A stretch of 64,000 nucleotides of DNA from Hufsiella arboris (GTDB lineage Bacteria > Bacteroidota > Bacteroidia > Sphingobacteriales > Sphingobacteriaceae): positions 1 to 64,000 of the forward strand of contig NZ_WVHT01000013.1 in assembly GCF_009834875.1 (NCBI RefSeq). Direction: 5' to 3'. Under the pieces are notes generated by a model. It ran no database searches, was not told where the DNA came from, and saw nothing but the letters and a program-made list of their open reading frames with translations. Positions 1 through 64,000 of the stretch are shown piece by piece (the first letter of the stretch is position 1; every line of letters begins with the position of its first letter). A program made the position numbers and the translations under genes.

Positions 1-93
1 TCATGAGATCTAACTTTGATAAATCAAAGTTCTCTTTTAAACGTTGTAGTATAAATATGTGACGGATGTCATTTATAAACGATTGGTAATCCG

Positions 94-102
94 TATCTTT
101 GC
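94..102 (+). promoter_or_regulatory. Bacteroidota -7 promoter element for the desaturase
   Basis: TATCTTTGC matches the Bacteroidota sigma-A -7 consensus TAnnTTTG and lies 18 nt before the ATG at 121. No convincing TTG -33 element is present at the usual distance. The implied 5' UTR is short. Confidence 0.55.
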
Positions 103-120
103 GTCGATTAAATTAAACAG

Positions 121-1101
121 ATGAATTTCAGTTTTGGTACCAGAAGAGAAGTTATGAAGCATATCGAAAAATATATGCTCGAAAAAATGCCTGAATATCT
201 TAAACCCATAGATACTATCTGGCAGCCTTCCGATCTTTTACCCGATGCAAGCCGCGAGGATTTTTTTCAGGAGATAAAAACATTGCAGGAGAGCGCTGAA
301 GGTCTTTCTTATGATCTTGTGGCAGTCTTGATTGGTGATACAATTACAGAAGAGGCTTTACCGACATATGAATCGTGGTTAACGATGGTTGATGACGTTT
401 CTAAAGATGAGCAGGGTGGATGGATGAAATGGGTTAGACACTGGACCGCAGAAGAAAATCGGCACGGAGATCTTTTAAATAAGTATTTATATTTATCAGG
501 GCGTGTGAATATGCGTCAAATGGAGATATCAACTCAGTACCTCATAGCCGATGGCTTTGACATCGGTACCGGCTCTGATCCTTATCGAAACTTTATATAC
601 ACAAGTTTTCAAGAACTAGCCACCAATATTTCACACAGGCGTGTTGCTTCACTTGCAAAAAAAGATGGCGATACCTTGCTTTCAAAAATGTGCGGTGTAA
701 TCGCATCTGATGAAGCTCGCCATGCAAAGGCCTATATTGATTTCATAAAAAATATTTTTGCAGTTGATCCAAGTGAGGCGATGATCGCTTTTGAAGATAT
801 GATGCGCAAAAAGATTGTGATGCCAGCACATTTTTTACGTGAAGTTGGCTTGCAAATGGGTCAGACTTTTGGACATTTCACAGATGCTGCGCAGCGCCTT
901 GGAGTTTATACCGCGGTGGATTACGTTGACATTCTAAAACAACTGATCGAAGATTGGCAAATTGAAAGTTGTAAGGAGCTCAATGAAGCAGGTGAGAAAG
1001 CAAGAGATTATGTTATGAAGTTACCAGACAGACTTTTAAGAATAGCTGAGAGAATGAAGAATCCCTCTCTGGAATATAAATTTACCTGGATCGCCGGGTA
1101 A
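121..1101 (+). CDS. Acyl-ACP desaturase (stearoyl-ACP desaturase family)
   Basis: 326 aa, soluble ferritin-like di-iron desaturase that introduces a double bond into an ACP-bound acyl chain for membrane lipid unsaturation. The di-iron ligand motifs are visible: a Glu in TITEEALPTYE (about residue 79), EENRHG (111-116), a Glu in FQELAT (about 165) and DEARH (197-201). This is the paired ExxH pattern of the FAB2-type family. Length fits bacterial members. ATG at 121 follows a clear -7 element. It is transcribed alone and ends at a perfect palindromic terminator shared with the convergent small gene. Exact chain length and double-bond position cannot be read from sequence. Confidence 0.92.
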   Translation: MNFSFGTRREVMKHIEKYMLEKMPEYLKPIDTIWQPSDLLPDASREDFFQEIKTLQESAEGLSYDLVAVLIGDTITEEALPTYESWLTMVDDVSKDEQGGWMKWVRHWTAEENRHGDLLNKYLYLSGRVNMRQMEISTQYLIADGFDIGTGSDPYRNFIYTSFQELATNISHRRVASLAKKDGDTLLSKMCGVIASDEARHAKAYIDFIKNIFAVDPSEAMIAFEDMMRKKIVMPAHFLREVGLQMGQTFGHFTDAAQRLGVYTAVDYVDILKQLIEDWQIESCKELNEAGEKARDYVMKLPDRLLRIAERMKNPSLEYKFTWIAG

Positions 1102-1108
1102 CTAAAAC

Positions 1109-1138
1109 AAAAAAGCAGAGATTAATCTCTGCTTTTTT
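1109..1138. terminator. Bidirectional intrinsic terminator
   Basis: An exact palindrome: six A, GCAGAG, ATTAAT, CTCTGC, six T. Read either way it forms a GC-rich stem followed by a U run. It can therefore stop both the desaturase transcript and the convergent small gene. Confidence 0.85.
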
Positions 1139-1295
1139 GTTTTGAGCCCTTGTCAGTGTTCGAATTGCTGGTTTGGTCGGATTGTTGTCCGCCAGAATTG
1201 CTGATACCTGTTTTTTTCTTGTCCTGTTTTGTTGAATGGAATGCTCTGTCAGATGTACTGTTACCCTGTGTTTGATTTTTTACTGTATTTTTCAT
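1122..1295 (-). CDS. Small hydrophilic protein of unknown function
   Basis: A 57-aa reading frame starting at MKNTVKNQTQ. An upstream in-frame start at 1334 is possible but adds an unlikely hydrophobic stub. The product is rich in S, N, Q, K, D and G, with no hydrophobic segment, so it looks intrinsically disordered. The stop codon falls inside the bidirectional terminator, which is compact but possible. I recognise no family. The frame may be a genuine small Bacteroidota ORF or non-coding. Confidence 0.4.
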   Translation of the reverse strand: MKNTVKNQTQGNSTSDRAFHSTKQDKKKTGISNSGGQQSDQTSNSNTDKGSKQKSRD

Positions 1296-1396
1296 AGCCA
1301 GAAATTTAATTCGGTAATAGAAATATAACGGCATATCTGTTCAGATGTTTAAATTTTCAGTAGTCAATTCACGGAAAGCGCCAAATCTTATTTTCG

Positions 1397-1405
1397 TATC
1401 TTTGC
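1397..1405 (+). promoter_or_regulatory. -7 promoter element for the radical SAM gene
   Basis: TATCTTTGC, identical to the element before the desaturase, ends 9 nt before the ATG at 1415. The transcript would be nearly leaderless. Confidence 0.5.
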
Positions 1406-1414
1406 GGAATTGAT

Positions 1415-2386
1415 ATGGGAACAGCAGTTGATTTTGGGCATAAAACCTATAATTATTATGGTGCTTACCTTCGTAAAAAGTACGATGGCAAACGCGTATT
1501 TAAGATAATTGTTGACGGTGGATTCACCTGCCCAAATAGAGATGGGAGTAAAGGTTATGGCGGTTGTACCTATTGTAATGTAGATTCATTTACGCCCGAG
1601 TTGTCAAGGACACTGCCTACCATCCGTGAGCAGATTGAACAAGGGATGCAGCGTGCCATCAAAGGCTATGCTGCAGAAAAGTTCATTATTTACTTCCAGC
1701 CGAATACAAATACTTACGCTCCCACGCATTACCTAAAAATGATGTATGATGAAGCATTAAGTATAAATACTGAAAACATCGTTGGTTTATCGGTTGGTAC
1801 ACGTCCTGATTGTATTGATGCTGAAAAGGTAGATCTGCTGGAGAGTTATTCGGACAGATTTGATGTAGATCTCGAAATGGGAATGGAGTCAATTTATAAC
1901 GAGACATTGGCTAAAATCAACAGAGGCTGCACACATGAAGAATTGGAAAAGGCGCTGACTTTAGCAGCAAACAGAAAACTTGACCTTTGCGTACATACAA
2001 TTTTTGGATTTCCCTGGGAGAGTCGTGAGATGATGTTACGCTATGCCGACGAAATCAACCGCTTTCCGCAAATCAAGTTTGCTAAGTTACACCATCTTCA
2101 TATTGTCGAGGGATCAATAATGGGTGTCAAATACAAACGGGAGCCGTTTAAAGTGTTTACCCTGGAAGAATATACAGATTTTTTGGTTGAATTTATTCCG
2201 CTATTACGACCGGACATCGTTCTTCAGCGTTTGTTTGGACTGGCGGACTATGATCTTTTGATTGCACCGAACTGGAACCTGAAAAAAGCCGAAATACAAA
2301 CCTATATCGATAAGCAATTAGAGAGAAGAGGAGCGGTCCAAGGATCGAAGTATAAACCTTTTATATTATCTCCGCAGGCTGTTTAA
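1415..2386 (+). CDS. YhcC-type radical SAM protein (TIGR01212 family)
   Basis: 323 aa. The N-terminal cluster region has Cys at FTCPNRDG, then GGCTYCN, giving the widely spaced C...CxxC arrangement of the YhcC/Elp3-related radical SAM group rather than plain CxxxCxxC. A following segment, IIYFQPNTNTYAP, and the VGLSVGTRPDC and DLEMGMES motifs are typical of this family. The biochemical role of YhcC proteins is not established; a tRNA- or metabolism-related radical reaction is inferred. Its last 26 bp overlap the end of the convergent SRPBCC gene. Confidence 0.85.
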   Translation: MGTAVDFGHKTYNYYGAYLRKKYDGKRVFKIIVDGGFTCPNRDGSKGYGGCTYCNVDSFTPELSRTLPTIREQIEQGMQRAIKGYAAEKFIIYFQPNTNTYAPTHYLKMMYDEALSINTENIVGLSVGTRPDCIDAEKVDLLESYSDRFDVDLEMGMESIYNETLAKINRGCTHEELEKALTLAANRKLDLCVHTIFGFPWESREMMLRYADEINRFPQIKFAKLHHLHIVEGSIMGVKYKREPFKVFTLEEYTDFLVEFIPLLRPDIVLQRLFGLADYDLLIAPNWNLKKAEIQTYIDKQLERRGAVQGSKYKPFILSPQAV

Positions 2387-2840
2387 ATATTTCATCAATT
2401 TTATTCTTCCGATAGAAAAATATATCATTCACTTTTTTATAGACGATCAACTTGTCTATTAGTGTTCCTATTAAACCAAATGGAATAGCGTAAGTTAAAA
2501 TGTCCCGCATCACCACGCCATTTTCAACTTCTTCGAAAACATGTTGATGTACCCACAATTTATACGGGCCGGACTTTTGTTCGTCAACAAAAAGCTTATT
2601 CCTTTCCACCTTTGTAATCACTGTAATCCATTTTAGCGGAATATGGAACAAAGGCGATACGGTATAGCTGATTTCTTGTCCTTCAAACATCTTAACATTC
2701 TCATTCCAATCTGAAATAATTCTAAAATTCATCGAAGGTGGAGTTATCAGGCCCAGATTTTCCGGGTTAGAAAAGAAATTCCATACATTTTCAATTGTCG
2801 CTGGGACGAATTGATCAAAATTTAATGTTGTAGTGTTCAT
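2361..2840 (-). CDS. SRPBCC (START/Bet v1-like) family protein
   Basis: 159 aa, cytoplasmic, no signal peptide. It begins with the pattern FVPATIENVWNFFSNPENLG, common to SRPBCC ligand-binding proteins, continues through a beta-rich core, and ends with a long helix (GLIGTLIDKLIVYKKVNDIF) like the C-terminal helix of this fold. It resembles the small cell-division-inhibitor/SRPBCC proteins of Bacteroidota, whose ligands are unknown. The 3' end overlaps the radical SAM gene tail to tail by 26 bp, so the two transcripts are antisense over that stretch. Confidence 0.75.
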   Translation of the reverse strand: MNTTTLNFDQFVPATIENVWNFFSNPENLGLITPPSMNFRIISDWNENVKMFEGQEISYTVSPLFHIPLKWITVITKVERNKLFVDEQKSGPYKLWVHQHVFEEVENGVVMRDILTYAIPFGLIGTLIDKLIVYKKVNDIFFYRKNKIDEIFKQPAEII

Positions 2841-3025
2841 AATCCTATTTTGGATGATACTTTATTGATTTTTCAGATAAAAATCCAGCAATTTAATAAA
2901 TAGTACGGCTTATATTTAAAGAAATGGCCATTTTTTTAAAAAAAATTATGATTTTAATATAAAATAATCGTAATTCGTGATATTATTAAATTAAACAAAC
3001 CAATAACCAATTAAATTTTCAAAAA

Positions 3026-4399
3026 GTGATAAAAAGAATTGTTCCTCTTCTGGTTTTAGCTGTTGTCGCGATAGGTTCAATATTCATTCCTTCGGTTTCG
3101 GCATTTAGTGACGTTAGTAAGTATAACGGTGCCGACATCGCATGGGTTTTAGTTGCCACAGCATTAGTGTTTATTATGACGCCAGGTTTGGCTTTCTTTT
3201 ATGGGGGAATGGTTCACCGAAAAAATGTGCTGTCCACAATGATCAAGAGTGTGGTTGCGGCGGGCGTTGTAAGTGTTCTTTGGGTGGTTGTCGGTTTTAG
3301 CTTGTGTTTTGGTAAAAGCTATCATGGCGTTATCGGCGACCCTTCAACTTTTTTCTTTTTTAAAGGAGTGATGTCCGGCCAACCATGGAGTTTAGCGCCA
3401 ACTATTCCTTTGGCTTTGTATGTGCTTTTCCAATTAAAATTTGCTATTATAACTCCGGGTTTGGTTGTTGGTGCCGTTGCCGAACGGATCCGTTTCACAT
3501 CATACATATTATTTATTTTATTATTCAGCTTGCTTGTATACGCTCCACTTGCTCATTGGACATGGCATCCTGACGGATTTCTATTTAAGTGGGGTGTGTT
3601 AGACTTCGCAGGTGGAACCGTTGTTCATATTTCTGCTGGTTGCGCGGCTTTAGCAGGGGCCTTAGTTTTAAAGCGCCGAAAAGTTCATATTGAGCAAAAG
3701 GAAGTCCCTCCGGCAAATATTCCTTACGTACTTATTGGAACAGCGCTTCTCTGGTTTGGGTGGTTCGGATTTAATGCCGGGTCATCACTCGGTGCAAACG
3801 GTTTGGCGGTAGCAGCGTTCGCAACAACAAATACAGCTGCGGCTGCTGCCGGGATAGCCTGGATGTTTTTTGATGTCGCCCGCGGAAAAAAACCATCTGT
3901 TTTAGGATTTTGCATTGGGGCAGTTGTCGGGCTTGTAGCTATTACACCAGGTGCGGGTTTTGTGGCAGTGCCTCAAAGTATTTTTATCGGAGTTATCGCA
4001 TCTATTATATCCAATCTGGCGGTGCACTGGAAACATAAATCGCGATTGGACGATACGCTTGATGTTTTTCCATGTCACGGACTTGGCGGTATTGTAGGAA
4101 TGATTTTAACTGGAATTTTTGCTACCAAAACGGTTAATGCTGCTGGCAACGATGGCTTATTTTACGGAAACGCTGCCTTTTTCATTACACAGCTAAAAGC
4201 GTTAGCCATCGTGGTGGTATATAGTTTTACTGTATCATACGGCATTTTCAAGCTAATTAATCTGATACAACCGCTCAGGGTTTCAGAGCAGGAAGAAGAG
4301 CTCGGCCTTGACGCCACACAACATAATGAATCATACGCAACAGGATCTATAGTTATAACAGAAAGGGGAAACGCTATCGAAACAGAAATAATTCAATAA
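3026..4399 (+). CDS. amt: Ammonium transporter (Amt/MEP/Rh family)
   Basis: 457 aa inner-membrane ammonium channel. A GTG start at 3026 gives a cleavable signal-like segment (residues 1-26, ending SVSA), as in AmtB. The core has about 11 membrane segments. The conserved Asp and first pore His lie in DFAGGTVVH (D193, H201), and the second pore His is in DVFPCHGLGG (about H351). The periplasmic entrance FFYGGMV and the cytoplasmic tail LINLIQPLRVSEQEE also match. A porin gene follows 37 nt downstream with no promoter seen, suggesting an operon. A PII (glnK) gene, the usual neighbour, is absent here. Confidence 0.95.
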   Translation: MIKRIVPLLVLAVVAIGSIFIPSVSAFSDVSKYNGADIAWVLVATALVFIMTPGLAFFYGGMVHRKNVLSTMIKSVVAAGVVSVLWVVVGFSLCFGKSYHGVIGDPSTFFFFKGVMSGQPWSLAPTIPLALYVLFQLKFAIITPGLVVGAVAERIRFTSYILFILLFSLLVYAPLAHWTWHPDGFLFKWGVLDFAGGTVVHISAGCAALAGALVLKRRKVHIEQKEVPPANIPYVLIGTALLWFGWFGFNAGSSLGANGLAVAAFATTNTAAAAAGIAWMFFDVARGKKPSVLGFCIGAVVGLVAITPGAGFVAVPQSIFIGVIASIISNLAVHWKHKSRLDDTLDVFPCHGLGGIVGMILTGIFATKTVNAAGNDGLFYGNAAFFITQLKALAIVVVYSFTVSYGIFKLINLIQPLRVSEQEEELGLDATQHNESYATGSIVITERGNAIETEIIQ

Positions 4400-4436
4400 A
4401 TCACATAATCACCTTATTTAACTAAACAACTTAACT

Positions 4437-5492
4437 ATGCTAAAGAAAATTACCTTCATGGCCGCCATGTTCACTGGCGGAGCCTTCGGGGCGGATGCGC
4501 AGGATTCAACAGCCACATCTCCCTTACAAATTTCGGGATCGGTGGATACGTATTATAAATACGATTTTTCCGGAACGCCAAATATACCGACGAGCTTTGC
4601 GTCTGATCAGAATTCTGTTTCCCTGGGAATGATTGATCTGGCACTTAAGAAAACGACCGGTAAAGCTTCTTTTGTAGGTGAGCTTTCTTTCGGGCCAAGA
4701 GGGCAGGCACAATCAATTCCTAACGCTGACGGTGTTTATGACGAGACGACCAACAGCTTTCACATTCAAAATCTTTATGTGAACTATGCTTTTTCGGATA
4801 AATTTTCCATGACAGCTGGTTATATGGGTACTTTCATTGGCTATGAAATTATTTCGCCGGTAGGTAACTTCAATTATTCAACATCCTATCTGTTTACAAA
4901 CGGCCCGTTTCAGAATGCCGGAATTAAAGGTACTTACGCATTTTCAAGCAAAGCAAGTTTGATGGTTGGCTTGTTTAACGATTGGAACGTCTATCATGAT
5001 TTCAATGGCGTTTCACATATTGGCGCTCAATTGATGGTCGCCCCGGTAGAGGGCTGGACAGCTTATTTTAACTTTCTTTCCGGGCGGTCTGATGGGGCGC
5101 CGGGCACCGGAACTATTTTTGACCTGACAACAGCATATCAGATCACTAGCGGCTTTAAGCTTGGTTTAAATGCTGCGGACTACACCGTGTCAAACGATAA
5201 TGGTGGTTACAGTGGAGTAGCATTATATCCCCAATATGCCTTTAATTCGTCATTCTCCTTAGGCCTTCGCGGCGAATACTTTAAATATAAAGATGTAGCT
5301 GGGGAAGAACAACCAGATTTTAAAGCAATTACATTGTCAGGAAACTTTAAATCGGGCGGTTTAACATTTATTCCTGAAATACGTTTCGATAAAAGCTCGA
5401 ATGATGTATTTGCCAGCGGACCCAGTTTTGCCGGTAGTCCCAATACGTCAAAAGCTTCACAATTTTCTCTTGCGGTTGTGTATGCTTTCTAA
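4437..5492 (+). CDS. Outer-membrane beta-barrel porin (BBP2/OmpL-like)
   Basis: 351 aa with a signal peptide (residues 1-21, ending GADAQ) and alternating amphipathic strands ending in an aromatic residue (VVYAF), the outer-membrane insertion signal. Phrases such as SGSVDTYYKYDFSG and FHIQNLYVNYAFSDKFSMTAGYMGT are typical of the putative beta-barrel porin-2 family. Placed right behind amt, it probably lets ammonium or small nitrogen compounds across the outer membrane; that role is inferred from position. A terminator follows the stop codon. Confidence 0.82.
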   Translation: MLKKITFMAAMFTGGAFGADAQDSTATSPLQISGSVDTYYKYDFSGTPNIPTSFASDQNSVSLGMIDLALKKTTGKASFVGELSFGPRGQAQSIPNADGVYDETTNSFHIQNLYVNYAFSDKFSMTAGYMGTFIGYEIISPVGNFNYSTSYLFTNGPFQNAGIKGTYAFSSKASLMVGLFNDWNVYHDFNGVSHIGAQLMVAPVEGWTAYFNFLSGRSDGAPGTGTIFDLTTAYQITSGFKLGLNAADYTVSNDNGGYSGVALYPQYAFNSSFSLGLRGEYFKYKDVAGEEQPDFKAITLSGNFKSGGLTFIPEIRFDKSSNDVFASGPSFAGSPNTSKASQFSLAVVYAF

Positions 5493-5518
5493 ATCATAAG
5501 ATATAAATTGTAATTTAA

Positions 5519-5549
5519 GCCGTCTGTTCATAAAGCAGGCGGCTTTTTA
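5519..5549 (+). terminator. Intrinsic terminator after amt-porin
   Basis: GCCGTCTG and CAGGCGGC pair (one G-T wobble) around a 9-nt loop and are followed by TTTTT. The hairpin ends 3 nt before the next ATG, so the following gene must have its own start or depend on read-through. Confidence 0.75.
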
Positions 5550-5552
5550 ATT

Positions 5553-6146
5553 ATGAAACAGACGGTAATTTTTTTCTTTTTTTTAGCGATCTCCATTTGT
5601 GCCATGGGTCAAAAGCAAACTTTACCTATTGATGAGCAGGGAAAGTATACGTTGTTTGAAGTAGTTAATAAGCCAGGGCTTAACGTTGATTCTTTGTCTC
5701 TGCGAGCGAAATCTTTTTTTAAAAGCAGTGGCTACAAAACACTTAAATTGGAAAATTTACAGGGCGATTCGATATATTCTGCAAAAGGCAAGTTTATGGT
5801 GACCAAGGCGGTGTCTGGTATTGGCCACCCAAGCGGTGATGTGGATTATAAATTGGTACTCGAGCTTCGGAACGGCAAATACCGTTACAAAATAACCGAT
5901 TTCGTTTATACTGAATATGAACGTGACAGGTATGCGAACTTTGTTCCGGGAACAGTAAAAACACCGCTAGAAACGCCACCCGGAAAACTGAATAAAAGCG
6001 AGTGGGAGAACACCATGAATTCTGTGACGATACAGGCAAAGAAGCTTGCACAGTCATTAAAAACATTTATAAACAATCCTGTCAATACGAATACAAAAAA
6101 GCAGGCGGATAAAAAAACCGAGAAAGTAGAAACTGATAAGTGGTGA
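5553..6146 (+). CDS. DUF4468 (TBP-like fold) secreted protein
   Basis: 197 aa with a signal peptide (residues 1-19, ending CAMGQ). The mature part matches the DUF4468 pattern common in Bacteroidota: a helix (LRAKSFFKSSGYKTLKL), a strand containing YSAKGKFMV, then YKLVLELRNGKYRYKITDFVY. The C-terminus is a long charged helix rich in Lys. Function is unknown; the product is probably periplasmic or outer-membrane associated. It converges with the thioredoxin-like gene, leaving only 6 nt between stops. Confidence 0.7.
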   Translation: MKQTVIFFFFLAISICAMGQKQTLPIDEQGKYTLFEVVNKPGLNVDSLSLRAKSFFKSSGYKTLKLENLQGDSIYSAKGKFMVTKAVSGIGHPSGDVDYKLVLELRNGKYRYKITDFVYTEYERDRYANFVPGTVKTPLETPPGKLNKSEWENTMNSVTIQAKKLAQSLKTFINNPVNTNTKKQADKKTEKVETDKW

Positions 6147-6152
6147 AACTAG

Positions 6153-6608
6153 TTATTTAAGTTCCGATTCAATAATCGAAATCATATTGTCGAATTCTTC
6201 AACCGTATAGCCGCTTGATTGGTAAATTATCGCACCGCTAGCATTAACTAAAACATTTCTTGGTATCAACTGGGTTGCAAAAAGGTTATAAACGCGCCTT
6301 AGTTCGTCGGGGACAATTGGAAAAGTAAAACCGTAATGTCTTTTAAATCCATTTACAACACCCCATCGTTCATCACGTGCAAAAGATAGAACGGCCAGGT
6401 TTTCATTGCTGTATCTTTCCCAGATTTCTTTTTGGACACGAGGCAGTTCAACTCGGCAATGGCTACACCAGGTAGCAAAGAAGTTAATAAGAACTACCTT
6501 ACCCCGATAGTTTTTAAAGGAATCGACTTTCTGCTTTTCTATACTAAAAGGAAAGTCTGGTACTTGGTCGCCGACTTGTAACAATGAATTTGTATAACGA
6601 GTTTCCAT
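6153..6608 (-). CDS. TlpA-like thioredoxin-fold protein
   Basis: 151 aa. It contains the redox motif FATWCSHCRVE (WCxxC near residue 47), the TlpA/ResA-type opening GKVVLINFFATWC, and a cis-Pro-equivalent region LIPRNVLVNASG. No signal peptide or membrane anchor is visible, unlike most TlpA/ResA proteins, so it may act in the cytoplasm or be exported by another route. It is probably a thiol-disulfide oxidoreductase. It lies 26 nt from the YkuK-like gene on the same strand and may be co-transcribed with it. Confidence 0.85.
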   Translation of the reverse strand: METRYTNSLLQVGDQVPDFPFSIEKQKVDSFKNYRGKVVLINFFATWCSHCRVELPRVQKEIWERYSNENLAVLSFARDERWGVVNGFKRHYGFTFPIVPDELRRVYNLFATQLIPRNVLVNASGAIIYQSSGYTVEEFDNMISIIESELK

Positions 6609-6634
6609 GGTTCAACCTGCCGTTTGTTGAAAAA

Positions 6635-7108
6635 TTACTGAACCATTTTATTAGCACAGGCAGAGCTGGCAAAGGCTTCCGGTTTTGCTTTAAATACAAA
6701 TCCCATACTTAGGATGTAACCCATAGCTTCATGCAGCGCCTGGTTTGATTTAAACATTGGGTTGGTGTTGATATCGGCATGAACTTCCAGGTCAACATCG
6801 TAAAGATCAAGTAAATCACACAGTGAATAAGCTGTTTCGATTGATTTTTGAACTTCCGTTAACATGCGTTCCTTTATGCTCATTTTTTTCGAACTGCGTT
6901 CCTGATGAATGAACATAAAACCTCCCTTTTTTTCACGAAGAAAAACGATGACGGTCGCAAAGTCAATTATTGAACCCTTTACCTGCGAATCGGTACCGAC
7001 ACATACTTTAAGTTTGTTACTCAGGGCATACTCCCGCTCAATTGCCTGCTTAACTTCCTGATGAATAGGTAGACGGATGAGTTCTCCGCTGAATTTTTTC
7101 CAGGTCAT
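6635..7108 (-). CDS. YkuK/DUF458 RNase H-like protein
   Basis: 157 aa. The pattern KVCVGTDSQ near residue 37, the acidic strand DLEVHADIN and the C-terminal ASSACANKM are hallmarks of the DUF458/YkuK family, which has an RNase H-like fold. GTDSQ supplies the first catalytic Asp; HADIN and the C-terminal region would supply the others. The substrate is unknown. It is probably first in a two-gene unit with the downstream thioredoxin-like gene. Confidence 0.75.
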   Translation of the reverse strand: MTWKKFSGELIRLPIHQEVKQAIEREYALSNKLKVCVGTDSQVKGSIIDFATVIVFLREKKGGFMFIHQERSSKKMSIKERMLTEVQKSIETAYSLCDLLDLYDVDLEVHADINTNPMFKSNQALHEAMGYILSMGFVFKAKPEAFASSACANKMVQ

Positions 7109-7342
7109 ATATTTCAGTTTATGGTTGAACGACCTTTTCTGCGCTTTGCAAAATTTTTAGAGGTCTTATAAAGATAAAAGGATAAGTGATATAAAAAATG
7201 AAAAGGGGGGTTAATTAATTGTTAACATATTAACAGTCAGTAAGGTTTGAGATCACATAGACAATCTTTGAAGTACAATAATCACAAATGCGGAATGGAC
7301 CCAGAACGGATTCTAGCCGGCGATATAATCGCAGCTTTTAGT

Positions 7343-7350
7343 TATTTTTG
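7343..7350 (+). promoter_or_regulatory. -7 promoter element for the Mpo1-like gene
   Basis: TATTTTTG fits TAnnTTTG and ends 18 nt before the ATG at 7369. Confidence 0.45.
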
Positions 7351-7368
7351 CCGTCAAACCTGATTTAA

Positions 7369-7878
7369 ATGAGTACCAAGAAAATTGAGAAACGACCAAT
7401 CGATATATATTTTGATCAGTACGCCGAATCACATCATAACCCGACAAACAAACTGATACATTGGATATGTGTTCCACTTATCTTTTTTAGTATATGCGGA
7501 TTAATCTGGGCTATTCCTTTTCCTTATTTGAATTTCCTGGGAAAGTATAACGGATACATCAACTGGTTTTCTTTCGTGCTGGCGGCCGTTATTTATTATT
7601 ACTATCGTTTATCGCCGGTGCTATCGTATGCCATGCTGATTCTGATTTTTGTTTTCAGCGCTGGTATTGTTGGTTTAGAAAAGATGAATACACTTAACGG
7701 CTGGCTTCCTATGTGGGTTAGTTGTTTGATTATTTTTGTTGTGGCCTGGATTGGGCAGTTTATCGGGCATAAGATTGAAGGGAAAAAACCATCGTTTTTA
7801 ACGGACCTGAAGTTTTTATTGATCGGTCCTGCCTGGTTGCTGCATTTCTTATTTAAAAAGGCTGGTATCAGGTATTAG
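7369..7878 (+). CDS. Mpo1-like (DUF962) membrane protein, putative 2-hydroxy fatty acid dioxygenase
   Basis: 169 aa. The N-terminal YAESHHNPTNKLIHWICVP carries the clustered His residues that bind iron in the yeast Mpo1 family, followed by four to five membrane segments and a second His in QFIGHKIEGKKPS. The C-terminus GPAWLLHFLFKK is also typical. Mpo1 proteins oxidise 2-hydroxy fatty acids during alpha-oxidation of sphingolipid-derived chains. Sphingobacteria make sphingolipids, so this role is plausible but inferred. Confidence 0.85.
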   Translation: MSTKKIEKRPIDIYFDQYAESHHNPTNKLIHWICVPLIFFSICGLIWAIPFPYLNFLGKYNGYINWFSFVLAAVIYYYYRLSPVLSYAMLILIFVFSAGIVGLEKMNTLNGWLPMWVSCLIIFVVAWIGQFIGHKIEGKKPSFLTDLKFLLIGPAWLLHFLFKKAGIRY

Positions 7879-8033
7879 TTGGTAAGTCCTATTGACTTGC
7901 TTTGCAATTTGGAATAAACCCATCGCTGCATATTTGAGGCGTACGCCGAATGTTCCTGTTATCCGTCGAAAAAGCGTGGTGGGTGTCTTACAAGAAAGTA
8001 CTTTTGGTTAGTGATGCACTTAAGACACAATCT

Positions 8034-9062
8034 ATGCTGAACCGTCGAACATTCATCAAGCAAAGCCTTGTTGCAGGAGCCAGTCTTTATATAGCACCCC
8101 GTAACCTTTTGGCGGCTCAAAAGCAACCCGTAATCATGACCGTAAAAGGCCCGCTTCAGCTAACAGAAATGAAGTTCACTTTAACTCACGAGCATGTTCT
8201 TGCTGATTTTATTGGAGCTGAGAAATACAGCAAGGATCGTTACAATTCCGATGAAGTATTTGATAGGGCTTTGCCATTTCTTTTAGATGTTAAGAAACGC
8301 GGCTGCAGTACGTTTGTTGATTGCTCCCCTGCGTTTCTTGGCCGTGATGTTAAGCTTTTAAAACGGCTGGCCGATGCTTCCGGCTTACAAATAATAACCA
8401 ATACCGGATATTATGGCGCGGTAAACGAAAAGTTTCTTCCAAAGTTTGTTTACTCCGAAACGGCTGAACAAATTGCCGCACGGTGGATAAACGAATGGCA
8501 GAATGGTATTGATGGTACCGATATTAAACCGGGATTTCTTAAGACAAGCGTTGACAAGGCACCACTTACTCCAACACAGCGAAAAATCATTGAAGCGGCT
8601 GCATTAACACATCTTGCCACGGGTTTAACTATAGCAATCCATACCGGGAACGGAGATGCCGCCCTGGAACATTTTAGTATACTGACTTCTAAAGGTGTCT
8701 CGCCGACGGCCAGAATATGGGTTCATGCACAAAACGAGTCAGACAAAAAGTATCATGTGGAAGCGGCTAAAAATAAAAGCTGGGTTTCGTTCGACGGAGT
8801 CAATCCGGAAACCATCCGCGTTAATCTCGACTATCTCCAAAGCATGAAAGATAATGGTCTGCTGAACCATGTGTTGGTTTCGCAAGATTCGGGCTGGTAT
8901 CATGTTGGCGAGCCGAACGGGGGGAACTATAAAAACTATAATTGTATTATCGACCAGTTTATTCCGGCTTTAAAAAAGCAGGGGTTTTCGCAACAAGAAA
9001 TTAATCAGTTATTCATCAGCAATCCGGCAGAGGCATTTGCAATACGTTTTAGAAAAAATTGA
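8034..9062 (+). CDS. Tat-exported phosphotriesterase-family metal hydrolase
   Basis: The frame is open from 7950, but ATG at 8034 starts a classic Tat signal (MLNRRTFIKQ, hydrophobic stretch, LLAAQ), so I choose it: 342 aa. The metal site HxH lies in LTHEHV (about residues 52-54), with a Lys in GFLKTSVDK, His in AIHTGN and WVHAQN, and Asp in VSQDSGW. This matches the phosphotriesterase/PHP-type amidohydrolase branch. Family members hydrolyse lactones, phosphotriesters or resiniferatoxin-like esters; the substrate is unknown. It probably acts in the periplasm as a folded metalloenzyme. Confidence 0.88.
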   Translation: MLNRRTFIKQSLVAGASLYIAPRNLLAAQKQPVIMTVKGPLQLTEMKFTLTHEHVLADFIGAEKYSKDRYNSDEVFDRALPFLLDVKKRGCSTFVDCSPAFLGRDVKLLKRLADASGLQIITNTGYYGAVNEKFLPKFVYSETAEQIAARWINEWQNGIDGTDIKPGFLKTSVDKAPLTPTQRKIIEAAALTHLATGLTIAIHTGNGDAALEHFSILTSKGVSPTARIWVHAQNESDKKYHVEAAKNKSWVSFDGVNPETIRVNLDYLQSMKDNGLLNHVLVSQDSGWYHVGEPNGGNYKNYNCIIDQFIPALKKQGFSQQEINQLFISNPAEAFAIRFRKN

Positions 9063-9157
9063 GAAAATAATCACATTTGGGATCGCCTATGTTTGGATTG
9101 GCATGTCAATGAAAACTTAGCAGTATGCTGTGTGCTTAATTGAAGATGGCAATTGTG

Positions 9158-9739
9158 TTACATTTTCTCAAAACGTATCTCTTTTATCGCCCTGTTGAGA
9201 CCTTTCCAGACCATGCTCTTACCGTCTTTACTTACTTCCATTTCGTAATTGTTGCCGATCAAAGTTAAGTTAGAAAGATAATTTTCCTCAGGTTCAGTTA
9301 TGTGAGAAGTTCCGGACGGAAACCTGTATTCAAATAACGCGAAAACCTGCCCGCCTCCTTTTTGGCTTATACGTTGATAATTGGCACCCATAGTAAAGCC
9401 TACCGGGTAAGTTTTATTTTTGAACCGGATATTTCCGAAGACGTCGTTTTTAACGGTGGCAGGTATGGTGTTGCTGTTAATGTACGAAATGGTTAATATT
9501 GCCAGGTCTGTTAATGTCGTATCCTTATAGATGTTGATTTCATTAGTGCTGGAAGGAAATGGCTTTACGTCGACCTTCTTCATAAGCCATAAGCCAGGCA
9601 GTAATCTGCCCATTGAATCGATTAATTCAATCTCTGCCTTTTTATAGTCTATTGTCTTTACAGGAACAGTTTCTTTTTTACAGGCATTAACAAGAAAGAT
9701 ACAGGCAACTAAAAAATAAATTATATAATTAATTTTCAT
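9158..9739 (-). CDS. Lipoprotein of unknown function
   Basis: 193 aa with a type II signal peptide: hydrophobic residues 5-19 and a lipobox ending LVNAC (Cys 20), followed by KKE. The mature protein looks beta-rich, with a C-terminal WKGLNRAIKEIRFEK segment. I recognise no family. Like many Bacteroidota lipoproteins it is likely anchored in the outer membrane. It stands alone, 179 nt from the next minus-strand gene. Confidence 0.6.
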   Translation of the reverse strand: MKINYIIYFLVACIFLVNACKKETVPVKTIDYKKAEIELIDSMGRLLPGLWLMKKVDVKPFPSSTNEINIYKDTTLTDLAILTISYINSNTIPATVKNDVFGNIRFKNKTYPVGFTMGANYQRISQKGGGQVFALFEYRFPSGTSHITEPEENYLSNLTLIGNNYEMEVSKDGKSMVWKGLNRAIKEIRFEKM

Positions 9740-9917
9740 AATAGTGAAAAGATAATTACTAAAATATGAAAATGTTTTTTCGGGAATAGTATTTTGTTGT
9801 TGTAAACTTCTTTTGAAAGAGATAACTGATTATCGAAGTACGGAATGTGCTTCCGAATTATGATTCAGTAAATTGAGAATATTGAAAAGTTAAATATCTA
9901 ATAATGATTCATAAGCC

Positions 9918-10292
9918 TTACTCGAATCTGCTAAACACAACCTGATTATCTTCTTTCGCCTGAACGATATCATATGTGTTTGCTCCCCAGCCGGTAGCGT
10001 TAAACACTCCCGGAACATAGTTTATCGTAATTATTTTACCGCGCAGGTCGGTATTCAGTTCATCGACATTCAAACCTTTTTTAATCCCGTCGCGGATGTA
10101 AAAGACGCCTTCGAGATGTTCGAACCGGATAACGACATCATTCAACCTGTTTTGAGTAACAGATATCACGCGATCCTGCGCTTGTTTGGCTTTTTCAACA
10201 CTTACTTTTTGTGGGCGGAAAGCAAAAACACTTGCGCAAATAGCTAAAAGAATCACCAGTGGAAGGAGATAAGTTTTGCTGAATTTTCTCAT
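9918..10292 (-). CDS. Small exported protein of unknown function
   Basis: 124 aa. Residues 1-25 form a signal peptide or single N-terminal membrane segment (KTYLLPLVILLAICASVFAF). The rest is a mixed alpha/beta domain with QAQDRVISVTQNRLNDVVIRFEHLEG and a C-terminal ANTYDIVQAKEDNQVVF. No family is recognised. The start codon and signal look sound, so it is probably a real gene. Confidence 0.5.
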   Translation of the reverse strand: MRKFSKTYLLPLVILLAICASVFAFRPQKVSVEKAKQAQDRVISVTQNRLNDVVIRFEHLEGVFYIRDGIKKGLNVDELNTDLRGKIITINYVPGVFNATGWGANTYDIVQAKEDNQVVFSRFE

Positions 10293-10429
10293 GGTTTTTA
10301 GTTTATTAAAGATACGTAAATCGTTTGTTAAAAGCTGTTTACGTTGAATTGTTTAACAGTTAACTCCGAAGATGGTTTTGTTGATATCAGGCATATATGA
10401 AAAGATATAGAAGTTATGAATTGACATTT

Positions 10430-10825
10430 TTATTCATTTTCTTCGAACCATTTAACCATGGAAGGCATATTTTTCTCAAATCCTCCGGGAACATCAAGAT
10501 TTAGCATTCCTGCTTTTTTATCAGTTCGGTTAGCGAAAGTGTGAATAGTGTTTGTGGGAATTCTGACAAATGTTCCTTTGTCAGCGTCTATCCAATTGTC
10601 TGCAACAAGTATGGACATCGTGCCTTCAAGCACATAAAATATCTGGTCCTGATCATCATGTTGATGCGGGCCTGGACCGTTTGAGTTTGGCTCAAGCCAC
10701 CATTCGGAAACGCTATATTTTTCGTCTGTCTCCTTTTCGTCTGCTTTAAAAATAGCGGTCATCGCGCCCAGCTTATAACTTCGTCCTTGTCCCGCACGCA
10801 GAATAATTGTTTGGTTCTGTTTCAT
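10430..10825 (-). CDS. Cupin-domain protein
   Basis: 131 aa single-domain cupin. Motif 1 is GPHQHDDQDQIFYVLEG (His, His and Glu/Gln ligands) and motif 2 is GTFVRIPTNTIHTFAN (third His). The metal-binding pattern is intact, so it can hold a metal ion. Small cupins like this serve as isomerases, dioxygenases or sensors, and the substrate cannot be inferred. It lies alone between a small exported protein gene and a DUF2200 gene. Confidence 0.8.
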   Translation of the reverse strand: MKQNQTIILRAGQGRSYKLGAMTAIFKADEKETDEKYSVSEWWLEPNSNGPGPHQHDDQDQIFYVLEGTMSILVADNWIDADKGTFVRIPTNTIHTFANRTDKKAGMLNLDVPGGFEKNMPSMVKWFEENE

Positions 10826-11049
10826 AATAAATCGTTTAAACAGTTCAGGAAACCGTTATATAAAATTAAAGCTTATTGCCCGTCACAGCATGCTTTAATT
10901 TCACCCGGATGTATTGCTGCAAAAGGTTGGTATAAAGAACAAGGCTGTCCAGAGCAGGTTGGGAATCATGTTGTAAATTTCCGCGATCCTGTTTATTTTT
11001 TAGAGTTTCTTCCTTTCCGGCGAAGTCATGCCTGGTGATTTCCAATATT

Positions 11050-11415
11050 TCATGAACCGCGTAAGATCTTATCCATCTTCCTGCCCTTCGCCAACTCGTC
11101 GACGAGCTTATCCAAATATCGCACCTGCTGCGTCAAAGGATTCTCTATTTCTTCTACCCGATATCCGCATATTACTCCGGTAATGAGATACACATTGGGA
11201 TTGACTGAAGCCTGTTGGAAGAATGTTTCAAAAGTTACCTTTTCATTTATTAATTCCTGCAGCTTTTGGTTATTAAAACCCGTCAGCCATTCTATCACCT
11301 GTTGCAATTCTTCTTTTGTTCTGCCTTTCTTCTCGACTTTTGCCACATACATGGGATAGACGGAAGAAAAAGTCATCTTTGCGATACGCTGATTTTGTGT
11401 ATTGGAATTGTTCAT
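11050..11415 (-). CDS. DUF2200 domain protein
   Basis: 121 aa, cytoplasmic. The start ([28 protein letters not shown]), the central WLTGF and the end ([16 protein letters not shown]) match the compact DUF2200 family, whose function is unknown. Length equals the family norm. No neighbour clearly shares its function. Confidence 0.8.
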
Positions 11416-11509
11416 AAGCAGTACTAATTTAATTAAATGGAGTTAAGAACCGTATCATCATTGGGCAGTTTAGAACAAACCTCAACTACAACCAAAGATT
11501 TTTACGTTC

Positions 11510-12871
11510 TTACCGGGATTTTTTCCATTCAAAGGTTCCATTCTGATTAACCACGATCTTTGTAACTCTTCCAGCTTCGCTTACAAATTCACCTGTCATA
11601 TCGCTTATGTCTTTTAATTGAAATGTTGTCGGCGTTTTGAACAGTATCTCGAAAGTGGCCTGCCCCGAAACCTGTGCGAATAAGCTGTTACTTTTTTTGA
11701 TAACGGTAATAGTTCGCTTCTGATCTGTTGTAAGTGTATAAGTTCCGGCGTATAAATCCAGGAATTCATCATTCAGTTTAATCTGTGTTTGTAAGGGCTG
11801 TCCTAATACTATCTCTGATATTTTCTCCGAGATCCTGTCTTTCGCCGCGTTTTCACAATTAAATAAGGCAGCAATAAAAACACCCTGCTGCGGATAGTAA
11901 ATTTCATTGGTGGTGAAGCCGCTCATGTTACCTGCATGTTCAATAGATTTTATATTTCCCAAAGTCATGATAGACCAGCCATAACCATAACTGATTACCG
12001 ACCCGTCTTTAAGTGTAAAAGGTGTAAATGCCTTCTCCAGGGTTTCTTTTTTTAGGATCTTATAACTTAAAAGACCATTAAACCATTTGAGCAGATCTTC
12101 TGTATTAGAAAGTAAACCGCCAGCTGCATAAGCAATAGTGGGACTCCAGTAATCGGCATTTTTAAAAACAGCTTCATCTTTGCGGTAGCCTTTAACCCTG
12201 TTCGGTATAATGATACCTCCACCGTCAAAATAACTGTGACTTAATCCCAAAGGTGTAAGTAAGTTATCCCGGACATACTGCTGGTAACTTTTTCCGGAAA
12301 CTTTTTCGATGATGTACCCTAATAGATAATAGCCAGAGTTGCTGTACGAATATTTAGTACCTGGTTCAAAGGTCAGAGGATAATTTTTAAAACTGTCAAT
12401 CAACTGCCTGGGTTTAAAATCCCAACGCTCCATAAAGGGATTCGGGTAGTCGATTTGCATATAATCCCTGATTCCGGAAGTATGCGTTAGTAAATTCTCT
12501 ATGGTGATCGTGCGGCCTTTCGAAGGAAAATCAGTAACGAATTTCTGCAAACTATCCTGCAACGAAATTTTTCCCTGTTCAACCAACTGAAGGATGGAAA
12601 CCGCCGTGAATTGTTTGGTGACGGAAGCAAGATTGAAAACCATACCAGGAGCCATCGCGACATTTAATTCAAGATCAGCACTGCCGAAAGCCTTTTTATA
12701 AATAGTTTGGCCGTCTTTTGCCACGAGTATGGCGCAGCCGGGTTCGGTTGATTGGAATTCTTTGGAAAGCAGGTTGTCGAGTTGCTGTTCAATCCGGTTA
12801 TCCTGCCCATAGGAAAACGCGGCGCTTAAAAAAGAAATTAAGAACAGAACCAGGTTTTTATACATTTCCAT
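11510..12871 (-). CDS. Class C beta-lactamase-like serine hydrolase
   Basis: 453 aa with a signal peptide (residues 1-22, ending SYGQ). The penicillin-binding/class C pattern is complete: SVTK (SxxK, catalytic Ser and Lys) in LASVTKQFTAV, YSNSGY (YxN), and EHAGNMSGF in place of KTG. The last ~100 residues form the beta-barrel-like C-terminal domain often seen in these esterases and D-aminopeptidases. It is more likely an esterase or peptidase than a true antibiotic-hydrolysing AmpC, because HAG replaces KTG. It lies 43 nt from the RibD-like reductase gene. Confidence 0.85.
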   Translation of the reverse strand: MEMYKNLVLFLISFLSAAFSYGQDNRIEQQLDNLLSKEFQSTEPGCAILVAKDGQTIYKKAFGSADLELNVAMAPGMVFNLASVTKQFTAVSILQLVEQGKISLQDSLQKFVTDFPSKGRTITIENLLTHTSGIRDYMQIDYPNPFMERWDFKPRQLIDSFKNYPLTFEPGTKYSYSNSGYYLLGYIIEKVSGKSYQQYVRDNLLTPLGLSHSYFDGGGIIIPNRVKGYRKDEAVFKNADYWSPTIAYAAGGLLSNTEDLLKWFNGLLSYKILKKETLEKAFTPFTLKDGSVISYGYGWSIMTLGNIKSIEHAGNMSGFTTNEIYYPQQGVFIAALFNCENAAKDRISEKISEIVLGQPLQTQIKLNDEFLDLYAGTYTLTTDQKRTITVIKKSNSLFAQVSGQATFEILFKTPTTFQLKDISDMTGEFVSEAGRVTKIVVNQNGTFEWKKSR

Positions 12872-12914
12872 TTTTAAAGATTATTATAACAGCCGTGTCG
12901 GTTCATGTCAGTAC

Positions 12915-13484
12915 TCATTTTTTTGCCGGCTCATAATAAAGCAGTATTGGGCCGGCCGTAAAAGGTTTTGTCTTTACAAGTTTAAGGGAAATACGATCCT
13001 GTATATTTTTGAACAACGGTAAGCCTTTTCCAAAAATAACCGGATTAACACAAAGTTGATATTCATCAATTAAGTCAAGCTGCGCCAGGGCGACGATTAA
13101 ACTTGGACTGCCGGCAAATAAGTCCTTGCCTTCTTGCTGTTTGAGCTCTAAAATTTCTTCGCGAACAATTTCGTTTTTCAACGTGGTGTTCTTCCACCCG
13201 GTAATTATCGGGTCGATAGCTTTCAGCGTGCGGGAAAAAACGATCTTTGGAATATTGTCAATGAGTATGGCAAAGTCATCCGTTGGTTTGTTGCCGGTGG
13301 GGTTTTTTACGATCGCCGGCCAGTAGCTTTCCATCAGCTGATAGGTTTTCCTCCCGTAAATCAGGGCACCTGCATTTCGTAACAGCTCGTTATAGTGTTC
13401 ATGAATTTCATCGTCAGCAATCATGCCTGTGTGGTCGCAAAACCCGTCAAGTGACATGTTGATTGCTGCAATTAATTTTCTCAT
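12915..13484 (-). CDS. Dihydrofolate reductase/RibD C-terminal family reductase
   Basis: 189 aa. MRKLIAAINMSLDGFCDH opens the RibD_C fold (DHFR-like Rossmann), followed by GALIYGRKTYQLMESYWP and LFAGSPSLIVALAQLDLIDE. The end, NPVIFGKGLPLF, is family-typical. It probably reduces a small heterocyclic or carbonyl substrate with NAD(P)H. Members sit apart from riboflavin genes in many genomes and their substrates are unknown. It may be co-transcribed with the downstream serine hydrolase. Confidence 0.85.
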   Translation of the reverse strand: MRKLIAAINMSLDGFCDHTGMIADDEIHEHYNELLRNAGALIYGRKTYQLMESYWPAIVKNPTGNKPTDDFAILIDNIPKIVFSRTLKAIDPIITGWKNTTLKNEIVREEILELKQQEGKDLFAGSPSLIVALAQLDLIDEYQLCVNPVIFGKGLPLFKNIQDRISLKLVKTKPFTAGPILLYYEPAKK

Positions 13485-13616
13485 TGGATATTGTTTAATT
13501 CGGTTGTAAATTGATATATCGGCTATTATAGTTCAGGCTGCAAAATATAATGAATATGCTTTGGCGTTAAATAAAGGCAGAGTCCAGAAAAGTTCTCTCT
13601 CCGACAGGCAGCTATA

Positions 13617-14255
13617 TTACTTTACTACGAAGCAATATAAATTGCCAGCTTCCGAACCTTCGATTATATAACCCGGCCTGTTATTTTGGTAAAGATAAAT
13701 ATGCTGATCAGTGCCTTTGAATGTCAGTTGATAAAGAGCGGATGCACAATCGTTAGATCCGGATATCACTGTGCTTGGACTAGTGAAGCGCAACGCAAAT
13801 ATTCCGGTTGAACCGGGAATAATTCCAATCTTTAAGCTGTACTGATCGCTGAATTCCGAAAACCTAAAAAAATTGGTTTTGATATTAGGTTCTGCAGGTG
13901 CGATATATGAACCGGACGCGACGACGTATTTGAAATGATTTGCAGCCGGGTCCAAACCAGTACTATTAACACTACCGCCCGTCATTCTCTCGAGGGAAAT
14001 GGATGTTATGAAGTTTGTAGCGTTGCTGTAATTAACACTGGTGTTGGAGTTTTGCTCTATAAGTGTTACCGGAATATCGGAGACAAACCATATTGTATCA
14101 CCAATGCTTATTTCATTTTTATCCGGGTAAATTTTTACGTCCCCTTTAAAAGTCAAAGGCTTAATATCGCAGTATTGGTCATAATCCATGCATTTTTGTA
14201 ACAGCAATATGCCAAATCCAAGAACGTAAAGAATAAGAGATTTGCCGATCATCAT
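13617..14255 (-). CDS. Exported protein of unknown function
   Basis: 212 aa. The N-terminus (MMIGKSLILYVLGFGILLLQKC) looks like a signal, with a Cys at 22 that could be a weak lipobox (LLQKC). The body is beta-rich (GDVKIYPDKNEISIGDTIWFVSDIPVT) and resembles an Ig-like or carbohydrate-binding sandwich. No family is recognised. The flanks hold 132 nt upstream of the RibD-like gene and about 200 nt of AT-rich sequence. Confidence 0.5.
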   Translation of the reverse strand: MMIGKSLILYVLGFGILLLQKCMDYDQYCDIKPLTFKGDVKIYPDKNEISIGDTIWFVSDIPVTLIEQNSNTSVNYSNATNFITSISLERMTGGSVNSTGLDPAANHFKYVVASGSYIAPAEPNIKTNFFRFSEFSDQYSLKIGIIPGSTGIFALRFTSPSTVISGSNDCASALYQLTFKGTDQHIYLYQNNRPGYIIEGSEAGNLYCFVVK

Positions 14256-14452
14256 TTTAAGGCCTGCTGGATTAATTTATAAATACCTTGTTCAGAGTGG
14301 GTTCGGGTAAATTAAAGATACGAAGTTCTATCTTTAACATGTGTTATTTTCTCTGCTGAAACGCGGATTCGCGATTATATCGTTTTATGAAGAAGCACTG
14401 ATCGGTGTCAAAACGTGATTGAAAACAGAATCGAAAATTTAAGTAATCCTCG

Positions 14453-15811
14453 TTATAAATGAGGAAAATTATTGGAAATTTTTCTGTCGCGTCGAATCAA
14501 TACTATGTACATCACCAATACAAAGCCTGCATAAACATACTGGGTACGGGAAACTCCTACTCCATAGGGAAACCAAATCCCGGGAACGATATTCAATGCA
14601 GAAACCTCCTGTGAAAACAGGCCTGCTGATACCAATACCACAGCAAACAAGGCCAGCCACTCTTTCCGCTTTTGCTTAAGAATTCCCTGGCAAGTGATAA
14701 ACAGCATCAATGCGACAAACAATAATCGTGTATAGTCAGCAATTGACTGAAAAAAAGTATGATTAACAGGGGCTGATATCCATGGAAGCGCCAACAGCTG
14801 AAGCCCCATGTAAATTAAAGTTAGTGTAGCGATAATGTTAGGTATCCATTCCGGTTGGCGCAGTTCATACCATTCCCACCAGGCCATAAGCCAACTCCCA
14901 AGTATCAGGGATCTCAGGATAACGGTTGTCAGAATATCGTATTGATGTGTACTTTCTATTTGCAACCAGAAGTAAACAGCTTGATTGGTACGTATCAGCG
15001 CTAACGAGATCAACGCTATAACAAACCATTTGCAGGACGGGATTTGCTTTGTGTTTCTATAAATAATAAAGATTGTTACTGCCAGGAGAATAAAAATTAG
15101 CGGCTCTATGATCTCAACGATATAGCCTTTTACAGTTTGTTCCCACTGGAGTTTATAGGTTAATTCGACGCTGCTCTTTTCCCCAAGTTTAGGAGCAATA
15201 TGAATACCGCCCAGATCGGGACCTTGGCTCAGGGTAGCTGCGCTCATCCACACCCTGAATGCAATGGTTACCGTGTTATTCTTTTTTAAACTGTCCGGTA
15301 ATAGAAACATGCGGGGTTGGATGCTATAAGCCGTCGGAACTTTGCCAGAGAAATCTCCTGCACTGCCCAGCAATGAACCATTAATAAATAGTTGATAGGT
15401 ATCATCAACCGCAGGAGGTCCTGCTAAAGCTAAATCGCTTCCTTTTAAACTATCCAATGAAACTTTCATCCGATACCAGGCGTACCCTGAGTAGGCAGGA
15501 TACCCTTTGGCAGTCCATCCTGGTACATAGCCTGAGAGTCCCACGTCGCCATCATGTGCTCCGGGAGGTGCAGTAAAGTCAATGGTTTCCCATTCAGAAT
15601 CATTAAAGTCAGACCGCGCCCATTGTAAATTATCCCCTGTCTTAAATTTCCATGGAGTATTAAGTATTATGATGGTTTTACCGGTGTCGGATTGCAGTAT
15701 TTCGTTCATCGGAAACTTAAGAAACAACATGGTAGCTACCATCAAAAACAGCGTAATAATTGCCATCACATACAGGGTAGCAGAGATTCTTGTCTTTTGC
15801 TGCGTAATCAT
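14453..15811 (-). CDS. Sensor-like membrane protein: beta-sandwich domain plus multi-pass region
   Basis: 452 aa. One membrane segment (about 12-31) is followed by an extracytoplasmic domain (about 45-225) with WKFKTGDNLQWARSDFNDSEW, GYAWYRMKVSLD and YQLFINGSLLGSAG. This pattern matches the galactose-binding-like jelly roll of glycoside hydrolase family 2 N-domains. About seven hydrophobic segments follow (about 233-445), as in 7TMR-DISM sensors. The C-terminus stops after RRDRKISNN, so no kinase, cyclase or SpoIIE output domain is present. It may signal through a partner; no partner gene is adjacent. Confidence 0.65.
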   Translation of the reverse strand: MITQQKTRISATLYVMAIITLFLMVATMLFLKFPMNEILQSDTGKTIIILNTPWKFKTGDNLQWARSDFNDSEWETIDFTAPPGAHDGDVGLSGYVPGWTAKGYPAYSGYAWYRMKVSLDSLKGSDLALAGPPAVDDTYQLFINGSLLGSAGDFSGKVPTAYSIQPRMFLLPDSLKKNNTVTIAFRVWMSAATLSQGPDLGGIHIAPKLGEKSSVELTYKLQWEQTVKGYIVEIIEPLIFILLAVTIFIIYRNTKQIPSCKWFVIALISLALIRTNQAVYFWLQIESTHQYDILTTVILRSLILGSWLMAWWEWYELRQPEWIPNIIATLTLIYMGLQLLALPWISAPVNHTFFQSIADYTRLLFVALMLFITCQGILKQKRKEWLALFAVVLVSAGLFSQEVSALNIVPGIWFPYGVGVSRTQYVYAGFVLVMYIVLIRRDRKISNNFPHL

Positions 15812-16236
15812 GTTATGGAAGTTACGAACTTTTAAAATTTCTATGATGTTTCCGTGTCGGATTAAGAGGCTAAATTAAATTAACTTCTTAGGCGGTGAAT
15901 TGATCGGACGCTTAAACTATGCGGATCATTTGAAAAGCAAAACCTGTTTATATCGGTTCGGGTAGCCCCGTCGTCCGCTTTTACTCCTCGCGCCACCGCG
16001 CTATTCCGATCTTCGCTGTGGGGTAACCGCTTCCACCGGGTTTAAATCGGCAACAACAGTGCTGCTATTTAAGGATTGAGAAGTGAAAAGAGAAACTGAA
16101 AACATTCCGGCTGAGACGCTTGCGGGATACATTTCATAATTGTACTTCAAAGCGTGGATCCTGCAACGGTTTTAAAGTAGCAAATAAATGTTTCAAATCT
16201 TGTGTATCACAAGCGGACGCGTACGGGAGCAGGGAT
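15812..16236. other. 425-bp intergenic region with dispersed repeats
   Basis: No gene is supported here. The region holds one copy of the dispersed repeat (15931-16046, described separately) and two weak matches to the GCTCCCGCAAGCG hairpin family, near 16111-16127 and 16208-16230. The rest shows nothing I recognise. Confidence 0.6.
15931..16046 (-). repeat. Dispersed intergenic repeat, copy A (reverse orientation)
   Basis: Reading the minus strand it runs from TAAACCCGGTGGAAGCGGTT through GGAGTAAAAGCGG to TTGCTTTTCA. The same anchors, in the same order and spacing, occur at 24868-24969, 33201-33316 and 33486-33591. It contains no ORF. Confidence 0.75.
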
Positions 16237-17085
16237 TTATTTCTTTCGTTGTTTGAATAACCAATTTGGTAGCGTTTCTCCTAAAAGTTGTGTCGTGAAA
16301 ATATTGTCATGTGTTGTTGCTTTCAGTTTCCAAAAGCGAACGTTACTGCTCATCTCCTTATAAAATTGCTCATCGCTATTGATGGGGTTTTCGGTGTCGT
16401 CAATTCCGTGAATTAACCAAATAGGAATAGCTGCTAATTCGTTTATTTTGTCGAACTGTGGAATACCCGAAATGCTAATTCCTGCCGCAAACAGTTCCGG
16501 TCTTGCGGATAATGAATTAATTACTGTTGAACCACCCATTGAAAATCCAACTACATAAATCCGTTCAGTGTCTATATTTAAATTGGATTTTAATGAGTCA
16601 ATAAGTTGTAATACAGAATTTAGGCTGGGTCTTGCTATCGAAGAAAGCACATTTCTCGATGTGTCCATTACATAATCAGAAGAACGGGTTGGAAATTGTG
16701 GTGCTAAAACGTATGCAGGATATTTCTTTTGAATATCAGGACTTGCAAATAGTTTTTGCAATAGTCCGAGCTGAGATTTATTGTCAGTTCCAATAGGTCG
16801 TCCTGAACCATGATAAACAACCACTAACGGATACTTCTCCGTAGATGTTAGTTGTTCTTTTTTCGGCTTATATAAACGATACTTAATTTCGATTTTTTCA
16901 TTCCCGGTAAAAGTTGACGAATCAAACAGGTCGTTATCTAAACTTCTGATTTTTAACACCTCTTGTTTTGAAATAGTTGTGTCGGCAGTATAGTTAATAA
17001 AGGTTTGTCCAAATTGATTTTTATTGGTAGAACAGGATGTCAATAAAGCTATGGAAATGGATAAAGTGAAAAAAAATCGTGTCAT
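16237..17085 (-). CDS. Alpha/beta-hydrolase lipoprotein (prolyl oligopeptidase/esterase-like)
   Basis: 282 aa with a lipobox ending LLTSC (Cys 18). The mature part has PLVVVYHGSGRP (oxyanion region), the nucleophile elbow GFSMGGST, an acidic residue in HGIDDTENP and a His in THDNIF. These form the Ser-Asp-His triad. It resembles the dienelactone hydrolase/polyhydroxybutyrate depolymerase group of surface esterases. It shares layout and motifs with the C-terminal half of the next upstream gene, so the two are probably paralogues. Likely surface or periplasmic; substrate unknown. Confidence 0.82.
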   Translation of the reverse strand: MTRFFFTLSISIALLTSCSTNKNQFGQTFINYTADTTISKQEVLKIRSLDNDLFDSSTFTGNEKIEIKYRLYKPKKEQLTSTEKYPLVVVYHGSGRPIGTDNKSQLGLLQKLFASPDIQKKYPAYVLAPQFPTRSSDYVMDTSRNVLSSIARPSLNSVLQLIDSLKSNLNIDTERIYVVGFSMGGSTVINSLSARPELFAAGISISGIPQFDKINELAAIPIWLIHGIDDTENPINSDEQFYKEMSSNVRFWKLKATTHDNIFTTQLLGETLPNWLFKQRKK

Positions 17086-17180
17086 TAATAATGTGCGGTA
17101 AAAAATCGACTGAATGTAAATGAATTTATTAAGATTACGAGTGATGGCTATTGCAACAGCGCTAACCGCTAGGGAAACCG

Positions 17181-18560
17181 CTAATCACGTTTTTGAGCAA
17201 ACAGCCAATCCCATAAACCGGGTGTGATAGTTACTTGATTCCATATGTCATGGCCTTGGTCAGGAAATTCTGTATAATGTGGATGCCCTCCGGCTTTTTT
17301 AATTGCTTTAATCATATCTCTTGATTCCTTAACCGGCACATTTTTGTCTCGTTTACCATGAAAAGCCCATACAGGTAAATTAATAATTTTCGATGCAAAC
17401 TTAGTATTGCCGCCACCGCAAATCGGTATGGCTGCTGCGAACATATCCGGCCGGGTACAGATAAACTGCCAGGTTCCGTAACCGCCTCGTGATATACCCG
17501 TTACATAACGTCTTTTTACGTCTATCCCTTGTTCCTTCAAATCAGAAAGAGCTTCATAAACTAAAGAATCTATTGATAAAACATCAGGTAGACCTCCCCA
17601 TCCGGTGCCTGGCCTGCAATTGGGAACAAAAATGAATGCAGGATACTTTTCCCGGTAAGTATCACTTGACAACAGTTCAGCAGCACCAGCTTCATAACCA
17701 TTATAAGGCAGACATATAACCAGCGGATACTTCTTTAGAGAATCGTAATTTTGCGGCTTGATTAAAATATATTGCAGCTGATCGCCTTTCTTGTCAGTAA
17801 AGGTTTTTGTGCCGCCAGCGAATCTTACTAATTTCTGTGCTTGTTCAGCATTATAGTTTTTCCAATATAAACTTGACGTGGTATCTACGATCAAGGATGC
17901 TCCTAATGTTAACGTAATTAGCGCTACAAGTCCCAATACAATTTCGAGATACTTTGGCATGCCATCATAACCACTACCAGCCTTTAATGTCCGAAGTTCG
18001 CTCAGGAAGTTCATGATAAAAAACAAAGAAATTAATCCTCCAGCCCTAGACGCCCCTTGGCTGATCGCTCCTAAAACTTTACTGATTTGCGGATTATGAA
18101 AATATATACTTCCAACAATTGCCGAAATCAAAATCAATCCGATCACCAAGCCATATCCACCCGTAACCTTTAACCAAAATTTTTCCCGTGTTTTGGATAG
18201 CAGAAGGGTAGAAGTATATAAAATGCTGGCAAATAAGAAACATAGCAGGGCTGGTAAATAATAACTTTTTAAAGCAAGTGATGAAATCAGCGTATATGTG
18301 AGTATGTTATAAATGGTGTGGGCCGCTAAGGCGATAATCCCGGTAAAAAATGCATACCGGTAATGTCGATGGTAATAATATTTCAATATCGTAATGGAAC
18401 CTATAGTCGCGTTGAGATTCACCACAAAAAACCAAACAGCATAAGAGCTGAAAGTAAAGACCTCGAAACCAAGTAGAATACTAATCAAGCTGTTTATTAA
18501 GCCTGACATTATCGTAAGGGACAAGAAAAAGATCAAAACAATGTAAAAGCCTCTGGTCAT
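17181..18560 (-). CDS. Membrane-anchored alpha/beta hydrolase (six or more TM segments plus esterase domain)
   Basis: 459 aa. The first ~235 residues hold six to seven hydrophobic segments. The C-terminal half is an esterase: PLVICLPYNGYEAG, nucleophile elbow GISRGGYGTW, acidic site FHGKRDKNVPV, and His in DQGHDIWNQ. This is the prolyl oligopeptidase/phospholipase-carboxylesterase type. Fusion of a multi-pass membrane region to this domain is unusual. It lies 95 nt upstream of the related lipoprotein hydrolase and probably acts at the periplasmic face of the inner membrane. Confidence 0.75.
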   Translation of the reverse strand: MTRGFYIVLIFFLSLTIMSGLINSLISILLGFEVFTFSSYAVWFFVVNLNATIGSITILKYYYHRHYRYAFFTGIIALAAHTIYNILTYTLISSLALKSYYLPALLCFLFASILYTSTLLLSKTREKFWLKVTGGYGLVIGLILISAIVGSIYFHNPQISKVLGAISQGASRAGGLISLFFIMNFLSELRTLKAGSGYDGMPKYLEIVLGLVALITLTLGASLIVDTTSSLYWKNYNAEQAQKLVRFAGGTKTFTDKKGDQLQYILIKPQNYDSLKKYPLVICLPYNGYEAGAAELLSSDTYREKYPAFIFVPNCRPGTGWGGLPDVLSIDSLVYEALSDLKEQGIDVKRRYVTGISRGGYGTWQFICTRPDMFAAAIPICGGGNTKFASKIINLPVWAFHGKRDKNVPVKESRDMIKAIKKAGGHPHYTEFPDQGHDIWNQVTITPGLWDWLFAQKRD

Positions 18561-18606
18561 ACTGATTGGAATATTTTTGCCTGTTTACATTAGCACCTAT
18601 TATTTC

Positions 18607-18792
18607 TTATATCGTTTCTTGATACCACCAACCTTCGCGAATGTTTTTATAATCTTTCCCTCTATCGTCAATTATAATTACTTCACAAATAAATGGGCTT
18701 TGTAAAATTCTGACGTTACTTGAATGTGGTAAGGTTTGTCGTAAATCAAATTCAATTGTCATTGTCGCTGAAGCTACAAAGTCCATCGCCAA
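18607..18792 (-). CDS. Possible small protein or gene remnant
   Basis: A 61-aa frame ending in IIIDDRGKDYKNIREGWWYQE. It has no recognised family, no signal and no membrane segment. Its upstream side runs into the REP-type element at 18822, so it may be the 3' remnant of a gene broken by repeat insertion. The coding case is weak. Confidence 0.25.
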   Translation of the reverse strand: MAMDFVASATMTIEFDLRQTLPHSSNVRILQSPFICEVIIIDDRGKDYKNIREGWWYQETI

Positions 18793-18821
18793 ACCACTGC
18801 TTTCTACTAATGTCAGAAACC

Positions 18822-18929
18822 ATTTTACCTGTGGTCGGTGTTATCACCCTACCACCAAATGTGTTCCATATTAGTATAGTTGAATACCGACGGTCGCGGT
18901 ATGGTGATAACACCAACCGCAGGTGAAAT
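18822..18929. mobile_element. REP-bounded MITE, internally deleted derivative of the RAYT element
   Basis: 108 bp. The left 50 nt nearly match the left end of the RAYT element (ATTTTACCTGTGGTCGGTGT then TATC...) and include the last transposase codons (AATGTGTTCCATAT reads MEHI-stop on the minus strand). The right part matches the RAYT right end (GTATAGTTG...GACGGTCGCGG). The outer ends are inverted repeats: ATTTTACCTGTGGTCGG pairs with CCAACCGCAGGTGAAAT. The transposase body is missing, so any movement would need the enzyme in trans. Confidence 0.78.
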
Positions 18930-18976
18930 GACTGAGAACATTTAGTGATAGTTCATCAGGCGTTATCCTCGAATAA

Positions 18977-19017
18977 CACCTGCGGTCGTGGTATGGTGAG
19001 AACGTCAACCGCAGGTG
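18977..19017. repeat. Solitary REP hairpin
   Basis: CACCTGCGGT (18977-18986) and ACCGCAGGTG (19008-19017) pair perfectly around a loop containing GGTATGGTGA, the sequence seen in the right REP of the RAYT element. It sits 49 nt beyond the 3' end of the DUF4142 gene. It is a single REP without a partner. Confidence 0.65.
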
Positions 19018-19065
19018 GAACTGTTTCCGGATTTTTAGTTTTACTCCCGGGATTTAATAAGAGCG

Positions 19066-19656
19066 TTATTTACCGCCCAGTTCATTCAAAATTCTCTGCG
19101 TAATAGCAACATGTTCCTTAAATACCGCTAATGACAAAGTTGCCAAATGCCTGCCCTGATTTTCAGCAGCTCCGGCCAGCTTACCTTTGCTTATGTAATT
19201 AGCGGCGAGATCGCGCAAAAATTCGTGGTTTTCGAGTTGTGCCGCAATGTATGCTTTGTCAAACTCAGGACCAGCCGGTGTATTGCTGATTTTAGCCAGT
19301 GTGGCTTTAGCTTTAGCGTCCATCGGAGGAACAGGTGTGCCTAAATCCGTTAAAACACCGGTGACAGCAATAGCCTCGGTCAGCTCAAATCCGGCAAATT
19401 CTTTAGCATTTTTATTGGTCGCTTTTGTTTTGGCAATCTGGCTTGTCGCCAGCGAAAGTTCGGCGGGTCCGATTACACCCATCCTGAATTCTTTTTCGTT
19501 TGAGGCTGCCGGATTACCGCTTAGGTTAGTCTCCGATGCATTAGCATTAGAAATGTTGAGAAGAGACGCTGCAAGTGATAGTCCCGCACTCATAGCAATT
19601 GTCCCTGTGACGGATTTCTTGACGAAATCTCTACGTCCCGCGTTGTTGTTGTTCAT
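19066..19656 (-). CDS. DUF4142 protein with Tat-like signal
   Basis: The frame is open back to 19914, but ATG at 19656 starts MNNNNAGRRDFVKKSVTG, a twin-arginine-like signal followed by a hydrophobic stretch, so I take this start: 196 aa. The mature domain, from NEKEFRMGVIGPAELSLATS to KEHVAITQRILNELGGK, fits DUF4142, a four-helix ferritin-like bundle family found in the periplasm. His residues in LENHEF and FKEHVAI are visible. Function is unknown. REP copies lie on both sides. Confidence 0.78.
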   Translation of the reverse strand: MNNNNAGRRDFVKKSVTGTIAMSAGLSLAASLLNISNANASETNLSGNPAASNEKEFRMGVIGPAELSLATSQIAKTKATNKNAKEFAGFELTEAIAVTGVLTDLGTPVPPMDAKAKATLAKISNTPAGPEFDKAYIAAQLENHEFLRDLAANYISKGKLAGAAENQGRHLATLSLAVFKEHVAITQRILNELGGK

Positions 19657-19771
19657 ATTTCTGTTTTTAAATAGATGTCTTTTTTTAACAAGGCCCGAAG
19701 CGGGTTTGTTTGATAGCGAGCGAATTACAGTAAATGAAGCCGGGGCCAATGAAATAAATATTGTTGCTCGG

Positions 19772-20391
19772 ATTTTACCTGTGGTCGGTGTTATCGCCGT
19801 ACCACTAAATGTGTTCCATATAATGAGTAACCAAGTTGTCAGCTTGATTGCAATAATAGTACATTGCCGACGAAAGCCTATACTGCTCGGGCAATTCGCA
19901 CAAGCCCGCTTCAACCGGATTATTATGGATGTAATCTATCTTTTGTTCGATGATCTCTCTGGTAAACATCGTCGCTTTGTAAGGTCTTCTTTCCCAAAAG
20001 TGATACATACGGTCTGACTGTGTGCTTCTGTATTTTTTTAGATCTTGTGGAAAATGCTTTATCAAGTTAAATTTTATCTGCTGTGCAGTAAATTTCAAAA
20101 ATTGCTGTTGGACGCTTTTGTCGATCCATTCATCTTGCTTTCTCCACAGGACATGTACATGATTCGGCATGATTACGTATGCATAAATCCATATCCGTGA
20201 TTCACGGACATGAAACTGCAAACTTTCCAGCACGATTTGCTGATGCCTTTCTTCCTTTAACAGCGGCTGCCAGTTTAAACAAGTAGCGGTAAAAAATTCT
20301 ATGCCTGATTGCATAGTTGAATATAAACGAATTCGTATAGTTGGATGGCGACGGTCGCGGTATGGTGATAACACCAACCGCGGGGTGAAAT
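19772..20391 (-). mobile_element. RAYT element: REP-associated tyrosine transposase with terminal REPs
   Basis: About 620 bp bounded by inverted REP ends. The left REP forms GTGGT-c-GGTG-TTAT-CGCC-gt-ACCAC, and the right forms GCGGT-at-GGTG-ATAA-CACC-a-ACCGC. Both are bulged hairpins, as expected for RAYT-associated REPs. The transposase gene lies between them, with its last codons inside the conserved left-end block. A 108-bp derivative and a solitary REP lie within 1 kb. Confidence 0.78.
19805..20314 (-). CDS. REP-associated tyrosine transposase (RAYT, Y1/HUH family)
   Basis: I choose ATG at 20314 (169 aa). An upstream TTG would extend the frame into the REP. The HUH metal-binding motif is in MPNHVHVLW (His 52 and His 54). 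The catalytic Tyr is most likely Y128 in KIDYIHNNPVEAGL, a segment diagnostic for this family, and FWERRPYKA precedes it. RAYTs are single-copy relatives of IS200/IS605 transposases that act on REP sequences. All expected motifs are intact, so the enzyme could be active. Confidence 0.88.
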   Translation of the reverse strand: MQSGIEFFTATCLNWQPLLKEERHQQIVLESLQFHVRESRIWIYAYVIMPNHVHVLWRKQDEWIDKSVQQQFLKFTAQQIKFNLIKHFPQDLKKYRSTQSDRMYHFWERRPYKATMFTREIIEQKIDYIHNNPVEAGLCELPEQYRLSSAMYYYCNQADNLVTHYMEHI

Positions 20392-20801
20392 CCCGGCAGA
20401 AGTATAAGATTACCTTTTACTGGTTGAATCGGCTCAATATAACCATATGAAAAGGCTTCATTTTTTACTTTACCCTTTGCATTTTGAACGGTTTGCCCAA
20501 CTGCGATATATGAAAAACTTAAAAAAAATAACGATTTGTAGGTATTTCATTTTGAAATATTTGTCGATAATATAAGGTTGGCTCCAGCAATGGGACACTT
20601 GTGGCTTACAAATTTATCAATTCGATCAATCCGCCTGACGAAAATATCAATTCAATAAACGTAGCAATACTTATAAAATATAAACCTTAGGAATTATGAA
20701 ATTTATAGTTTCGGCTTATACTGGAAAATAGAAGTAAGCTTGTCAAATAATCTCGGCTCCCGCAAGCGGGACGCTTGCGGGAGCCGAGATACATGAAGCA
20801 G
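20392..20801. other. 410-bp intergenic region with hairpins
   Basis: No gene is supported. It holds a degenerate hairpin at 20581-20605 (GCTCCAGCAATGGGACACTT) and the perfect 19-bp inverted repeat at 20750-20790. The rest is AT-rich without recognised signals. Confidence 0.55.
20750..20790. repeat. Perfect 19-bp inverted repeat (hairpin) after the 20802 gene
   Basis: Arms 20750-20768 and 20772-20790 are fully complementary with a 3-nt loop (GGA). The core is GCTCCCGCAAGCG. On the minus strand it follows the stop of the 20802-21629 gene, so it could act as a transcript-end hairpin, but no U run follows. Weaker relatives occur near 20581, 16111 and 16208. Confidence 0.7.
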
Positions 20802-21629
20802 CTATTGTTGTTTATTAATCTTTTGCCTTAAGCTTTGGTTGATGGCCTCAATTTTTTGATTAGCTTCTTTCAGCTTATTAACACGCTGTAATCTTTCAAC
20901 TTTTTCGTCTAGGATTAGTTCGATTCCTACTTTAACTGCGTCAAAATGCATCAGGCAATCCTCTTCCGAAAGGGAATGAATTCCCAAGCTCATTATAGAA
21001 TACAAAGCTTTGTTCTTTAATAAAAATTCTGGTAGATAATCAGTTAACAGAACAATTTTGCCATCCATCCTTTCCTTCCGAAACATTTCAGCATCTACTT
21101 TCTGCTCTTTAAACGCTAATTCGTAAGCTTCTTGAATAAGATCTTCAAATATTCTCCTTAAATATACAAAAGACCCTATTCCTACGCCATTCGCAGCTAA
21201 TCCGACCGCCTTCCCTAATTCACGAAGTTTATCCTTGGAAAGAACACTACGATATTTTTTGAGATCTTGTATCTGAAAATCTGCTACAGATGGAAACTGA
21301 CCAACTTTCATGAATTTGTTGGTTTTTGAGTCAAAATGGAAATAGTAAGTTAAGATATGACCATCTCTTACACACCGTATAGATGTACCTCTTAAACCAC
21401 CATATTTCAAAATATATTCAAAGTCTTCTCCACCAGGATGCCCGTAGCCAACAAATGTTGTCGGTTTGTTGCCCAGAAAAGGATTGTTCCCTTCAACGGC
21501 ATTTTTATCATAACTTCCTAGTGAGAAGGTTAATATATGTTTGAATGCTTCAAAGTTTTCGCCTGTAATCAAAAAGGGAGAGTACAACGGCATCTTAAAG
21601 AAAACATATTCTGCACTTAGCTCATCCAT
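20802..21629 (-). CDS. Uncharacterised protein with helical C-terminus
   Basis: 275 aa, no signal or membrane segment. The N-terminal ~130 residues look beta-rich (FVGYGHPGGEDFEYILKYGG). The middle has LRRIFEDLIQEAYELAFKEQ, and the C-terminal part has LYSIMSLGIHSLSEEDCLMH followed by a Lys/Glu-rich coiled coil (about 235-275). The IHxLSEEDCL pattern occurs, as far as I recall, in uncharacterised accessory proteins; I cannot name the family. It lies in a repeat-rich, probably accessory stretch and may be defence- or stress-related, though nothing here proves it. Confidence 0.6.
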   Translation of the reverse strand: MDELSAEYVFFKMPLYSPFLITGENFEAFKHILTFSLGSYDKNAVEGNNPFLGNKPTTFVGYGHPGGEDFEYILKYGGLRGTSIRCVRDGHILTYYFHFDSKTNKFMKVGQFPSVADFQIQDLKKYRSVLSKDKLRELGKAVGLAANGVGIGSFVYLRRIFEDLIQEAYELAFKEQKVDAEMFRKERMDGKIVLLTDYLPEFLLKNKALYSIMSLGIHSLSEEDCLMHFDAVKVGIELILDEKVERLQRVNKLKEANQKIEAINQSLRQKINKQQ

Positions 21630-21936
21630 GCTTTTAATTTAAAGCTTAAAAATACATGTAAATAGGTTATCGGCTGTTTTTGATGATAAATATATTTAAA
21701 ATTTAATTCGAGATTTGCTCAGGACATTCTTCGCGCGTGACCCTCCAACTTATTTTATAGAAGCCATCATATTTCCTGAACCAGCTGCCGTTTAGCCAGC
21801 TTCAACCATATACGCTACTTCTATTACTAAGATAGTTCTATCGGTCAATAACGACAGCCACGATTATTTTCACAATCAAAGACGTTATTTCACATATCGA
21901 GATGCACGTTGGCATTTCGAAAATTCTTTCTCGACC
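21630..21936. other. 307-bp intergenic region, nothing recognised
   Basis: No ORF with family features, hairpin or repeat was found between the 20802 gene start and the 21-bp array. It must include the promoter of the minus-strand 20802 gene, but no clear TAnnTTTG was identified. Confidence 0.4.
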
Positions 21937-22188
21937 CGTTAACATCTGTTGAGGCTCAGCAAAAATGTATTCTTGGTCCGTGAAAGTTTGTTAGAGCTTC
22001 GTAAGAATATGTTCCTGCTCCGTAAAAGTTTGTTGGAGCTTCGTAAAGATGTGTTCCTGCTCCGTAAGAATGTGTTCTTGCTCCGTAAAAGTTTGTTGGA
22101 GCTCCGGGGAAGTGTGTTCTTCCACCGTGAAAGTGTGTTGAAGCTTCGTGAAAATGTGTTCTTGCTTTGTGATGATTTGCTGGTTGGC
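21937..22188. repeat. Twelve tandem 21-bp repeats
   Basis: Twelve consecutive units of exactly 21 nt without a single indel. Typical units are CGTAAAAGTTTGTTGGAGCT(T) and CGTAAGAATGTGTTCTTGCT(C). Two unit types, GTTTGTTGGAGC and TGTGTTCCTGCTC, partly alternate. Because 21 is a multiple of 3 and the units lack stops, open frames run through on both strands; the plus frame reads as leucine-rich heptads such as LRKNVFL and LRKSLLE. No promoter or start supports translation. Confidence 0.88.
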
Positions 22189-22190
22189 AC

Positions 22191-22223
22191 AAAAAGCTCC
22201 CGGCTTTTTAAAAACCGGGAGCT
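22191..22223 (-). terminator. Intrinsic terminator of the 22230 gene
   Basis: AGCTCCCGG (22195-22203) and CCGGGAGCT (22215-22223) pair. On the minus strand the stem is followed by a U run (AAAAA at 22191-22195). It lies between the gene's stop codon and the 21-bp array. Confidence 0.8.
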
Positions 22224-22229
22224 GAGAAG

Positions 22230-22946
22230 TTAATTTCTGAAATGCAGCGCCGTTACCTGCTTGTATGTTGGTGAGTCAGTTCCAAATGCAGACTTCAGGT
22301 ACGCTTTAACAAGGTTTACGACATTATAAATCCCCGTGTCGCCGTACAACACCGTGTCACGCTGGTCGCGGGCATTCGCCAGGGCGTTGGCCGACTGGAT
22401 TACCGCCGTATTCGCCGCTTTCAACCGCTCGATCAACGCATTTAAAGAAGTGATTTTCAGCTCCTCTTCATTGGGCTGATAGCTTGCCTGCATGGAAGCT
22501 GTTTGAACTAAATTGCTGAATGATTCAATCTGGCTGTCGAAACCCTGCTGCGAAACGGACCGTGTTTTTACAGCTTCTTTGGCTAAAGGATCAACGGTAA
22601 CAGCAACCGCTCTTTTCCCCTGGATTTTTCGATTGGCCGTTTTCGCATCATCCAGCGTCTGGCTCGATACGCCCATTGCCTTCATAGAATTCATAATGCG
22701 TGTCGACAATTTTTTCAATGGTTCAAACGCCATTTCCCGGTTGTTAGTAGCGTTGTCATATGCCGCTTTTGTTAAGCGGACCTGCTGAATAGCCGTTTGC
22801 CCGCTGAGAATCAAAGCAGAAAGCGCTTCGGGTTTAATAAGTGAATTGGAAGGATTGTACGATGCGCCGCATCCGTTGCATACAACGATCAGGTCTTCCA
22901 AATTGGCCACGTTTTTCTCGTGACCGGTTTCGTTTAGTTTACTCAT
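22230..22946 (-). CDS. Uncharacterised helical protein with N-terminal CxxC
   Basis: 238 aa, cytoplasmic. A short N-terminal segment holds IVVCNGCGASYNPS (CxxC near residue 23, a possible half zinc site). The rest is predicted helical: LSALILSGQTAIQQVRLTKA, LIERLKAANTAVIQSANALA, then KAYLKSAFGTDSPTYKQV. The C-terminal VKAYLKSAFGxxSPxYKQV phrase is, from memory, shared by many unannotated Bacteroidota proteins of about this size, with no known function. It ends at a clean terminator beside the 21-bp array, and five tandem 145-bp repeats lie upstream. Confidence 0.6.
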   Translation of the reverse strand: MSKLNETGHEKNVANLEDLIVVCNGCGASYNPSNSLIKPEALSALILSGQTAIQQVRLTKAAYDNATNNREMAFEPLKKLSTRIMNSMKAMGVSSQTLDDAKTANRKIQGKRAVAVTVDPLAKEAVKTRSVSQQGFDSQIESFSNLVQTASMQASYQPNEEELKITSLNALIERLKAANTAVIQSANALANARDQRDTVLYGDTGIYNVVNLVKAYLKSAFGTDSPTYKQVTALHFRN

Positions 22947-23040
22947 CTTGTGTAAGATTTAAGTTTGATAATTGGGTTTATTAATTTGAATATAATAAAA
23001 TTCGTAATCGGAAATAAAAGCGATATTAAAATTAAACCAC

Positions 23041-23742
23041 TGTCATTCTGACGAAGGAAGAATCTGTTTTAGCAGCATTGAATCGGTAAACTTCTGTCGG
23101 TCTTCGTCGCTTAAAGATCCTTCGTGCCTCAGGATGACAAAAGCGTCAACCGGAACTCGATTCAGGTCCTGGCTTGGTTGTACTGATCATTCTGATGAAG
23201 GAGGAATCTGTTTTAGCAGCACTGAATCGGTAAACTTCTGTCGGTCTTCGTCGCTTAAAGATCCTTCGTTCCTCAGGATGACAAACGCGTTAAACCGGAA
23301 CTCAATTCAGGTTCTGGCTTGGTTGTACTGTCATTCTGACGATAGGAAGAATCTGTTTTAGCAGCGCTGAATCGGTAAACTTCTGTCGGTCTTCGTCGCT
23401 TAAAGATCCTTCGTTCTTCAGGATGACAAACGCGTTAACCGGAACTCGATTCAGGTTCTGGCTTGGTTGTACTGTCATTCTGACGAAGGAAGAATCTGTT
23501 TTATAGCAGTACTGAACCCGGTAAACTTCTGTCCGATCGTCGTCGCTTAAAGATCCTTCGTTCCTCAGGATGACAAACGCGTTAAACCGGAACTCAATTC
23601 AGGTTCTGGCTTGGTTGTACTGTCATTCTGACGAAGGAAGAATCTGTTTTATAGCAGCACTGAATCGGTAAACTTCTGTCGGTCTTCGTCGCTTAAAGAT
23701 CCTTCGTTCTTCAGGATGCCAAACGCGTTAAACAGGAACTCG
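23041..23742. repeat. Five tandem ~145-bp units, each containing an imperfect palindrome
   Basis: Units begin at 23041, 23184, 23329, 23473 and 23621 (periods 143-148). Each has a left arm TGTCATTCTGACGAAGGAAG followed by AATCT, a spacer of about 50 nt, a right arm AGATCCTTCGTTCCTCAGG followed by ATGACA, and a linker of about 45 nt containing TTCAGGTTCTGGCTTGG. The arms are inverted copies (about 19 of 25 match in unit 1). There is no ORF of interest. It fills the gap between the 22230 and 23772 genes. Confidence 0.88.
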
Positions 23743-23771
23743 ACGACTACGCTATCCAAAACACAACGATA

Positions 23772-24458
23772 TTAAACCGCCCGCTTTTTTGCCGACACCA
23801 GCAACCAAACAGCCATCGACCCATAAATAATATAAACCAGCGGAAGGTACAGTGAGGTATCCAGTAAAGTTCCCAGCGTATTTTCTACGTTTCCATAAAC
23901 GGTTACCATACGAACCGCTAGCCGCAGCGCATTTATTAAGAAAGCAGCTTTGAGCAGCCAGACGATGGATAGTAAGCTTTTATAAGTGAGGAAAAGCAGG
24001 AAACTTCCGAGCATCTGTGCAGCCATCAGCGGAAAATACAGAGCGCCCTGAACCCGCTGGATGACGGTAACGATCAGTATAATTTGTTGCCTGGTGCTTG
24101 AGTTAGCGGAAGTATACGCTTTGGGTAAATACGTTTGGATATAGAGAAGTTCAACAGAGCGCATGATAATTTCCAGGAAAAAGAAAACGAAGAAAGCTGA
24201 AAATGCAATGATAGACCAGGCTTTATTATTTGCGTAATTGTCAAAACAAAGGGTGAAAAATAAGTAGAACAATCCGAACATGGCAATCAGCATGAGCCAT
24301 GATCTTATAATATGGAGGGTATTTGCGCCCGCTAAAAAATCATCCAGAAAATTACCTGTTTCGGGTATTTTGTCAAATACCCATGCCTGGTAAGATTGGA
24401 TAATGATGTAGATAATGGCAGTTAATCCCGCGCCGATTTTCATGTTGCTTGTAACCAT
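23772..24458 (-). CDS. Multi-pass membrane protein (DUF4386-like)
   Basis: 228 aa with about six hydrophobic segments. It starts MVTSNMKIGAGLTAIIYIII, contains TLHIIRSWLMLIAMFGLFYL in the middle and ends SMAVWLLVSAKKRAV. The pattern resembles DUF4386-type integral membrane proteins, but I am not certain of the family. No catalytic motif is visible. It is flanked by palindromic repeats on both sides, so its transcription is probably independent of neighbours. Confidence 0.55.
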   Translation of the reverse strand: MVTSNMKIGAGLTAIIYIIIQSYQAWVFDKIPETGNFLDDFLAGANTLHIIRSWLMLIAMFGLFYLFFTLCFDNYANNKAWSIIAFSAFFVFFFLEIIMRSVELLYIQTYLPKAYTSANSSTRQQIILIVTVIQRVQGALYFPLMAAQMLGSFLLFLTYKSLLSIVWLLKAAFLINALRLAVRMVTVYGNVENTLGTLLDTSLYLPLVYIIYGSMAVWLLVSAKKRAV

Positions 24459-24550
24459 ATTACATTTTTGTTGAATGTTATTAATGATTTGCGGCGGGCA
24501 ACCGGAATAAATATAATTACAAAACAGCGACTGGTAAAATTATCGCGTTA

Positions 24551-24652
24551 TGCCATTCTGACGAAAGGAAAAGCCCGTTTGATAGCAGCATTGAAACTGC
24601 TAAACTTCTGGCGATGTTCGTTGTGTACGATCCTTCGCGCCTCGGGATGGCA
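24551..24652. repeat. Diverged solitary copy of the palindromic unit
   Basis: TGCCATTCTGACGAAAGGAA opens the copy and GATCCTTCGCGCCTCGGGAT then GGCA closes it. Both arms and the internal GCAGCATTGAAAC and TAAACTTCTG blocks match the tandem units at 23041-23742. It lacks the linker. Confidence 0.7.
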
Positions 24653-24767
24653 AATTCGTATGACTGCTGCGTTAATATTATGGCGAAGCCGGAAATGCCG
24701 GTAGTAAACGTTCGTCTTGCAATGATTAATAAAAATGTCACATTGAGGCGCCCGAAATGCGACATTT

Positions 24768-24841
24768 TTATGAAACGAAGCAAGCAATTACGGTCAGGCT
24801 GAGGTGCTCGAAGTCCCGTAATTGCTTGCTTCGTTTCATAA
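24768..24841. repeat. Perfect 26-bp inverted repeat
   Basis: Arms 24768-24793 and 24816-24841 are exactly complementary, with a 22-nt loop (24794-24815). The arm core is GAAACGAAGCAAGCAATTAC. The loop holds GAGGTGCTCGAAG. A smaller hairpin with AAAAATGTC/GACATTTTT (24731-24739 and 24761-24769) abuts it, and its loop (GAGGCGCCCGAAA) resembles the larger loop. Confidence 0.85.
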
Positions 24842-24867
24842 GTAAATAATGCTACATCCCCTGCCAG

Positions 24868-24969
24868 TTAAACCCGGTCGAAGTGGATACCGGCCCGTGG
24901 CTAAGGCCCTGCAGTATGAACGAAGAACGGGGCTGACTTTAATCATGGCAACTGCCTTGCTTTTCAAAA
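24868..24969 (+). repeat. Dispersed intergenic repeat, copy C
   Basis: Starts TTAAACCCGGTCGAAGTGGA, continues TACCGGCC, has CGAAGAACGGGGCTG, and ends CCTTGCTTTTCAAA. It shares these anchors with copy A (reverse) and with the two copies near 33.2-33.6 kb. Confidence 0.75.
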
Positions 24970-25116
24970 ATTATCATTCCCTTTTTGTCCATAAAGTTCC
25001 GCAGGGCTCTGCGGATTGACAAATAGAATACAGTCTCCGACTCGCCCGGTGAAATGGATCCGCCAATCTCAATATGCATTCATCCCATAACGAAACCCAT
25101 TCCATTTACATTATCC

Positions 25117-25182
25117 TAACATTACGATAATTGTTCCTTAATTAACATCTAATGTTCAGGTAACATTGCGGTAATACTTTTG
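25117..25182 (+). promoter_or_regulatory. PHO-box-like direct repeats plus -7 element
   Basis: TAA recurs at 25117, 25128, 25139, 25150, 25161 and 25172, exactly every 11 bp (for example TAACATTACGA, TAATTGTTCCT, TAACATTGCGG). PhoB-type response regulators bind 7-bp direct repeats with 4-bp spacers, that is, an 11-bp period. TACTTTTG at 25175-25182 is a perfect TAnnTTTG -7 element starting 14 nt after the fifth TAA. It puts transcription start downstream of the TTG at 25180 and so supports the GTG start at 25204. Confidence 0.7.
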
Positions 25183-25203
25183 GCAGGAACTAAACTAGCA
25201 AAA

Positions 25204-28014
25204 GTGAAATATCTTCTAAAACGCTCAGCGTTACTGGTACTCTTAACAGTGCTCGTAACCGTCGCCTTTGCCCAAACCGGAAAAATAACGGGTAAAGTAA
25301 CCGACAAAAAAACAGGTGAAACATTAATCGGCCTTTCTGTAAAACTCGACGGATCAGCGAAAGGTGCATCAACCGACGTAAGCGGCAATTATGCCTTAAC
25401 AGGACTGGCGCCCGGCAAGTACACGATTGTTTTTTCATATATCGGCTACCAGCCTAAACGTATTACGGATGTCGACGTTCAGAACGGTAAGCCGGCCATT
25501 GTGAATGTAGTAATGGAAGACGCACCGTCGCAACGATTGGCGGAAGTGGTCATTACTGCAACCGCAAGGCAGGAATCGGTGAATTCGTTGTATGCGGCGC
25601 AAAAGAACAGGGCCGTTATATCCGACGGTATTTCTTCGGATCAGATTACCAGAAGTCCGGATAAAAGTACTGGCGAAGTTTTGAAACGGGTTAGCGGTAC
25701 TACTATCCAGGACAATAAGTTCGTAATCGTTCGTGGTTTGGGCGACCGTTACAATAATGCCCGCTTAGACAATGCCAGCTTACCAAGTACAGAGGCAAAC
25801 CGGAAAGCGTTTTCTTTTGATATCGTTCCATCAAACCTGGTAGATAACATTGTGATTAGCAAAACCGCTACACCGGATCTTCCGGGAGATTTCGCTGGTG
25901 GTTCAGTACAGATCATCACCAGGGATATTCCAGCGCAGAACTTCTTCACGGTAAGTTTAGGAGCAGGTTACAATTCACAATCAACTTTTAAAGATTTCTA
26001 TTACGGGCCGAGATACCTTTCTGATTATTTCGCTTTCAATACAGAGCGACAATTGCCAACTACTGGCTTTCCAAAAAATACCAGCCAGACTTTGTCTCTA
26101 ACGCAGGAGCAAAGCACCGCTGCTATAAAAAAACTCCCTGGTGTATGGAACATCGGAAACTCGCTGGCAGCGCCATCGCAAAATCATCAGCTGAGTTTAG
26201 GGAGAGTTAAAGACTTTAACAATGGCGGGCGTTTCGGCGTGATTGCGTCGTTAACCTACCGTAATTCGCAAACAACGGTACCCGACGCGGAACGCACTTA
26301 TTTGTTTTATGACTATGATGATCGCGTTAACCAGTTTTCTACCGCGATTGGTGCACTGGCAAACCTTTCGTACACTAAAGGAAAAAATAAATTTAGCTTC
26401 AAGAATTTGTATAACCGGATTCTGGAAGACCGTTTTACCTATCGGGTAGGTTCTGATTTCACCCGCTCGAGTGATTTGCAGTACTATGCTTTTGATATGC
26501 TGCAAAAAGGTTTGTTGAAAACATCCGTGGAAGGTGAACATACACTCGGCGCGAATAAAAACAGGTTTACATGGAACCTGGCCTATTCAAATGTTATAAA
26601 CAATCAGCCGGATCAGCGAAAAATTGGTTACCAAAGAACAATTACAGACAGGGATAATCCAGAAGTGCCTTACCTGGCAAGTGTGCTTTCGATCAACAAG
26701 GAGAATAACAGGCTGTTTTCCGACCTGAAAGAAAATATCTATAACGGAGGTCTTAATTACCAGGTTCCGTTGAAGATTTCCAGTCAGCCTGCAACACTGA
26801 AATTAGGCGCCGGTACGCAGTATCGTACCCGCGATTTCGCCGCCAGATTGCTTGGCTCCGTACTAAACGGATTTGATGAGGATGTACAAACCCGCCCAAT
26901 AAATACTTTATATGGCAAAGACCTGGTAAACGCGAATTATTACAGGCTGGATGAAATCACAAGTTTAACCGACTCATACGATGCTAATTCCCTGACGAGC
27001 TTCGGTTACGCGATGCTGGACAATAAACTGGCAAATAAGTTGCGCGTTGTATGGGGGTTACGTGCTGAAAACTTTAACCTGAAACTTAATTCATTCCGTA
27101 CATCCGGCGAGCCTTTGAACGTAGAACGCAATGATTTAGACTTATTGCCGTCGGCCAACTTCACCTATGCCCTTACTCCAAAGTCTAATTTGAGAGCTTC
27201 TTATTACCGGACATTGGCAAGGCCGGAATTTACGGAACTTGCCCCATTCGCTTATTACGATTACGAAGTGTTGGCGGTAAGGCAGGGTAACGAGAATCTG
27301 AAAAGCACCAATATTGATAACGCCGACTTACGCTATGAACTTTATCCCGGAACCGGCCAGGTGTTTTCAGTATCAGCTTTTTACAAGCATTTCAACAATG
27401 CTATCGAGCCGAGCATTGATGATGTAAATTCAACGCCGACCATCTCTTACTACAACACGAAACAGGCGGTTAATTATGGTGCCGAACTTGAGTTCCGTCA
27501 CACGTTAGGCTTTTTGAAAGATAATTCCGAGTCGCTTAACAATACAACGATCTACGTGAACGGTGCTTACATTAAATCAAAGGTTAACAATCCTGCGAAT
27601 GCTGGTTACCTGCGCGATAATCGTCCAATGGTAGGCCAGTCGCCTTATACTATCAACGCAGGATTGCAATATAATGCGTTTCAAAACGCGCTGAATCTAA
27701 GTGTTCTTTATAACAGGATCGGCAAGCGTATCACTAGCGTGGGTGGTCAGCGCCTGGAAAACGTTTGGGAAAATCCGAGAAACGTTCTCGACTTCCAGGC
27801 GAACTACCGTGTGATTAAAGGTAAGGGACAGATCAAACTGAATGTAAGCGATATACTGAACAATCAGTCATTGTTCTACTTTGACTATGATGGAAATGGA
27901 AAATATACACCGTTACAGTCAGCCCCTGCAGATCCCAATATACGCCAGGATGAAGTGTTCTCACGTTTTAAGCGTGGCGTTGACGCTTCACTATCATTCT
28001 CTTATAATTTTTAA
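25204..28014 (+). CDS. TonB-dependent outer-membrane receptor with carboxypeptidase-regulatory-like domain
   Basis: From GTG 25204 it is 936 aa. The signal peptide is MKYLLKRSALLVLLTVLVTV ending AFAQ. An N-terminal beta-sandwich (GKITGKVTDKKTGETLIGLS, residues ~25-110) is followed by the plug (GEVLKRVSGTTIQDNKF, FVIVRGLGDRYNNA, GDFAGGSVQIITRD) and a 22-strand-type barrel ending FSYNF. Such receptors import large or scarce substrates using TonB energy. It is followed by a surface lipoprotein gene, a SusCD-like arrangement, and preceded by PHO-box-like repeats, which suggests uptake of a phosphorus-containing compound. Substrate is inferred only. Confidence 0.9.
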   Translation: MKYLLKRSALLVLLTVLVTVAFAQTGKITGKVTDKKTGETLIGLSVKLDGSAKGASTDVSGNYALTGLAPGKYTIVFSYIGYQPKRITDVDVQNGKPAIVNVVMEDAPSQRLAEVVITATARQESVNSLYAAQKNRAVISDGISSDQITRSPDKSTGEVLKRVSGTTIQDNKFVIVRGLGDRYNNARLDNASLPSTEANRKAFSFDIVPSNLVDNIVISKTATPDLPGDFAGGSVQIITRDIPAQNFFTVSLGAGYNSQSTFKDFYYGPRYLSDYFAFNTERQLPTTGFPKNTSQTLSLTQEQSTAAIKKLPGVWNIGNSLAAPSQNHQLSLGRVKDFNNGGRFGVIASLTYRNSQTTVPDAERTYLFYDYDDRVNQFSTAIGALANLSYTKGKNKFSFKNLYNRILEDRFTYRVGSDFTRSSDLQYYAFDMLQKGLLKTSVEGEHTLGANKNRFTWNLAYSNVINNQPDQRKIGYQRTITDRDNPEVPYLASVLSINKENNRLFSDLKENIYNGGLNYQVPLKISSQPATLKLGAGTQYRTRDFAARLLGSVLNGFDEDVQTRPINTLYGKDLVNANYYRLDEITSLTDSYDANSLTSFGYAMLDNKLANKLRVVWGLRAENFNLKLNSFRTSGEPLNVERNDLDLLPSANFTYALTPKSNLRASYYRTLARPEFTELAPFAYYDYEVLAVRQGNENLKSTNIDNADLRYELYPGTGQVFSVSAFYKHFNNAIEPSIDDVNSTPTISYYNTKQAVNYGAELEFRHTLGFLKDNSESLNNTTIYVNGAYIKSKVNNPANAGYLRDNRPMVGQSPYTINAGLQYNAFQNALNLSVLYNRIGKRITSVGGQRLENVWENPRNVLDFQANYRVIKGKGQIKLNVSDILNNQSLFYFDYDGNGKYTPLQSAPADPNIRQDEVFSRFKRGVDASLSFSYNF

Positions 28015-28022
28015 AAATAAGT

Positions 28023-28077
28023 TAACAAACACTTAACGTCATCTTGATGCTGAGTTTATCTCGCAGAACGAATTTTG
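28023..28077 (+). promoter_or_regulatory. PHO-box-like repeats before the lipoprotein gene
   Basis: TAACAAACACT (28023), TAACGTCATCT (28034), TGATGCTGAGT (28045) and TTATCTCGCAG (28056) repeat every 11 bp. GAATTTTG at 28070-28077 is a weak -7 element, 14 nt after the last unit start, the same offset as in the flanking genes. The later units have decayed, so this is the weakest of the three sites. Confidence 0.45.
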
Positions 28078-28108
28078 AACAATAAATTAATAGCAAACAA
28101 TAACAAAA

Positions 28109-29551
28109 ATGAAAAAACACTTAATTAAAGTTTTATTAGGATTATCATTGTTCTCGGCAGCATGCTCGAATAAAAATGATGATGAGCCTATACCGGAGCC
28201 ACCTGTAACAGGAAGTGTTGTGGAAGTTTCTGGTGACATTAAAGCAAATACTACCTGGACAGCAGATAAAATTTACTTATTAAAAGGATTTGTTTACGTA
28301 ACTGACGGCGCTACGCTAACCATTGAAGCAGGCACATTAATTAAAGGCGATAAAGCATCAAAAGCAACATTAGTTGTTACAAGAGGCGCGAAAATTAATG
28401 CAACCGGAACTGCTGATAAACCGATTGTATTTACATCAAACCAGGCAGCCGGCGCAAGAAGAGAAGGCGACTGGGGCGGAATTATCCTTTTGGGTAAAGC
28501 TCCGGTTAACCAGGCTGAAGGTGTTAAGATCGAAGGTGGGCTTGATGCTAAAAACGATCCTGCTAAATACATTCAGTATGGCGGGTCAGACGCGGCAGAC
28601 AATTCAGGCATTTTGAAATATGTACGTATCGAATTTGGAGGTATCCCTTTCTCAGTTGATAACGAGATTAATGGTTTAACAATGGGCGGCGTTGGTAATG
28701 GAACAACAATCGACTATGTTGAAGTTTACCGTTCAGGTGACGATGCTTTCGAATGGTTCGGCGGAACCGTTAACTGTAAACACCTTTTAGCTATCGGATC
28801 ATGGGATGATGATTTTGACACTGATTTTGGTTATTCTGGTAAAATACAGTTTGCATTGGCTCAGCGTTACCCTTTAGTTGCAGATCAGTCAGGCTCTAAC
28901 GGTTTTGAATCTGATAACGATGGTAACGGTTCGACGTTAACTCCTCAAACTTCAGCGGTATTCTCCAATGTTTCTATCGTTGGCCCATACGCTGACGCTA
29001 CTACTAAAGTTAATGGCTTCTTCCAGCATGCAGCACAAATAAGAAGGAATTCAGCAATCAGTGCATTTAACTCCGTATTCGCTGGTTTTCCCGAAGGAAT
29101 TTATATCGATAATGACACTAAAACTGCTGGCGCTGAAACTTATAATAACTACGCTGCAGGGAAACTAGTGTTCCAAAACAACCTGGTGTATGGTTGCAAT
29201 GCAAAGTCTAATGAAGTAAAAGGACAAAGTAAAGCATCTTTTGAAACACAGATCAGAACTGAGAACGTGTTTAATTCATCAAGCTATGCTAACGCTTTAA
29301 TCACTGATCCTTATAAATATCCTGCTGATATAGTTGCTTCGACTTCGGCAATGTTAGGTAGCCCTAATTTCACAGTAAAAGCAGGTACGCCATCTGAAAC
29401 AGGCGCAGCGTTTACTAATGCGAAATTAGCAGATGCTTTCTTTGAAAAAGTTACTTACAAAGGTGCTTTTGGCACAACTGACTGGTCTTCCGGCTGGGCT
29501 AACTATGCACCTCAGGCATTAGCTTACGATGCTCCGGGAAAAATAAAATAA
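28109..29551 (+). CDS. Beta-helix-like surface lipoprotein paired with the TonB receptor
   Basis: 480 aa. The lipobox ends FSAAC (Cys 19), followed by SNKNDDEP, an acidic region like the outer-surface export signal of Bacteroidota. The body reads as a right-handed beta-helix: DGATLTIEAGTLIKGDKASK, GTADKPIVFTSNQ, GDWGGIILLGKAP, LKYVRIEFGG, IDYVEVYRSGDDAFEWFGG. Acidic clusters (SWDDDFDTDFGYSG, ESDNDGNGS) could bind calcium. Placed 94 nt behind the TonB receptor, it probably acts as the substrate-binding partner, as SusD does, although it is not SusD-like in sequence. Confidence 0.8.
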   Translation: MKKHLIKVLLGLSLFSAACSNKNDDEPIPEPPVTGSVVEVSGDIKANTTWTADKIYLLKGFVYVTDGATLTIEAGTLIKGDKASKATLVVTRGAKINATGTADKPIVFTSNQAAGARREGDWGGIILLGKAPVNQAEGVKIEGGLDAKNDPAKYIQYGGSDAADNSGILKYVRIEFGGIPFSVDNEINGLTMGGVGNGTTIDYVEVYRSGDDAFEWFGGTVNCKHLLAIGSWDDDFDTDFGYSGKIQFALAQRYPLVADQSGSNGFESDNDGNGSTLTPQTSAVFSNVSIVGPYADATTKVNGFFQHAAQIRRNSAISAFNSVFAGFPEGIYIDNDTKTAGAETYNNYAAGKLVFQNNLVYGCNAKSNEVKGQSKASFETQIRTENVFNSSSYANALITDPYKYPADIVASTSAMLGSPNFTVKAGTPSETGAAFTNAKLADAFFEKVTYKGAFGTTDWSSGWANYAPQALAYDAPGKIK

Positions 29552-29582
29552 CATCATCATACGCTAATACATTTGTGAATTA

Positions 29583-29608
29583 AACCCTGCCGCGAGGCGG
29601 GTTTTTTT
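29583..29608 (+). terminator. Intrinsic terminator after the lipoprotein gene
   Basis: AACCCTGCC and GGCGGGTT pair around GCGA, followed by a run of T. It separates the receptor-lipoprotein pair from the next TonB receptor. Confidence 0.8.
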
Positions 29609-29701
29609 GTTTTACACGTTTCCTGCACATTTTTTATGTATTCACGATTTCTTCATAAAGCCATTTTAATTTTGCTTACCACCCGCTGTGTGCTTGGTTA
29701 A

Positions 29702-29803
29702 CTTAACGTAATCTTAGCATTGTCAGATTCTTACCATTTCGTTAAAAATGCATGAATGGTAATCATTTGTTAACATTGTCTTAATATCTCCGCCTCAATT
29801 TTG
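29702..29803 (+). promoter_or_regulatory. PHO-box-like repeats before the Oar-like receptor
   Basis: TAATCATTTGT (29760), TAACATTGTCT (29771) and TAATATCTCCG (29782) are exactly 11 bp apart, and CAATTTTG at 29796-29803 (near TAnnTTTG) starts 14 nt after the last unit. A second pair, TTAACGTAATC (29703) and TTAGCATTGTC (29714), lies 46 nt upstream. The layout repeats that at 25117-25182. Confidence 0.65.
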
Positions 29804-29822
29804 TGCCATCAATAAGCACGAA

Positions 29823-32800
29823 ATGAAAATTGTCAGATTTTTACTTATCACATTTATAAGCCTCGGCAGTTATGCTGGTTTATATGCACAGGTTACTACA
29901 TCCCAGATAAGCGGGAAAGTAATCGATGCTAAAGGCGAGGCATTACCAGGAGTATCAGTAAGCGTAGTCAATACGTCAACTGGTACCAAATACGGCGCAT
30001 CCACCAATGCTGACGGACGTTACACACTCACCAACATTAATCCTGGTGGCCCTTACACCATTACAGTTACTTATGTTGGTTTTACAAAACAGGAGTCCAA
30101 TGATGTTAACCTTGGCTTAGGAAGCACCACGCTTAACTTCGCTATGCAGCAGGAAGCTACCGCTTTGAAAGAAGTTGTTGTTAGTGGTGCTAACCGTACG
30201 GCAAGACGCAACGGAGCGGGTACCAATATCAGCCAGGCGCAGATTAAAACGCTGCCATCATTAAGCAGAAGCTTGCAGGATTTAACACGCGTAACTCCCC
30301 AAAGCAATAACAATTCTTTTTTAGGAACCAACTTCCGTTATAATAACGTAACGCTTGATGGCGCCATAAATAATGACGCGATCGGTTTTAGTCCATCGCA
30401 GGGAGGACAGACCAATACCTCCGGCCAGCCAGGCAGCAGTACCCGTACAAGCCCCGTTTCATTGGATGCAATTCAGGATATCCAGGTTTACCTTGCTCCC
30501 TACGATGTGAAGATCGGGAATTTTACAGGAGGTAGTATCAATGCCGTGACACGCAGCGGTACCAACAAAGTAAGCGGATCCGTTTACGGTTTTGGGCGTA
30601 ACTCTTCATTTATTGGACCCAATAATGCCGGCGACGGATCAAAAGAACCTAAAGGCTTTCATGAGTATCAAACCGGTGTCCGTTTAGGATTTCCTATTAT
30701 AAAAGATAAATTATTCTTCTTTACAAACGAAGAAATTACCCGTCGTAACGACCCGATAATACTTGGTGCCGGCTCGCCCGACATTTCCAAAGTGATCGAT
30801 TTGGCAAGCGCGCAAAAAATCAGCGACAGGTTGAGCAGCGTTTATGGAATTGACGCGGGTACTTATAATAACTACAAGATATTTTCGAACTCCAATAAAT
30901 TCTTTAACCGTTTAGACTGGAATATCAACGATAAAAACCAGTTATCTATCCGGAATAATACCATCACTTCAGAAGCTACCAACCTGGAGCGTGACCAGCA
31001 GAACTTCCGTTTCGGAGGGATTGATTACAAGCAAACCAACAATCAATCATCCACAGTTGCTGAATTGAAATCGAGAGTTTCGAATAACCTGTCGAACAGT
31101 TTTATCGCGGGGTACTCCGATATTCACGATTATCGTGATCCATTATCCAACGCCGCGGTTCCTCAACTCCAGATCACCGGCTTAACATCCGGAACAACGA
31201 TTTTCGCCGGAACAGACCGCGAGGCTAGTATCTTCAACATGAAGCAAAAAACGCTTGAGTTTACCGATAACCTGACATGGACAAAAGGAAATCATACGTT
31301 TACTTTCGGTACACACAACGAGCTTTACAACATTACTTACGGTTTTGTCAACTCGTGGAACGGTCGCGTGGATTATGCTTCCATTGCTGACTTCCTTAAT
31401 AACAATCCAAGCCGCGTTCGTACCAATTATAACTATTCAAATAACTCACGCGATAATATCATGAGTAATCCGCCAGCGGAGTTTAAAGTGAATATGTACA
31501 GCTTATATGCGCAGGATGATATTCAGATCGGCGATAAGTTGAAACTATCTCCCGGTATTCGTTTTGATTTGGCTGACCTGCCGAACATGCAGCCTTTAAG
31601 CGATAAAACTATAAATGCGCCGGTTGATCCCAATTACGGAACTACCTATACCTACACTCAACCGAAAAATATTAAGAATGATTTTTTTGGAAAAGTTCAG
31701 GTGTCGCCGCGCTTAGGATTTAATTACGACGTCAAAGGCGACCAAAGTGTGATCCTTCGCGGAGGAACCGGGTTATTTACCGGCCGGATTCCTTTTGCCT
31801 GGTTAGGATATGCTTATTATAACAATGGCGTAACCTACGGAGCTTATGACAACCGCTCGTCTTCGAAACCATTTGCCCCAGGTTCTGATCCTATCAGTGA
31901 TGGATTAACTGGAAATGGCGAGGCTGGCTTTGTTGCTGAGCAAGGCGTCAATACCAGCGATGCCAAAGGAGCTACCCAGGTGGATTTGATCGATAATAAT
32001 TTCAAAATGCCGCAAGCCTGGAGAAGCAGTCTTGGCCTGGATTATACCACATCAAATCAATGGAAATTTACGGTAGAAGGAATTTATACTAAAGTTATTA
32101 AAGACCTTCAGTTCCAGCAGGTAAATTACGTCGATAATCCCACTTACTTCGCTTACGATACACAACATCAGCAGCCAATTTATTCAGGAAGCAAAATCAA
32201 TCCTTTGTACACAAATGCTTACCTGCTTTCAAATACTGATAAAGGGTACCGTTATAGTATCACTGGCCAGGTTAGCCGCTCATTTCCTTTCGGTTTAGGT
32301 TTCATGGCCGCTTATACCTACGGACAATCGAAGGATATCACAAATGGTATTCGTAACTCGATGGAATCAAACTGGCAATTGAACCAGGCCCTGAATCCAA
32401 ACAGTCCGCAGCTTACATACTCCAACTTCGATGTGCGCAACCGGATCGTATCGTCTGTTAACTACCGACTTAACTGGAATAAGAAAAATAAATACATTTC
32501 TAACTTCTCGTTATTTGTTAGTGCACAGTCTGGCGCGCCGTTTTCATATGGTTTCGTAAATGCTACGATCGACGGAACTGGTCAGCAGGTTAGTTTGGTT
32601 TACATACCAAACGCGGGAGAAACTTCAAAATTCTTCGCTGATATTCCCGGCGGAAAAACTGCGGTTCAACAAGCCTCAGAGTTTGATAACTATATCAACA
32701 ACAATAAATACCTGAACGGTAGAAGAGGGGATTTCACCGAGCGTAACGGCGGTCGCACGCCATGGAACACTCAGGCAGATTTCCGTTTCTCCCAGGATTT

Positions 32801-33086
32801 CGTTATCAATAAGAAACATACCGTTACTTTTACATACGATATCGTTAACCTTACAAACCTGTTAAATAAGGATTGGGGTATTCAATATTTCTCTCCAAAC
32901 ACCTTTAACTCAATGGCTGGTGTTGGTTTGAAACAAACGACTGTTAAAAATGCAGCGGGAGCAACTGTTCCGTTAGTAGTAAACGGATATCCGGCTTATA
33001 CGTGGTCAGATCCGGGAACTCCTTACTCAAAAGATTTCTTTGCATCACGTTATCAGATGCAACTGGGATTAAGGTATTCGTTCTAA
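29823..33086 (+). CDS. Oar-like TonB-dependent receptor
   Basis: 1087 aa. Signal peptide 1-22 (ending GLYAQ), then the regulatory-like domain (SQISGKVIDAKGEALPGVSV), then an OmpA-related/Oar-type plug: VTLDGAINNDAIGF, LDAIQDIQVYLAPYDVKIGN, FTGGSINAVTRSGTNK. The barrel ends in LGLRYSF. This subtype lacks a dedicated SusD partner. It has its own PHO-box-like promoter and a strong terminator, so it is monocistronic but probably co-regulated with the receptor-lipoprotein pair upstream. Confidence 0.9.
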   Translation: MKIVRFLLITFISLGSYAGLYAQVTTSQISGKVIDAKGEALPGVSVSVVNTSTGTKYGASTNADGRYTLTNINPGGPYTITVTYVGFTKQESNDVNLGLGSTTLNFAMQQEATALKEVVVSGANRTARRNGAGTNISQAQIKTLPSLSRSLQDLTRVTPQSNNNSFLGTNFRYNNVTLDGAINNDAIGFSPSQGGQTNTSGQPGSSTRTSPVSLDAIQDIQVYLAPYDVKIGNFTGGSINAVTRSGTNKVSGSVYGFGRNSSFIGPNNAGDGSKEPKGFHEYQTGVRLGFPIIKDKLFFFTNEEITRRNDPIILGAGSPDISKVIDLASAQKISDRLSSVYGIDAGTYNNYKIFSNSNKFFNRLDWNINDKNQLSIRNNTITSEATNLERDQQNFRFGGIDYKQTNNQSSTVAELKSRVSNNLSNSFIAGYSDIHDYRDPLSNAAVPQLQITGLTSGTTIFAGTDREASIFNMKQKTLEFTDNLTWTKGNHTFTFGTHNELYNITYGFVNSWNGRVDYASIADFLNNNPSRVRTNYNYSNNSRDNIMSNPPAEFKVNMYSLYAQDDIQIGDKLKLSPGIRFDLADLPNMQPLSDKTINAPVDPNYGTTYTYTQPKNIKNDFFGKVQVSPRLGFNYDVKGDQSVILRGGTGLFTGRIPFAWLGYAYYNNGVTYGAYDNRSSSKPFAPGSDPISDGLTGNGEAGFVAEQGVNTSDAKGATQVDLIDNNFKMPQAWRSSLGLDYTTSNQWKFTVEGIYTKVIKDLQFQQVNYVDNPTYFAYDTQHQQPIYSGSKINPLYTNAYLLSNTDKGYRYSITGQVSRSFPFGLGFMAAYTYGQSKDITNGIRNSMESNWQLNQALNPNSPQLTYSNFDVRNRIVSSVNYRLNWNKKNKYISNFSLFVSAQSGAPFSYGFVNATIDGTGQQVSLVYIPNAGETSKFFADIPGGKTAVQQASEFDNYINNNKYLNGRRGDFTERNGGRTPWNTQADFRFSQDFVINKKHTVTFTYDIVNLTNLLNKDWGIQYFSPNTFNSMAGVGLKQTTVKNAAGATVPLVVNGYPAYTWSDPGTPYSKDFFASRYQMQLGLRYSF

Positions 33087-33108
33087 TAGCGGATATTGTA
33101 TAATAAAT

Positions 33109-33148
33109 AAACGAACAAAGGCCGGGATTTCCTGGCCTTTGTTCGTTT
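33109..33148. terminator. Strong hairpin terminator after the Oar-like receptor
   Basis: AAACGAACAAAGGCC (33109-33123) and GGCCTTTGTTCGTTT (33134-33148) pair perfectly over 15 bp with a 10-nt loop. Confidence 0.8.
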
Positions 33149-33200
33149 ACGTAATTTGTTGTACTTATAGCGTATCTATTTCTTAGATAGAGTAATTCGT

Positions 33201-33316
33201 TTTGAAAGCAGTGTTCTTCCGTTGTAGTATCCGATAGTCCCGTTTTTCGCTTTTACTCCTCACTCATCCGCACTTCTCCAATTCTTCGTTCCGGGGTAAC
33301 CGCTTCAACCGGGTTA
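33201..33316 (-). repeat. Dispersed intergenic repeat, copy B (reverse orientation)
   Basis: On the minus strand it reads TAACCCGGTTGAAGCGGTTA then CCCCGG, GGAGTAAAAGCG, ACGGGACTA and finally TGCTTTCAAAA. It is inverted relative to copy D, 170 bp away. Confidence 0.7.
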
Positions 33317-33485
33317 TAGTACACAGGGCAAACTTCCATAGTAACGCAAGCCTGTGCAAAGCACATTTCGACTCTGCTCAACGTGGTATTTTTAATGATT
33401 TAATTGCAGTTTGTAGCAGTTCATACAGCAATGGCCTGATGCTTGACTTTTTGGTACCGGTGCTATAGAATGCGGACATTGCAAG

Positions 33486-33591
33486 CTAAACCCGGGCAAA
33501 GCGGATACCGGCCAATGCGGTTAAGGCCTTGTGGCGTATTAGCGTAGCACGGGACGAAAGGACGAAAGGATTACTGGCATTGCTTTTCAAA
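33486..33591 (+). repeat. Dispersed intergenic repeat, copy D
   Basis: Reads CTAAACCCGGGCAAAGCGGA then TACCGGCC, TTAAGGCC, ACGGGACG and CATTGCTTTTCAAA. It is closest to copy C at 24868. Confidence 0.7.
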
Positions 33592-33813
33592 TAACTGCAC
33601 AGTTATGTTATGAATTGCGCCAATTTTATTGACATCTCAACTTAATAGCATTGACTCACGTCTACGCGTTGTAAGTGCAGAGCAGGAGGAAAGACGAGAT
33701 GTAAAGCACAATCATTTCAAAAACCTAAATATCACATCTAGACAGGTTGTGAAATAGTAGCCTATATTTGACAGATATGCATGTTACAAATACTAATCGT
33801 GACTATACAAGCA

Positions 33814-35565
33814 TCAAAAATTCTTGCTTAACTTCTCAATCATTTCCGCCGGAATCTTTTCTACATCGACGATCAAAAAGCCATCAAGGCAATCAGCGAA
33901 TTTCGGGTCTATATTGAAGCTGATAATCCGGGCATTTAAATTCATATATTGGCGAAGCAATACCGGAACTTTCATATGTGACGTTTCGATTTCGGAAATA
34001 AGTTTGTCAAGGTCTTTGAACGATTCTGTATCGTCAAGCAGAATATCGGCGTTGATGCTGGCGAAATCAACCTTGAATTTCTTTTTAGGTTTTATGTACT
34101 GGGCTTTCTCGTGATCAAACCAGTTTCTGGTGATGTAATCCACAATAATTGATTTGGATAGTTGTGAGAAGCGATTACTGATGCTAACAGGGCCGATCAT
34201 GTAGCGATACCGTGGGTTGTCAATCAGGTACTTGCAAATTGCTTTCCACATTAAAAATAGCGGAAGCGGTTTGTTTTGATACTCTTTACGAATCCAGGAG
34301 CGGCCCATCTCGAGACAGCTGCGAAGAACCGGGAAAAACTGTTCCTTTATCTTAAACAGTTCGGAGATGTAAAAGCCCCGTTTTCCCATACTGTAAAAAA
34401 TCTCGTCTCCTTTACCTATGCGGTAACCGCCCACAAGCATTTCGGCTTCCTTATCCCAGATGAAAAGGTGATTGTAGTAAATGTCATACTCATCGAGGTC
34501 GATCGCCTTATTGGTGCCTTCGCCCACTTCACGGAACGTCACTTCACGTAACCGTCCTATTTCTTTAATTGTATTGGGAATTTTAGAAGTTGGTACGATA
34601 TATACTTCGTAATTCTTCTCATCCCATATTTTATAATTTTCCAGCTGGGCAACTTCTGAAACCAGGGCATCCGGTTTTACAGGAGGAACAATTCTTTCGG
34701 GATATTTTTTAATCTTAAAAAGATTACTCGGACTGAATAATTTCTTTTCGTTTTCAAGTCCGGCGCCCAGTGCATAGGTTTTAGCACGCAGGTAATTCAG
34801 TAAATTATTAGTGTTGTTGTGGTTTGGGACATCTTCAATGTTAATCGGCTTGCCAATTCGCAGTTTGATAGTATGTCCCTGTTTGTTAAATAGTTCGGAA
34901 GGAAGTTTTGCTGTCCGCAGAGTCGGATGAATCAGGCTAAGCAGGTTAAAAAGTAATCCGTTATTTCCATGGAAGTAAATAGGAATTACGGGAACCTTGG
35001 CTTTCGCAATAATTTTACCAACAACGGGATGCCATAACTTGTCGGTTACTTGCTGGCTCTCGATTTTAAAGGTCGACACTTCGCCGGCAGGGAATATACC
35101 GATTGGTGTTCCATCTCTTAACAATTCCAGGGTAGTTTTTATTCCACTGATGCTCGAAGAATGGTCTATATTTTCAAACGGGTTTACTGCAATGAAATAA
35201 TCGCTGAGGTTTGGAATCTTCTTTAAAATGAAGTTTGCCATGAGTTTGGCATCCGGCCTTTTTTCCAGTAAAATTCGGAGCAGCACCAAACCTTCTATTC
35301 CGCCGTACGGATGATTTGCAATGGCTATAAAAGCTCCGTCCTTTGGCAAATTTTCTAGTTCTTCTTTGTTGTATTCAACTTTGACGCCGAATACCTGCAG
35401 GATTTTATCCACAAACGCGGTACCCTCAAGATGCTGAGCCTTAGAAAAAGCTTCATTTACATCATTGATTTTCATGATCTCCATCAGGAAGGACGCAAGT
35501 CCGGGCATCCGTAGCTTATCGATTTTGGTGGCTTTGGCAAATTCCTCTTTAGTAATTATCTTCAT
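33814..35565 (-). CDS. Bifunctional acyltransferase, OlsF/Gls-like (PlsC-type plus GNAT/hemolysin-type N-acyltransferase)
   Basis: 583 aa, soluble, no signal. Residues ~60-250 form a PlsC-type O-acyltransferase with AIANHPYGGIEG (84-89 in the active-site position, HP-YGG instead of HxxxxD) and GIFPAGEVS (158-162). Residues ~310-560 resemble the N-acyltransferase/hemolysin family: FREVGEGTNKAIDLDEYDIY, HLFIWDKEAEMLVGGYRIG. The same domain order occurs in OlsF, which makes ornithine lipids, and separate GlsA/GlsB enzymes make glycine lipids in Bacteroides. It therefore probably builds an aminolipid by two successive acylations. The amino acid used is unknown. Confidence 0.78.
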   Translation of the reverse strand: MKIITKEEFAKATKIDKLRMPGLASFLMEIMKINDVNEAFSKAQHLEGTAFVDKILQVFGVKVEYNKEELENLPKDGAFIAIANHPYGGIEGLVLLRILLEKRPDAKLMANFILKKIPNLSDYFIAVNPFENIDHSSSISGIKTTLELLRDGTPIGIFPAGEVSTFKIESQQVTDKLWHPVVGKIIAKAKVPVIPIYFHGNNGLLFNLLSLIHPTLRTAKLPSELFNKQGHTIKLRIGKPINIEDVPNHNNTNNLLNYLRAKTYALGAGLENEKKLFSPSNLFKIKKYPERIVPPVKPDALVSEVAQLENYKIWDEKNYEVYIVPTSKIPNTIKEIGRLREVTFREVGEGTNKAIDLDEYDIYYNHLFIWDKEAEMLVGGYRIGKGDEIFYSMGKRGFYISELFKIKEQFFPVLRSCLEMGRSWIRKEYQNKPLPLFLMWKAICKYLIDNPRYRYMIGPVSISNRFSQLSKSIIVDYITRNWFDHEKAQYIKPKKKFKVDFASINADILLDDTESFKDLDKLISEIETSHMKVPVLLRQYMNLNARIISFNIDPKFADCLDGFLIVDVEKIPAEMIEKLSKNF

Positions 35566-35645
35566 ACAATTTCCTTGCTTCCTGCTATTGAAAAAGCTCC
35601 AAATTTCTAAAAATATCCTTTAAATTTAGAATAAAAAACTTCGCT

Positions 35646-36554
35646 TTGATTAAACGATACCTAAAATCTTATTTCGGATTTACAAAAAAAGAGTTAAACG
35701 GGCTGATGGTGCTCAGTTTACTGTTACTATTTATATTGATTGTTCCTTCTATTTATCAGGCATTTCTGCCAAAGCGTATTGATCAATCGATTACTTTTCA
35801 GAAACAGGTCGATGAATTTATCGCGTCGGCCGAAACGAAACGCTCAACTTACAGACAGGTAAAAGATAAGCTTGAAGATGCGGAACTGGAGCCCGACTAC
35901 TTTATGTTCGATCCAAATAAGCTTTCTGAAAGTGAATGGCTCAGGCTTGGCCTCCGCAGCCGACAAGCCAAAGTGATCCTAAATTATGTAAGCAAAGGCG
36001 GGCATTTTCATAAAAAAGAAGACCTGCAAAAAATCTACTCTATAACACCGGAAGATTATCAAAGGCTCGCGCCATATATCCAGCTGCCGAACGGTGATGA
36101 GAAATTTCAAAAGTTTAGTGAAACCAAAGCAGTTTATGTAAAGAAAGTAAAAGCCGCCATTTATATTGATTTGAATCAAGCAGATTCTGCAGAACTTGAA
36201 ACCGTCGACGGAATAGGGCCGGCATTTGCTCTGCGAATTATTAAATACAGGGATCGCCTGGGTGGATTCGTCAGTAAAGACCAGTTACGAGAAGTATTTG
36301 GCATTGATTCGGCAAAGTTCCGGCAGATCGTTCCTCAAACTTTTGTCGGCAGCAGCCAGGTGAAAAAAATTAACATCAATACCGCTACGTTTGACGATTT
36401 GAAACAGCATCCCTACCTTACATATAAGCAAATGAATGCCATTGTAAAATACCGTAAACAACATGGAAATTTTAATGGCGCGGATGATCTGAAAAATATC
36501 GCGATTTTAAACAACGACGTTATTGAGCGTATCAAACCATACCTCGAGTTTTAA
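35646..36554 (+). CDS. ComEA-like helix-hairpin-helix protein with N-terminal membrane anchor
   Basis: 302 aa from TTG 35646; the next in-frame ATG (about residue 21) lies inside the membrane segment, so TTG is preferred. Residues ~17-40 form one membrane segment ([15 protein letters not shown]). Three HhH repeats follow: around WLRLGLRSRQAKVILNYVSKGGHF, ETVDGIGPAFALRIIKYRDR, and KQHPYLTYKQMNAIVKYRKQ. ComEA-type repeats bind DNA, so it may take part in DNA uptake or anchoring. The gene is divergent from the acyltransferase. Confidence 0.85.
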   Translation: MIKRYLKSYFGFTKKELNGLMVLSLLLLFILIVPSIYQAFLPKRIDQSITFQKQVDEFIASAETKRSTYRQVKDKLEDAELEPDYFMFDPNKLSESEWLRLGLRSRQAKVILNYVSKGGHFHKKEDLQKIYSITPEDYQRLAPYIQLPNGDEKFQKFSETKAVYVKKVKAAIYIDLNQADSAELETVDGIGPAFALRIIKYRDRLGGFVSKDQLREVFGIDSAKFRQIVPQTFVGSSQVKKININTATFDDLKQHPYLTYKQMNAIVKYRKQHGNFNGADDLKNIAILNNDVIERIKPYLEF

Positions 36555-36600
36555 CAAGCTCCTTAATTGAAATTTTTATTTTTAATGTGTTAAAAATCAC

Positions 36601-36608
36601 TATCTTTG
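36601..36608 (+). promoter_or_regulatory. -7 element of the rpsU promoter
   Basis: TATCTTTG matches TAnnTTTG, 32 nt upstream of the rpsU ATG. Confidence 0.5.
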
Positions 36609-36620
36609 TCGTCCTAACTG

Positions 36621-36628
36621 AAAGGAGG
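36621..36628 (+). promoter_or_regulatory. Strong Shine-Dalgarno sequence of rpsU
   Basis: AAAGGAGG is nearly a full anti-SD complement, 12 nt before the ATG at 36641. Such a site is rare in this window and fixes the rpsU start. In Bacteroidota bS21, bS18 and bS6 sequester the 16S anti-SD, and rpsU is one of the few genes keeping a strong SD, linked in Flavobacterium to autoregulation by bS21. Confidence 0.85.
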
Positions 36629-36640
36629 TATTACAGAGTT

Positions 36641-36832
36641 ATGATTATTATCAACGTAAAAGAAGGCGAATCATTGGACAAAGCGTTAAAACGCTTCAAA
36701 AAGAAATTCGAAAAAACAGGTGTTTTAAGAGAGTTACGCAGTCGTCAGGCTTTTGAGAAAAAATCTGTAGCACGTCGCAATGTTGTGAAAAAAGCGATTT
36801 ATAAACAAGGCCTTAATCAGGAAACTGTTTAA
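36641..36832 (+). CDS. rpsU: 30S ribosomal protein bS21
   Basis: 63 aa. MIIINVKEGESLDKALKRF begins a standard bS21, followed by FKKKFEKTGVLRELRSRQAF and a basic C-terminus (VARRNVVKKAIYKQ). An open frame upstream to 36587 is not coding; the ATG at 36641 has a strong SD. bS21 binds the 30S platform near the anti-SD. In Bacteroidota it helps block the anti-SD, so low bS21 would let ribosomes use the rpsU SD and restore supply. Next downstream is the xer recombinase gene. Confidence 0.95.
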   Translation: MIIINVKEGESLDKALKRFKKKFEKTGVLRELRSRQAFEKKSVARRNVVKKAIYKQGLNQETV

Positions 36833-36900
36833 TTACAATATTCACCAAACTATATCGAAACTATTTGTATATTCAATTTTGGATATATAAATAGTTTTTG

Positions 36901-37806
36901 ATGTTTATAGAGCGTTTTCTCCAGTATCTCCAATACGAAAAAAGGGTTTCTGTTCATACCTTAAACGCTTATAAAAATGATCTCGATCAGTTCAGTACAT
37001 TCTTAGAACAGAGCGAATTATTAATTCCCGAAGTGCAACATCAGCATATACGCAGCTGGCTGGTTGAACTGCTTGAAAATGGCAGAGAGGCGAAAACTAT
37101 TAATCGCAAACTTTCCGCTCTGCGTTCCCTTTATAAGTTTCTTCTTCGTGAAAGTTTGATCGACAATGACCCCTTAGTATTGGTCGTGCCACCCAAAATT
37201 CCAAAGAAATTGCCAACTTTTGTGGAAGAGACTAAGCTCGTTCAATTATTAGATAACAAAATTGATGATCCGCAGACACTGGAAAAAGCATTTACGGACG
37301 ATTTCTTTGGATTACGAGACAAGCTGGTTATTGAAATACTTTTTGGAACCGGAATTCGCCTTGCGGAGCTTGTCAACCTCAAGCAAACTGACATCGACTA
37401 TCAGGGCAACGTGCTCAAAGTTTTGGGTAAGCGTAATAAGGAAAGGATTGTTCCGATTAACTTTTCTCTGAAACAACTTTTAACAGAATATCAGGAATTA
37501 AAAAAAAATCAAAGTTTTGATAACAAATCGTTAACGTTGATCGTTACAAATTCAGGATATCCTGTATATCCAAAGTTTATTTATAGGACCGTTAATAGAT
37601 ACCTGGAAATGATATCTACTCAAAAGAAAAAAAGTCCCCATGTGCTCAGGCACTCATTTGCTACCAGTTTATTAAATGACGGAGCCGATATAAATTCCAT
37701 TAAAGAACTTCTGGGCCATTCAAATCTTGCGGCTACGCAGATCTATACCCACAATTCCGTTGAGCGATTAAAATTAATTTATAAACAAGCCCATCCAAAG
37801 GCTTAA
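36901..37806 (+). CDS. Site-specific tyrosine recombinase XerC/XerD
   Basis: I start at ATG 36901 (MFIERFLQYLQYEKR); a TTG codon directly before it is less likely. 301 aa. The N-terminal SAM-like arm-binding domain is followed by the catalytic domain with Arg in GTGIRLAEL, Lys in LGKRNKERIVP, HVLRHSFATSL (HxxR), a His in LLGHSNLAATQ and the Tyr nucleophile in IYTHNS. This is the Xer family that resolves chromosome dimers at dif. Whether it is XerC or XerD cannot be told. It sits between rpsU and hpf, its usual place in Bacteroidota. Confidence 0.92.
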   Translation: MFIERFLQYLQYEKRVSVHTLNAYKNDLDQFSTFLEQSELLIPEVQHQHIRSWLVELLENGREAKTINRKLSALRSLYKFLLRESLIDNDPLVLVVPPKIPKKLPTFVEETKLVQLLDNKIDDPQTLEKAFTDDFFGLRDKLVIEILFGTGIRLAELVNLKQTDIDYQGNVLKVLGKRNKERIVPINFSLKQLLTEYQELKKNQSFDNKSLTLIVTNSGYPVYPKFIYRTVNRYLEMISTQKKKSPHVLRHSFATSLLNDGADINSIKELLGHSNLAATQIYTHNSVERLKLIYKQAHPKA

Positions 37807-37820
37807 AAATGGAGGTTAAC

Positions 37821-38165
37821 ATGAAAATTAGTGTTCAATCAATTCACTTTAATGCTGATAGGAAACTATTGGATTTTATTCAGAAAAAAGTCGACAAGTT
37901 AGACCTGTTCTTTGACCACATCATTAGTGGTGAAGTTTATTTAAAACTCGAAAATACAGGAGATGAATCTAACAAGATAACGGAGATCAAGTTAACGCTC
38001 CCAGGTCAACAGCTTTTTACCAAAGAGCAATGTAAAAGTTTTGAAGAGGCTACCGATCTTGCGATTGAATCGCTGCGCAAGCAGGTAGATAAGCACAAAA
38101 CGAAAGTTCGTTCGAAAGTAAGTAATCACAAAGAAATACTTGTAGAAAACGAAAATATTATCTAA
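37821..38165 (+). CDS. hpf: Ribosome hibernation-promoting factor, short form
   Basis: 114 aa from ATG 37821 (MKISVQSIHFNADRKLLDFI). An in-frame ATG at 37809 is possible, but GGAGG at 37811-37815 would then lie inside the gene, while it sits 5 nt before 37821. The protein is the HPF/YfiA beta-alpha-beta fold with KLENTGDESNKITEIKLTLP and no long C-terminal dimerisation domain. It binds the 30S decoding centre to silence ribosomes in stress. It starts 14 nt after the xer stop, so the two are co-transcribed. Confidence 0.9.
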   Translation: MKISVQSIHFNADRKLLDFIQKKVDKLDLFFDHIISGEVYLKLENTGDESNKITEIKLTLPGQQLFTKEQCKSFEEATDLAIESLRKQVDKHKTKVRSKVSNHKEILVENENII

Positions 38166-38186
38166 AATACTCATTATCATATCGCT

Positions 38187-38219
38187 AAATTCGACTGCCG
38201 GAAAGCAGTCGAATTTTTT
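38187..38219 (+). terminator. Intrinsic terminator after hpf
   Basis: AAATTCGACTGC and GCAGTCGAATTT pair perfectly over 12 bp with a 6-nt loop, then a run of T. It closes the rpsU-xer-hpf unit. Confidence 0.88.
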
Positions 38220-38231
38220 TTGAAAAAAATT

Positions 38232-38261
38232 TTGCAGAGGTATTAATTTTTGTAGATTTGC
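38232..38261 (+). promoter_or_regulatory. Promoter of the tRNA-tuf operon
   Basis: TTG at 38232-38234 (-33) and TAGATTTGC at 38253-38261 (-7) are 21 nt apart, the standard Bacteroidota spacing. It precedes the four tRNA genes and tuf. Confidence 0.75.
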
Positions 38262-38342
38262 AGTCCCTTACGGAAGGGTGCTATACAAGCAAAAATAAAT
38301 CCGTATTGTTCTTTTAAACTATTGTAAAGTAATAAAACATAA

Positions 38343-38415
<73 letters not shown>

Positions 38416-38492
38416 CTTTTTGATTTTAGATTGAAGATTTTTTTGATTTACGGTTTAAATCGTAAATCTGAAATTATAAATCTCTGATCATT

Positions 38493-38573
38493 GGGGGGAT
38501 ACCAGAGCGGTCAAATGGGACGGACTGTAAATCCGTTGCTTCGGCTACGAAGGTTCGAATCCTTCTCCCCCCA
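38493..38573 (+). tRNA. tRNA-Tyr (anticodon GTA)
   Basis: 81 nt with a long variable arm (class II), as expected for bacterial Tyr. The acceptor GGGGGGA pairs with TCCCCCC. The anticodon region ACTGTAAAT carries GTA. The T-arm GAAGGTTCGAATCCTTC is intact. Confidence 0.95.
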
Positions 38574-38652
38574 CAATATTGATTTTAGATTAATGATTAC
38601 TATTGATTGTCGTATCGCTTGTAATTCAAAAATCATAAATCTGAATACAGAA

Positions 38653-38725
38653 GCGGAAGTAGCTCAGTTGGTAGAGCGATAGCCTTCCAAGCTATAGGTC
38701 GCGAGTTCGAACCTCGTCTTCCGCT
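38653..38725 (+). tRNA. tRNA-Gly (anticodon TCC)
   Basis: 73 nt. The acceptor GCGGAAG pairs with CTTCCGC and the anticodon loop CTTCCAA carries TCC. D-arm and T-arm (GCGAGTTCGAACCTCG) are regular. Confidence 0.95.
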
Positions 38726-38786
38726 CAATGAGCTAATCGTAGTTAATGGCAAAGGAAACTTAGCTGTTAACTGTTTAGCGTTAAAA

Positions 38787-38858
<72 letters not shown>

Positions 38859-38915
38859 CAGGTTGCATTTAATTCAAACAATAAATATAAATAACCTACT
38901 AATAAGTATAAAAAA

Positions 38916-40103
38916 ATGGCAAAAGAAAAATTTGACCGCAGTAAGCCGCACTTAAACATCGGTACTATCGGTCACGTTGACCACGGTAAAACAACTTTAA
39001 CTGCCGCTATTACAAAAGTATTGGCTGATGCAGGTTTATCTGAAGCTCGTTCTTTCGATTCAATCGACTCAGCTCCTGAAGAAAAAGAAAGAGGTATCAC
39101 TATTAATACAGCACACGTTGAGTACTCAACTGCTAACCGTCACTATGCTCACGTTGACTGTCCAGGTCACGCTGACTATGTGAAGAACATGGTTACAGGT
39201 GCTGCTCAAATGGATGGTGCTATCCTTGTAGTTGCTTCTACGGATGGTCCGATGCCACAAACTCGCGAGCACATCCTTTTGGCTCGTCAGGTAGGTGTAC
39301 CAGCGCTTGTTGTTTTCATGAACAAAGTGGATATGGTTGACGATCCGGAATTATTGGAACTTGTTGAAATGGAAATCCGTGAATTATTATCATTCTACGA
39401 ATTCCCAGGCGATGATATTCCAGTAGTACAAGGTTCAGCACTTGGTGGTTTGAACGGAGATGCTAAATGGGTTGGAAAAATCATGGAGCTAATGGATGCT
39501 GTAGATAACTACATTCCAATTCCTCCACGTTTGACTGAGCTTCCATTCTTGATGCCAGTTGAGGACGTATTCTCAATCACTGGTCGTGGTACAGTAGCAA
39601 CTGGCCGTATCGAGCGTGGTGTAATCAACTCAGGTGAGCCGGTTGAAATCCTTGGTATGGGTGCTGAGAACTTGAAATCAACTGTAACAGGTGTTGAGAT
39701 GTTTCGTAAGATCCTTGACAGAGGTGAAGCAGGTGACAACGTAGGTTTATTGTTACGTGGTATTGAGAAAACTGATATCCGTCGTGGTATGGTTATCTGT
39801 AAACCAGGTTCAGTAACTCCTCACACAGATTTCAAAGCTGAGGTTTACGTATTGTCAAAAGCAGAAGGTGGCCGTCACACTCCATTCTTCAACAAATACC
39901 GCCCGCAATTCTATTTCCGTACTACAGACGTAACTGGTGAAATTTCACTAGCTGAAGGTGTAGAAATGGTTATGCCTGGTGATAACGTTACAATCACTGT
40001 TAAGTTGATCAACGCTATCGCGATGGAAAAAGGTCTTCGTTTCGCTATCCGTGAAGGTGGCAGAACCGTAGGTGCTGGTCAGGTAACTGAAATTTTAAAA
40101 TAA
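38916..40103 (+). CDS. tuf: Elongation factor Tu
   Basis: 395 aa GTPase that brings aminoacyl-tRNA to the ribosome. P-loop GHVDHGKTT, switch [10 protein letters not shown], the NKVDM specificity motif and the beta-barrel domains 2 and 3 are all present and full length. It lies directly behind four tRNA genes and before tRNA-Trp and secE, a common bacterial layout. Codon use is strongly biased, as expected for a highly expressed gene. Confidence 0.99.
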
Positions 40104-40135
40104 TTCTAGCCTTTTAGGATAGAAAAGTATACTCA

Positions 40136-40165
40136 AAGTACTCAGATTTATTTCTGGGTACTTTG
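40136..40165 (+). terminator. Hairpin after tuf, possible terminator or attenuator
   Basis: AAAGTACTCAGA and TCTGGGTACTTT pair (one wobble) with a 6-nt loop. The tail GTTATCTAAAA is weak in U, so it may only partly stop transcription ahead of tRNA-Trp and secE. Confidence 0.5.
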
Positions 40166-40179
40166 TTATCTAAAAACAC

Positions 40180-40250
40180 ACGGGAATAGTTCAACGGTAG
40201 AATAGAGGTCTCCAAAACCTTTGATCAGGGTTCGAATCCTTGTTCCCGTG
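40180..40250 (+). tRNA. tRNA-Trp (anticodon CCA)
   Basis: 71 nt. The acceptor ACGGGAA pairs with TTCCCGT, followed by the G discriminator typical of Trp. The anticodon loop CTCCAAA carries CCA. It is 17 nt upstream of secE. Confidence 0.95.
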
Positions 40251-40267
40251 CTTATAAGCTGAAATAA

Positions 40268-40462
40268 ATGGCGAACGTAACTGAATTTATAAAAGAATCA
40301 TATATTGAAATGACCCAGAAGGTTACATGGCCTACCTGGAGAGAATTGCAAAATTCTGCTGTTATTGTTTTAGTTGCTTCTATCATTATTGCTTTGATAG
40401 TATTAGCGATGGACCGTTCTGCCGGCGGATTACTCGAGCTGTTCTATAAATCACTTGCTTAA
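40268..40462 (+). CDS. secE: Preprotein translocase subunit SecE
   Basis: 64 aa with one membrane segment (VIVLVASIIIALIVLAMDRS) preceded by the conserved ESYIEMTQKVTWPTWREL amphipathic helix. It is the small clamp subunit of the SecYEG channel. The single-TM form is usual outside gamma-proteobacteria. It sits between tRNA-Trp and nusG as in most bacteria. Confidence 0.96.
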   Translation: MANVTEFIKESYIEMTQKVTWPTWRELQNSAVIVLVASIIIALIVLAMDRSAGGLLELFYKSLA

Positions 40463-40474
40463 ACTGAAAAGGAA

Positions 40475-41017
40475 ATGAGTGATCAATTGAAATGGTATGT
40501 CGTTCGTGCAGTAAGCGGTAAAGAAAAAAAAGTAAAGCAATACCTGGAAGCTGAGATTAACCGTCTTGGCATTTCGCATATGATACCGCAAGTATTAATT
40601 CCTATGGAAAAATACTATCAGATGCGTGATGGAAAAAAAATTGCCAAAGAGCGTAACTACTATCCTGGTTATGTATTAATTGAGGCTGCATTGGACGGTG
40701 AATTAGAACACATCATTAAAAATGTAAACAGTGTTATCGGCTTTTTAGGAGATAAAGGCGGAAATGCCGTGCCTATGCGTGCTGCAGAAGTGAATCGTAT
40801 CCTCGGTAAAGTGGATGAGATGAGCGAGCAGGGCGAAATGATGAACGTTCCATATTATGTTGGCGAAAACGTCAAGGTAATGGATGGGCCGTTCAACGGA
40901 TTTACTGGCGTAATTGAAGAAGTGAACGAAGAGAAAAAGAAGTTGAAAGTGATGGTCAAGATCTTCGGGCGCCGTACTCCTCTGGAGTTAAATTACATGC
41001 AGGTAGAAAAAGAATAA
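40475..41017 (+). CDS. nusG: Transcription elongation/antitermination factor NusG
   Basis: 180 aa. The N-terminal NGN domain ([30 protein letters not shown]) is followed by a KOW domain ([20 protein letters not shown]). It binds RNA polymerase and couples it to Rho or the ribosome. It is 12 nt downstream of secE and upstream of rplK, separated from the latter by a 177-bp leader. Confidence 0.98.
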
Positions 41018-41194
41018 TAAAATATGGATTGGTTATGACGATATATTGCTGTTATAACCCGATCTTTGCAAACTATTTGAATGCGAGTGTAAGGTAAAAA
41101 AGTTTTTTTAAATCTTCAATCAAGTTCAAAAAAATCTTAAATGTTACATAGCTTCCAACTTACTAACATTGAGTAATAAATAAAGTAAATTAAA

Positions 41195-41638
41195 ATGGCA
41201 AAAGAAGTCAGTGCGTTAGTAAAATTACAAGTTAAGGGTGGCGCTGCAAATCCATCACCTCCGGTAGGACCTGCATTGGGTGCTAAAGGGGTGAATATTA
41301 TGGAGTTTTGCAAGCAATTCAATGCACGTACCCAAGACAAGCCAGGTAAAGTATTGCCAGTTGTAATCACTGTTTATGCCGATAAGTCATTTGACTTTAT
41401 TATCAAAACTCCACCAGTTGCCATCCAGCTTTTAGAAGCTACAGGTATTAAAAGTGGATCAGCAGAGCCAAACCGTAAAAAAGTTGCCAGTGTAAACTGG
41501 GAGCAGGTTGAAACTATTGCAAAAGATAAAATGGTTGACTTAAATGCATTTACTGTAGAATCAGCGATGAAAATGGTTGCTGGTACAGCTCGCAGTATGG
41601 GGATAACCGTTAGCGGTTCAGCTCCCTGGAATAATTAA
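41195..41638 (+). CDS. rplK: 50S ribosomal protein uL11
   Basis: 147 aa. [20 protein letters not shown] is the highly conserved N-terminal proline-rich part, and the C-terminal RNA-binding domain carries GTARSMGI. It contacts the GTPase-associated centre of 23S rRNA. The 177-bp region before it shows a GATCTTTGC motif (41061-41069) that may be a weak internal promoter, and it may hold the L1 autoregulatory site known from other bacteria. Confidence 0.98.
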
Positions 41639-41661
41639 TTAACACAAAATCAGTTTAAGAA

Positions 41662-42360
41662 GTGGCTAGATTAACAAAAAATCAAAAAACGGCACATTCA
41701 AAACTTGAGGCTGGTAAAGCATATTCTTTGCAGGACGCTACTGCTCTTGTAAAAGAAATCACAACCACCAAATTCGATGCATCAGTTGATATTGATGTTC
41801 GTTTAGGTGTTGATCCGCGTAAAGCCAATCAAATGGTACGTGGTATTGCAACATTACCTCATGGAACCGGTAAAACTGTACGTGTTTTAGCTTTAGTAAC
41901 TCCTGATAAGGAAGAAGAAGCTAAGGCAGCAGGCGCAGATTTTGTTGGTTTAGATGAATATATTGCTAAGATAGAAGGTGGCTGGACTGACGTTGACATC
42001 ATTATTACTATGCCTAGTGTTATGGCTAAAGTAGGTAAACTCGGACGTATTTTAGGTCCTCGTAACCTTATGCCAAACCCTAAATCAGGAACTGTAACTA
42101 CCGAAGTTGGTAAAGCAGTAACTGATGTAAAAGGCGGTAAGATCGATTTCAAGGTTGACAAAACCGGTATCATCCATGCTTCTATAGGAAAGGTATCATT
42201 TGATGCAAATAAAATTTATGAGAATGCGTTAGAAGTAATTCAAACGATCTCTAAATTAAAGCCATCAGCTGCGAAAGGAACTTATTTCAAGAGCATTCAT
42301 GTTTCTTCGACAATGAGTCCGGGAATTGAAATTGAAACTAAATCAGTAGCGGGGATCTAA
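41662..42360 (+). CDS. rplA: 50S ribosomal protein uL1
   Basis: 232 aa from a GTG start ([20 protein letters not shown]). It contains the [35 protein letters not shown] and [11 protein letters not shown] motifs. uL1 forms the L1 stalk near the E site and represses the L11 operon in bacteria. It starts 23 nt after rplK and lies 2 nt before rplJ. Confidence 0.98.
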
Positions 42361-42362
42361 TC

Positions 42363-42881
42363 ATGAATAGAGAAGAAAAACAAGAGATTGTTCAAAGCTT
42401 AACTGAGCAGATCAAAGAGTACGGTAATTTTTATATTACTGATACTTCCAATCTAACTGTTGCTAAGATCAATGAAATCCGTCGCAAATTTTTCGAAAAG
42501 GATATCAAGATCCAGGTTGCTAAAAATACCCTTATTACTAAGGCGTTAGAAGCAGCAGGAGTTGATTCAGGAGAACTTAAAGAAGCCCTAAAAGGTTCAT
42601 CAACTATTCTATTTTCAACGGTAGCTAATGCACCTGCTAAAGTTATCAAAGAACTTAGAAAAGGTAGTGATAAGCCGGTTCTTAAAGGTGCCTACATTGA
42701 TTCAGCCGTATTTATCGGCGACAAGCAATTAGATGCTCTGGCTACTCTGAAATCGAAAGAAGAGCTCGTTGGCGATATTATCGCATTACTGCAATCTCCA
42801 GCTAAAAACGTTATTTCCGGACTTAAGTCAGGTGGTAGCAAAATCGCAGGAATTGTTAAAACATTACAAGAAAGAGGTTAA
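42363..42881 (+). CDS. rplJ: 50S ribosomal protein uL10
   Basis: 172 aa. The stalk base protein, N-terminal rRNA-binding domain (IVQSLTEQIKEYGNFYITDT) and a C-terminal helix that carries the bL12 dimers. It starts 2 nt after the rplA stop, so coupled translation is likely. Confidence 0.97.
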   Translation: MNREEKQEIVQSLTEQIKEYGNFYITDTSNLTVAKINEIRRKFFEKDIKIQVAKNTLITKALEAAGVDSGELKEALKGSSTILFSTVANAPAKVIKELRKGSDKPVLKGAYIDSAVFIGDKQLDALATLKSKEELVGDIIALLQSPAKNVISGLKSGGSKIAGIVKTLQERG

Positions 42882-42940
42882 TCGAACGCCTGAAAGTTTC
42901 GAACATTTAAAAATTAGTAATTTTTCAAAAACAAAATACA

Positions 42941-43321
42941 ATGGCAGATTTAAAAGCGTTTGCTGAGCAGTTAGTAAACTTAACAGTAAAAGAAGTTAAC
43001 GAGTTAGCTCAAATCTTAAAAGACGAGTATGGTATTGAGCCTGCTGCTGCTGCAGTTGCAGTTGCTGGTCCGGCTGCTGGTGGTGATGCACCTGCTGCTG
43101 CTGAAGAGAAAACTTCTTTCGATGTTATTCTGAAAGAAGCTGGAGGCCAAAAATTAGCAGTTGTTAAATTGGTTAAAGATTTAACTGGTCTAGGTTTGAA
43201 AGAAGCAAAAGATCTAGTTGACGGAGCACCAAAAGAATTGAAAGCTGGTGTTGCTAAAGACGAAGCTGAAGCTTTGAAGAAACAATTAGAAGAAGCAGGA
43301 GCTGTTGTTGAAATTAAATAA
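42941..43321 (+). CDS. rplL: 50S ribosomal protein bL7/L12
   Basis: 126 aa. N-terminal dimerisation helix, an Ala/Pro-rich hinge ([20 protein letters not shown]) and the C-terminal factor-binding domain ([33 protein letters not shown]). It recruits translation GTPases. Usual position after rplJ. Confidence 0.98.
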
Positions 43322-43346
43322 TTCCAACATATCTTATTAATGGTTT

Positions 43347-43372
43347 TAGACTCCGGTTTTCACCGGGGTCTA
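43347..43372 (+). promoter_or_regulatory. rplL-rpoB intergenic hairpin
   Basis: TAGACTCCGG and CCGGGGTCTA form a 10-bp stem (one wobble) with a 6-nt loop and no following U run. In other bacteria this interval holds an attenuator or RNase III site that sets the L12 to RNA polymerase ratio; a similar role is inferred. Confidence 0.55.
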
Positions 43373-43470
43373 TTGCCATTTGTATATACCCGTTATTGTT
43401 TGACTTTACAATCCGCCAGCCGGCAGAAAAAAAGTCGCAGTTTATTTTTTAAACTAAAATCTCAAATCCC

Positions 43471-46400
43471 TTGGCAAACAACAATATGCGCAACGAAAGA
43501 GTAAACTTTGCAACCAGCAAAAAGGTTATCGACTATCCGGATTTTCTGGATGTGCAATTAGAATCTTTCAGGGAGTTTTTCCAGTTAGAAACAACTTCTG
43601 ACAACCGCCATCAGGAAGGGCTGTTCAAGGTTTTTTCTGAAAACTTTCCGATTTCAGACTCACGCAACATTTTTGTTCTTGAGTTCCTTGATTATTTTAT
43701 TGATCCGCCACGTTACGACATTCAGGAATGTATTGAGCGTGGTTTAACTTACAGTGTGCCTCTAAAGGCTAAGCTTCGTCTTTCATGTAATGACGAGGAA
43801 CACGAAGATTTTGAAACAATTGTTCAGGATGTTTATTTGGGAACTATCCCTTATATGACGCCAAAAGGAACATTTGTTGTAAACGGTGCGGAACGTGTTA
43901 TTGTGTCACAATTACACCGCTCACCGGGTGTGTTTTTCGGCCAAAGCCGCCACACAAACGGAACGAAATTGTATTCTGCCCGTGTAATTCCTTTTAAAGG
44001 ATCATGGATCGAGTTTGCTACAGACGTTAACAACGTGATGTACGCTTACATCGACCGTAAGAAAAAATTCCCGGTAACTACTTTACTGCGTGCCATCGGC
44101 TACGATTCAGACAAGGACATTCTTGAACTATTCGAATTGGCTGATGAAGTAAAAGTGAGCAAATCTGGCTTGAAGAAATTCACCGGCCGTAAGCTTGCTG
44201 CGAGAGTATTGAAGAAGTGGGTGGAGGATTTTGTCGATGAAGATACCGGTGAGGTAGTTTCAATTGACCGTAACGAGATTATTCTTGAGCGTGAAACTAT
44301 TCTTGAAGATGATCACATCGATATGATTGTTGACGCAGGTGTTAAAACCATCATCTTGACTAAAGAAGATGCATCTAACAATGCTGATTACTCAATCATC
44401 TATAATACATTACAAAAAGATACTTCAAACTCTGAGAAAGAAGCGGTAGAGCATATCTATCGTCAATTACGTAACGCTGAACCACCTGATGAAGAAACAG
44501 CTCGTGGTATCATTGATCGTTTATTCTTCTCGGATAAAAGATATGATTTGGGAGATGTTGGTCGTTACCGCATCAACCGTAAATTAAAGCTGGATACACC
44601 TGATGAAACTAAGGTGTTAACTAAGCAGGATATTATCGCTATCGTTAAATATCTGATCAAACTGATCAACTCGAAAGCGGAAGTGGATGATATCGATCAC
44701 TTATCAAATCGTCGTGTTCGTACGGTTGGTGAGCAGTTGTATGCACAGTTCGGTGTTGGTTTGGCTCGTATGGCACGTACTATTCGTGAACGTATGAACA
44801 TCCGCGACAATGAGGTGTTTACTCCAACTGATTTGATCAACGCACGTACACTATCATCGGTGATCAACTCATTCTTTGGAACAAACCAGTTGTCACAGTT
44901 CATGGATCAAACAAATCCGCTTGCAGAGATCACTCACAAGCGTCGTTTGTCAGCTTTAGGCCCAGGCGGTCTATCTCGTGAGCGTGCAGGTTTCGAGGTT
45001 CGTGACGTTCACTATACGCATTACGGTCGTTTGTGTACAATCGAAACTCCGGAAGGACCGAACATTGGTTTGATTTCGTCACTTTGCGTTCATGCGAAGA
45101 TCAATAACTTAGGTTTCATTGAAACTCCTTATCGTAAGGTCGACAATGGTCGTGTTGTTGTTGAAGAACCGGTAATTTATTTATCTGCTGAAGATGAAGA
45201 CGGTAAAACGATCGCTCAGGCAAATGCATCGTATGATGATAAAGGTAACTTTGAGACACCGCGTGTAAAAGCACGTTTTGAAGGTGACTTCCCGGTTATC
45301 GAGCCTGAAAAACTTGATCTTATGGACGTTGCTCCAAACCAGATCACCTCGATTGCGGCTTCATTGATTCCGTTCCTTGAGCATGATGATGCTAACCGTG
45401 CTTTGATGGGATCGAATATGCAGCGCCAGGCAGTGCCGTTATTACGCCCTGAAGCTCCTATTGTTGGAACTGGCTTAGAAGGCCGCGTTGCACGTGACTC
45501 ACGTACGCTTATTAACGCTGAAGGAAATGGTGTTGTTGAATACGTAGATGCTAATGAGATCAAGATCCGTTACGAACGTAATGAGGATGATGTTCTTGTA
45601 TCGTTCGAAGGTGAAGTTAAATCATACCGCTTAACTAAGTTCAAGAAAACAAATCAAAGCACTTGTATTAACCTTAAGCCAATTGTAATAAAAGGCCAGA
45701 AAGTTGAAAAAGGCCAGGTGCTTTGTGAAGGATATGCAACACAGGACGGAGAATTAGCTTTGGGACGTAACCTGAAAGTAGCATTCATGCCTTGGCAAGG
45801 ATTCAACTTTGAGGATGCGATCGTAATTTCGGAGCGTGTGGTTTCTCAGGACATCTTTACATCTCTTCACATCGAGGAGTTTGAATTAGAAGTTCGTGAT
45901 ACAAAACGCGGCGAAGAGGAATTGACACCAGATATTCCAAACGTTTCAGAAGAGGCTACGAAAGATCTTGACGAGAACGGAATTATCCGTGTTGGTGCCG
46001 AAGTTAAAGAAGGCGACATCCTGATCGGTAAGATCACACCAAAAGGCGAATCTGATCCTTCACCGGAAGAAAAACTTTTACGTGCAATCTTTGGTGACAA
46101 AGCAGGTGACGTAAAAGATGCATCTTTAAAAACTCCGCCATCAATTAGTGGTGTAGTTATCGATACTAAATTATTCTCACGTGCTAAGAAAACTTCAAAA
46201 GCTGAAGAAAAGGCAGCCTTAGATAAGTTGGACAATGGCCACGAAAGAGTGATTAAACAACTTAAAGAAGGGTTACTTGATAAGTTGTTCACCATTGTAA
46301 ATGGTAAAACTTCTCAGGGAGTTTATAATGTATACAAAGAGCTTTTAGTTCCAAAAGGAGTTAAGTTCACACAAAAGATCCTCGCTGATCTTGAGTTTGC

Positions 46401-47280
46401 CAACATCAATCCAACAAAATGGACAACTGATGATGACAAGAACGAACTGATCAAAATGACTCTTCACAATTATAACATTAAGCTTAACGAAGAGCTTGGT
46501 GCTTACAAACGTGATAAGTTTGCAATCAGCGTTGGTGATGAGCTTCCATCGGGAATCGTTCAGATGGCTAAAGTTTATATTGCTAAAAAACGTAAGCTGA
46601 AAGTAGGTGATAAGATGGCCGGCCGTCACGGTAACAAAGGTATCGTAGCACGTATCGTACGTGATGAAGATATGCCTTTCCTTGAAGATGGAACACCGGT
46701 TGATATTGTGTTGAACCCACTGGGTGTACCTTCACGTATGAACCTTGGACAGATCTACGAAACAGTTTTAGGCTGGGCAGGAAAAGAACTTGGAATGAAG
46801 TTCGCTACGCCAATTTTTGACGGTGCATCACATGCGGAAGTTGAAGAGTGGGTTGCTAAGGCAGGTGTGCCGACTTCAGGCAGGACTTACCTGCACAACG
46901 GCTTAACTGGTGAGCGCTTTGACCAGCCAACTACAGTAGGTATTATTTACATGCTGAAACTTGGTCACATGGTTGATGATAAGATGCACGCCCGTTCAAT
47001 CGGACCATACTCATTGATTACTCAACAGCCGTTGGGTGGTAAAGCTCAGTTTGGTGGTCAGCGTTTTGGTGAGATGGAGGTTTGGGCTCTTGAGGCATTC
47101 GGTGCTTCAAATATCCTTCAGGAGATTCTGACAGTTAAGTCGGATGATGTTGTAGGCCGTGCTAAAACTTACGAAGCCATTGTTAAAGGTGAAAATCTGC
47201 CAACGCCGTCAGTTCCTGAATCATTCAATGTATTGGTTCATGAATTAAGAGGATTAGGTTTAGATATTACGTTAGACTAA
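43471..47280 (+). CDS. rpoB: DNA-directed RNA polymerase beta subunit
   Basis: 1269 aa from TTG ([13 protein letters not shown]); an ATG five codons in is the alternative. Family features include the rifampicin pocket [20 protein letters not shown] then SALGPGGL, the invariant [16 protein letters not shown]-type run (here [20 protein letters not shown]) and the C-terminal [20 protein letters not shown]. The usual rifampicin-resistance positions carry sensitive-type residues. It begins the rpoBC unit. Confidence 0.98.
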
Positions 47281-47287
47281 ATAAGCC

Positions 47288-47337
47288 GAAAGCTAAAAGA
47301 CTAAAGCAAAAAGCCTTAGTCTTTCAGCTTTCAGCTT
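47288..47337 (+). repeat. Hairpin between rpoB and rpoC
   Basis: GAAAGCT-a-AAAGACTAA on the left pairs with TTAGTCTTT-c-AGCTTTC on the right, enclosing GCAAAAAGC-type sequence. No terminator tail follows. It may be a processing or stability element, or a replication-slippage product. Confidence 0.5.
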
Positions 47338-47353
47338 TAATCTTAAAAAAGCT

Positions 47354-50300
47354 ATGTCTTACAAGAAAGATAATAAAATCAAAAGTAACTTCACGTCGAT
47401 TACGATCAGTTTAGCGTCTCCTGAGTCAATTCTTGAGCGTTCAAGCGGTGAAGTTTTAAAGCCAGAAACCATTAATTACCGTACCTACAAACCGGAGCGT
47501 GATGGTTTATTCTGCGAACGTATTTTTGGTCCGGTAAAAGATTACGAATGCCATTGCGGTAAATACAAACGTATCCGTTATAAAGGTATTGTTTGTGATC
47601 GTTGTGGTGTTGAGGTTACTGAAAAGAAAGTACGCCGTGAGCGTATGGGACACATCAGTTTGGTGGTTCCTGTTGCGCATATCTGGTATTTCCGTTCATT
47701 GCCAAATAAAATAGGTTATTTGCTAGGCCTTCCTACCAAAAAACTTGATTTAATCATTTACTATGAGCGTTATGTAGTTATTCAGCCGGGTATTAAAGAA
47801 GCTGACGGAATTTCAAAAATGGACTTCCTGACAGAAGAAGAATACCTTGACATTTTGGATACCCTTCCAAAAGAAAATCAATATTTAGACGATAAAGATC
47901 CTCAGAAATTCGTTGCAAAAATGGGTGCTGAGGCTTTAGAAGAGTTATTGAAGCGTATTGACCTGGATCAGCAATCTTATGATTTACGTCACCAGGCTGC
48001 AAATGAAACTTCTCAGCAACGTAAAAACGAAGCGTTAAAACGCCTTCAGGTTGTTGAAGCTTTCCGTGGTTCACGTGATCGTATCGAGAATAATCCAGAG
48101 TGGATGATCGTTAAGATCGTTCCGGTTATTCCGCCAGAATTACGTCCTTTAGTTCCATTGGAAGGTGGCCGTTTCGCAACTTCCGATTTGAATGATTTAT
48201 ATCGTCGCGTAATTATCCGTAACAACCGTTTAAAACGTTTAATCGAGATCAAAGCGCCGGAAGTAATCTTACGTAATGAAAAACGTATGCTTCAGGAAGC
48301 TGTTGATTCGCTTTTTGATAATTCACGTAAAGTTAACGCCGTTAAAACTGAAGGTAACCGTGCGCTTAAATCTCTTTCAGATATCCTGAAAGGTAAGCAA
48401 GGTCGTTTCCGTCAAAACTTATTGGGTAAACGTGTAGATTATTCGGCACGTTCAGTAATTGTTGTTGGACCGAACCTGAAATTACATGAGTGCGGTTTGC
48501 CGAAAGATATGGCTGCTGAACTTTTTAAACCGTTCATCATTCGTAAAATGATTGAAAGAGGTGTTGTGAAAACAGTTAAGTCTGCGAAAAAAATTGTAGA
48601 CCGAAAAGACCCATTAGTTTGGGATATTCTGGAAAACGTATTAAAAGGACACCCTGTGTTGTTAAACCGGGCGCCAACGCTTCACCGTTTAGGTATACAA
48701 GCTTTTCAGCCAAAATTGGTTGAGGGTAAAGCGATCCAGCTTCACCCATTGGTTTGTACCGCGTTCAACGCCGACTTTGACGGTGACCAGATGGCGGTTC
48801 ACTTACCTTTAGGTAACGCTGCGATTCTGGAAGCGCAAATGTTGATGCTTGCATCTCACAACATTTTGAACCCTGCGAACGGAACGCCGATCACGGTTCC
48901 ATCTCAGGACATGGTTTTAGGTCTTTATTATATCACTAAAGGCCGTAAAACTGATGAAGGACGTGTTGTAAAGGGTGAAGGACAAATTTTCTATTCGCCG
49001 GAAGAAGTAATCATTGGTTACAATGAGAAACGCGTAGATCTTCACGCCTTCATTAAGGTGAAAACCAACGTGAAAGAGAAAGACGGGGCGATCGTTAATA
49101 AAATCATAGATACAACGGTAGGGCGTGTGTTATTCAATCAGCATGTTCCTGAAGAAGTTGGATATATCAACGAGCTTCTGACTAAAAAGTCGCTTCGTGA
49201 TATTATCGGTGAAGTTGTGAAGATTACCGGTATGGCCCGTGCTGCGCAGTTCCTTGATGATATTAAGGAATTAGGATTCCAAATGGCATTCCGCGGCGGA
49301 CTTTCGTTTAACTTGCTGGATCTAAATATCCCTGAAGCGAAAGTAAAACTAATCGAGCAGGCGTCTAAGGAAGTTGAAGAAGTTATGGGTAACTATAACA
49401 TGGGCTTCATTACCAACAACGAGCGTTATAATCAGATTATCGATATCTGGACACGTATCAACAATCGCTTAACTGCGAATGTAATGGAGATATTGTCTAC
49501 AGACAATCAAGGCTTCAACTCGGTGTATATGATGCTTGATTCCGGAGCCCGTGGTTCTAAAGAGCAGATTCGTCAGCTTTGCGGAATGCGTGGTTTGATG
49601 GCTAAGCCTCAGAAATCTGGCTCAGGTGGTGAAATTATCGAAAACCCGATTCTTTCTAACTTTAAGGAAGGGTTATCAGTACTCGAATACTTTATTTCTA
49701 CCCACGGTGCTCGTAAAGGTTTGGCGGATACGGCGTTGAAAACAGCGGATGCTGGTTACCTGACCCGTCGTTTACATGACGTGGCCCAGGATATGATCGT
49801 TGGAGAAACCGATTGCGGTACATTACGCGGAATTTATACAACTGCTCTTAAAGACAACGAAGACATCGTTGAGCCTTTATATGAGCGTATCTTAGGCAGA
49901 ACATCACTTCATGATGTATTCGATCCGTTAACTGGTGAGTTACTGGTTGCCGCTGGTCAGGATATCGAAGAGGATGTTGCCCGCAATATTGAAAACTCTC
50001 CGTTAGAAGGTATTGAAATTCGTTCGGTATTAACATGTGAGAGCAAACGTGGAGTTTGTGCATTGTGCTACGGACGTAACCTTGCAACAGGTAAACGCGT
50101 TCAGGCCGGAGAAGCCGTCGGTGTAATTGCCGCACAGTCAATTGGTGAGCCTGGTACACAGTTAACACTTCGTACATTCCACGTGGGTGGTACTGCATCG
50201 AACATCGCTGCTGAATCACAAATTACAGCGAAATTCGACGGTGTTATTGAGTTTGAAAATATCCGTACGGTTCCTTTTGAAACTGAAGAAGGTCCGGTTG

Positions 50301-51640
50301 AGGTTGTTTTAGGTCGTTCAGGTGAGTTCAGGATCATTGAGCCAGGAACTAACCGCGTGATTATGACCAATAACATTCCTTATGGTGCATACCTGTATGT
50401 TAAGGAAGGTGCTCAGATTGTCAAAGGAGATAAGATTTGTAGCTGGGATCCATACAATGCGGTTATCATTTCTGAATTCGGTGGTAAAGCAGATTTCGAA
50501 GCGATCATTGAAGGAGTTACCTTCCGTGAAGAATCGGATGAACAAACCGGTCACCGTGAAAAAGTTATTATCGATACCCGTGATAAAACAAAAAACCCTG
50601 TTATCCGCATCGTAGATAAAAAGGGCGACTTTATTAAGGGCTATAACATCCCGGTAGGAGCTCACATTGCGGTTGATGAAGGTGAAGCGGTTAAATCCGG
50701 AGCTGTTATCGCAAAAATTCCTCGTTCGACAGGTAAAACCCGTGACATCACCGGTGGTCTGCCTCGTGTGACTGAGTTGTTTGAGGCTCGTAACCCATCG
50801 AATCCAGCAGTTGTTACTGAGATCGACGGCGTCGTGACTCTTGGTGGTATCAAACGCGGTAACCGTGAAATTTCTATCGAGTCAAAAGATGGTCAGGTTA
50901 AAAAATATCTTGTACCGTTGTCTAAACACATCCTTGTACAGGATAACGACTTTATAAAAGCTGGTATGCCATTGTCTGATGGATCTATATCGCCTGCCGA
51001 TATATTGGCGATTAAAGGTCCAGCGGCAGTACAGGAATATCTTGTTAACGGTATCCAGGAAGTTTATCGTTTGCAGGGTGTGAAGATCAATGACAAACAC
51101 TTCGAAGTGATTGTTCACCAAATGATGCAGAAAGTTATGATCGAAGATCCGGGAGATACACGTTTCCTTGAGAAAGATTCTGTTGACCGTTGGGATTTCA
51201 TGCTTGAAAACGACGATATTTTTGACAAGAAAGTTGTAACTGATCCCGGTGATTCAACAACGTTGAAAGCAGGACAAATCGTTTCTGTTCGTAAATTAAG
51301 GGACGAAAATTCTGTGCTAAAACGTAAGGATATGAAACTTGCAGAAGCTCGTGACGCTGTTGCAGCAACTTCAAGCCCTATTTTACAAGGTATTACACGT
51401 GCGTCGTTAGGAACAAAATCATTCATCTCGGCAGCTTCCTTCCAGGAAACTACTAAAGTTTTGAATGAGGCTGCAATTAGCGGTAAGCGTGATAACTTGT
51501 TAGGATTGAAGGAAAATGTAATCGTTGGTCACTTAATTCCATCGGGTACAGGTTTGCGTAATTACGAGCGTATCATTGTTGGCTCGCAAGAAGAATATGA
51601 TAAACTACTTGCATCTAAACAAGAAGAAGTAGAAGCATAA
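47354..51640 (+). CDS. rpoC: DNA-directed RNA polymerase beta' subunit
   Basis: 1428 aa. Zinc-binding Cys residues C66, C68, C81 and C84 ([20 protein letters not shown]), the catalytic Mg2+ motif NADFDGDQM at about 472-480, and the second zinc site ([18 protein letters not shown]) are present. The trigger-loop region [20 protein letters not shown] is intact. It is followed by a strong terminator. Confidence 0.99.
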
Positions 51641-51660
51641 TCTTTAAGGTCTACTATTTG

Positions 51661-51692
51661 AAAGTCCCTGCTCATAAGGCAGGGACTTTTTT
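51661..51692 (+). terminator. Intrinsic terminator of the rpoBC operon
   Basis: AAAGTCCCTG pairs with CAGGGACTTT around an 8-10-nt loop, then a run of T. It is 20 nt after the rpoC stop. Confidence 0.88.
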
Positions 51693-51722
51693 GTTTAGCT
51701 TTATACTTGTATCTTCTTCTCT

Positions 51723-51974
51723 ATGAATGTATTAGAAATACAACTATTTCAAAACACTTAAAACAAAATCAGGCGAGAGAGAAGCTGAAGTACTAGTAAC
51801 CGCTTTTAAATCGGAAGCCAAGACAGAGTTTTATAACTGGCGGGATATTCTAACAACAAAAAAAGGTTTTGTCACCGTGAAGGCAGATCTTATGAAATCT
51901 ATATATTGTTGGTTTAATTCAATTTAGCGATTGCTGGTTCGGTGTTGGCAACTTTCAATTTTATGTTGAAATAA
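51723..51974 (+). pseudogene. Frameshifted remnant of a small coiled-coil/membrane protein
   Basis: Joining three frames gives a plausible protein: MNVLEIQ, then YFKTLKTKSGEREAEVLVTA continuing through TKKGFVTVKADLMKSIY, then a switch to IYIVGLIQF, then AIAGSVLATFNFMLK and stop at 51972. The order (charged helix, then one hydrophobic segment) resembles the small DUF1640-like coiled-coil proteins. At least three frameshifts make it non-functional. It is followed by a terminator. Confidence 0.5.
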
Positions 51975-51995
51975 TATATTAATAAATTCAGATTT

Positions 51996-52029
51996 AAGTC
52001 CTCTCTAATCAAGAGGACTTTTTATTTTT
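51996..52029 (+). terminator. Intrinsic terminator before the DUF3467 gene
   Basis: AAGTCCTCT and AGAGGACTT pair perfectly over 9 bp with a 7-nt loop, followed by TTTTTATTTTT. It lies 6 nt before the next ATG and belongs to the decayed gene upstream or insulates the DUF3467 gene. Confidence 0.75.
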
Positions 52030-52034
52030 ACACA

Positions 52035-52349
52035 ATGGAAGATCAAAATAAGGACAACCAGTTAAATATTGAACTGAACGAGGAAACTGCAGAGGGAATC
52101 TATTCCAACCTTGCGATTATAACACATTCAAACACAGAATTTGTGCTTGACTTTATAAGAGTAATGCCCGGTATACCCAAAGCAAGGGTTAAATCCAGGA
52201 TTATTTTAACGCCGGAGCATGCTAAGCGGCTGGTGCATGCACTTGAAGATAATATTTCAAAATTTGAAGCAATAAATGGACGTATCAAAACTCAGGAAGA
52301 GCCTCCCGGCTTTCCTATGAACTTCGGCGGGCCGACGGCACAAGCGTAA
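52035..52349 (+). CDS. DUF3467 protein
   Basis: 104 aa. LNIELNEETAEGIYSNLAII, then NTEFVLDFIRVMPG and RIILTPEHAKRLVHALEDNI, match the DUF3467 family, a small conserved Bacteroidota cytoplasmic protein of unknown role. The C-terminus is Pro/Gly-rich and probably flexible. It lies close to rpoBC in this genome; a link to transcription is only positional. Confidence 0.85.
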   Translation: MEDQNKDNQLNIELNEETAEGIYSNLAIITHSNTEFVLDFIRVMPGIPKARVKSRIILTPEHAKRLVHALEDNISKFEAINGRIKTQEEPPGFPMNFGGPTAQA

Positions 52350-52455
52350 ATTTACTTGTGAAAAATTAACCAATTATTTTCTCATTTTATAAAATAAATA
52401 CTATGTTAGCATAGTATTATATGGCGTTTGCCATTACTAACCAATCTTTTTAATT

Positions 52456-53664
52456 ATGCGTAAAATTTTATTAGGCATTCTCATGTCATTGCCGGTATTG
52501 GTATTTGGACAGGGATTTCAAGTCAATCTGCAGGGGCAGAAACAAACCGCAATGGGAGGTGCAGGAACAGGTCTCGCTATCGATGAAGCGTCATTGTTTT
52601 TTAACCCTGGTGCTGTAAGTATGTTAGAAAAAAACGGTGTTCAGGTTGGCGCTAACCTGGTTTTCCTGAAATCTGCGTTTTTACAGACAGGGTCATCGAC
52701 GGTAGAGTATAATAAGAGCGAAGTGGCGCCGCCTTTTCAGGGGTATGCTGTTTTCGGATCTGACAAGATAAAGTTTGGTATCGCTGCTTATACCCCTTTC
52801 GGTGGATTAATGAAATGGGATGACAACTGGTCAGGCAAATATTCTGTTACGTCGTTGAATCTAAAAGCCATATATGTTCAACCAACTGTAAGTGTTAAAC
52901 TCACAGATTATCTGGGTTTAGGCGGTGGTTTAGTGTACACGTATGGAGATGTTAATCTTCAGCGTGGTGTGCCTTTGTCGAATTCAGCCGGGGAGAGTGG
53001 AAAAGCAACACTTGATGGTCATGGAAACGGATGGGGATGGAACGCGGGAATTTACCTGAAAGCCATCACCGGCGTAACTATTGGTATTTCACACCGTTCG
53101 AAAGTTGATGTCAAAGTTAAAGATGGCGACGCGGTATTTGAATTACCAGCCTCGTTAGGCCCGTATCCAACTAGTTTTAGTTCACAGTTAGCCTTACCAG
53201 CGACAACGACATTAGGTTTCGGTATCTATCCCTCTAAAAAAACGACAATTGCTTTTGATGCAAACTGGGTTCAATGGCACGTATATAGAAACTTAGCATT
53301 TGCTTACTCGCCGACAGGGACACGTATACCAAATACTAATTCGCCACGTAATTACAAAGATGCTGCGGCACTTCGTTTAGGTATACAAAATCAGACAACC
53401 TCGTCATTAACCTTAAGAGCTGGAATTGGCTATGCCTGGTCGCCGGTGGTGGATGGCTATGTAACGCCAGAGGTGCCTGATGCGGATAGGTTGATGTTAA
53501 GTGCTGGTTTAGGATACAATGTTACACCTAAATTCAGTGTTGACGCTTCGTTCCTTTTTGAGGGCTTGAAAGATCGCACTCAAACAAATATCGAAACAGG
53601 GTTGTCAGGTAAGTTTGCTTCCGATGTATACGTTCCGGGTATTTCTTTATCGTACAAGTGGTAG
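52456..53664 (+). CDS. FadL/TodX-type outer-membrane transport protein
   Basis: 402 aa with a signal peptide (1-18, ending VFGQ). The start of the mature part, GFQVNLQGQKQTAMGGAGTG, and the next block, DEASLFFNPGAVSMLE, are hallmark patterns of the OMPP1/FadL family: a 14-strand barrel with an N-terminal hatch for hydrophobic molecules. The C-terminus ends SLSYKW. It is 18 nt from the SGNH hydrolase gene, so the pair may handle lipid uptake together. Confidence 0.88.
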   Translation: MRKILLGILMSLPVLVFGQGFQVNLQGQKQTAMGGAGTGLAIDEASLFFNPGAVSMLEKNGVQVGANLVFLKSAFLQTGSSTVEYNKSEVAPPFQGYAVFGSDKIKFGIAAYTPFGGLMKWDDNWSGKYSVTSLNLKAIYVQPTVSVKLTDYLGLGGGLVYTYGDVNLQRGVPLSNSAGESGKATLDGHGNGWGWNAGIYLKAITGVTIGISHRSKVDVKVKDGDAVFELPASLGPYPTSFSSQLALPATTTLGFGIYPSKKTTIAFDANWVQWHVYRNLAFAYSPTGTRIPNTNSPRNYKDAAALRLGIQNQTTSSLTLRAGIGYAWSPVVDGYVTPEVPDADRLMLSAGLGYNVTPKFSVDASFLFEGLKDRTQTNIETGLSGKFASDVYVPGISLSYKW

Positions 53665-53682
53665 GATTTAATACGAAATAAA

Positions 53683-54996
53683 ATGAAATTCAATAATAAA
53701 ATTAATTATATCGTTGCTTCCGCACTATTATTTATTGCGGCTTGCAAACCATCAATTGACGCGCCTTCCGTTAGTAAAGGCCAGGCTGACTTTAGTCGTT
53801 ATATTTCCGTAGGCAACTCATTGACAGCAGGGTACGCTGACGGAGGACTTTACTTGGAAGGACAGAAAGCTTCCTATCCTGAAATGCTTGCCGGGCAAAT
53901 GAAAGCTGCAGGCGGCGGCGATTTTAAAACACCTTTCTTTAATGAAGATCAGGCTAATGGATCTGGCTATCTTCATATCAGCGGATTTAACACTGATGGT
54001 ACTCCTCAGATAACGCCAGTTAAAGATAACCTGGCAGTTCGCGGACAGGTTGCTATTCCCGGTTTCGGAAATGTAACTCTTTACACAAAATACTCAGGCG
54101 ACATAAATAATTACGGTGTACCAGGAATTAAATTGCAGCAGATTAATTATGCGCCTTACGGAAACCTTAATGGTTATTATGAGCGATTACTGCCGGGTAA
54201 TGCAGGAACCAATAATACTCCTTATATCGATTTTGTGACAGCAAAACCATTTACATTCTTTAGCTGTTGGCTGGGAAATAATGACGCTTTAGGTTATGCA
54301 ACTTCCGGTGGCGCTAATCCTGCTGATCAGTTGACGGATAAAAACCAATTTGCTCAGCTATATACGTTCGCTATAGCTCGTTTAACAGCAAATGGCGCTA
54401 AAGGTGTTGTTGCAACAATTCCTGACGTTACCTCTATTCCTTATTTCACCACGGTAACGTACGCTGCCTTGCTTGCGGGAGCACAAAAAGTTAGTCCGGC
54501 AGTGCAGGCAATCTTTATTCAGGCCAGTGACGCTCCGGGCGGTGTAAGAGCAGCGACGGCTCAGGATCTTTTCACATTGACGCTCAATTCCGACGGTGTG
54601 TTCGGCAAACCTAATGCTGCAGGAATACCTTATGGTTTACATCCGTTAAACCCAATTGAAAGTAAATACGTTCTTGACAAAACTGAAACCGCAAACGTTA
54701 AGGACTATGTAAGTTACTATAACAGTGTTATTAAATCTGTTGCTGCATCAAAAGGTCTTGCGGTGATGGATGCATTTACAGTTTTGGGCCAATTTAAAGC
54801 CGGAAAAGTTGTAGATGGCGTAACCGTAAATTCAAACTTTGTTACCGGTAATCTCTTTTCACTGGATGGTGTACATCTTACGCCATTCGGATATGCCTTA
54901 GTAGCAAATGAATTTATAAAATCAATTAACAGCCAATATGGCTCAACATTGAGTACTGTTGATCCGACGAAGTACCGGATGGTTAAATTTCCCTGA
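53683..54996 (+). CDS. SGNH/GDSL-type lipoprotein hydrolase
   Basis: 437 aa. The lipobox ends FIAAC (Cys 21). SGNH block I is SVGNSLTAG (GNSL replacing GDSL), and block V is DGVHLTPFGY (DxxH). Asn is supplied by WLGNNDAL (block III). It is an esterase or lipase at the cell surface. As the second gene after FadL it may cleave lipids whose products the porin imports. Its stop codon directly abuts the stop of miaA. Confidence 0.85.
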   Translation: MKFNNKINYIVASALLFIAACKPSIDAPSVSKGQADFSRYISVGNSLTAGYADGGLYLEGQKASYPEMLAGQMKAAGGGDFKTPFFNEDQANGSGYLHISGFNTDGTPQITPVKDNLAVRGQVAIPGFGNVTLYTKYSGDINNYGVPGIKLQQINYAPYGNLNGYYERLLPGNAGTNNTPYIDFVTAKPFTFFSCWLGNNDALGYATSGGANPADQLTDKNQFAQLYTFAIARLTANGAKGVVATIPDVTSIPYFTTVTYAALLAGAQKVSPAVQAIFIQASDAPGGVRAATAQDLFTLTLNSDGVFGKPNAAGIPYGLHPLNPIESKYVLDKTETANVKDYVSYYNSVIKSVAASKGLAVMDAFTVLGQFKAGKVVDGVTVNSNFVTGNLFSLDGVHLTPFGYALVANEFIKSINSQYGSTLSTVDPTKYRMVKFP

Positions 54997-55908
54997 TCAG
55001 GAAAGTCTTCCTGAAATATAACTTATAATCTTCTCAAAATCGCCTGGCTCAAACCAGGCGATTTCTGTATCACGCCTGAACCAGGTAATCTGCCGCTTTG
55101 CGTACCGACGCGTATTTTGTTTTATTTGATCAATGGCTTTATCGAGCGTTATTTTATCATCAAAGTAATCGAACAGCTCACTGTAGCCAACCGTTTGCAG
55201 AGCGTAATGATTTTTGTATGGAAGAAGGGTTCGCGCTTCTTCAACCAAACCATTTTGTACCATGAGATCGACACGTTTGTTAATTCGGTCATAAAGAATC
55301 TCTCTTGGCATATTAAGCCCGACCTTTATTGTTATAAAATTGCGTTGCTTTTTTTCACCGCTTTGGAACGAAGAGAAAGGTTTATTAGTCGCCCTTATAA
55401 CTTCCAAAGCCCTTATTATACGCTGCGGATTTTGCAAATCTACCTGTCTGTAATAATCAGGATCCTTAGTTCTAAGTTCCTCTTGAAGAGGTTCGATACC
55501 TTCGGTTAAATGAAGTGAATTTAATTGCTGGCGTATATCTTCCGGAACTTTAGGCAGATCATCTATTCCATTCAATAAGGCATTTATAAACAAACCTGAT
55601 CCGCCTGCCAGGATAGCAAGAGGGTTTTGATGGAAGATTTTGTCTATCACAGATAAGGCCTGCGTCTCATAGTCACCGGCGGTCACTGTTTCCTCGATGG
55701 AATGTGAGTTTATGAAATGATGCCTGGCCTGGGAAAGTTCCGTATCATTCGGCTTTGCCGTACCTATTTCCATCTCACGATAAAACTGCCTGGAATCCGC
55801 AGATACAATTTCAGTATTAAAATGCCCAGCCAATCTTATTGCAAGTTCTGTTTTTCCAACTGCAGTCGGTCCAACCACCGTAATTAACGTATGTTGTTCA
55901 GGTTGCAA
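54997..55908 (-). CDS. miaA: tRNA dimethylallyltransferase
   Basis: 303 aa. P-loop GPTAVGKTELA, the DSRQFYREMEIGTAKP motif, and LNGIDDLP plus RYAKRQITWFRRD in the C-terminus are MiaA signatures. It transfers a dimethylallyl group to A37 of tRNAs reading UNN codons. It is convergent with the SGNH hydrolase with 0 nt between stops and starts 23 nt from the pRiA4b-like gene. Confidence 0.96.
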   Translation of the reverse strand: MQPEQHTLITVVGPTAVGKTELAIRLAGHFNTEIVSADSRQFYREMEIGTAKPNDTELSQARHHFINSHSIEETVTAGDYETQALSVIDKIFHQNPLAILAGGSGLFINALLNGIDDLPKVPEDIRQQLNSLHLTEGIEPLQEELRTKDPDYYRQVDLQNPQRIIRALEVIRATNKPFSSFQSGEKKQRNFITIKVGLNMPREILYDRINKRVDLMVQNGLVEEARTLLPYKNHYALQTVGYSELFDYFDDKITLDKAIDQIKQNTRRYAKRQITWFRRDTEIAWFEPGDFEKIISYISGRLS

Positions 55909-55931
55909 TAAGATGAAATGCTGGAAACCAA

Positions 55932-56570
55932 TTAATAATCTTCCTTTTCAAAATCGTCACCGAAATGCTCATCTTCAGAAAATTCATCGCTTTCGCTATC
56001 ATCTGAACTTTCTTCTTCACTATCTCCATTTGACTCATCCAATTCATTTACATCGTCTAAGTGCTCTTCAGCGTCCTCAATGCCGTATTCGGTTTCATTA
56101 AGGAAATCGAAATCGTCATCGCTGATTGCTGGCGTTACAACCGGAGCTGTATTTAAACCCAGAGGTCTGGGTGCATCGCCGACACTTTTATTAAGGTAAG
56201 GATATTCTTTGCCTTTTTCTTCGTCAATGATGATTTTAACGAGTTCTACATGGAAATCATATGGGCGGTCGAAATTGTATGTGTAATAGAATTTTTGATG
56301 AGGATCATCTACAAAACTGCTCAACTTTGATTTCTCCATGAGTGCAATTCCCCGGTCTGCTTTTCGCTGCGCAGGCATGAAGGCAATTTCCTCATTTTTA
56401 ATCCATTGATCGTTACTTACATAAAAGGACGACGACACATCCTGTTTGTAGCCAGTTGACTTATGGATGGCAGTATGCAAATCCATAAAAGTTTGATTTG
56501 ATTTTATATCAATCTCACGTATTATATCGTCGTAATCTTCAAATGAAACTTTGAATCTGTATATAGCCAT
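55932..56570 (-). CDS. Plasmid pRiA4b ORF-3-like protein
   Basis: 212 aa. AIYRFKVSFEDYDDIIREID, then TFMDLHTAIHKSTGYKQDVS and FYYTYNFDRPYDFHVELVKI, match the IS1096/pRiA4b ORF-3-like domain. The last ~65 residues are very acidic (ESNGDSEEESSDDSESDEFS). Function is unknown; the family is found both on mobile elements and, as here, in ordinary chromosomal settings next to tRNA-modification genes. Confidence 0.85.
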   Translation of the reverse strand: MAIYRFKVSFEDYDDIIREIDIKSNQTFMDLHTAIHKSTGYKQDVSSSFYVSNDQWIKNEEIAFMPAQRKADRGIALMEKSKLSSFVDDPHQKFYYTYNFDRPYDFHVELVKIIIDEEKGKEYPYLNKSVGDAPRPLGLNTAPVVTPAISDDDFDFLNETEYGIEDAEEHLDDVNELDESNGDSEEESSDDSESDEFSEDEHFGDDFEKEDY

Positions 56571-56624
56571 TGGTAAAAAGTGTCTAAATTTGCGTAAAAA
56601 TAACGTTCTTTTGAAAAAATGGTT

Positions 56625-58046
56625 TCAAAAATTAAAATCTACTGAAACCTGCGTTTTGAGTCCGAGCTCTTCACCCTTTTCTTTCATGAACTGAATTGCC
56701 TGTTCGCGGCTGTTTTCAATGTCACCTTCGAGAATAGCTTCTCTGATTTGGTTTTTTATGATGCCTACTTCTTTACCGGCGGGAATGCCAAAAGCTTTCA
56801 TGATATCTTCACCGGAAACGGGCGGCTGCCAGTTACGTAACTGATCACGTTCCTCAACATCTTTAAGTTTTTGTTTAACGAGCTCGAAATTTTGACGGTA
56901 CTTTTTTACTTTGAACTCGTTTTTCGTAGTAACGTCAGCGTGACATAACAGCATAAGGCTATCAATGTCATCGCCTGCCTCAAAAAGAAGCCTTCTGACG
57001 GCCGAATCGGTTATTATATCTTTTACGAGTACAATGGGCCGCAAATGAAGCTGCACTAACTTTTGAACAAACTTCATCCTGTCATTCAGGGGCAGTTTAA
57101 GCTGCGCAAAAATTTTAGGAACCATTCTTGCGCCTCGATCTTCATGGCCATGGAACGTCCAGCCGTGACCAGGTTCAAATCTTTTTGTCGCTGGCTTAGC
57201 GATATCATGCAGAATTGCGGCCCAACGCAGCCATAAATCATCCGATACTTCTGAAACGTTATCCAGTACCTGTAAGGTATGATAAAAGTTATCTTTGTGA
57301 CCTTTTCCGTTTATTATTTCTACACCATACAGCGCAGTCATTTGCGGAAAAATTATTTCTAGTAAGCCGCTGTCAAAAAGATAATTAAACCCTATTGATG
57401 GTTTCGGCGAAAGAACAATTTTATTCAACTCGTCAGTAATGCGTTCTTTTGAGACGATTGTTATCCTTTCCTTGTTAGCCTTAATTGCATTAAATGCATC
57501 ATCAGCAATTTTAAAACCAAGCTGAGAAGCAAAGCGTGCGGCTCTCATCATTCTCAGGGGATCGTCAGAAAAAGTTATAAGCGGATCCAGCGGCGTTTTG
57601 ATGATCCTGTCTTGTAAATCAGCCATGCCGTTAAAAGGATCAAGCAGTTGGCCATAACTTGACTCATTCAAACAAATTGCCATAGCATTGATTGTAAAGT
57701 CACGCCGTTTCTGATCATCTTCAAGGCTGCCATCTTCAACAATTGGCTTGCGTGAGTCGGAGCGATATGACTCTTTTCTAGCACCTACAAATTCCACTTC
57801 CAGATCCTGGTATCGCAGCATGGCAGTGCCAAAATTTTTAAAAACAGATACCTTTGTTCGTAATGCCTGTGAAGCAGCTTCGGCAAAGTCAATGCCGTTG
57901 CCGATCACCAAAATGTCAACATCCTTCGATGGCCTTTTCAGGAAGATATCTCTCACGAATCCACCAATCACAAAAATATCAACGCCTTTCTTTTGTGCGA
58001 GCTGCGATAATTTTTTAAAGACTGGATGTTGCAGATGTGCTTCCAT
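56625..58046 (-). CDS. cca: CCA tRNA nucleotidyltransferase (HD-domain type)
   Basis: I take ATG at 58046 (MEAHLQHPVF); an upstream TTG at 58067 is less likely. 473 aa. The nucleotidyltransferase head has FVIGGFVRDIFLKRP and SKDVDILVIG (GG and DxD), and RDFTINAMAI. An HD motif (LHDIAKP, HGHEDRG) lies in the middle. It adds or repairs the 3' CCA of tRNA. The tRNAs here do not encode CCA, so it is probably essential. Confidence 0.93.
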   Translation of the reverse strand: MEAHLQHPVFKKLSQLAQKKGVDIFVIGGFVRDIFLKRPSKDVDILVIGNGIDFAEAASQALRTKVSVFKNFGTAMLRYQDLEVEFVGARKESYRSDSRKPIVEDGSLEDDQKRRDFTINAMAICLNESSYGQLLDPFNGMADLQDRIIKTPLDPLITFSDDPLRMMRAARFASQLGFKIADDAFNAIKANKERITIVSKERITDELNKIVLSPKPSIGFNYLFDSGLLEIIFPQMTALYGVEIINGKGHKDNFYHTLQVLDNVSEVSDDLWLRWAAILHDIAKPATKRFEPGHGWTFHGHEDRGARMVPKIFAQLKLPLNDRMKFVQKLVQLHLRPIVLVKDIITDSAVRRLLFEAGDDIDSLMLLCHADVTTKNEFKVKKYRQNFELVKQKLKDVEERDQLRNWQPPVSGEDIMKAFGIPAGKEVGIIKNQIREAILEGDIENSREQAIQFMKEKGEELGLKTQVSVDFNF

Positions 58047-58078
58047 GAACGTGAATACTGAGTGCAAAAATAACCAAT

Positions 58079-58642
58079 TTATCGCCTGATAAAGGAAAAT
58101 CGGCCATCAGGTTCTAACTTCATGATAGTTGATGATTTCTTTTTTGAAAAATCATGCTGATCAATATCGACAACATAATCTACTCCTTTGATGATATCAT
58201 CCGAAACTTCTGAGAAATTAGCAGGGGATGGGCTGCCGCTTATATTGGCTGACGTAGAGATAATCGGCTTCCGGAAACGCTGAATTAACTGCTGGCAAAA
58301 CGGGTGCTTAACTATTCGTATGCCGATACTCCCGTCTTCATGAATTGCGTTTGGTGCCAGGTTTTTCGCACCGGAATAAATGATCGTTAATGGATTTTCT
58401 GCATACTCAATTAATTCGTAAGCCAGCTCGGGAACCTCCCTCACATAGCTTGAAAGTTTATTATCGTTATCCAGCAAAATGATCATGCTTTTTGAAGCAT
58501 CCCGGCCTTTAAGATTAAATACCTTCGAGACAGCCTCTTCATTGGTTGCATCACAGCCTATACCCCAAATAGTATCGGTAGGATATAAAATCAAACCGCC
58601 ATTTTTCAAAACTTCCAGGGCGTTGTTTATTTCAGCATTCAT
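58079..58642 (-). CDS. L-threonylcarbamoyladenylate synthase (Sua5/YrdC family)
   Basis: 187 aa from ATG 58642 (MNAEINNALEVLKNGG). LYPTDTIWGIGCDATNEEAV and KGRDASKSMIILL (KxR...SK), plus TSANISGSPSP, are the YrdC signatures. It makes the TC-AMP used for t6A37 in ANN-decoding tRNAs, so it fits beside miaA and cca as a tRNA-modification unit. It overlaps the glycosyltransferase gene by 11 nt. Confidence 0.93.
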   Translation of the reverse strand: MNAEINNALEVLKNGGLILYPTDTIWGIGCDATNEEAVSKVFNLKGRDASKSMIILLDNDNKLSSYVREVPELAYELIEYAENPLTIIYSGAKNLAPNAIHEDGSIGIRIVKHPFCQQLIQRFRKPIISTSANISGSPSPANFSEVSDDIIKGVDYVVDIDQHDFSKKKSSTIMKLEPDGRFSFIRR

Positions 58643-59630
58643 CAAGGATCTTTATTAATTGTTTATGATCAATATCATGAGCACATTTAAAATGTTTTTG
58701 GGGGCACGCCTTGTAACCATGTAATCCACATGGCCTGCAGTATAATGAATAATCAATTTGAACGATATGTTTGTTGTCTGATAATGGCTCAAAACCAAAA
58801 GCTGGAACGGTAGAGCAATAAATACTTGTTACCGGCGCGTTAACGGCTGATGCAAAGTGCTGAGGCGCCGAATCATTCACATAATTCATTTTTGCTGTTT
58901 GCATTAAAGCTGCCGATTGAAGAAATGATAGTTTCCCGCTCAGGTCGGTTACGTTTGCCTGACCCGAGTTTGCCATGATTTCCTGGCAAAGTTGACTGTC
59001 GCCTGGCCCGCCAAGTAGATAAACCTTTATTGCCCGTGGTATCTGTTTGATAAATTCTATCCAGTATTGCTTAGGATATTGTTTTGTAAACCATACTGAA
59101 GCGGGTGCGCAGCAGATGTAAGAATCATATTTATAAATCGCGACTTCGGTGAAATCTTCTGTACGTGGGTACAATTTCGGTCGCGGAGACAGTGAAGTTG
59201 AAAGCGTTTCCAGCAATAAATTATTCCGGTCGATCTCATGAACAGTGCCTTCATTCGAAATTTTGTGCTCTACGGTTATATCAAATAAAAAGGAAAGAGG
59301 ATTTTTTCTAAATCCTCTTTTTGTTTTTGCTCCGGAAAGTGCCGTTAGTAATCCGGTTGAAAAATACCGCTGCAGATTAATTACGTCGTTGTATCCTTCT
59401 TTTCTAATCGCTTTTGCGAGCTTAAGTAAGTTTGATGTTTTGTTGTGTTTTTTATCCCAAACCCAAACTTTAGTTAAAAATGGATGACCGGTAAATAACG
59501 TTTCATTGCCTTTTCGAACAACGATATCAATTTGTGATCCCGGAAATTCAATGTTCAGCTTTTCAAGAAGTGCTGTTGCTAGTACAACATCGCCGATGAA
59601 AGCCGTTTGAATGACCAGGAACTTCTGCAT
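58632..59630 (-). CDS. Glycosyltransferase family 9 (heptosyltransferase-like)
   Basis: 332 aa. QTAFIGDVVLATALLEKLNI is the typical N-terminus of GT9 enzymes. CCAPASVWFTKQYPKQYWIE and VYLLGGPGDSQLCQEI plus NYVNDSAPQHFASAVNAPVT form the nucleotide-sugar domain. Members add heptose or related sugars to LPS core. It overlaps dapD by 1 nt (TAATG) and the Sua5 gene by 11 nt, so it is in a compact operon. Confidence 0.9.
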   Translation of the reverse strand: MQKFLVIQTAFIGDVVLATALLEKLNIEFPGSQIDIVVRKGNETLFTGHPFLTKVWVWDKKHNKTSNLLKLAKAIRKEGYNDVINLQRYFSTGLLTALSGAKTKRGFRKNPLSFLFDITVEHKISNEGTVHEIDRNNLLLETLSTSLSPRPKLYPRTEDFTEVAIYKYDSYICCAPASVWFTKQYPKQYWIEFIKQIPRAIKVYLLGGPGDSQLCQEIMANSGQANVTDLSGKLSFLQSAALMQTAKMNYVNDSAPQHFASAVNAPVTSIYCSTVPAFGFEPLSDNKHIVQIDYSLYCRPCGLHGYKACPQKHFKCAHDIDHKQLIKILDEC

Positions 59631-60448
59631 TAAACAGCTACGTTGAAGTTGCGTAAAGCATCATTCAGAGAAGTTTTTTTATCTGTTGATTCTTTACGTT
59701 TGCCAATAATCAGCGCGCAGGGAACCTGGTATGTTCCTGCAGGAAATTCTTTGCTGTAAGATCCCGGAATTACAACCGATCGTGCCGGAACCAAACCTTT
59801 GTGCTCAACCGGACTTTCACCACTTACATCAATTATTTTAGTTGACGCAGTCAGCACAACATTTGCTCCCAAAACAGCTTCGCTTTCAACGCGTACACCT
59901 TCAACCACGATTGCGCGTGAACCAATAAAGCAGTTGTCTTCTATGATTACTGGTGATGCCTGAACCGGTTCAAGTACTCCACCGATACCAACTCCTCCGC
60001 TTAAATGAACGTTTTTTCCTATTTGTGCACACGAACCGACTGTCGCCCAGGTATCAACCATGGTGCCTTCGTCAACATAAGCGCCGATATTTACGTAGGA
60101 AGGCATTAAAATAACGCCTTTTGCGAGATACGAACCATAACGGGCTACGGCCGGCGGAACAACTCTTACCCCTAGTTCCTTGTAGTTCGTTTTAAGCTTC
60201 ATTTTATCATAATACACATAAGGGCCTACCTCCGTAACTTTCATCTCACGAATCGGGAAATATAAAATTACTGCCTTTTTAATCCAGTCATTCACGTGCC
60301 AGCGATTGCCAACAGGTTCAGCGACACGCAATTCTCCTTTATTCAAATGATCAACTACAAGTTCTATAGCGTCACGATATTCTTTAAAATTAATGAGGTT
60401 GCGGTCTTCCCAGGCGTCTTCAATGGTCTTTTTCAGTTCAGCGATCAT
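59630..60448 (-). CDS. dapD: 2,3,4,5-tetrahydropyridine-2,6-dicarboxylate N-succinyltransferase
   Basis: 272 aa. The left-handed beta-helix core is visible in repeated hexapeptides (VNIGAYVDEGTMVDTWATVG, VIIEDNCFIGSRAIVVEG). The C-terminus GTYQVPCALIIGKRKE also fits. DapD makes the succinylated intermediate in the diaminopimelate/lysine pathway needed for peptidoglycan. It is first in the operon with the GT9 and Sua5 genes. Confidence 0.95.
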   Translation of the reverse strand: MIAELKKTIEDAWEDRNLINFKEYRDAIELVVDHLNKGELRVAEPVGNRWHVNDWIKKAVILYFPIREMKVTEVGPYVYYDKMKLKTNYKELGVRVVPPAVARYGSYLAKGVILMPSYVNIGAYVDEGTMVDTWATVGSCAQIGKNVHLSGGVGIGGVLEPVQASPVIIEDNCFIGSRAIVVEGVRVESEAVLGANVVLTASTKIIDVSGESPVEHKGLVPARSVVIPGSYSKEFPAGTYQVPCALIIGKRKESTDKKTSLNDALRNFNVAV

Positions 60449-60500
60449 GGTTTATGATAATTTTTGGCAAAGTAACGGATTTTTAAGAATTTTTACGTCA

Positions 60501-60530
60501 TTGATGAATCACCGGAAACTGTAAATTTGC
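60501..60530 (+). promoter_or_regulatory. Promoter of the S4-domain gene
   Basis: TTG at 60501-60503 and TAAATTTGC at 60522-60530, 21 nt apart, form a textbook Bacteroidota promoter 14 nt before the ATG at 60544. Confidence 0.75.
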
Positions 60531-60543
60531 TCTTTTAACGATT

Positions 60544-60957
60544 ATGGCTGAAAGCGAGAAACTCCGTATTGATAAATACCTGTGGGCTATCCGGGCTTTT
60601 AAAACCCGGAGTTTAGCAACCGATGCCTGCAAAGCAGGTCGTATTAAATTGAATGCCCAAACAGTTAAGCCTTCACACGTTGTTAAGATCGGTGAAACTT
60701 ATACAGTACAAAAAGGAAGTGAAAAACGTGTAATCAAAGTGAGCGGTTTATTGGAAAGACGGGTTGATGCAAAAACCGCTATATCTTTCTATGAAGATCT
60801 GACGCCAATAGAAGAAAGACACAGCTATAAATCTATGTTTCATGCACCAGGCCTGCAACGTGATCGCGGAGCAGGGCGGCCAACTAAAAAAGACCGCCGG
60901 GATATTGGAGACCTGCTGGATCAGTCCGATTCGGAGGGATGGTTTGATGAAGATTAG
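60544..60957 (+). CDS. S4-domain RNA-binding protein (Hsp15-like)
   Basis: 137 aa. The S4 domain spans residues 7-65 (LRIDKYLWAIRAFKTRSLAT, GRIKLNAQTVKPSHVVKIGE). The C-terminal third is charged, with GAGRPTKKDRRDIG. Hsp15 (HslR) rescues stalled 50S particles carrying peptidyl-tRNA in E. coli, and this family is the nearest match. It is transcribed alone from a strong promoter. Confidence 0.87.
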   Translation: MAESEKLRIDKYLWAIRAFKTRSLATDACKAGRIKLNAQTVKPSHVVKIGETYTVQKGSEKRVIKVSGLLERRVDAKTAISFYEDLTPIEERHSYKSMFHAPGLQRDRGAGRPTKKDRRDIGDLLDQSDSEGWFDED

Positions 60958-60996
60958 CTTGTAATTGTTGAAAAAAACTGCTGTCCGAAATTGAAT

Positions 60997-61734
60997 TTAC
61001 AGCGATGCGCTTAACAGTCCTTCTAATATTTTTTCTAAGGTTAGTGCGTTTTGAATCGCTTCCACATTCATTGTATTGTTAAAATATACCCAGGCTTCGT
61101 TGAGATTTGCAGTTATTATCGCCGAAGCGACATTCTGAAGTTCTTCATTAGAATAAGCCGATTTATAGAGTTCCGGTACTCCGTGGAACCGGTAATACAA
61201 AAAGCTAGCAGTAGCGGTAACCTTGTTGGATAATGTTGGATAGCTTACACCACAAAAAGCAACGTTGGCCTTTTTTAGCTCTTCGTAAACTTTCGGAATA
61301 TACCACGAAACATGCCTGAATTCGACGACGTTTTTAAAAGTCAGGTCAAGGCTGTTTATGATTTTGTGCAACAGCTGCTCGCTGTATGCCATTGACGGTG
61401 GAAGCTGAAAAAGAATGCAGCCAAGTTTTTCCATTAATCCGGCTGCTGCCAGATTATAAAAAGATTGAATTAACTCGCTGCAATCATTAAAACGACGATA
61501 CTGTGTAATGATTCTTGGAACCTTAACCGAGAACAGAAAATTATCGGGACTTTTCTTATACCATTCCTCAAATGTTTTTAGTTCTGGAAATCTGTAAAAC
61601 GTATTGTTAATTTCGAGTGTTTGGAAATGTCGGGCATAATAATGCAGCCAGTCCTTCTTCTTCGATTCCTCCGGATAAAAAACGCCTTTCCATTCGGGAT
61701 AATAAAACCCGGAACAGCCAACAAAGCAATTCAT
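60997..61734 (-). CDS. DUF72 family protein (YecE-like)
   Basis: 245 aa. VGCSGFYYPEWKGVFYPEES, the LEINNTFYRFP block, VEFRHVSWY and the C-terminal EAWVYFNNTMN match DUF72, a TIM-barrel family of unknown function. It is 35 nt from the deaminase gene and may share its transcript. Confidence 0.88.
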   Translation of the reverse strand: MNCFVGCSGFYYPEWKGVFYPEESKKKDWLHYYARHFQTLEINNTFYRFPELKTFEEWYKKSPDNFLFSVKVPRIITQYRRFNDCSELIQSFYNLAAAGLMEKLGCILFQLPPSMAYSEQLLHKIINSLDLTFKNVVEFRHVSWYIPKVYEELKKANVAFCGVSYPTLSNKVTATASFLYYRFHGVPELYKSAYSNEELQNVASAIITANLNEAWVYFNNTMNVEAIQNALTLEKILEGLLSASL

Positions 61735-61769
61735 ACGGGCATAACGTTCGTGCTGTTATAGTGTTTAAA

Positions 61770-62246
61770 TCAATATTCGATTTTCAAGTCCGAGTCTTCC
61801 CATAACTTGAAAGCTTTCTGTGCTTCGTCACGCAAAAGCTGTACAAAAGGAAGTTTTCTTTCATCCATCGGGCGTTCCAATTCTTCATAGATAAAATGAT
61901 CATCAAACGCAATACTGGCGGCGTCCTTTTTAGTGTTTGCGTAATAAATGGTGTCCAGATGAGCCCAATAAATAGCTCCCAAACACATTGGGCAGGGTTC
62001 ACAGCTTGTGTAGATCACACATCCGCTTAAATTATAGGTGTTTAGTTTTTGGCAGGCTAACCGAATGACCGCTACCTCGGCATGCGCAGTCGGGTCATTA
62101 GTAGGCACAACGGTATTGGCACTTTGAGCAACCACTTCGCCATCCTTCACTATTACGGCGCCGAAAGGCCCACCCAGGCCTTTTTGAACATTCTCTTCGG
62201 ACAGGCGAATTGCCATCCGCATAAACTCCTGATGTTTTTCTCTCAT
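61770..62246 (-). CDS. Nucleoside/guanine deaminase (CMP/dCMP deaminase fold)
   Basis: 158 aa. The zinc site is complete: HAEVAVIRLA (His and catalytic Glu) and TSCEPCPMCLGAIYWA (PCxxC). Length and GGPFGAVIVKDGEVVAQSAN match guanine deaminase (GuaD type), but a tRNA adenosine deaminase (TadA) or other base deaminase is possible. FDDHFIYEE near the C-terminus fits the GuaD-like group. Confidence 0.88.
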   Translation of the reverse strand: MREKHQEFMRMAIRLSEENVQKGLGGPFGAVIVKDGEVVAQSANTVVPTNDPTAHAEVAVIRLACQKLNTYNLSGCVIYTSCEPCPMCLGAIYWAHLDTIYYANTKKDAASIAFDDHFIYEELERPMDERKLPFVQLLRDEAQKAFKLWEDSDLKIEY

Positions 62247-62271
62247 CTTATATCAACTCTTTGTAAACTAA

Positions 62272-62298
62272 AAAACCCTTCCGCATAGGAAGGGTTTT
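62272..62298. terminator. Bidirectional terminator between the deaminase and OmpH-like genes
   Basis: AAAACCCTTCC (62272-62282) and GGAAGGGTTTT (62288-62298) pair perfectly around 5 nt. On the minus strand it ends the OmpH-like gene, which lies upstream of the deaminase. Confidence 0.8.
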
Positions 62299-62319
62299 GA
62301 ATATGAGCTTTAACAGCTG

Positions 62320-62919
62320 TTATTTTTTATCTTTTTTATATTCTGCGTTTAAGCCGGCAAGAACATCTTTGGTAACGTCAAGGCTTTCATCTGCAAATAA
62401 AACTGTAGGATTGGCTTTTGAATAAGTTAAAACCATTTTATATCCTTTTTCTTTGGCATAACCTTTCAGGTAGCTGGCAACTTTGTCGTAAAGTTTATCG
62501 TTTTCAGCAGCTTGTTCATTAGCCAGTGCCGAGCTCGCATTTTGGTTGTAAGCTGATAGTTCCTGTTGCTTGCGTGCAAGGCGTTGTTCTGTCGCAGCAC
62601 GTTGATCTGCACTCATTCCCTGTGCATTTTTTTGATATTCTGCAACCTCTTGCTGGAACGCGGTTCCTTTTGATTGAAGGTCAGTTTGAGCCTGTTTTGA
62701 TTTTCCTTCTATTTTGCCTTTAATGTCTTTAAAGTATTCGTAGTTAGTTAACAATGAATCCGAGTTGACGTAAACAATTGCTTCCGCTTCCTTTTTCTCA
62801 GTTGTGTTTGCCGGAGCTGTTGTTGTTTTTGGTTGTTCTTTGTTATTACATGAAGCTATCACCGCTGCAATTGCTATCCCTGCACCGAGTTTCGTTAAGT
62901 TAGCTAATCCTTTTTTCAT
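62320..62919 (-). CDS. OmpH/Skp-like lipoprotein
   Basis: 199 aa. The lipobox ends VIASC (Cys 24), then NNKEQ. The mature protein is a long coiled coil (GKSKQAQTDLQSKGTAFQQE, RATEQRLARKQQELSAYNQN) with the conserved YVNSDSLLTNYEYFKDI start and KMVLTYS end of the OmpH family. Skp/OmpH proteins chaperone outer-membrane proteins in the periplasm; lipid anchoring here is a Bacteroidota variation. Confidence 0.9.
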   Translation of the reverse strand: MKKGLANLTKLGAGIAIAAVIASCNNKEQPKTTTAPANTTEKKEAEAIVYVNSDSLLTNYEYFKDIKGKIEGKSKQAQTDLQSKGTAFQQEVAEYQKNAQGMSADQRAATEQRLARKQQELSAYNQNASSALANEQAAENDKLYDKVASYLKGYAKEKGYKMVLTYSKANPTVLFADESLDVTKDVLAGLNAEYKKDKK

Positions 62920-62938
62920 TATATTTTAAAAATTTAGG

Positions 62939-62967
62939 CAAATATAGCGTTTTGTACCATAGTGCAA
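62939..62967 (-). promoter_or_regulatory. Promoter of the OmpH-like gene
   Basis: On the minus strand TTG (62967-62965) is followed after 21 nt by TATATTTG (62946-62939), a consensus -33/-7 pair about 20 nt before the ATG. Confidence 0.7.
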
Positions 62968-63047
62968 AGTGTCGCAAAAAACGGTAAGTGGTTTTCAACC
63001 AGACGCTTTTTTATCCACAAAAACGGCGAAATGCTATTAAAAAACCG

Positions 63048-63055
63048 TATTTTTG
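63048..63055 (+). promoter_or_regulatory. -7 element of the gyrB promoter
   Basis: TATTTTTG matches TAnnTTTG, 22 nt before the gyrB ATG. No clear -33 TTG was found. Confidence 0.5.
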
Positions 63056-63077
63056 AATCTTGTTGTAAAACATATAT

Positions 63078-64000
63078 ATGAGCGAAGAAAAGGAAAACAA
63101 ATCAAATTATTCAGCAGATAATATACAGGTTTTAGAAGGGTTAGAAGCAGTAAGGAAACGCCCTTCCATGTACATAGGTGATACTGGTTTCAAAGGTCTT
63201 CACCATTTGGTTTACGAGGTAGTTGATAACTCGATTGACGAAGCTTTGGCGGGTTATTGTACCGATATCAATGTAACTATTCATCCAAATAATTCTGTAA
63301 CGGTAGAAGATAATGGCCGGGGAATTCCAACCGGGATCAATACTAAGGAAAAGAAATCGGCATTAGAGATCGTAATGACGGTACTGCATGCCGGCGGTAA
63401 GTTCGACAAAGATACTTACAAGGTTTCCGGAGGCTTGCACGGTGTTGGTGTTTCCTGTGTTAACGCCTTGTCAACACACGTGAAAACCGTGGTATACCGT
63501 GAAGGAAAAATTTTCACCCAGGAATATGAACGCGGAAAACCTCTGTTTGAGGTGAAAGTTATCGGGGAATCTGATAAAACAGGTACCACCCAAACTTTCC
63601 TTCCGGATCCTGAAATTTTTCAGCTTACTACTGAATATAAATTTGACACGCTTGCCGCACGCTTACGCGAACTTGCTTTTTTAAATAAAGGAATTCGGTT
63701 ATCGCTAACAGACGAGCGTGAAAAAACAGAAAGTGGCTATTTATTTGAAGAGTTTTATTCTGAAGGCGGACTACGGGAGTTTGTTAAGTTTTTAGACGGA
63801 ACACGCGTCCCTTTAATTCCTGAACCAATTTACCTGGAAGGTGTTAAGAATGGTGTTCCTGTCGAGCTAGCACTTCAGTACAATGATACATTTTCTGAAA
63901 ATGTCCATTCGTACGTTAATAATATCAATACTCATGAAGGTGGTACACACGTTGCCGGCTTCAGAACAGGGTTGACACGTACATTGAAGAATTACGCCGA
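63078..64000 (+). CDS. gyrB: DNA gyrase subunit B, 5' part (continues past window)
   Basis: From ATG 63078 (MSEEKENKSNYSADNIQVLE) 307 codons lie in the window and the frame stays open to the edge. The GHKL ATPase motifs are clear: VLEGLEAVRKRPSMYIGDTG, EVVDNSIDEALAGYC (N-box), DNGRGIPTGI, and KVSGGLHGVGVSCVNALS. This is the ATP-binding half of GyrB, which drives negative supercoiling. ParE is an alternative, but GyrB fits the motif wording better. It is divergent from the OmpH-like gene. Confidence 0.93.
   Translation, partial: MSEEKENKSNYSADNIQVLEGLEAVRKRPSMYIGDTGFKGLHHLVYEVVDNSIDEALAGYCTDINVTIHPNNSVTVEDNGRGIPTGINTKEKKSALEIVMTVLHAGGKFDKDTYKVSGGLHGVGVSCVNALSTHVKTVVYREGKIFTQEYERGKPLFEVKVIGESDKTGTTQTFLPDPEIFQLTTEYKFDTLAARLRELAFLNKGIRLSLTDEREKTESGYLFEEFYSEGGLREFVKFLDGTRVPLIPEPIYLEGVKNGVPVELALQYNDTFSENVHSYVNNINTHEGGTHVAGFRTGLTRTLKNYA

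Follow-up and report, generated by a model that had tools for sequence, protein, structure and literature searches.

Predicted PHO boxes in fixed register with the -7 element upstream of three outer-membrane uptake genes in Hufsiella arboris and its relatives

The promoters of three adjacent genes of Hufsiella arboris, which encode a TonB-dependent receptor, a surface lipoprotein and an Oar-like receptor, carry tandem TAA-led units repeated every 11 bp. These arrays are very probably Bacteroidota-type PHO boxes, that is, predicted PhoB sites that would make the trio members of the phosphate regulon. The phosphate regulon of the Bacteroidota, a phylum with a major share in phosphorus recycling in soils and the sea, is known through expression studies. 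The window (the whole stretch of DNA that was analysed) is 64,000 nucleotides long and its relevant features are listed below in window coordinates.

25117..25182, + strand: PHO-box-like array and -7 element of the TonB receptor promoter, read directly; six 11-bp TAA(C/T) units
25204..28014, + strand: gene 1, TonB-dependent receptor with CarboxypepD_reg, Plug and beta-barrel domains (Pfam PF13715/PF07715/PF00593)
28023..28077, + strand: PHO-box-like array and -7 element of the lipoprotein promoter, partly decayed, read directly
28109..29551, + strand: gene 2, surface lipoprotein, predicted right-handed beta-helix of the pectate-lyase/tailspike-like kind (AlphaFold2, Foldseek)
29760..29803, + strand: PHO-box-like array and -7 element of the Oar-like receptor promoter, read directly; three units
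29823..33086, + strand: gene 3, Oar-like TonB-type outer-membrane receptor (Pfam PF13620 and PF25183)

Direct reading confirmed the positions of the TAA-led units that a sequence-only reading had placed every 11 bp before 25204, 28109 and 29823. The TAAC/TAAT units of gene 1 start at 25117, 25128, 25139, 25150, 25161 and 25172, and its -7 element, TACTTTTG, occupies 25175-25182. This element begins 14 nt from the start of the fifth unit (the register is counted throughout from unit start to -7 start), and the sixth unit runs into it, starting 3 nt ahead of it. Because the -7 element takes up 25175-25182, the TTG at 25180 is an unlikely start codon and the GTG at 25204 was taken as the start. 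Before gene 2, two TAAC units (28023 and 28034) are followed by two decayed ones (TGAT at 28045 and TTAT at 28056), the fourth of the series standing 14 nt before the -7 element GAATTTTG at 28070-28077. The units of gene 3 start at 29760, 29771 and 29782, and its -7 element, CAATTTTG, lies at 29796-29803, 14 nt from the third. A TAnnTTTG-like -7 element therefore begins 14 nt after the start of some unit in all three promoters; the earlier statement that this is always the last counted unit is right for genes 2 and 3 and has to be amended for gene 1, where it is the fifth unit and not the sixth. The predicted array of gene 2 is the weakest of the three in its own genome and rests mainly on the orthologues.

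Over all periods between 6 and 21, the gene 1 array was the real window's only run of at least five TAAY units. A six-unit run was absent from 200 dinucleotide-preserving shuffles of the whole window, in which no run at periods between 5 and 30 exceeded three or, rarely, four units. Three-unit matches of period 11 numbered five in the window against 0-2 per shuffle. Over the genome, the bare pattern TAAY-N7-TAAY-N7-TAAY gave no clear enrichment (25 matches forward against 20 in the reversed control), and it was rejected as a genome-wide detector, being too weak alone. The phasing thus carries information only when arrays are longer, when the -7 register is present or when sites are conserved; each of these was tested and each holds.

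Eighty named loci were retrieved, the nearest from Pedobacter and Mucilaginibacter, and TAA-TAA lag spectra were obtained from the closest orthologous loci. Pairs at lag 11 numbered 147 before the receptor against 12 expected (z 45), 58 before the lipoprotein against 13 expected (z 11.5) and 26 before the Oar-like gene against 3 expected (z 17). A promoter array was present in 31 of about 35 receptor orthologues, with up to about eight consecutive units in Pedobacter and Chitinophaga. The lipoprotein was matched in 56 of 60 relatives, and in most of the family the short intergenic stretch 5' of it has TAA units phased at 11 bp.

The arrays of the orthologues were defined without reference to the -7 element, and the spacing to a -7 ending in TTTG was then measured. 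This element stood 3, 14, 25 or 36 nt from the last unit, one helical phase throughout, in 29 of 31 receptor promoters, 9 of 10 lipoprotein promoters and all five Oar-like promoters. Over 1.2 Mb of related loci, two units followed by a -7 element occurred 77 times at a spacing of 14 and 96 times at 25, against 6-21 times at each of the other spacings from 8 to 26; 14 (or 14+11) nt is the only preferred distance from array to -7 element in these loci. By inspection, the 14-nt register was also seen outside the family, in Hymenobacter and Larkinella.

The three uptake genes of other genomes supplied 26 promoters, from which a sequence-only motif model was made; the training excluded the window's own genome and every phoB, ppk and pit promoter. 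When the model was run over that genome (4.80 Mb, 99.97% complete), six matches had E < 0.01: the receptor promoter of gene 1 (E 2.7e-7), a DUF47 gene with a Pit (PHO4) phosphate transporter behind it (1.2e-6), the Oar-like promoter of gene 3 (4e-5), a DUF2490 gene (3.6e-4), a site without a gene (1.3e-3) and a calcineurin-like phosphoesterase (0.008). Below them came a second DUF47 gene (0.13), ppk1 (0.14-0.22), the lipoprotein promoter of gene 2 (0.16 in the genome, 0.0022 in the window alone), a PlcP-like phosphoesterase with a glycosyltransferase (0.48) and the PhoB-like regulator (0.6). The column-reversed motif reached a best E of 0.53 over the same genome. Lists past an E of about 0.1 include chance matches; taken singly, the gene 2 and phoB sites do not reach significance over the genome, and about half of the matches with E < 1 have no evident link to phosphate. 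A Ppx/GppA-type gene follows ppk1 in this genome, and lag 11 is the commonest of all lags in the promoters of ppk1 orthologues. Five other genomes were also scanned: the receptor promoter was the top match and the DUF47-Pit promoter was matched in all five, with further matches at PlcP, a glycerophosphodiester phosphodiesterase (GDPD), an S41 peptidase and a beta-propeller protein.

The sequence-only reading had proposed such a scan and expected sites before pho/pst, phosphatase and polyphosphate genes. Phosphate genes do lead the list, and sites were found before DUF47-Pit, phosphoesterases, ppk1 and, weakly, the PhoB-like regulator, with the qualification that no classical Pst-PhoU system was seen. 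PhoU (PF01895) is absent from the 99.97% complete genome, with a control positive in 13 of 14 genomes. A search of the genome for PstS-like (PBP_like_2) proteins gave a single one, whose gene closes an exbB-type operon, and no PstS within a pst operon. This exbB-type operon (C45:61296) looked like a further target, as three units precede it with CAAATTTG at +14; phasing is missing from its relatives, and it was rejected as a chance match. As a separate observation, a possible candidate for a phosphate-responsive small RNA is present at C54:272036 on the - strand. An Rfam search of the window gave tRNAs only.

The genome encodes nine OmpR-type regulators, and a direct-repeat spacing of 11 bp is typical of the entire subfamily. 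A different OmpR-family regulator, answering to another signal such as metal or envelope stress, could bind the arrays and have the phosphate genes as a minority of its targets; the DUF2490 gene, the site without a gene and the other matches that lack a phosphate link would suit it. We regard this as unlikely, since Pit, the phosphoesterases, ppk1 and PlcP lead the scan matches, the receptor pair of other lineages stands next to PhoB, and a conserved own array is found at the PhoB-like gene only. The regulator at C12:539531 has PhoB (TIGR02154) as its best family, at 227 bits, below the NCBIfam equivalog cut-off of 296. Its orthologues are mostly 78-89% identical across the family, and nearly all have three 11-bp units, TTAACAATTTNTTAATATTNNCTTAAC, upstream; lag-11 TAA pairs before them numbered 65 against 11 expected (z 17). 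The model made one further match, a weak one, at the nine regulator loci: the L061 site, which is inside a neighbouring reading frame. The shared OmpR/PhoB-type regulator, most likely PhoB, that had been proposed for the three genes is supported by the matches of the independent motif at phosphate genes and by the fixed -7 register.

The PhoB-like regulator has no adjacent kinase in this genome, unlike in Flavobacteriia. A kinase gene whose best families are PnpS and PhoR, below cut-off, is located just upstream of DUF47-Pit (C1), and it keeps this place, 5' of an operon with a predicted PHO box, in all five relatives examined. In Chryseobacterium and Kaistella its homologue is the neighbour of phoB, which may tie kinase and regulator together; here the two are on different contigs.

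The gene neighbourhood also points to phosphate. Homologues of the receptor are paired with the lipoprotein throughout the Bacteroidota, and the Oar-like gene comes after the pair in Pedobacter, Mucilaginibacter, Chitinophaga and Hymenobacter. PhoB-PhoR is divergent from the pair in Chryseobacterium and Kaistella; the pair adjoins Pit-DUF47 and PlcP in Chitinophaga, and ppk1 in a Sphingobacterium and other genomes. PhoB, the receptor, the lipoprotein, PlcP-glycosyltransferase and DUF47-Pit-kinase all lie inside 17 kb in a Bacteroidia MAG (L220). The window itself has the TonB receptor followed by the beta-helix lipoprotein, the adjacency to phoB being a trait of other lineages and not of this genome.

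The phased TAA steps might instead be a structural element, such as intrinsic curvature or an UP-like or nucleoid-protein site, which would make promoters stronger with no specific regulator. The units are indeed A+T-rich and helix-phased, and the array abuts the core promoter. We consider this very improbable: the unit sequence is specific (TTAAC/TATT) and its conservation extends past the TAA, and the phased arrays track phosphate genes, with none before exbB. Chance, or an artefact of A+T-rich intergenic DNA, which the near equality of the bare three-unit pattern and its reverse genome-wide would favour, can be dismissed in the face of the shuffles, the lag spectra, the register and the reversed-motif control, and is refuted by the conservation among orthologues.

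PHO boxes consist of tandem 11-nt direct-repeat units, with 7 conserved and 4 loose positions, and their consensus differs by species (PMC4415409). Like the PHO boxes of E. coli PhoB and of Bacillus and Streptomyces PhoP, the arrays described here are tandem 11-nt repeats, two or more in a row, upstream of phosphate genes (PMC4415409). The repeats, their position before phosphate-acquisition genes and before the regulator gene itself, and a fixed placement beside the core promoter, as placement alone, are PHO-box traits seen here, and the arrays are very probably a Bacteroidota version of the known PHO box. They differ in consensus (TTAAC/TAT, against CTGTCAT or GTTCACC for PhoB of E. coli and PhoP of Bacillus and Streptomyces), in length (three to about eight units) and in the core promoter, where a TAnnTTTG -7 element takes the place of the -10 hexamer and starts at a fixed 14 nt from the proximal unit. 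In the same phylum, PhoP of Riemerella anatipestifer binds in vitro a motif with the core TTTAACA, which matches the TTAACA units here, and autoregulation and a TonB receptor among the targets were described (PMC9603813). The motif was published there as ArcA-like, at 583 places, and the passages seen describe neither 11-bp arrays nor a -7 register (PMC9603813). PhoB of B. fragilis binds the pst promoter, and the portion of the source used here gives no box sequence (PMC3547664). In the literature searched, which included few subscription papers, we found no published Bacteroidota PHO box with an 11-bp array and a -7 register.

A Pfam search of the lipoprotein gave no match; its AlphaFold2 model (pLDDT 91) is a right-handed beta-helix, and Foldseek matched this model to tailspikes, pectate lyases and alginate enzymes. 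In Flavobacterium johnsoniae, the phosphate utilisation systems PUS III and IV each consist of a TonB receptor and an FI/FII lipoprotein, IV standing beside phoBR (PMC8115612). FI and FII are pectin-lyase-fold lipoproteins, abundant in phosphate-starved cells and encoded beside TonB receptors, and homologues of this kind are induced only on Pi depletion (PMC8115612). The pair of receptor and beta-helix lipoprotein is shared with PUS III/IV, to whose proteins domains and context suggest orthology. An orphan CarboxypepD_reg receptor (Fjoh_3841), PlcP, a glycosyltransferase and an S41 peptidase are also induced by Pi starvation in F. johnsoniae (PMC8115612). The main text of that paper mentions neither 'Pho box' nor 'promoter' and gives no cis-regulatory site. 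It relates FI/FII to ElpS of Caulobacter (PMC8115612), a phosphate-starvation lipoprotein with a proposed role in activating an extracellular phosphatase (PMC2996285). Given the agreement with the FI/FII lipoproteins, related to ElpS, the trio likely has a putative role in the capture of organic phosphorus at the cell surface.

The same repeats in the same register before phosphate transport, polyphosphate and phosphatase genes, here and in relatives, argue for the arrays as PhoB docking sites. At low phosphate, the PhoR-like kinase (C1, beside DUF47-Pit) would phosphorylate its presumed partner, the PhoB-like regulator (C12:539531). Phosphorylated PhoB would then bind head-to-tail on the TTAAC/TAT-type units, which are 11 bp, or about one helical turn, apart. 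The promoter-proximal unit, 14 nt before the TAnnTTTG -7 element, would place PhoB over the position of the -33 element, from where it may contact and recruit the primary sigma factor. The trio would in this way join a phosphate-scavenging regulon with Pit-DUF47, the phosphoesterases, PlcP-glycosyltransferase lipid remodelling, ppk1 and phoB itself. Unlike the Pst-PhoU-coupled Pho system of E. coli, the system here has no PhoU, and no PstS in a pst operon was found. We tentatively suggest, as a conjecture on which we would not insist, a Pho regulon that lacks both PhoU and classical Pst; its phosphate signal might reach the PhoR-like kinase through Pit and its DUF47 partner, and the long arrays (up to about eight units) might be cooperative, possibly switch-like platforms locked to the -7 element.

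With a PHO box that can be defined and that stands in fixed register to the unusual -7 element of the phylum, the regulon would become readable in any genome. The trio of receptor, lipoprotein and Oar-like gene, together with other uncharacterised genes, could be assigned to phosphorus scavenging. The promoters form a natural set for studies of the contact between an OmpR-type activator and the Bacteroidota sigma factor, and of the reason for six to eight units at some targets. The lack of PhoU and the position of a PhoR-like kinase next to DUF47-Pit would open phosphate sensing in these bacteria to direct tests.

Further loci of the Hufsiella arboris genome, among them candidate members of the phosphate regulon and RNA genes, were located as follows.

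L067 9703-10419 (stretch of contig 56, C56:134647): DUF2490 protein, function unassigned, with a near-perfect array of PHO-box-like units
L070 / L019 (C45:61296-65449): exbB-type operon ending in a PstS-like gene
L302 about 3440-3590 (C54:272036-272087), minus strand: PHO-box-like array of three units
L302 1989-2084: Flavo-1 RNA (Rfam RF01705), 5' of the gene for thioredoxin reductase
Window 38343-40250: tRNA cluster of the usual layout, with five genes grouped around that for elongation factor Tu
L298 3595-6379 (contig 1): PhoR/PnpS-like kinase, then DUF47-Pit phosphate transporter operon with a PHO box

The DUF2490 protein may be a phosphate-regulon member. The array at C54:272036-272087 is strong, with three units and TAGCTTTG exactly 14 nt farther on; no reading frame was found 3' of it, and a bidirectional terminator follows after about 75-80 nt. 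Either this array is a chance match, or it would drive transcription of a phosphate-responsive small RNA that lacks annotation.

In two Pedobacter species (L174 and L185), an extra run of TAAAACGG-like units is located 5' of the PHO array of the TonB-dependent receptor. These units share the 11-bp period of that array but differ in sequence.

The sole PstS-like (PBP_like_2) protein of the H. arboris genome is encoded by the gene closing the exbB-type operon and not together with a pst transporter. The PhoR/PnpS-like kinase gene lies immediately 5' of the PHO-box-driven DUF47-Pit operon, an arrangement kept in five relatives. This adjacency, in a genome without PhoU, suggests that the kinase's signal may come from Pit/DUF47 and not from Pst/PhoU.
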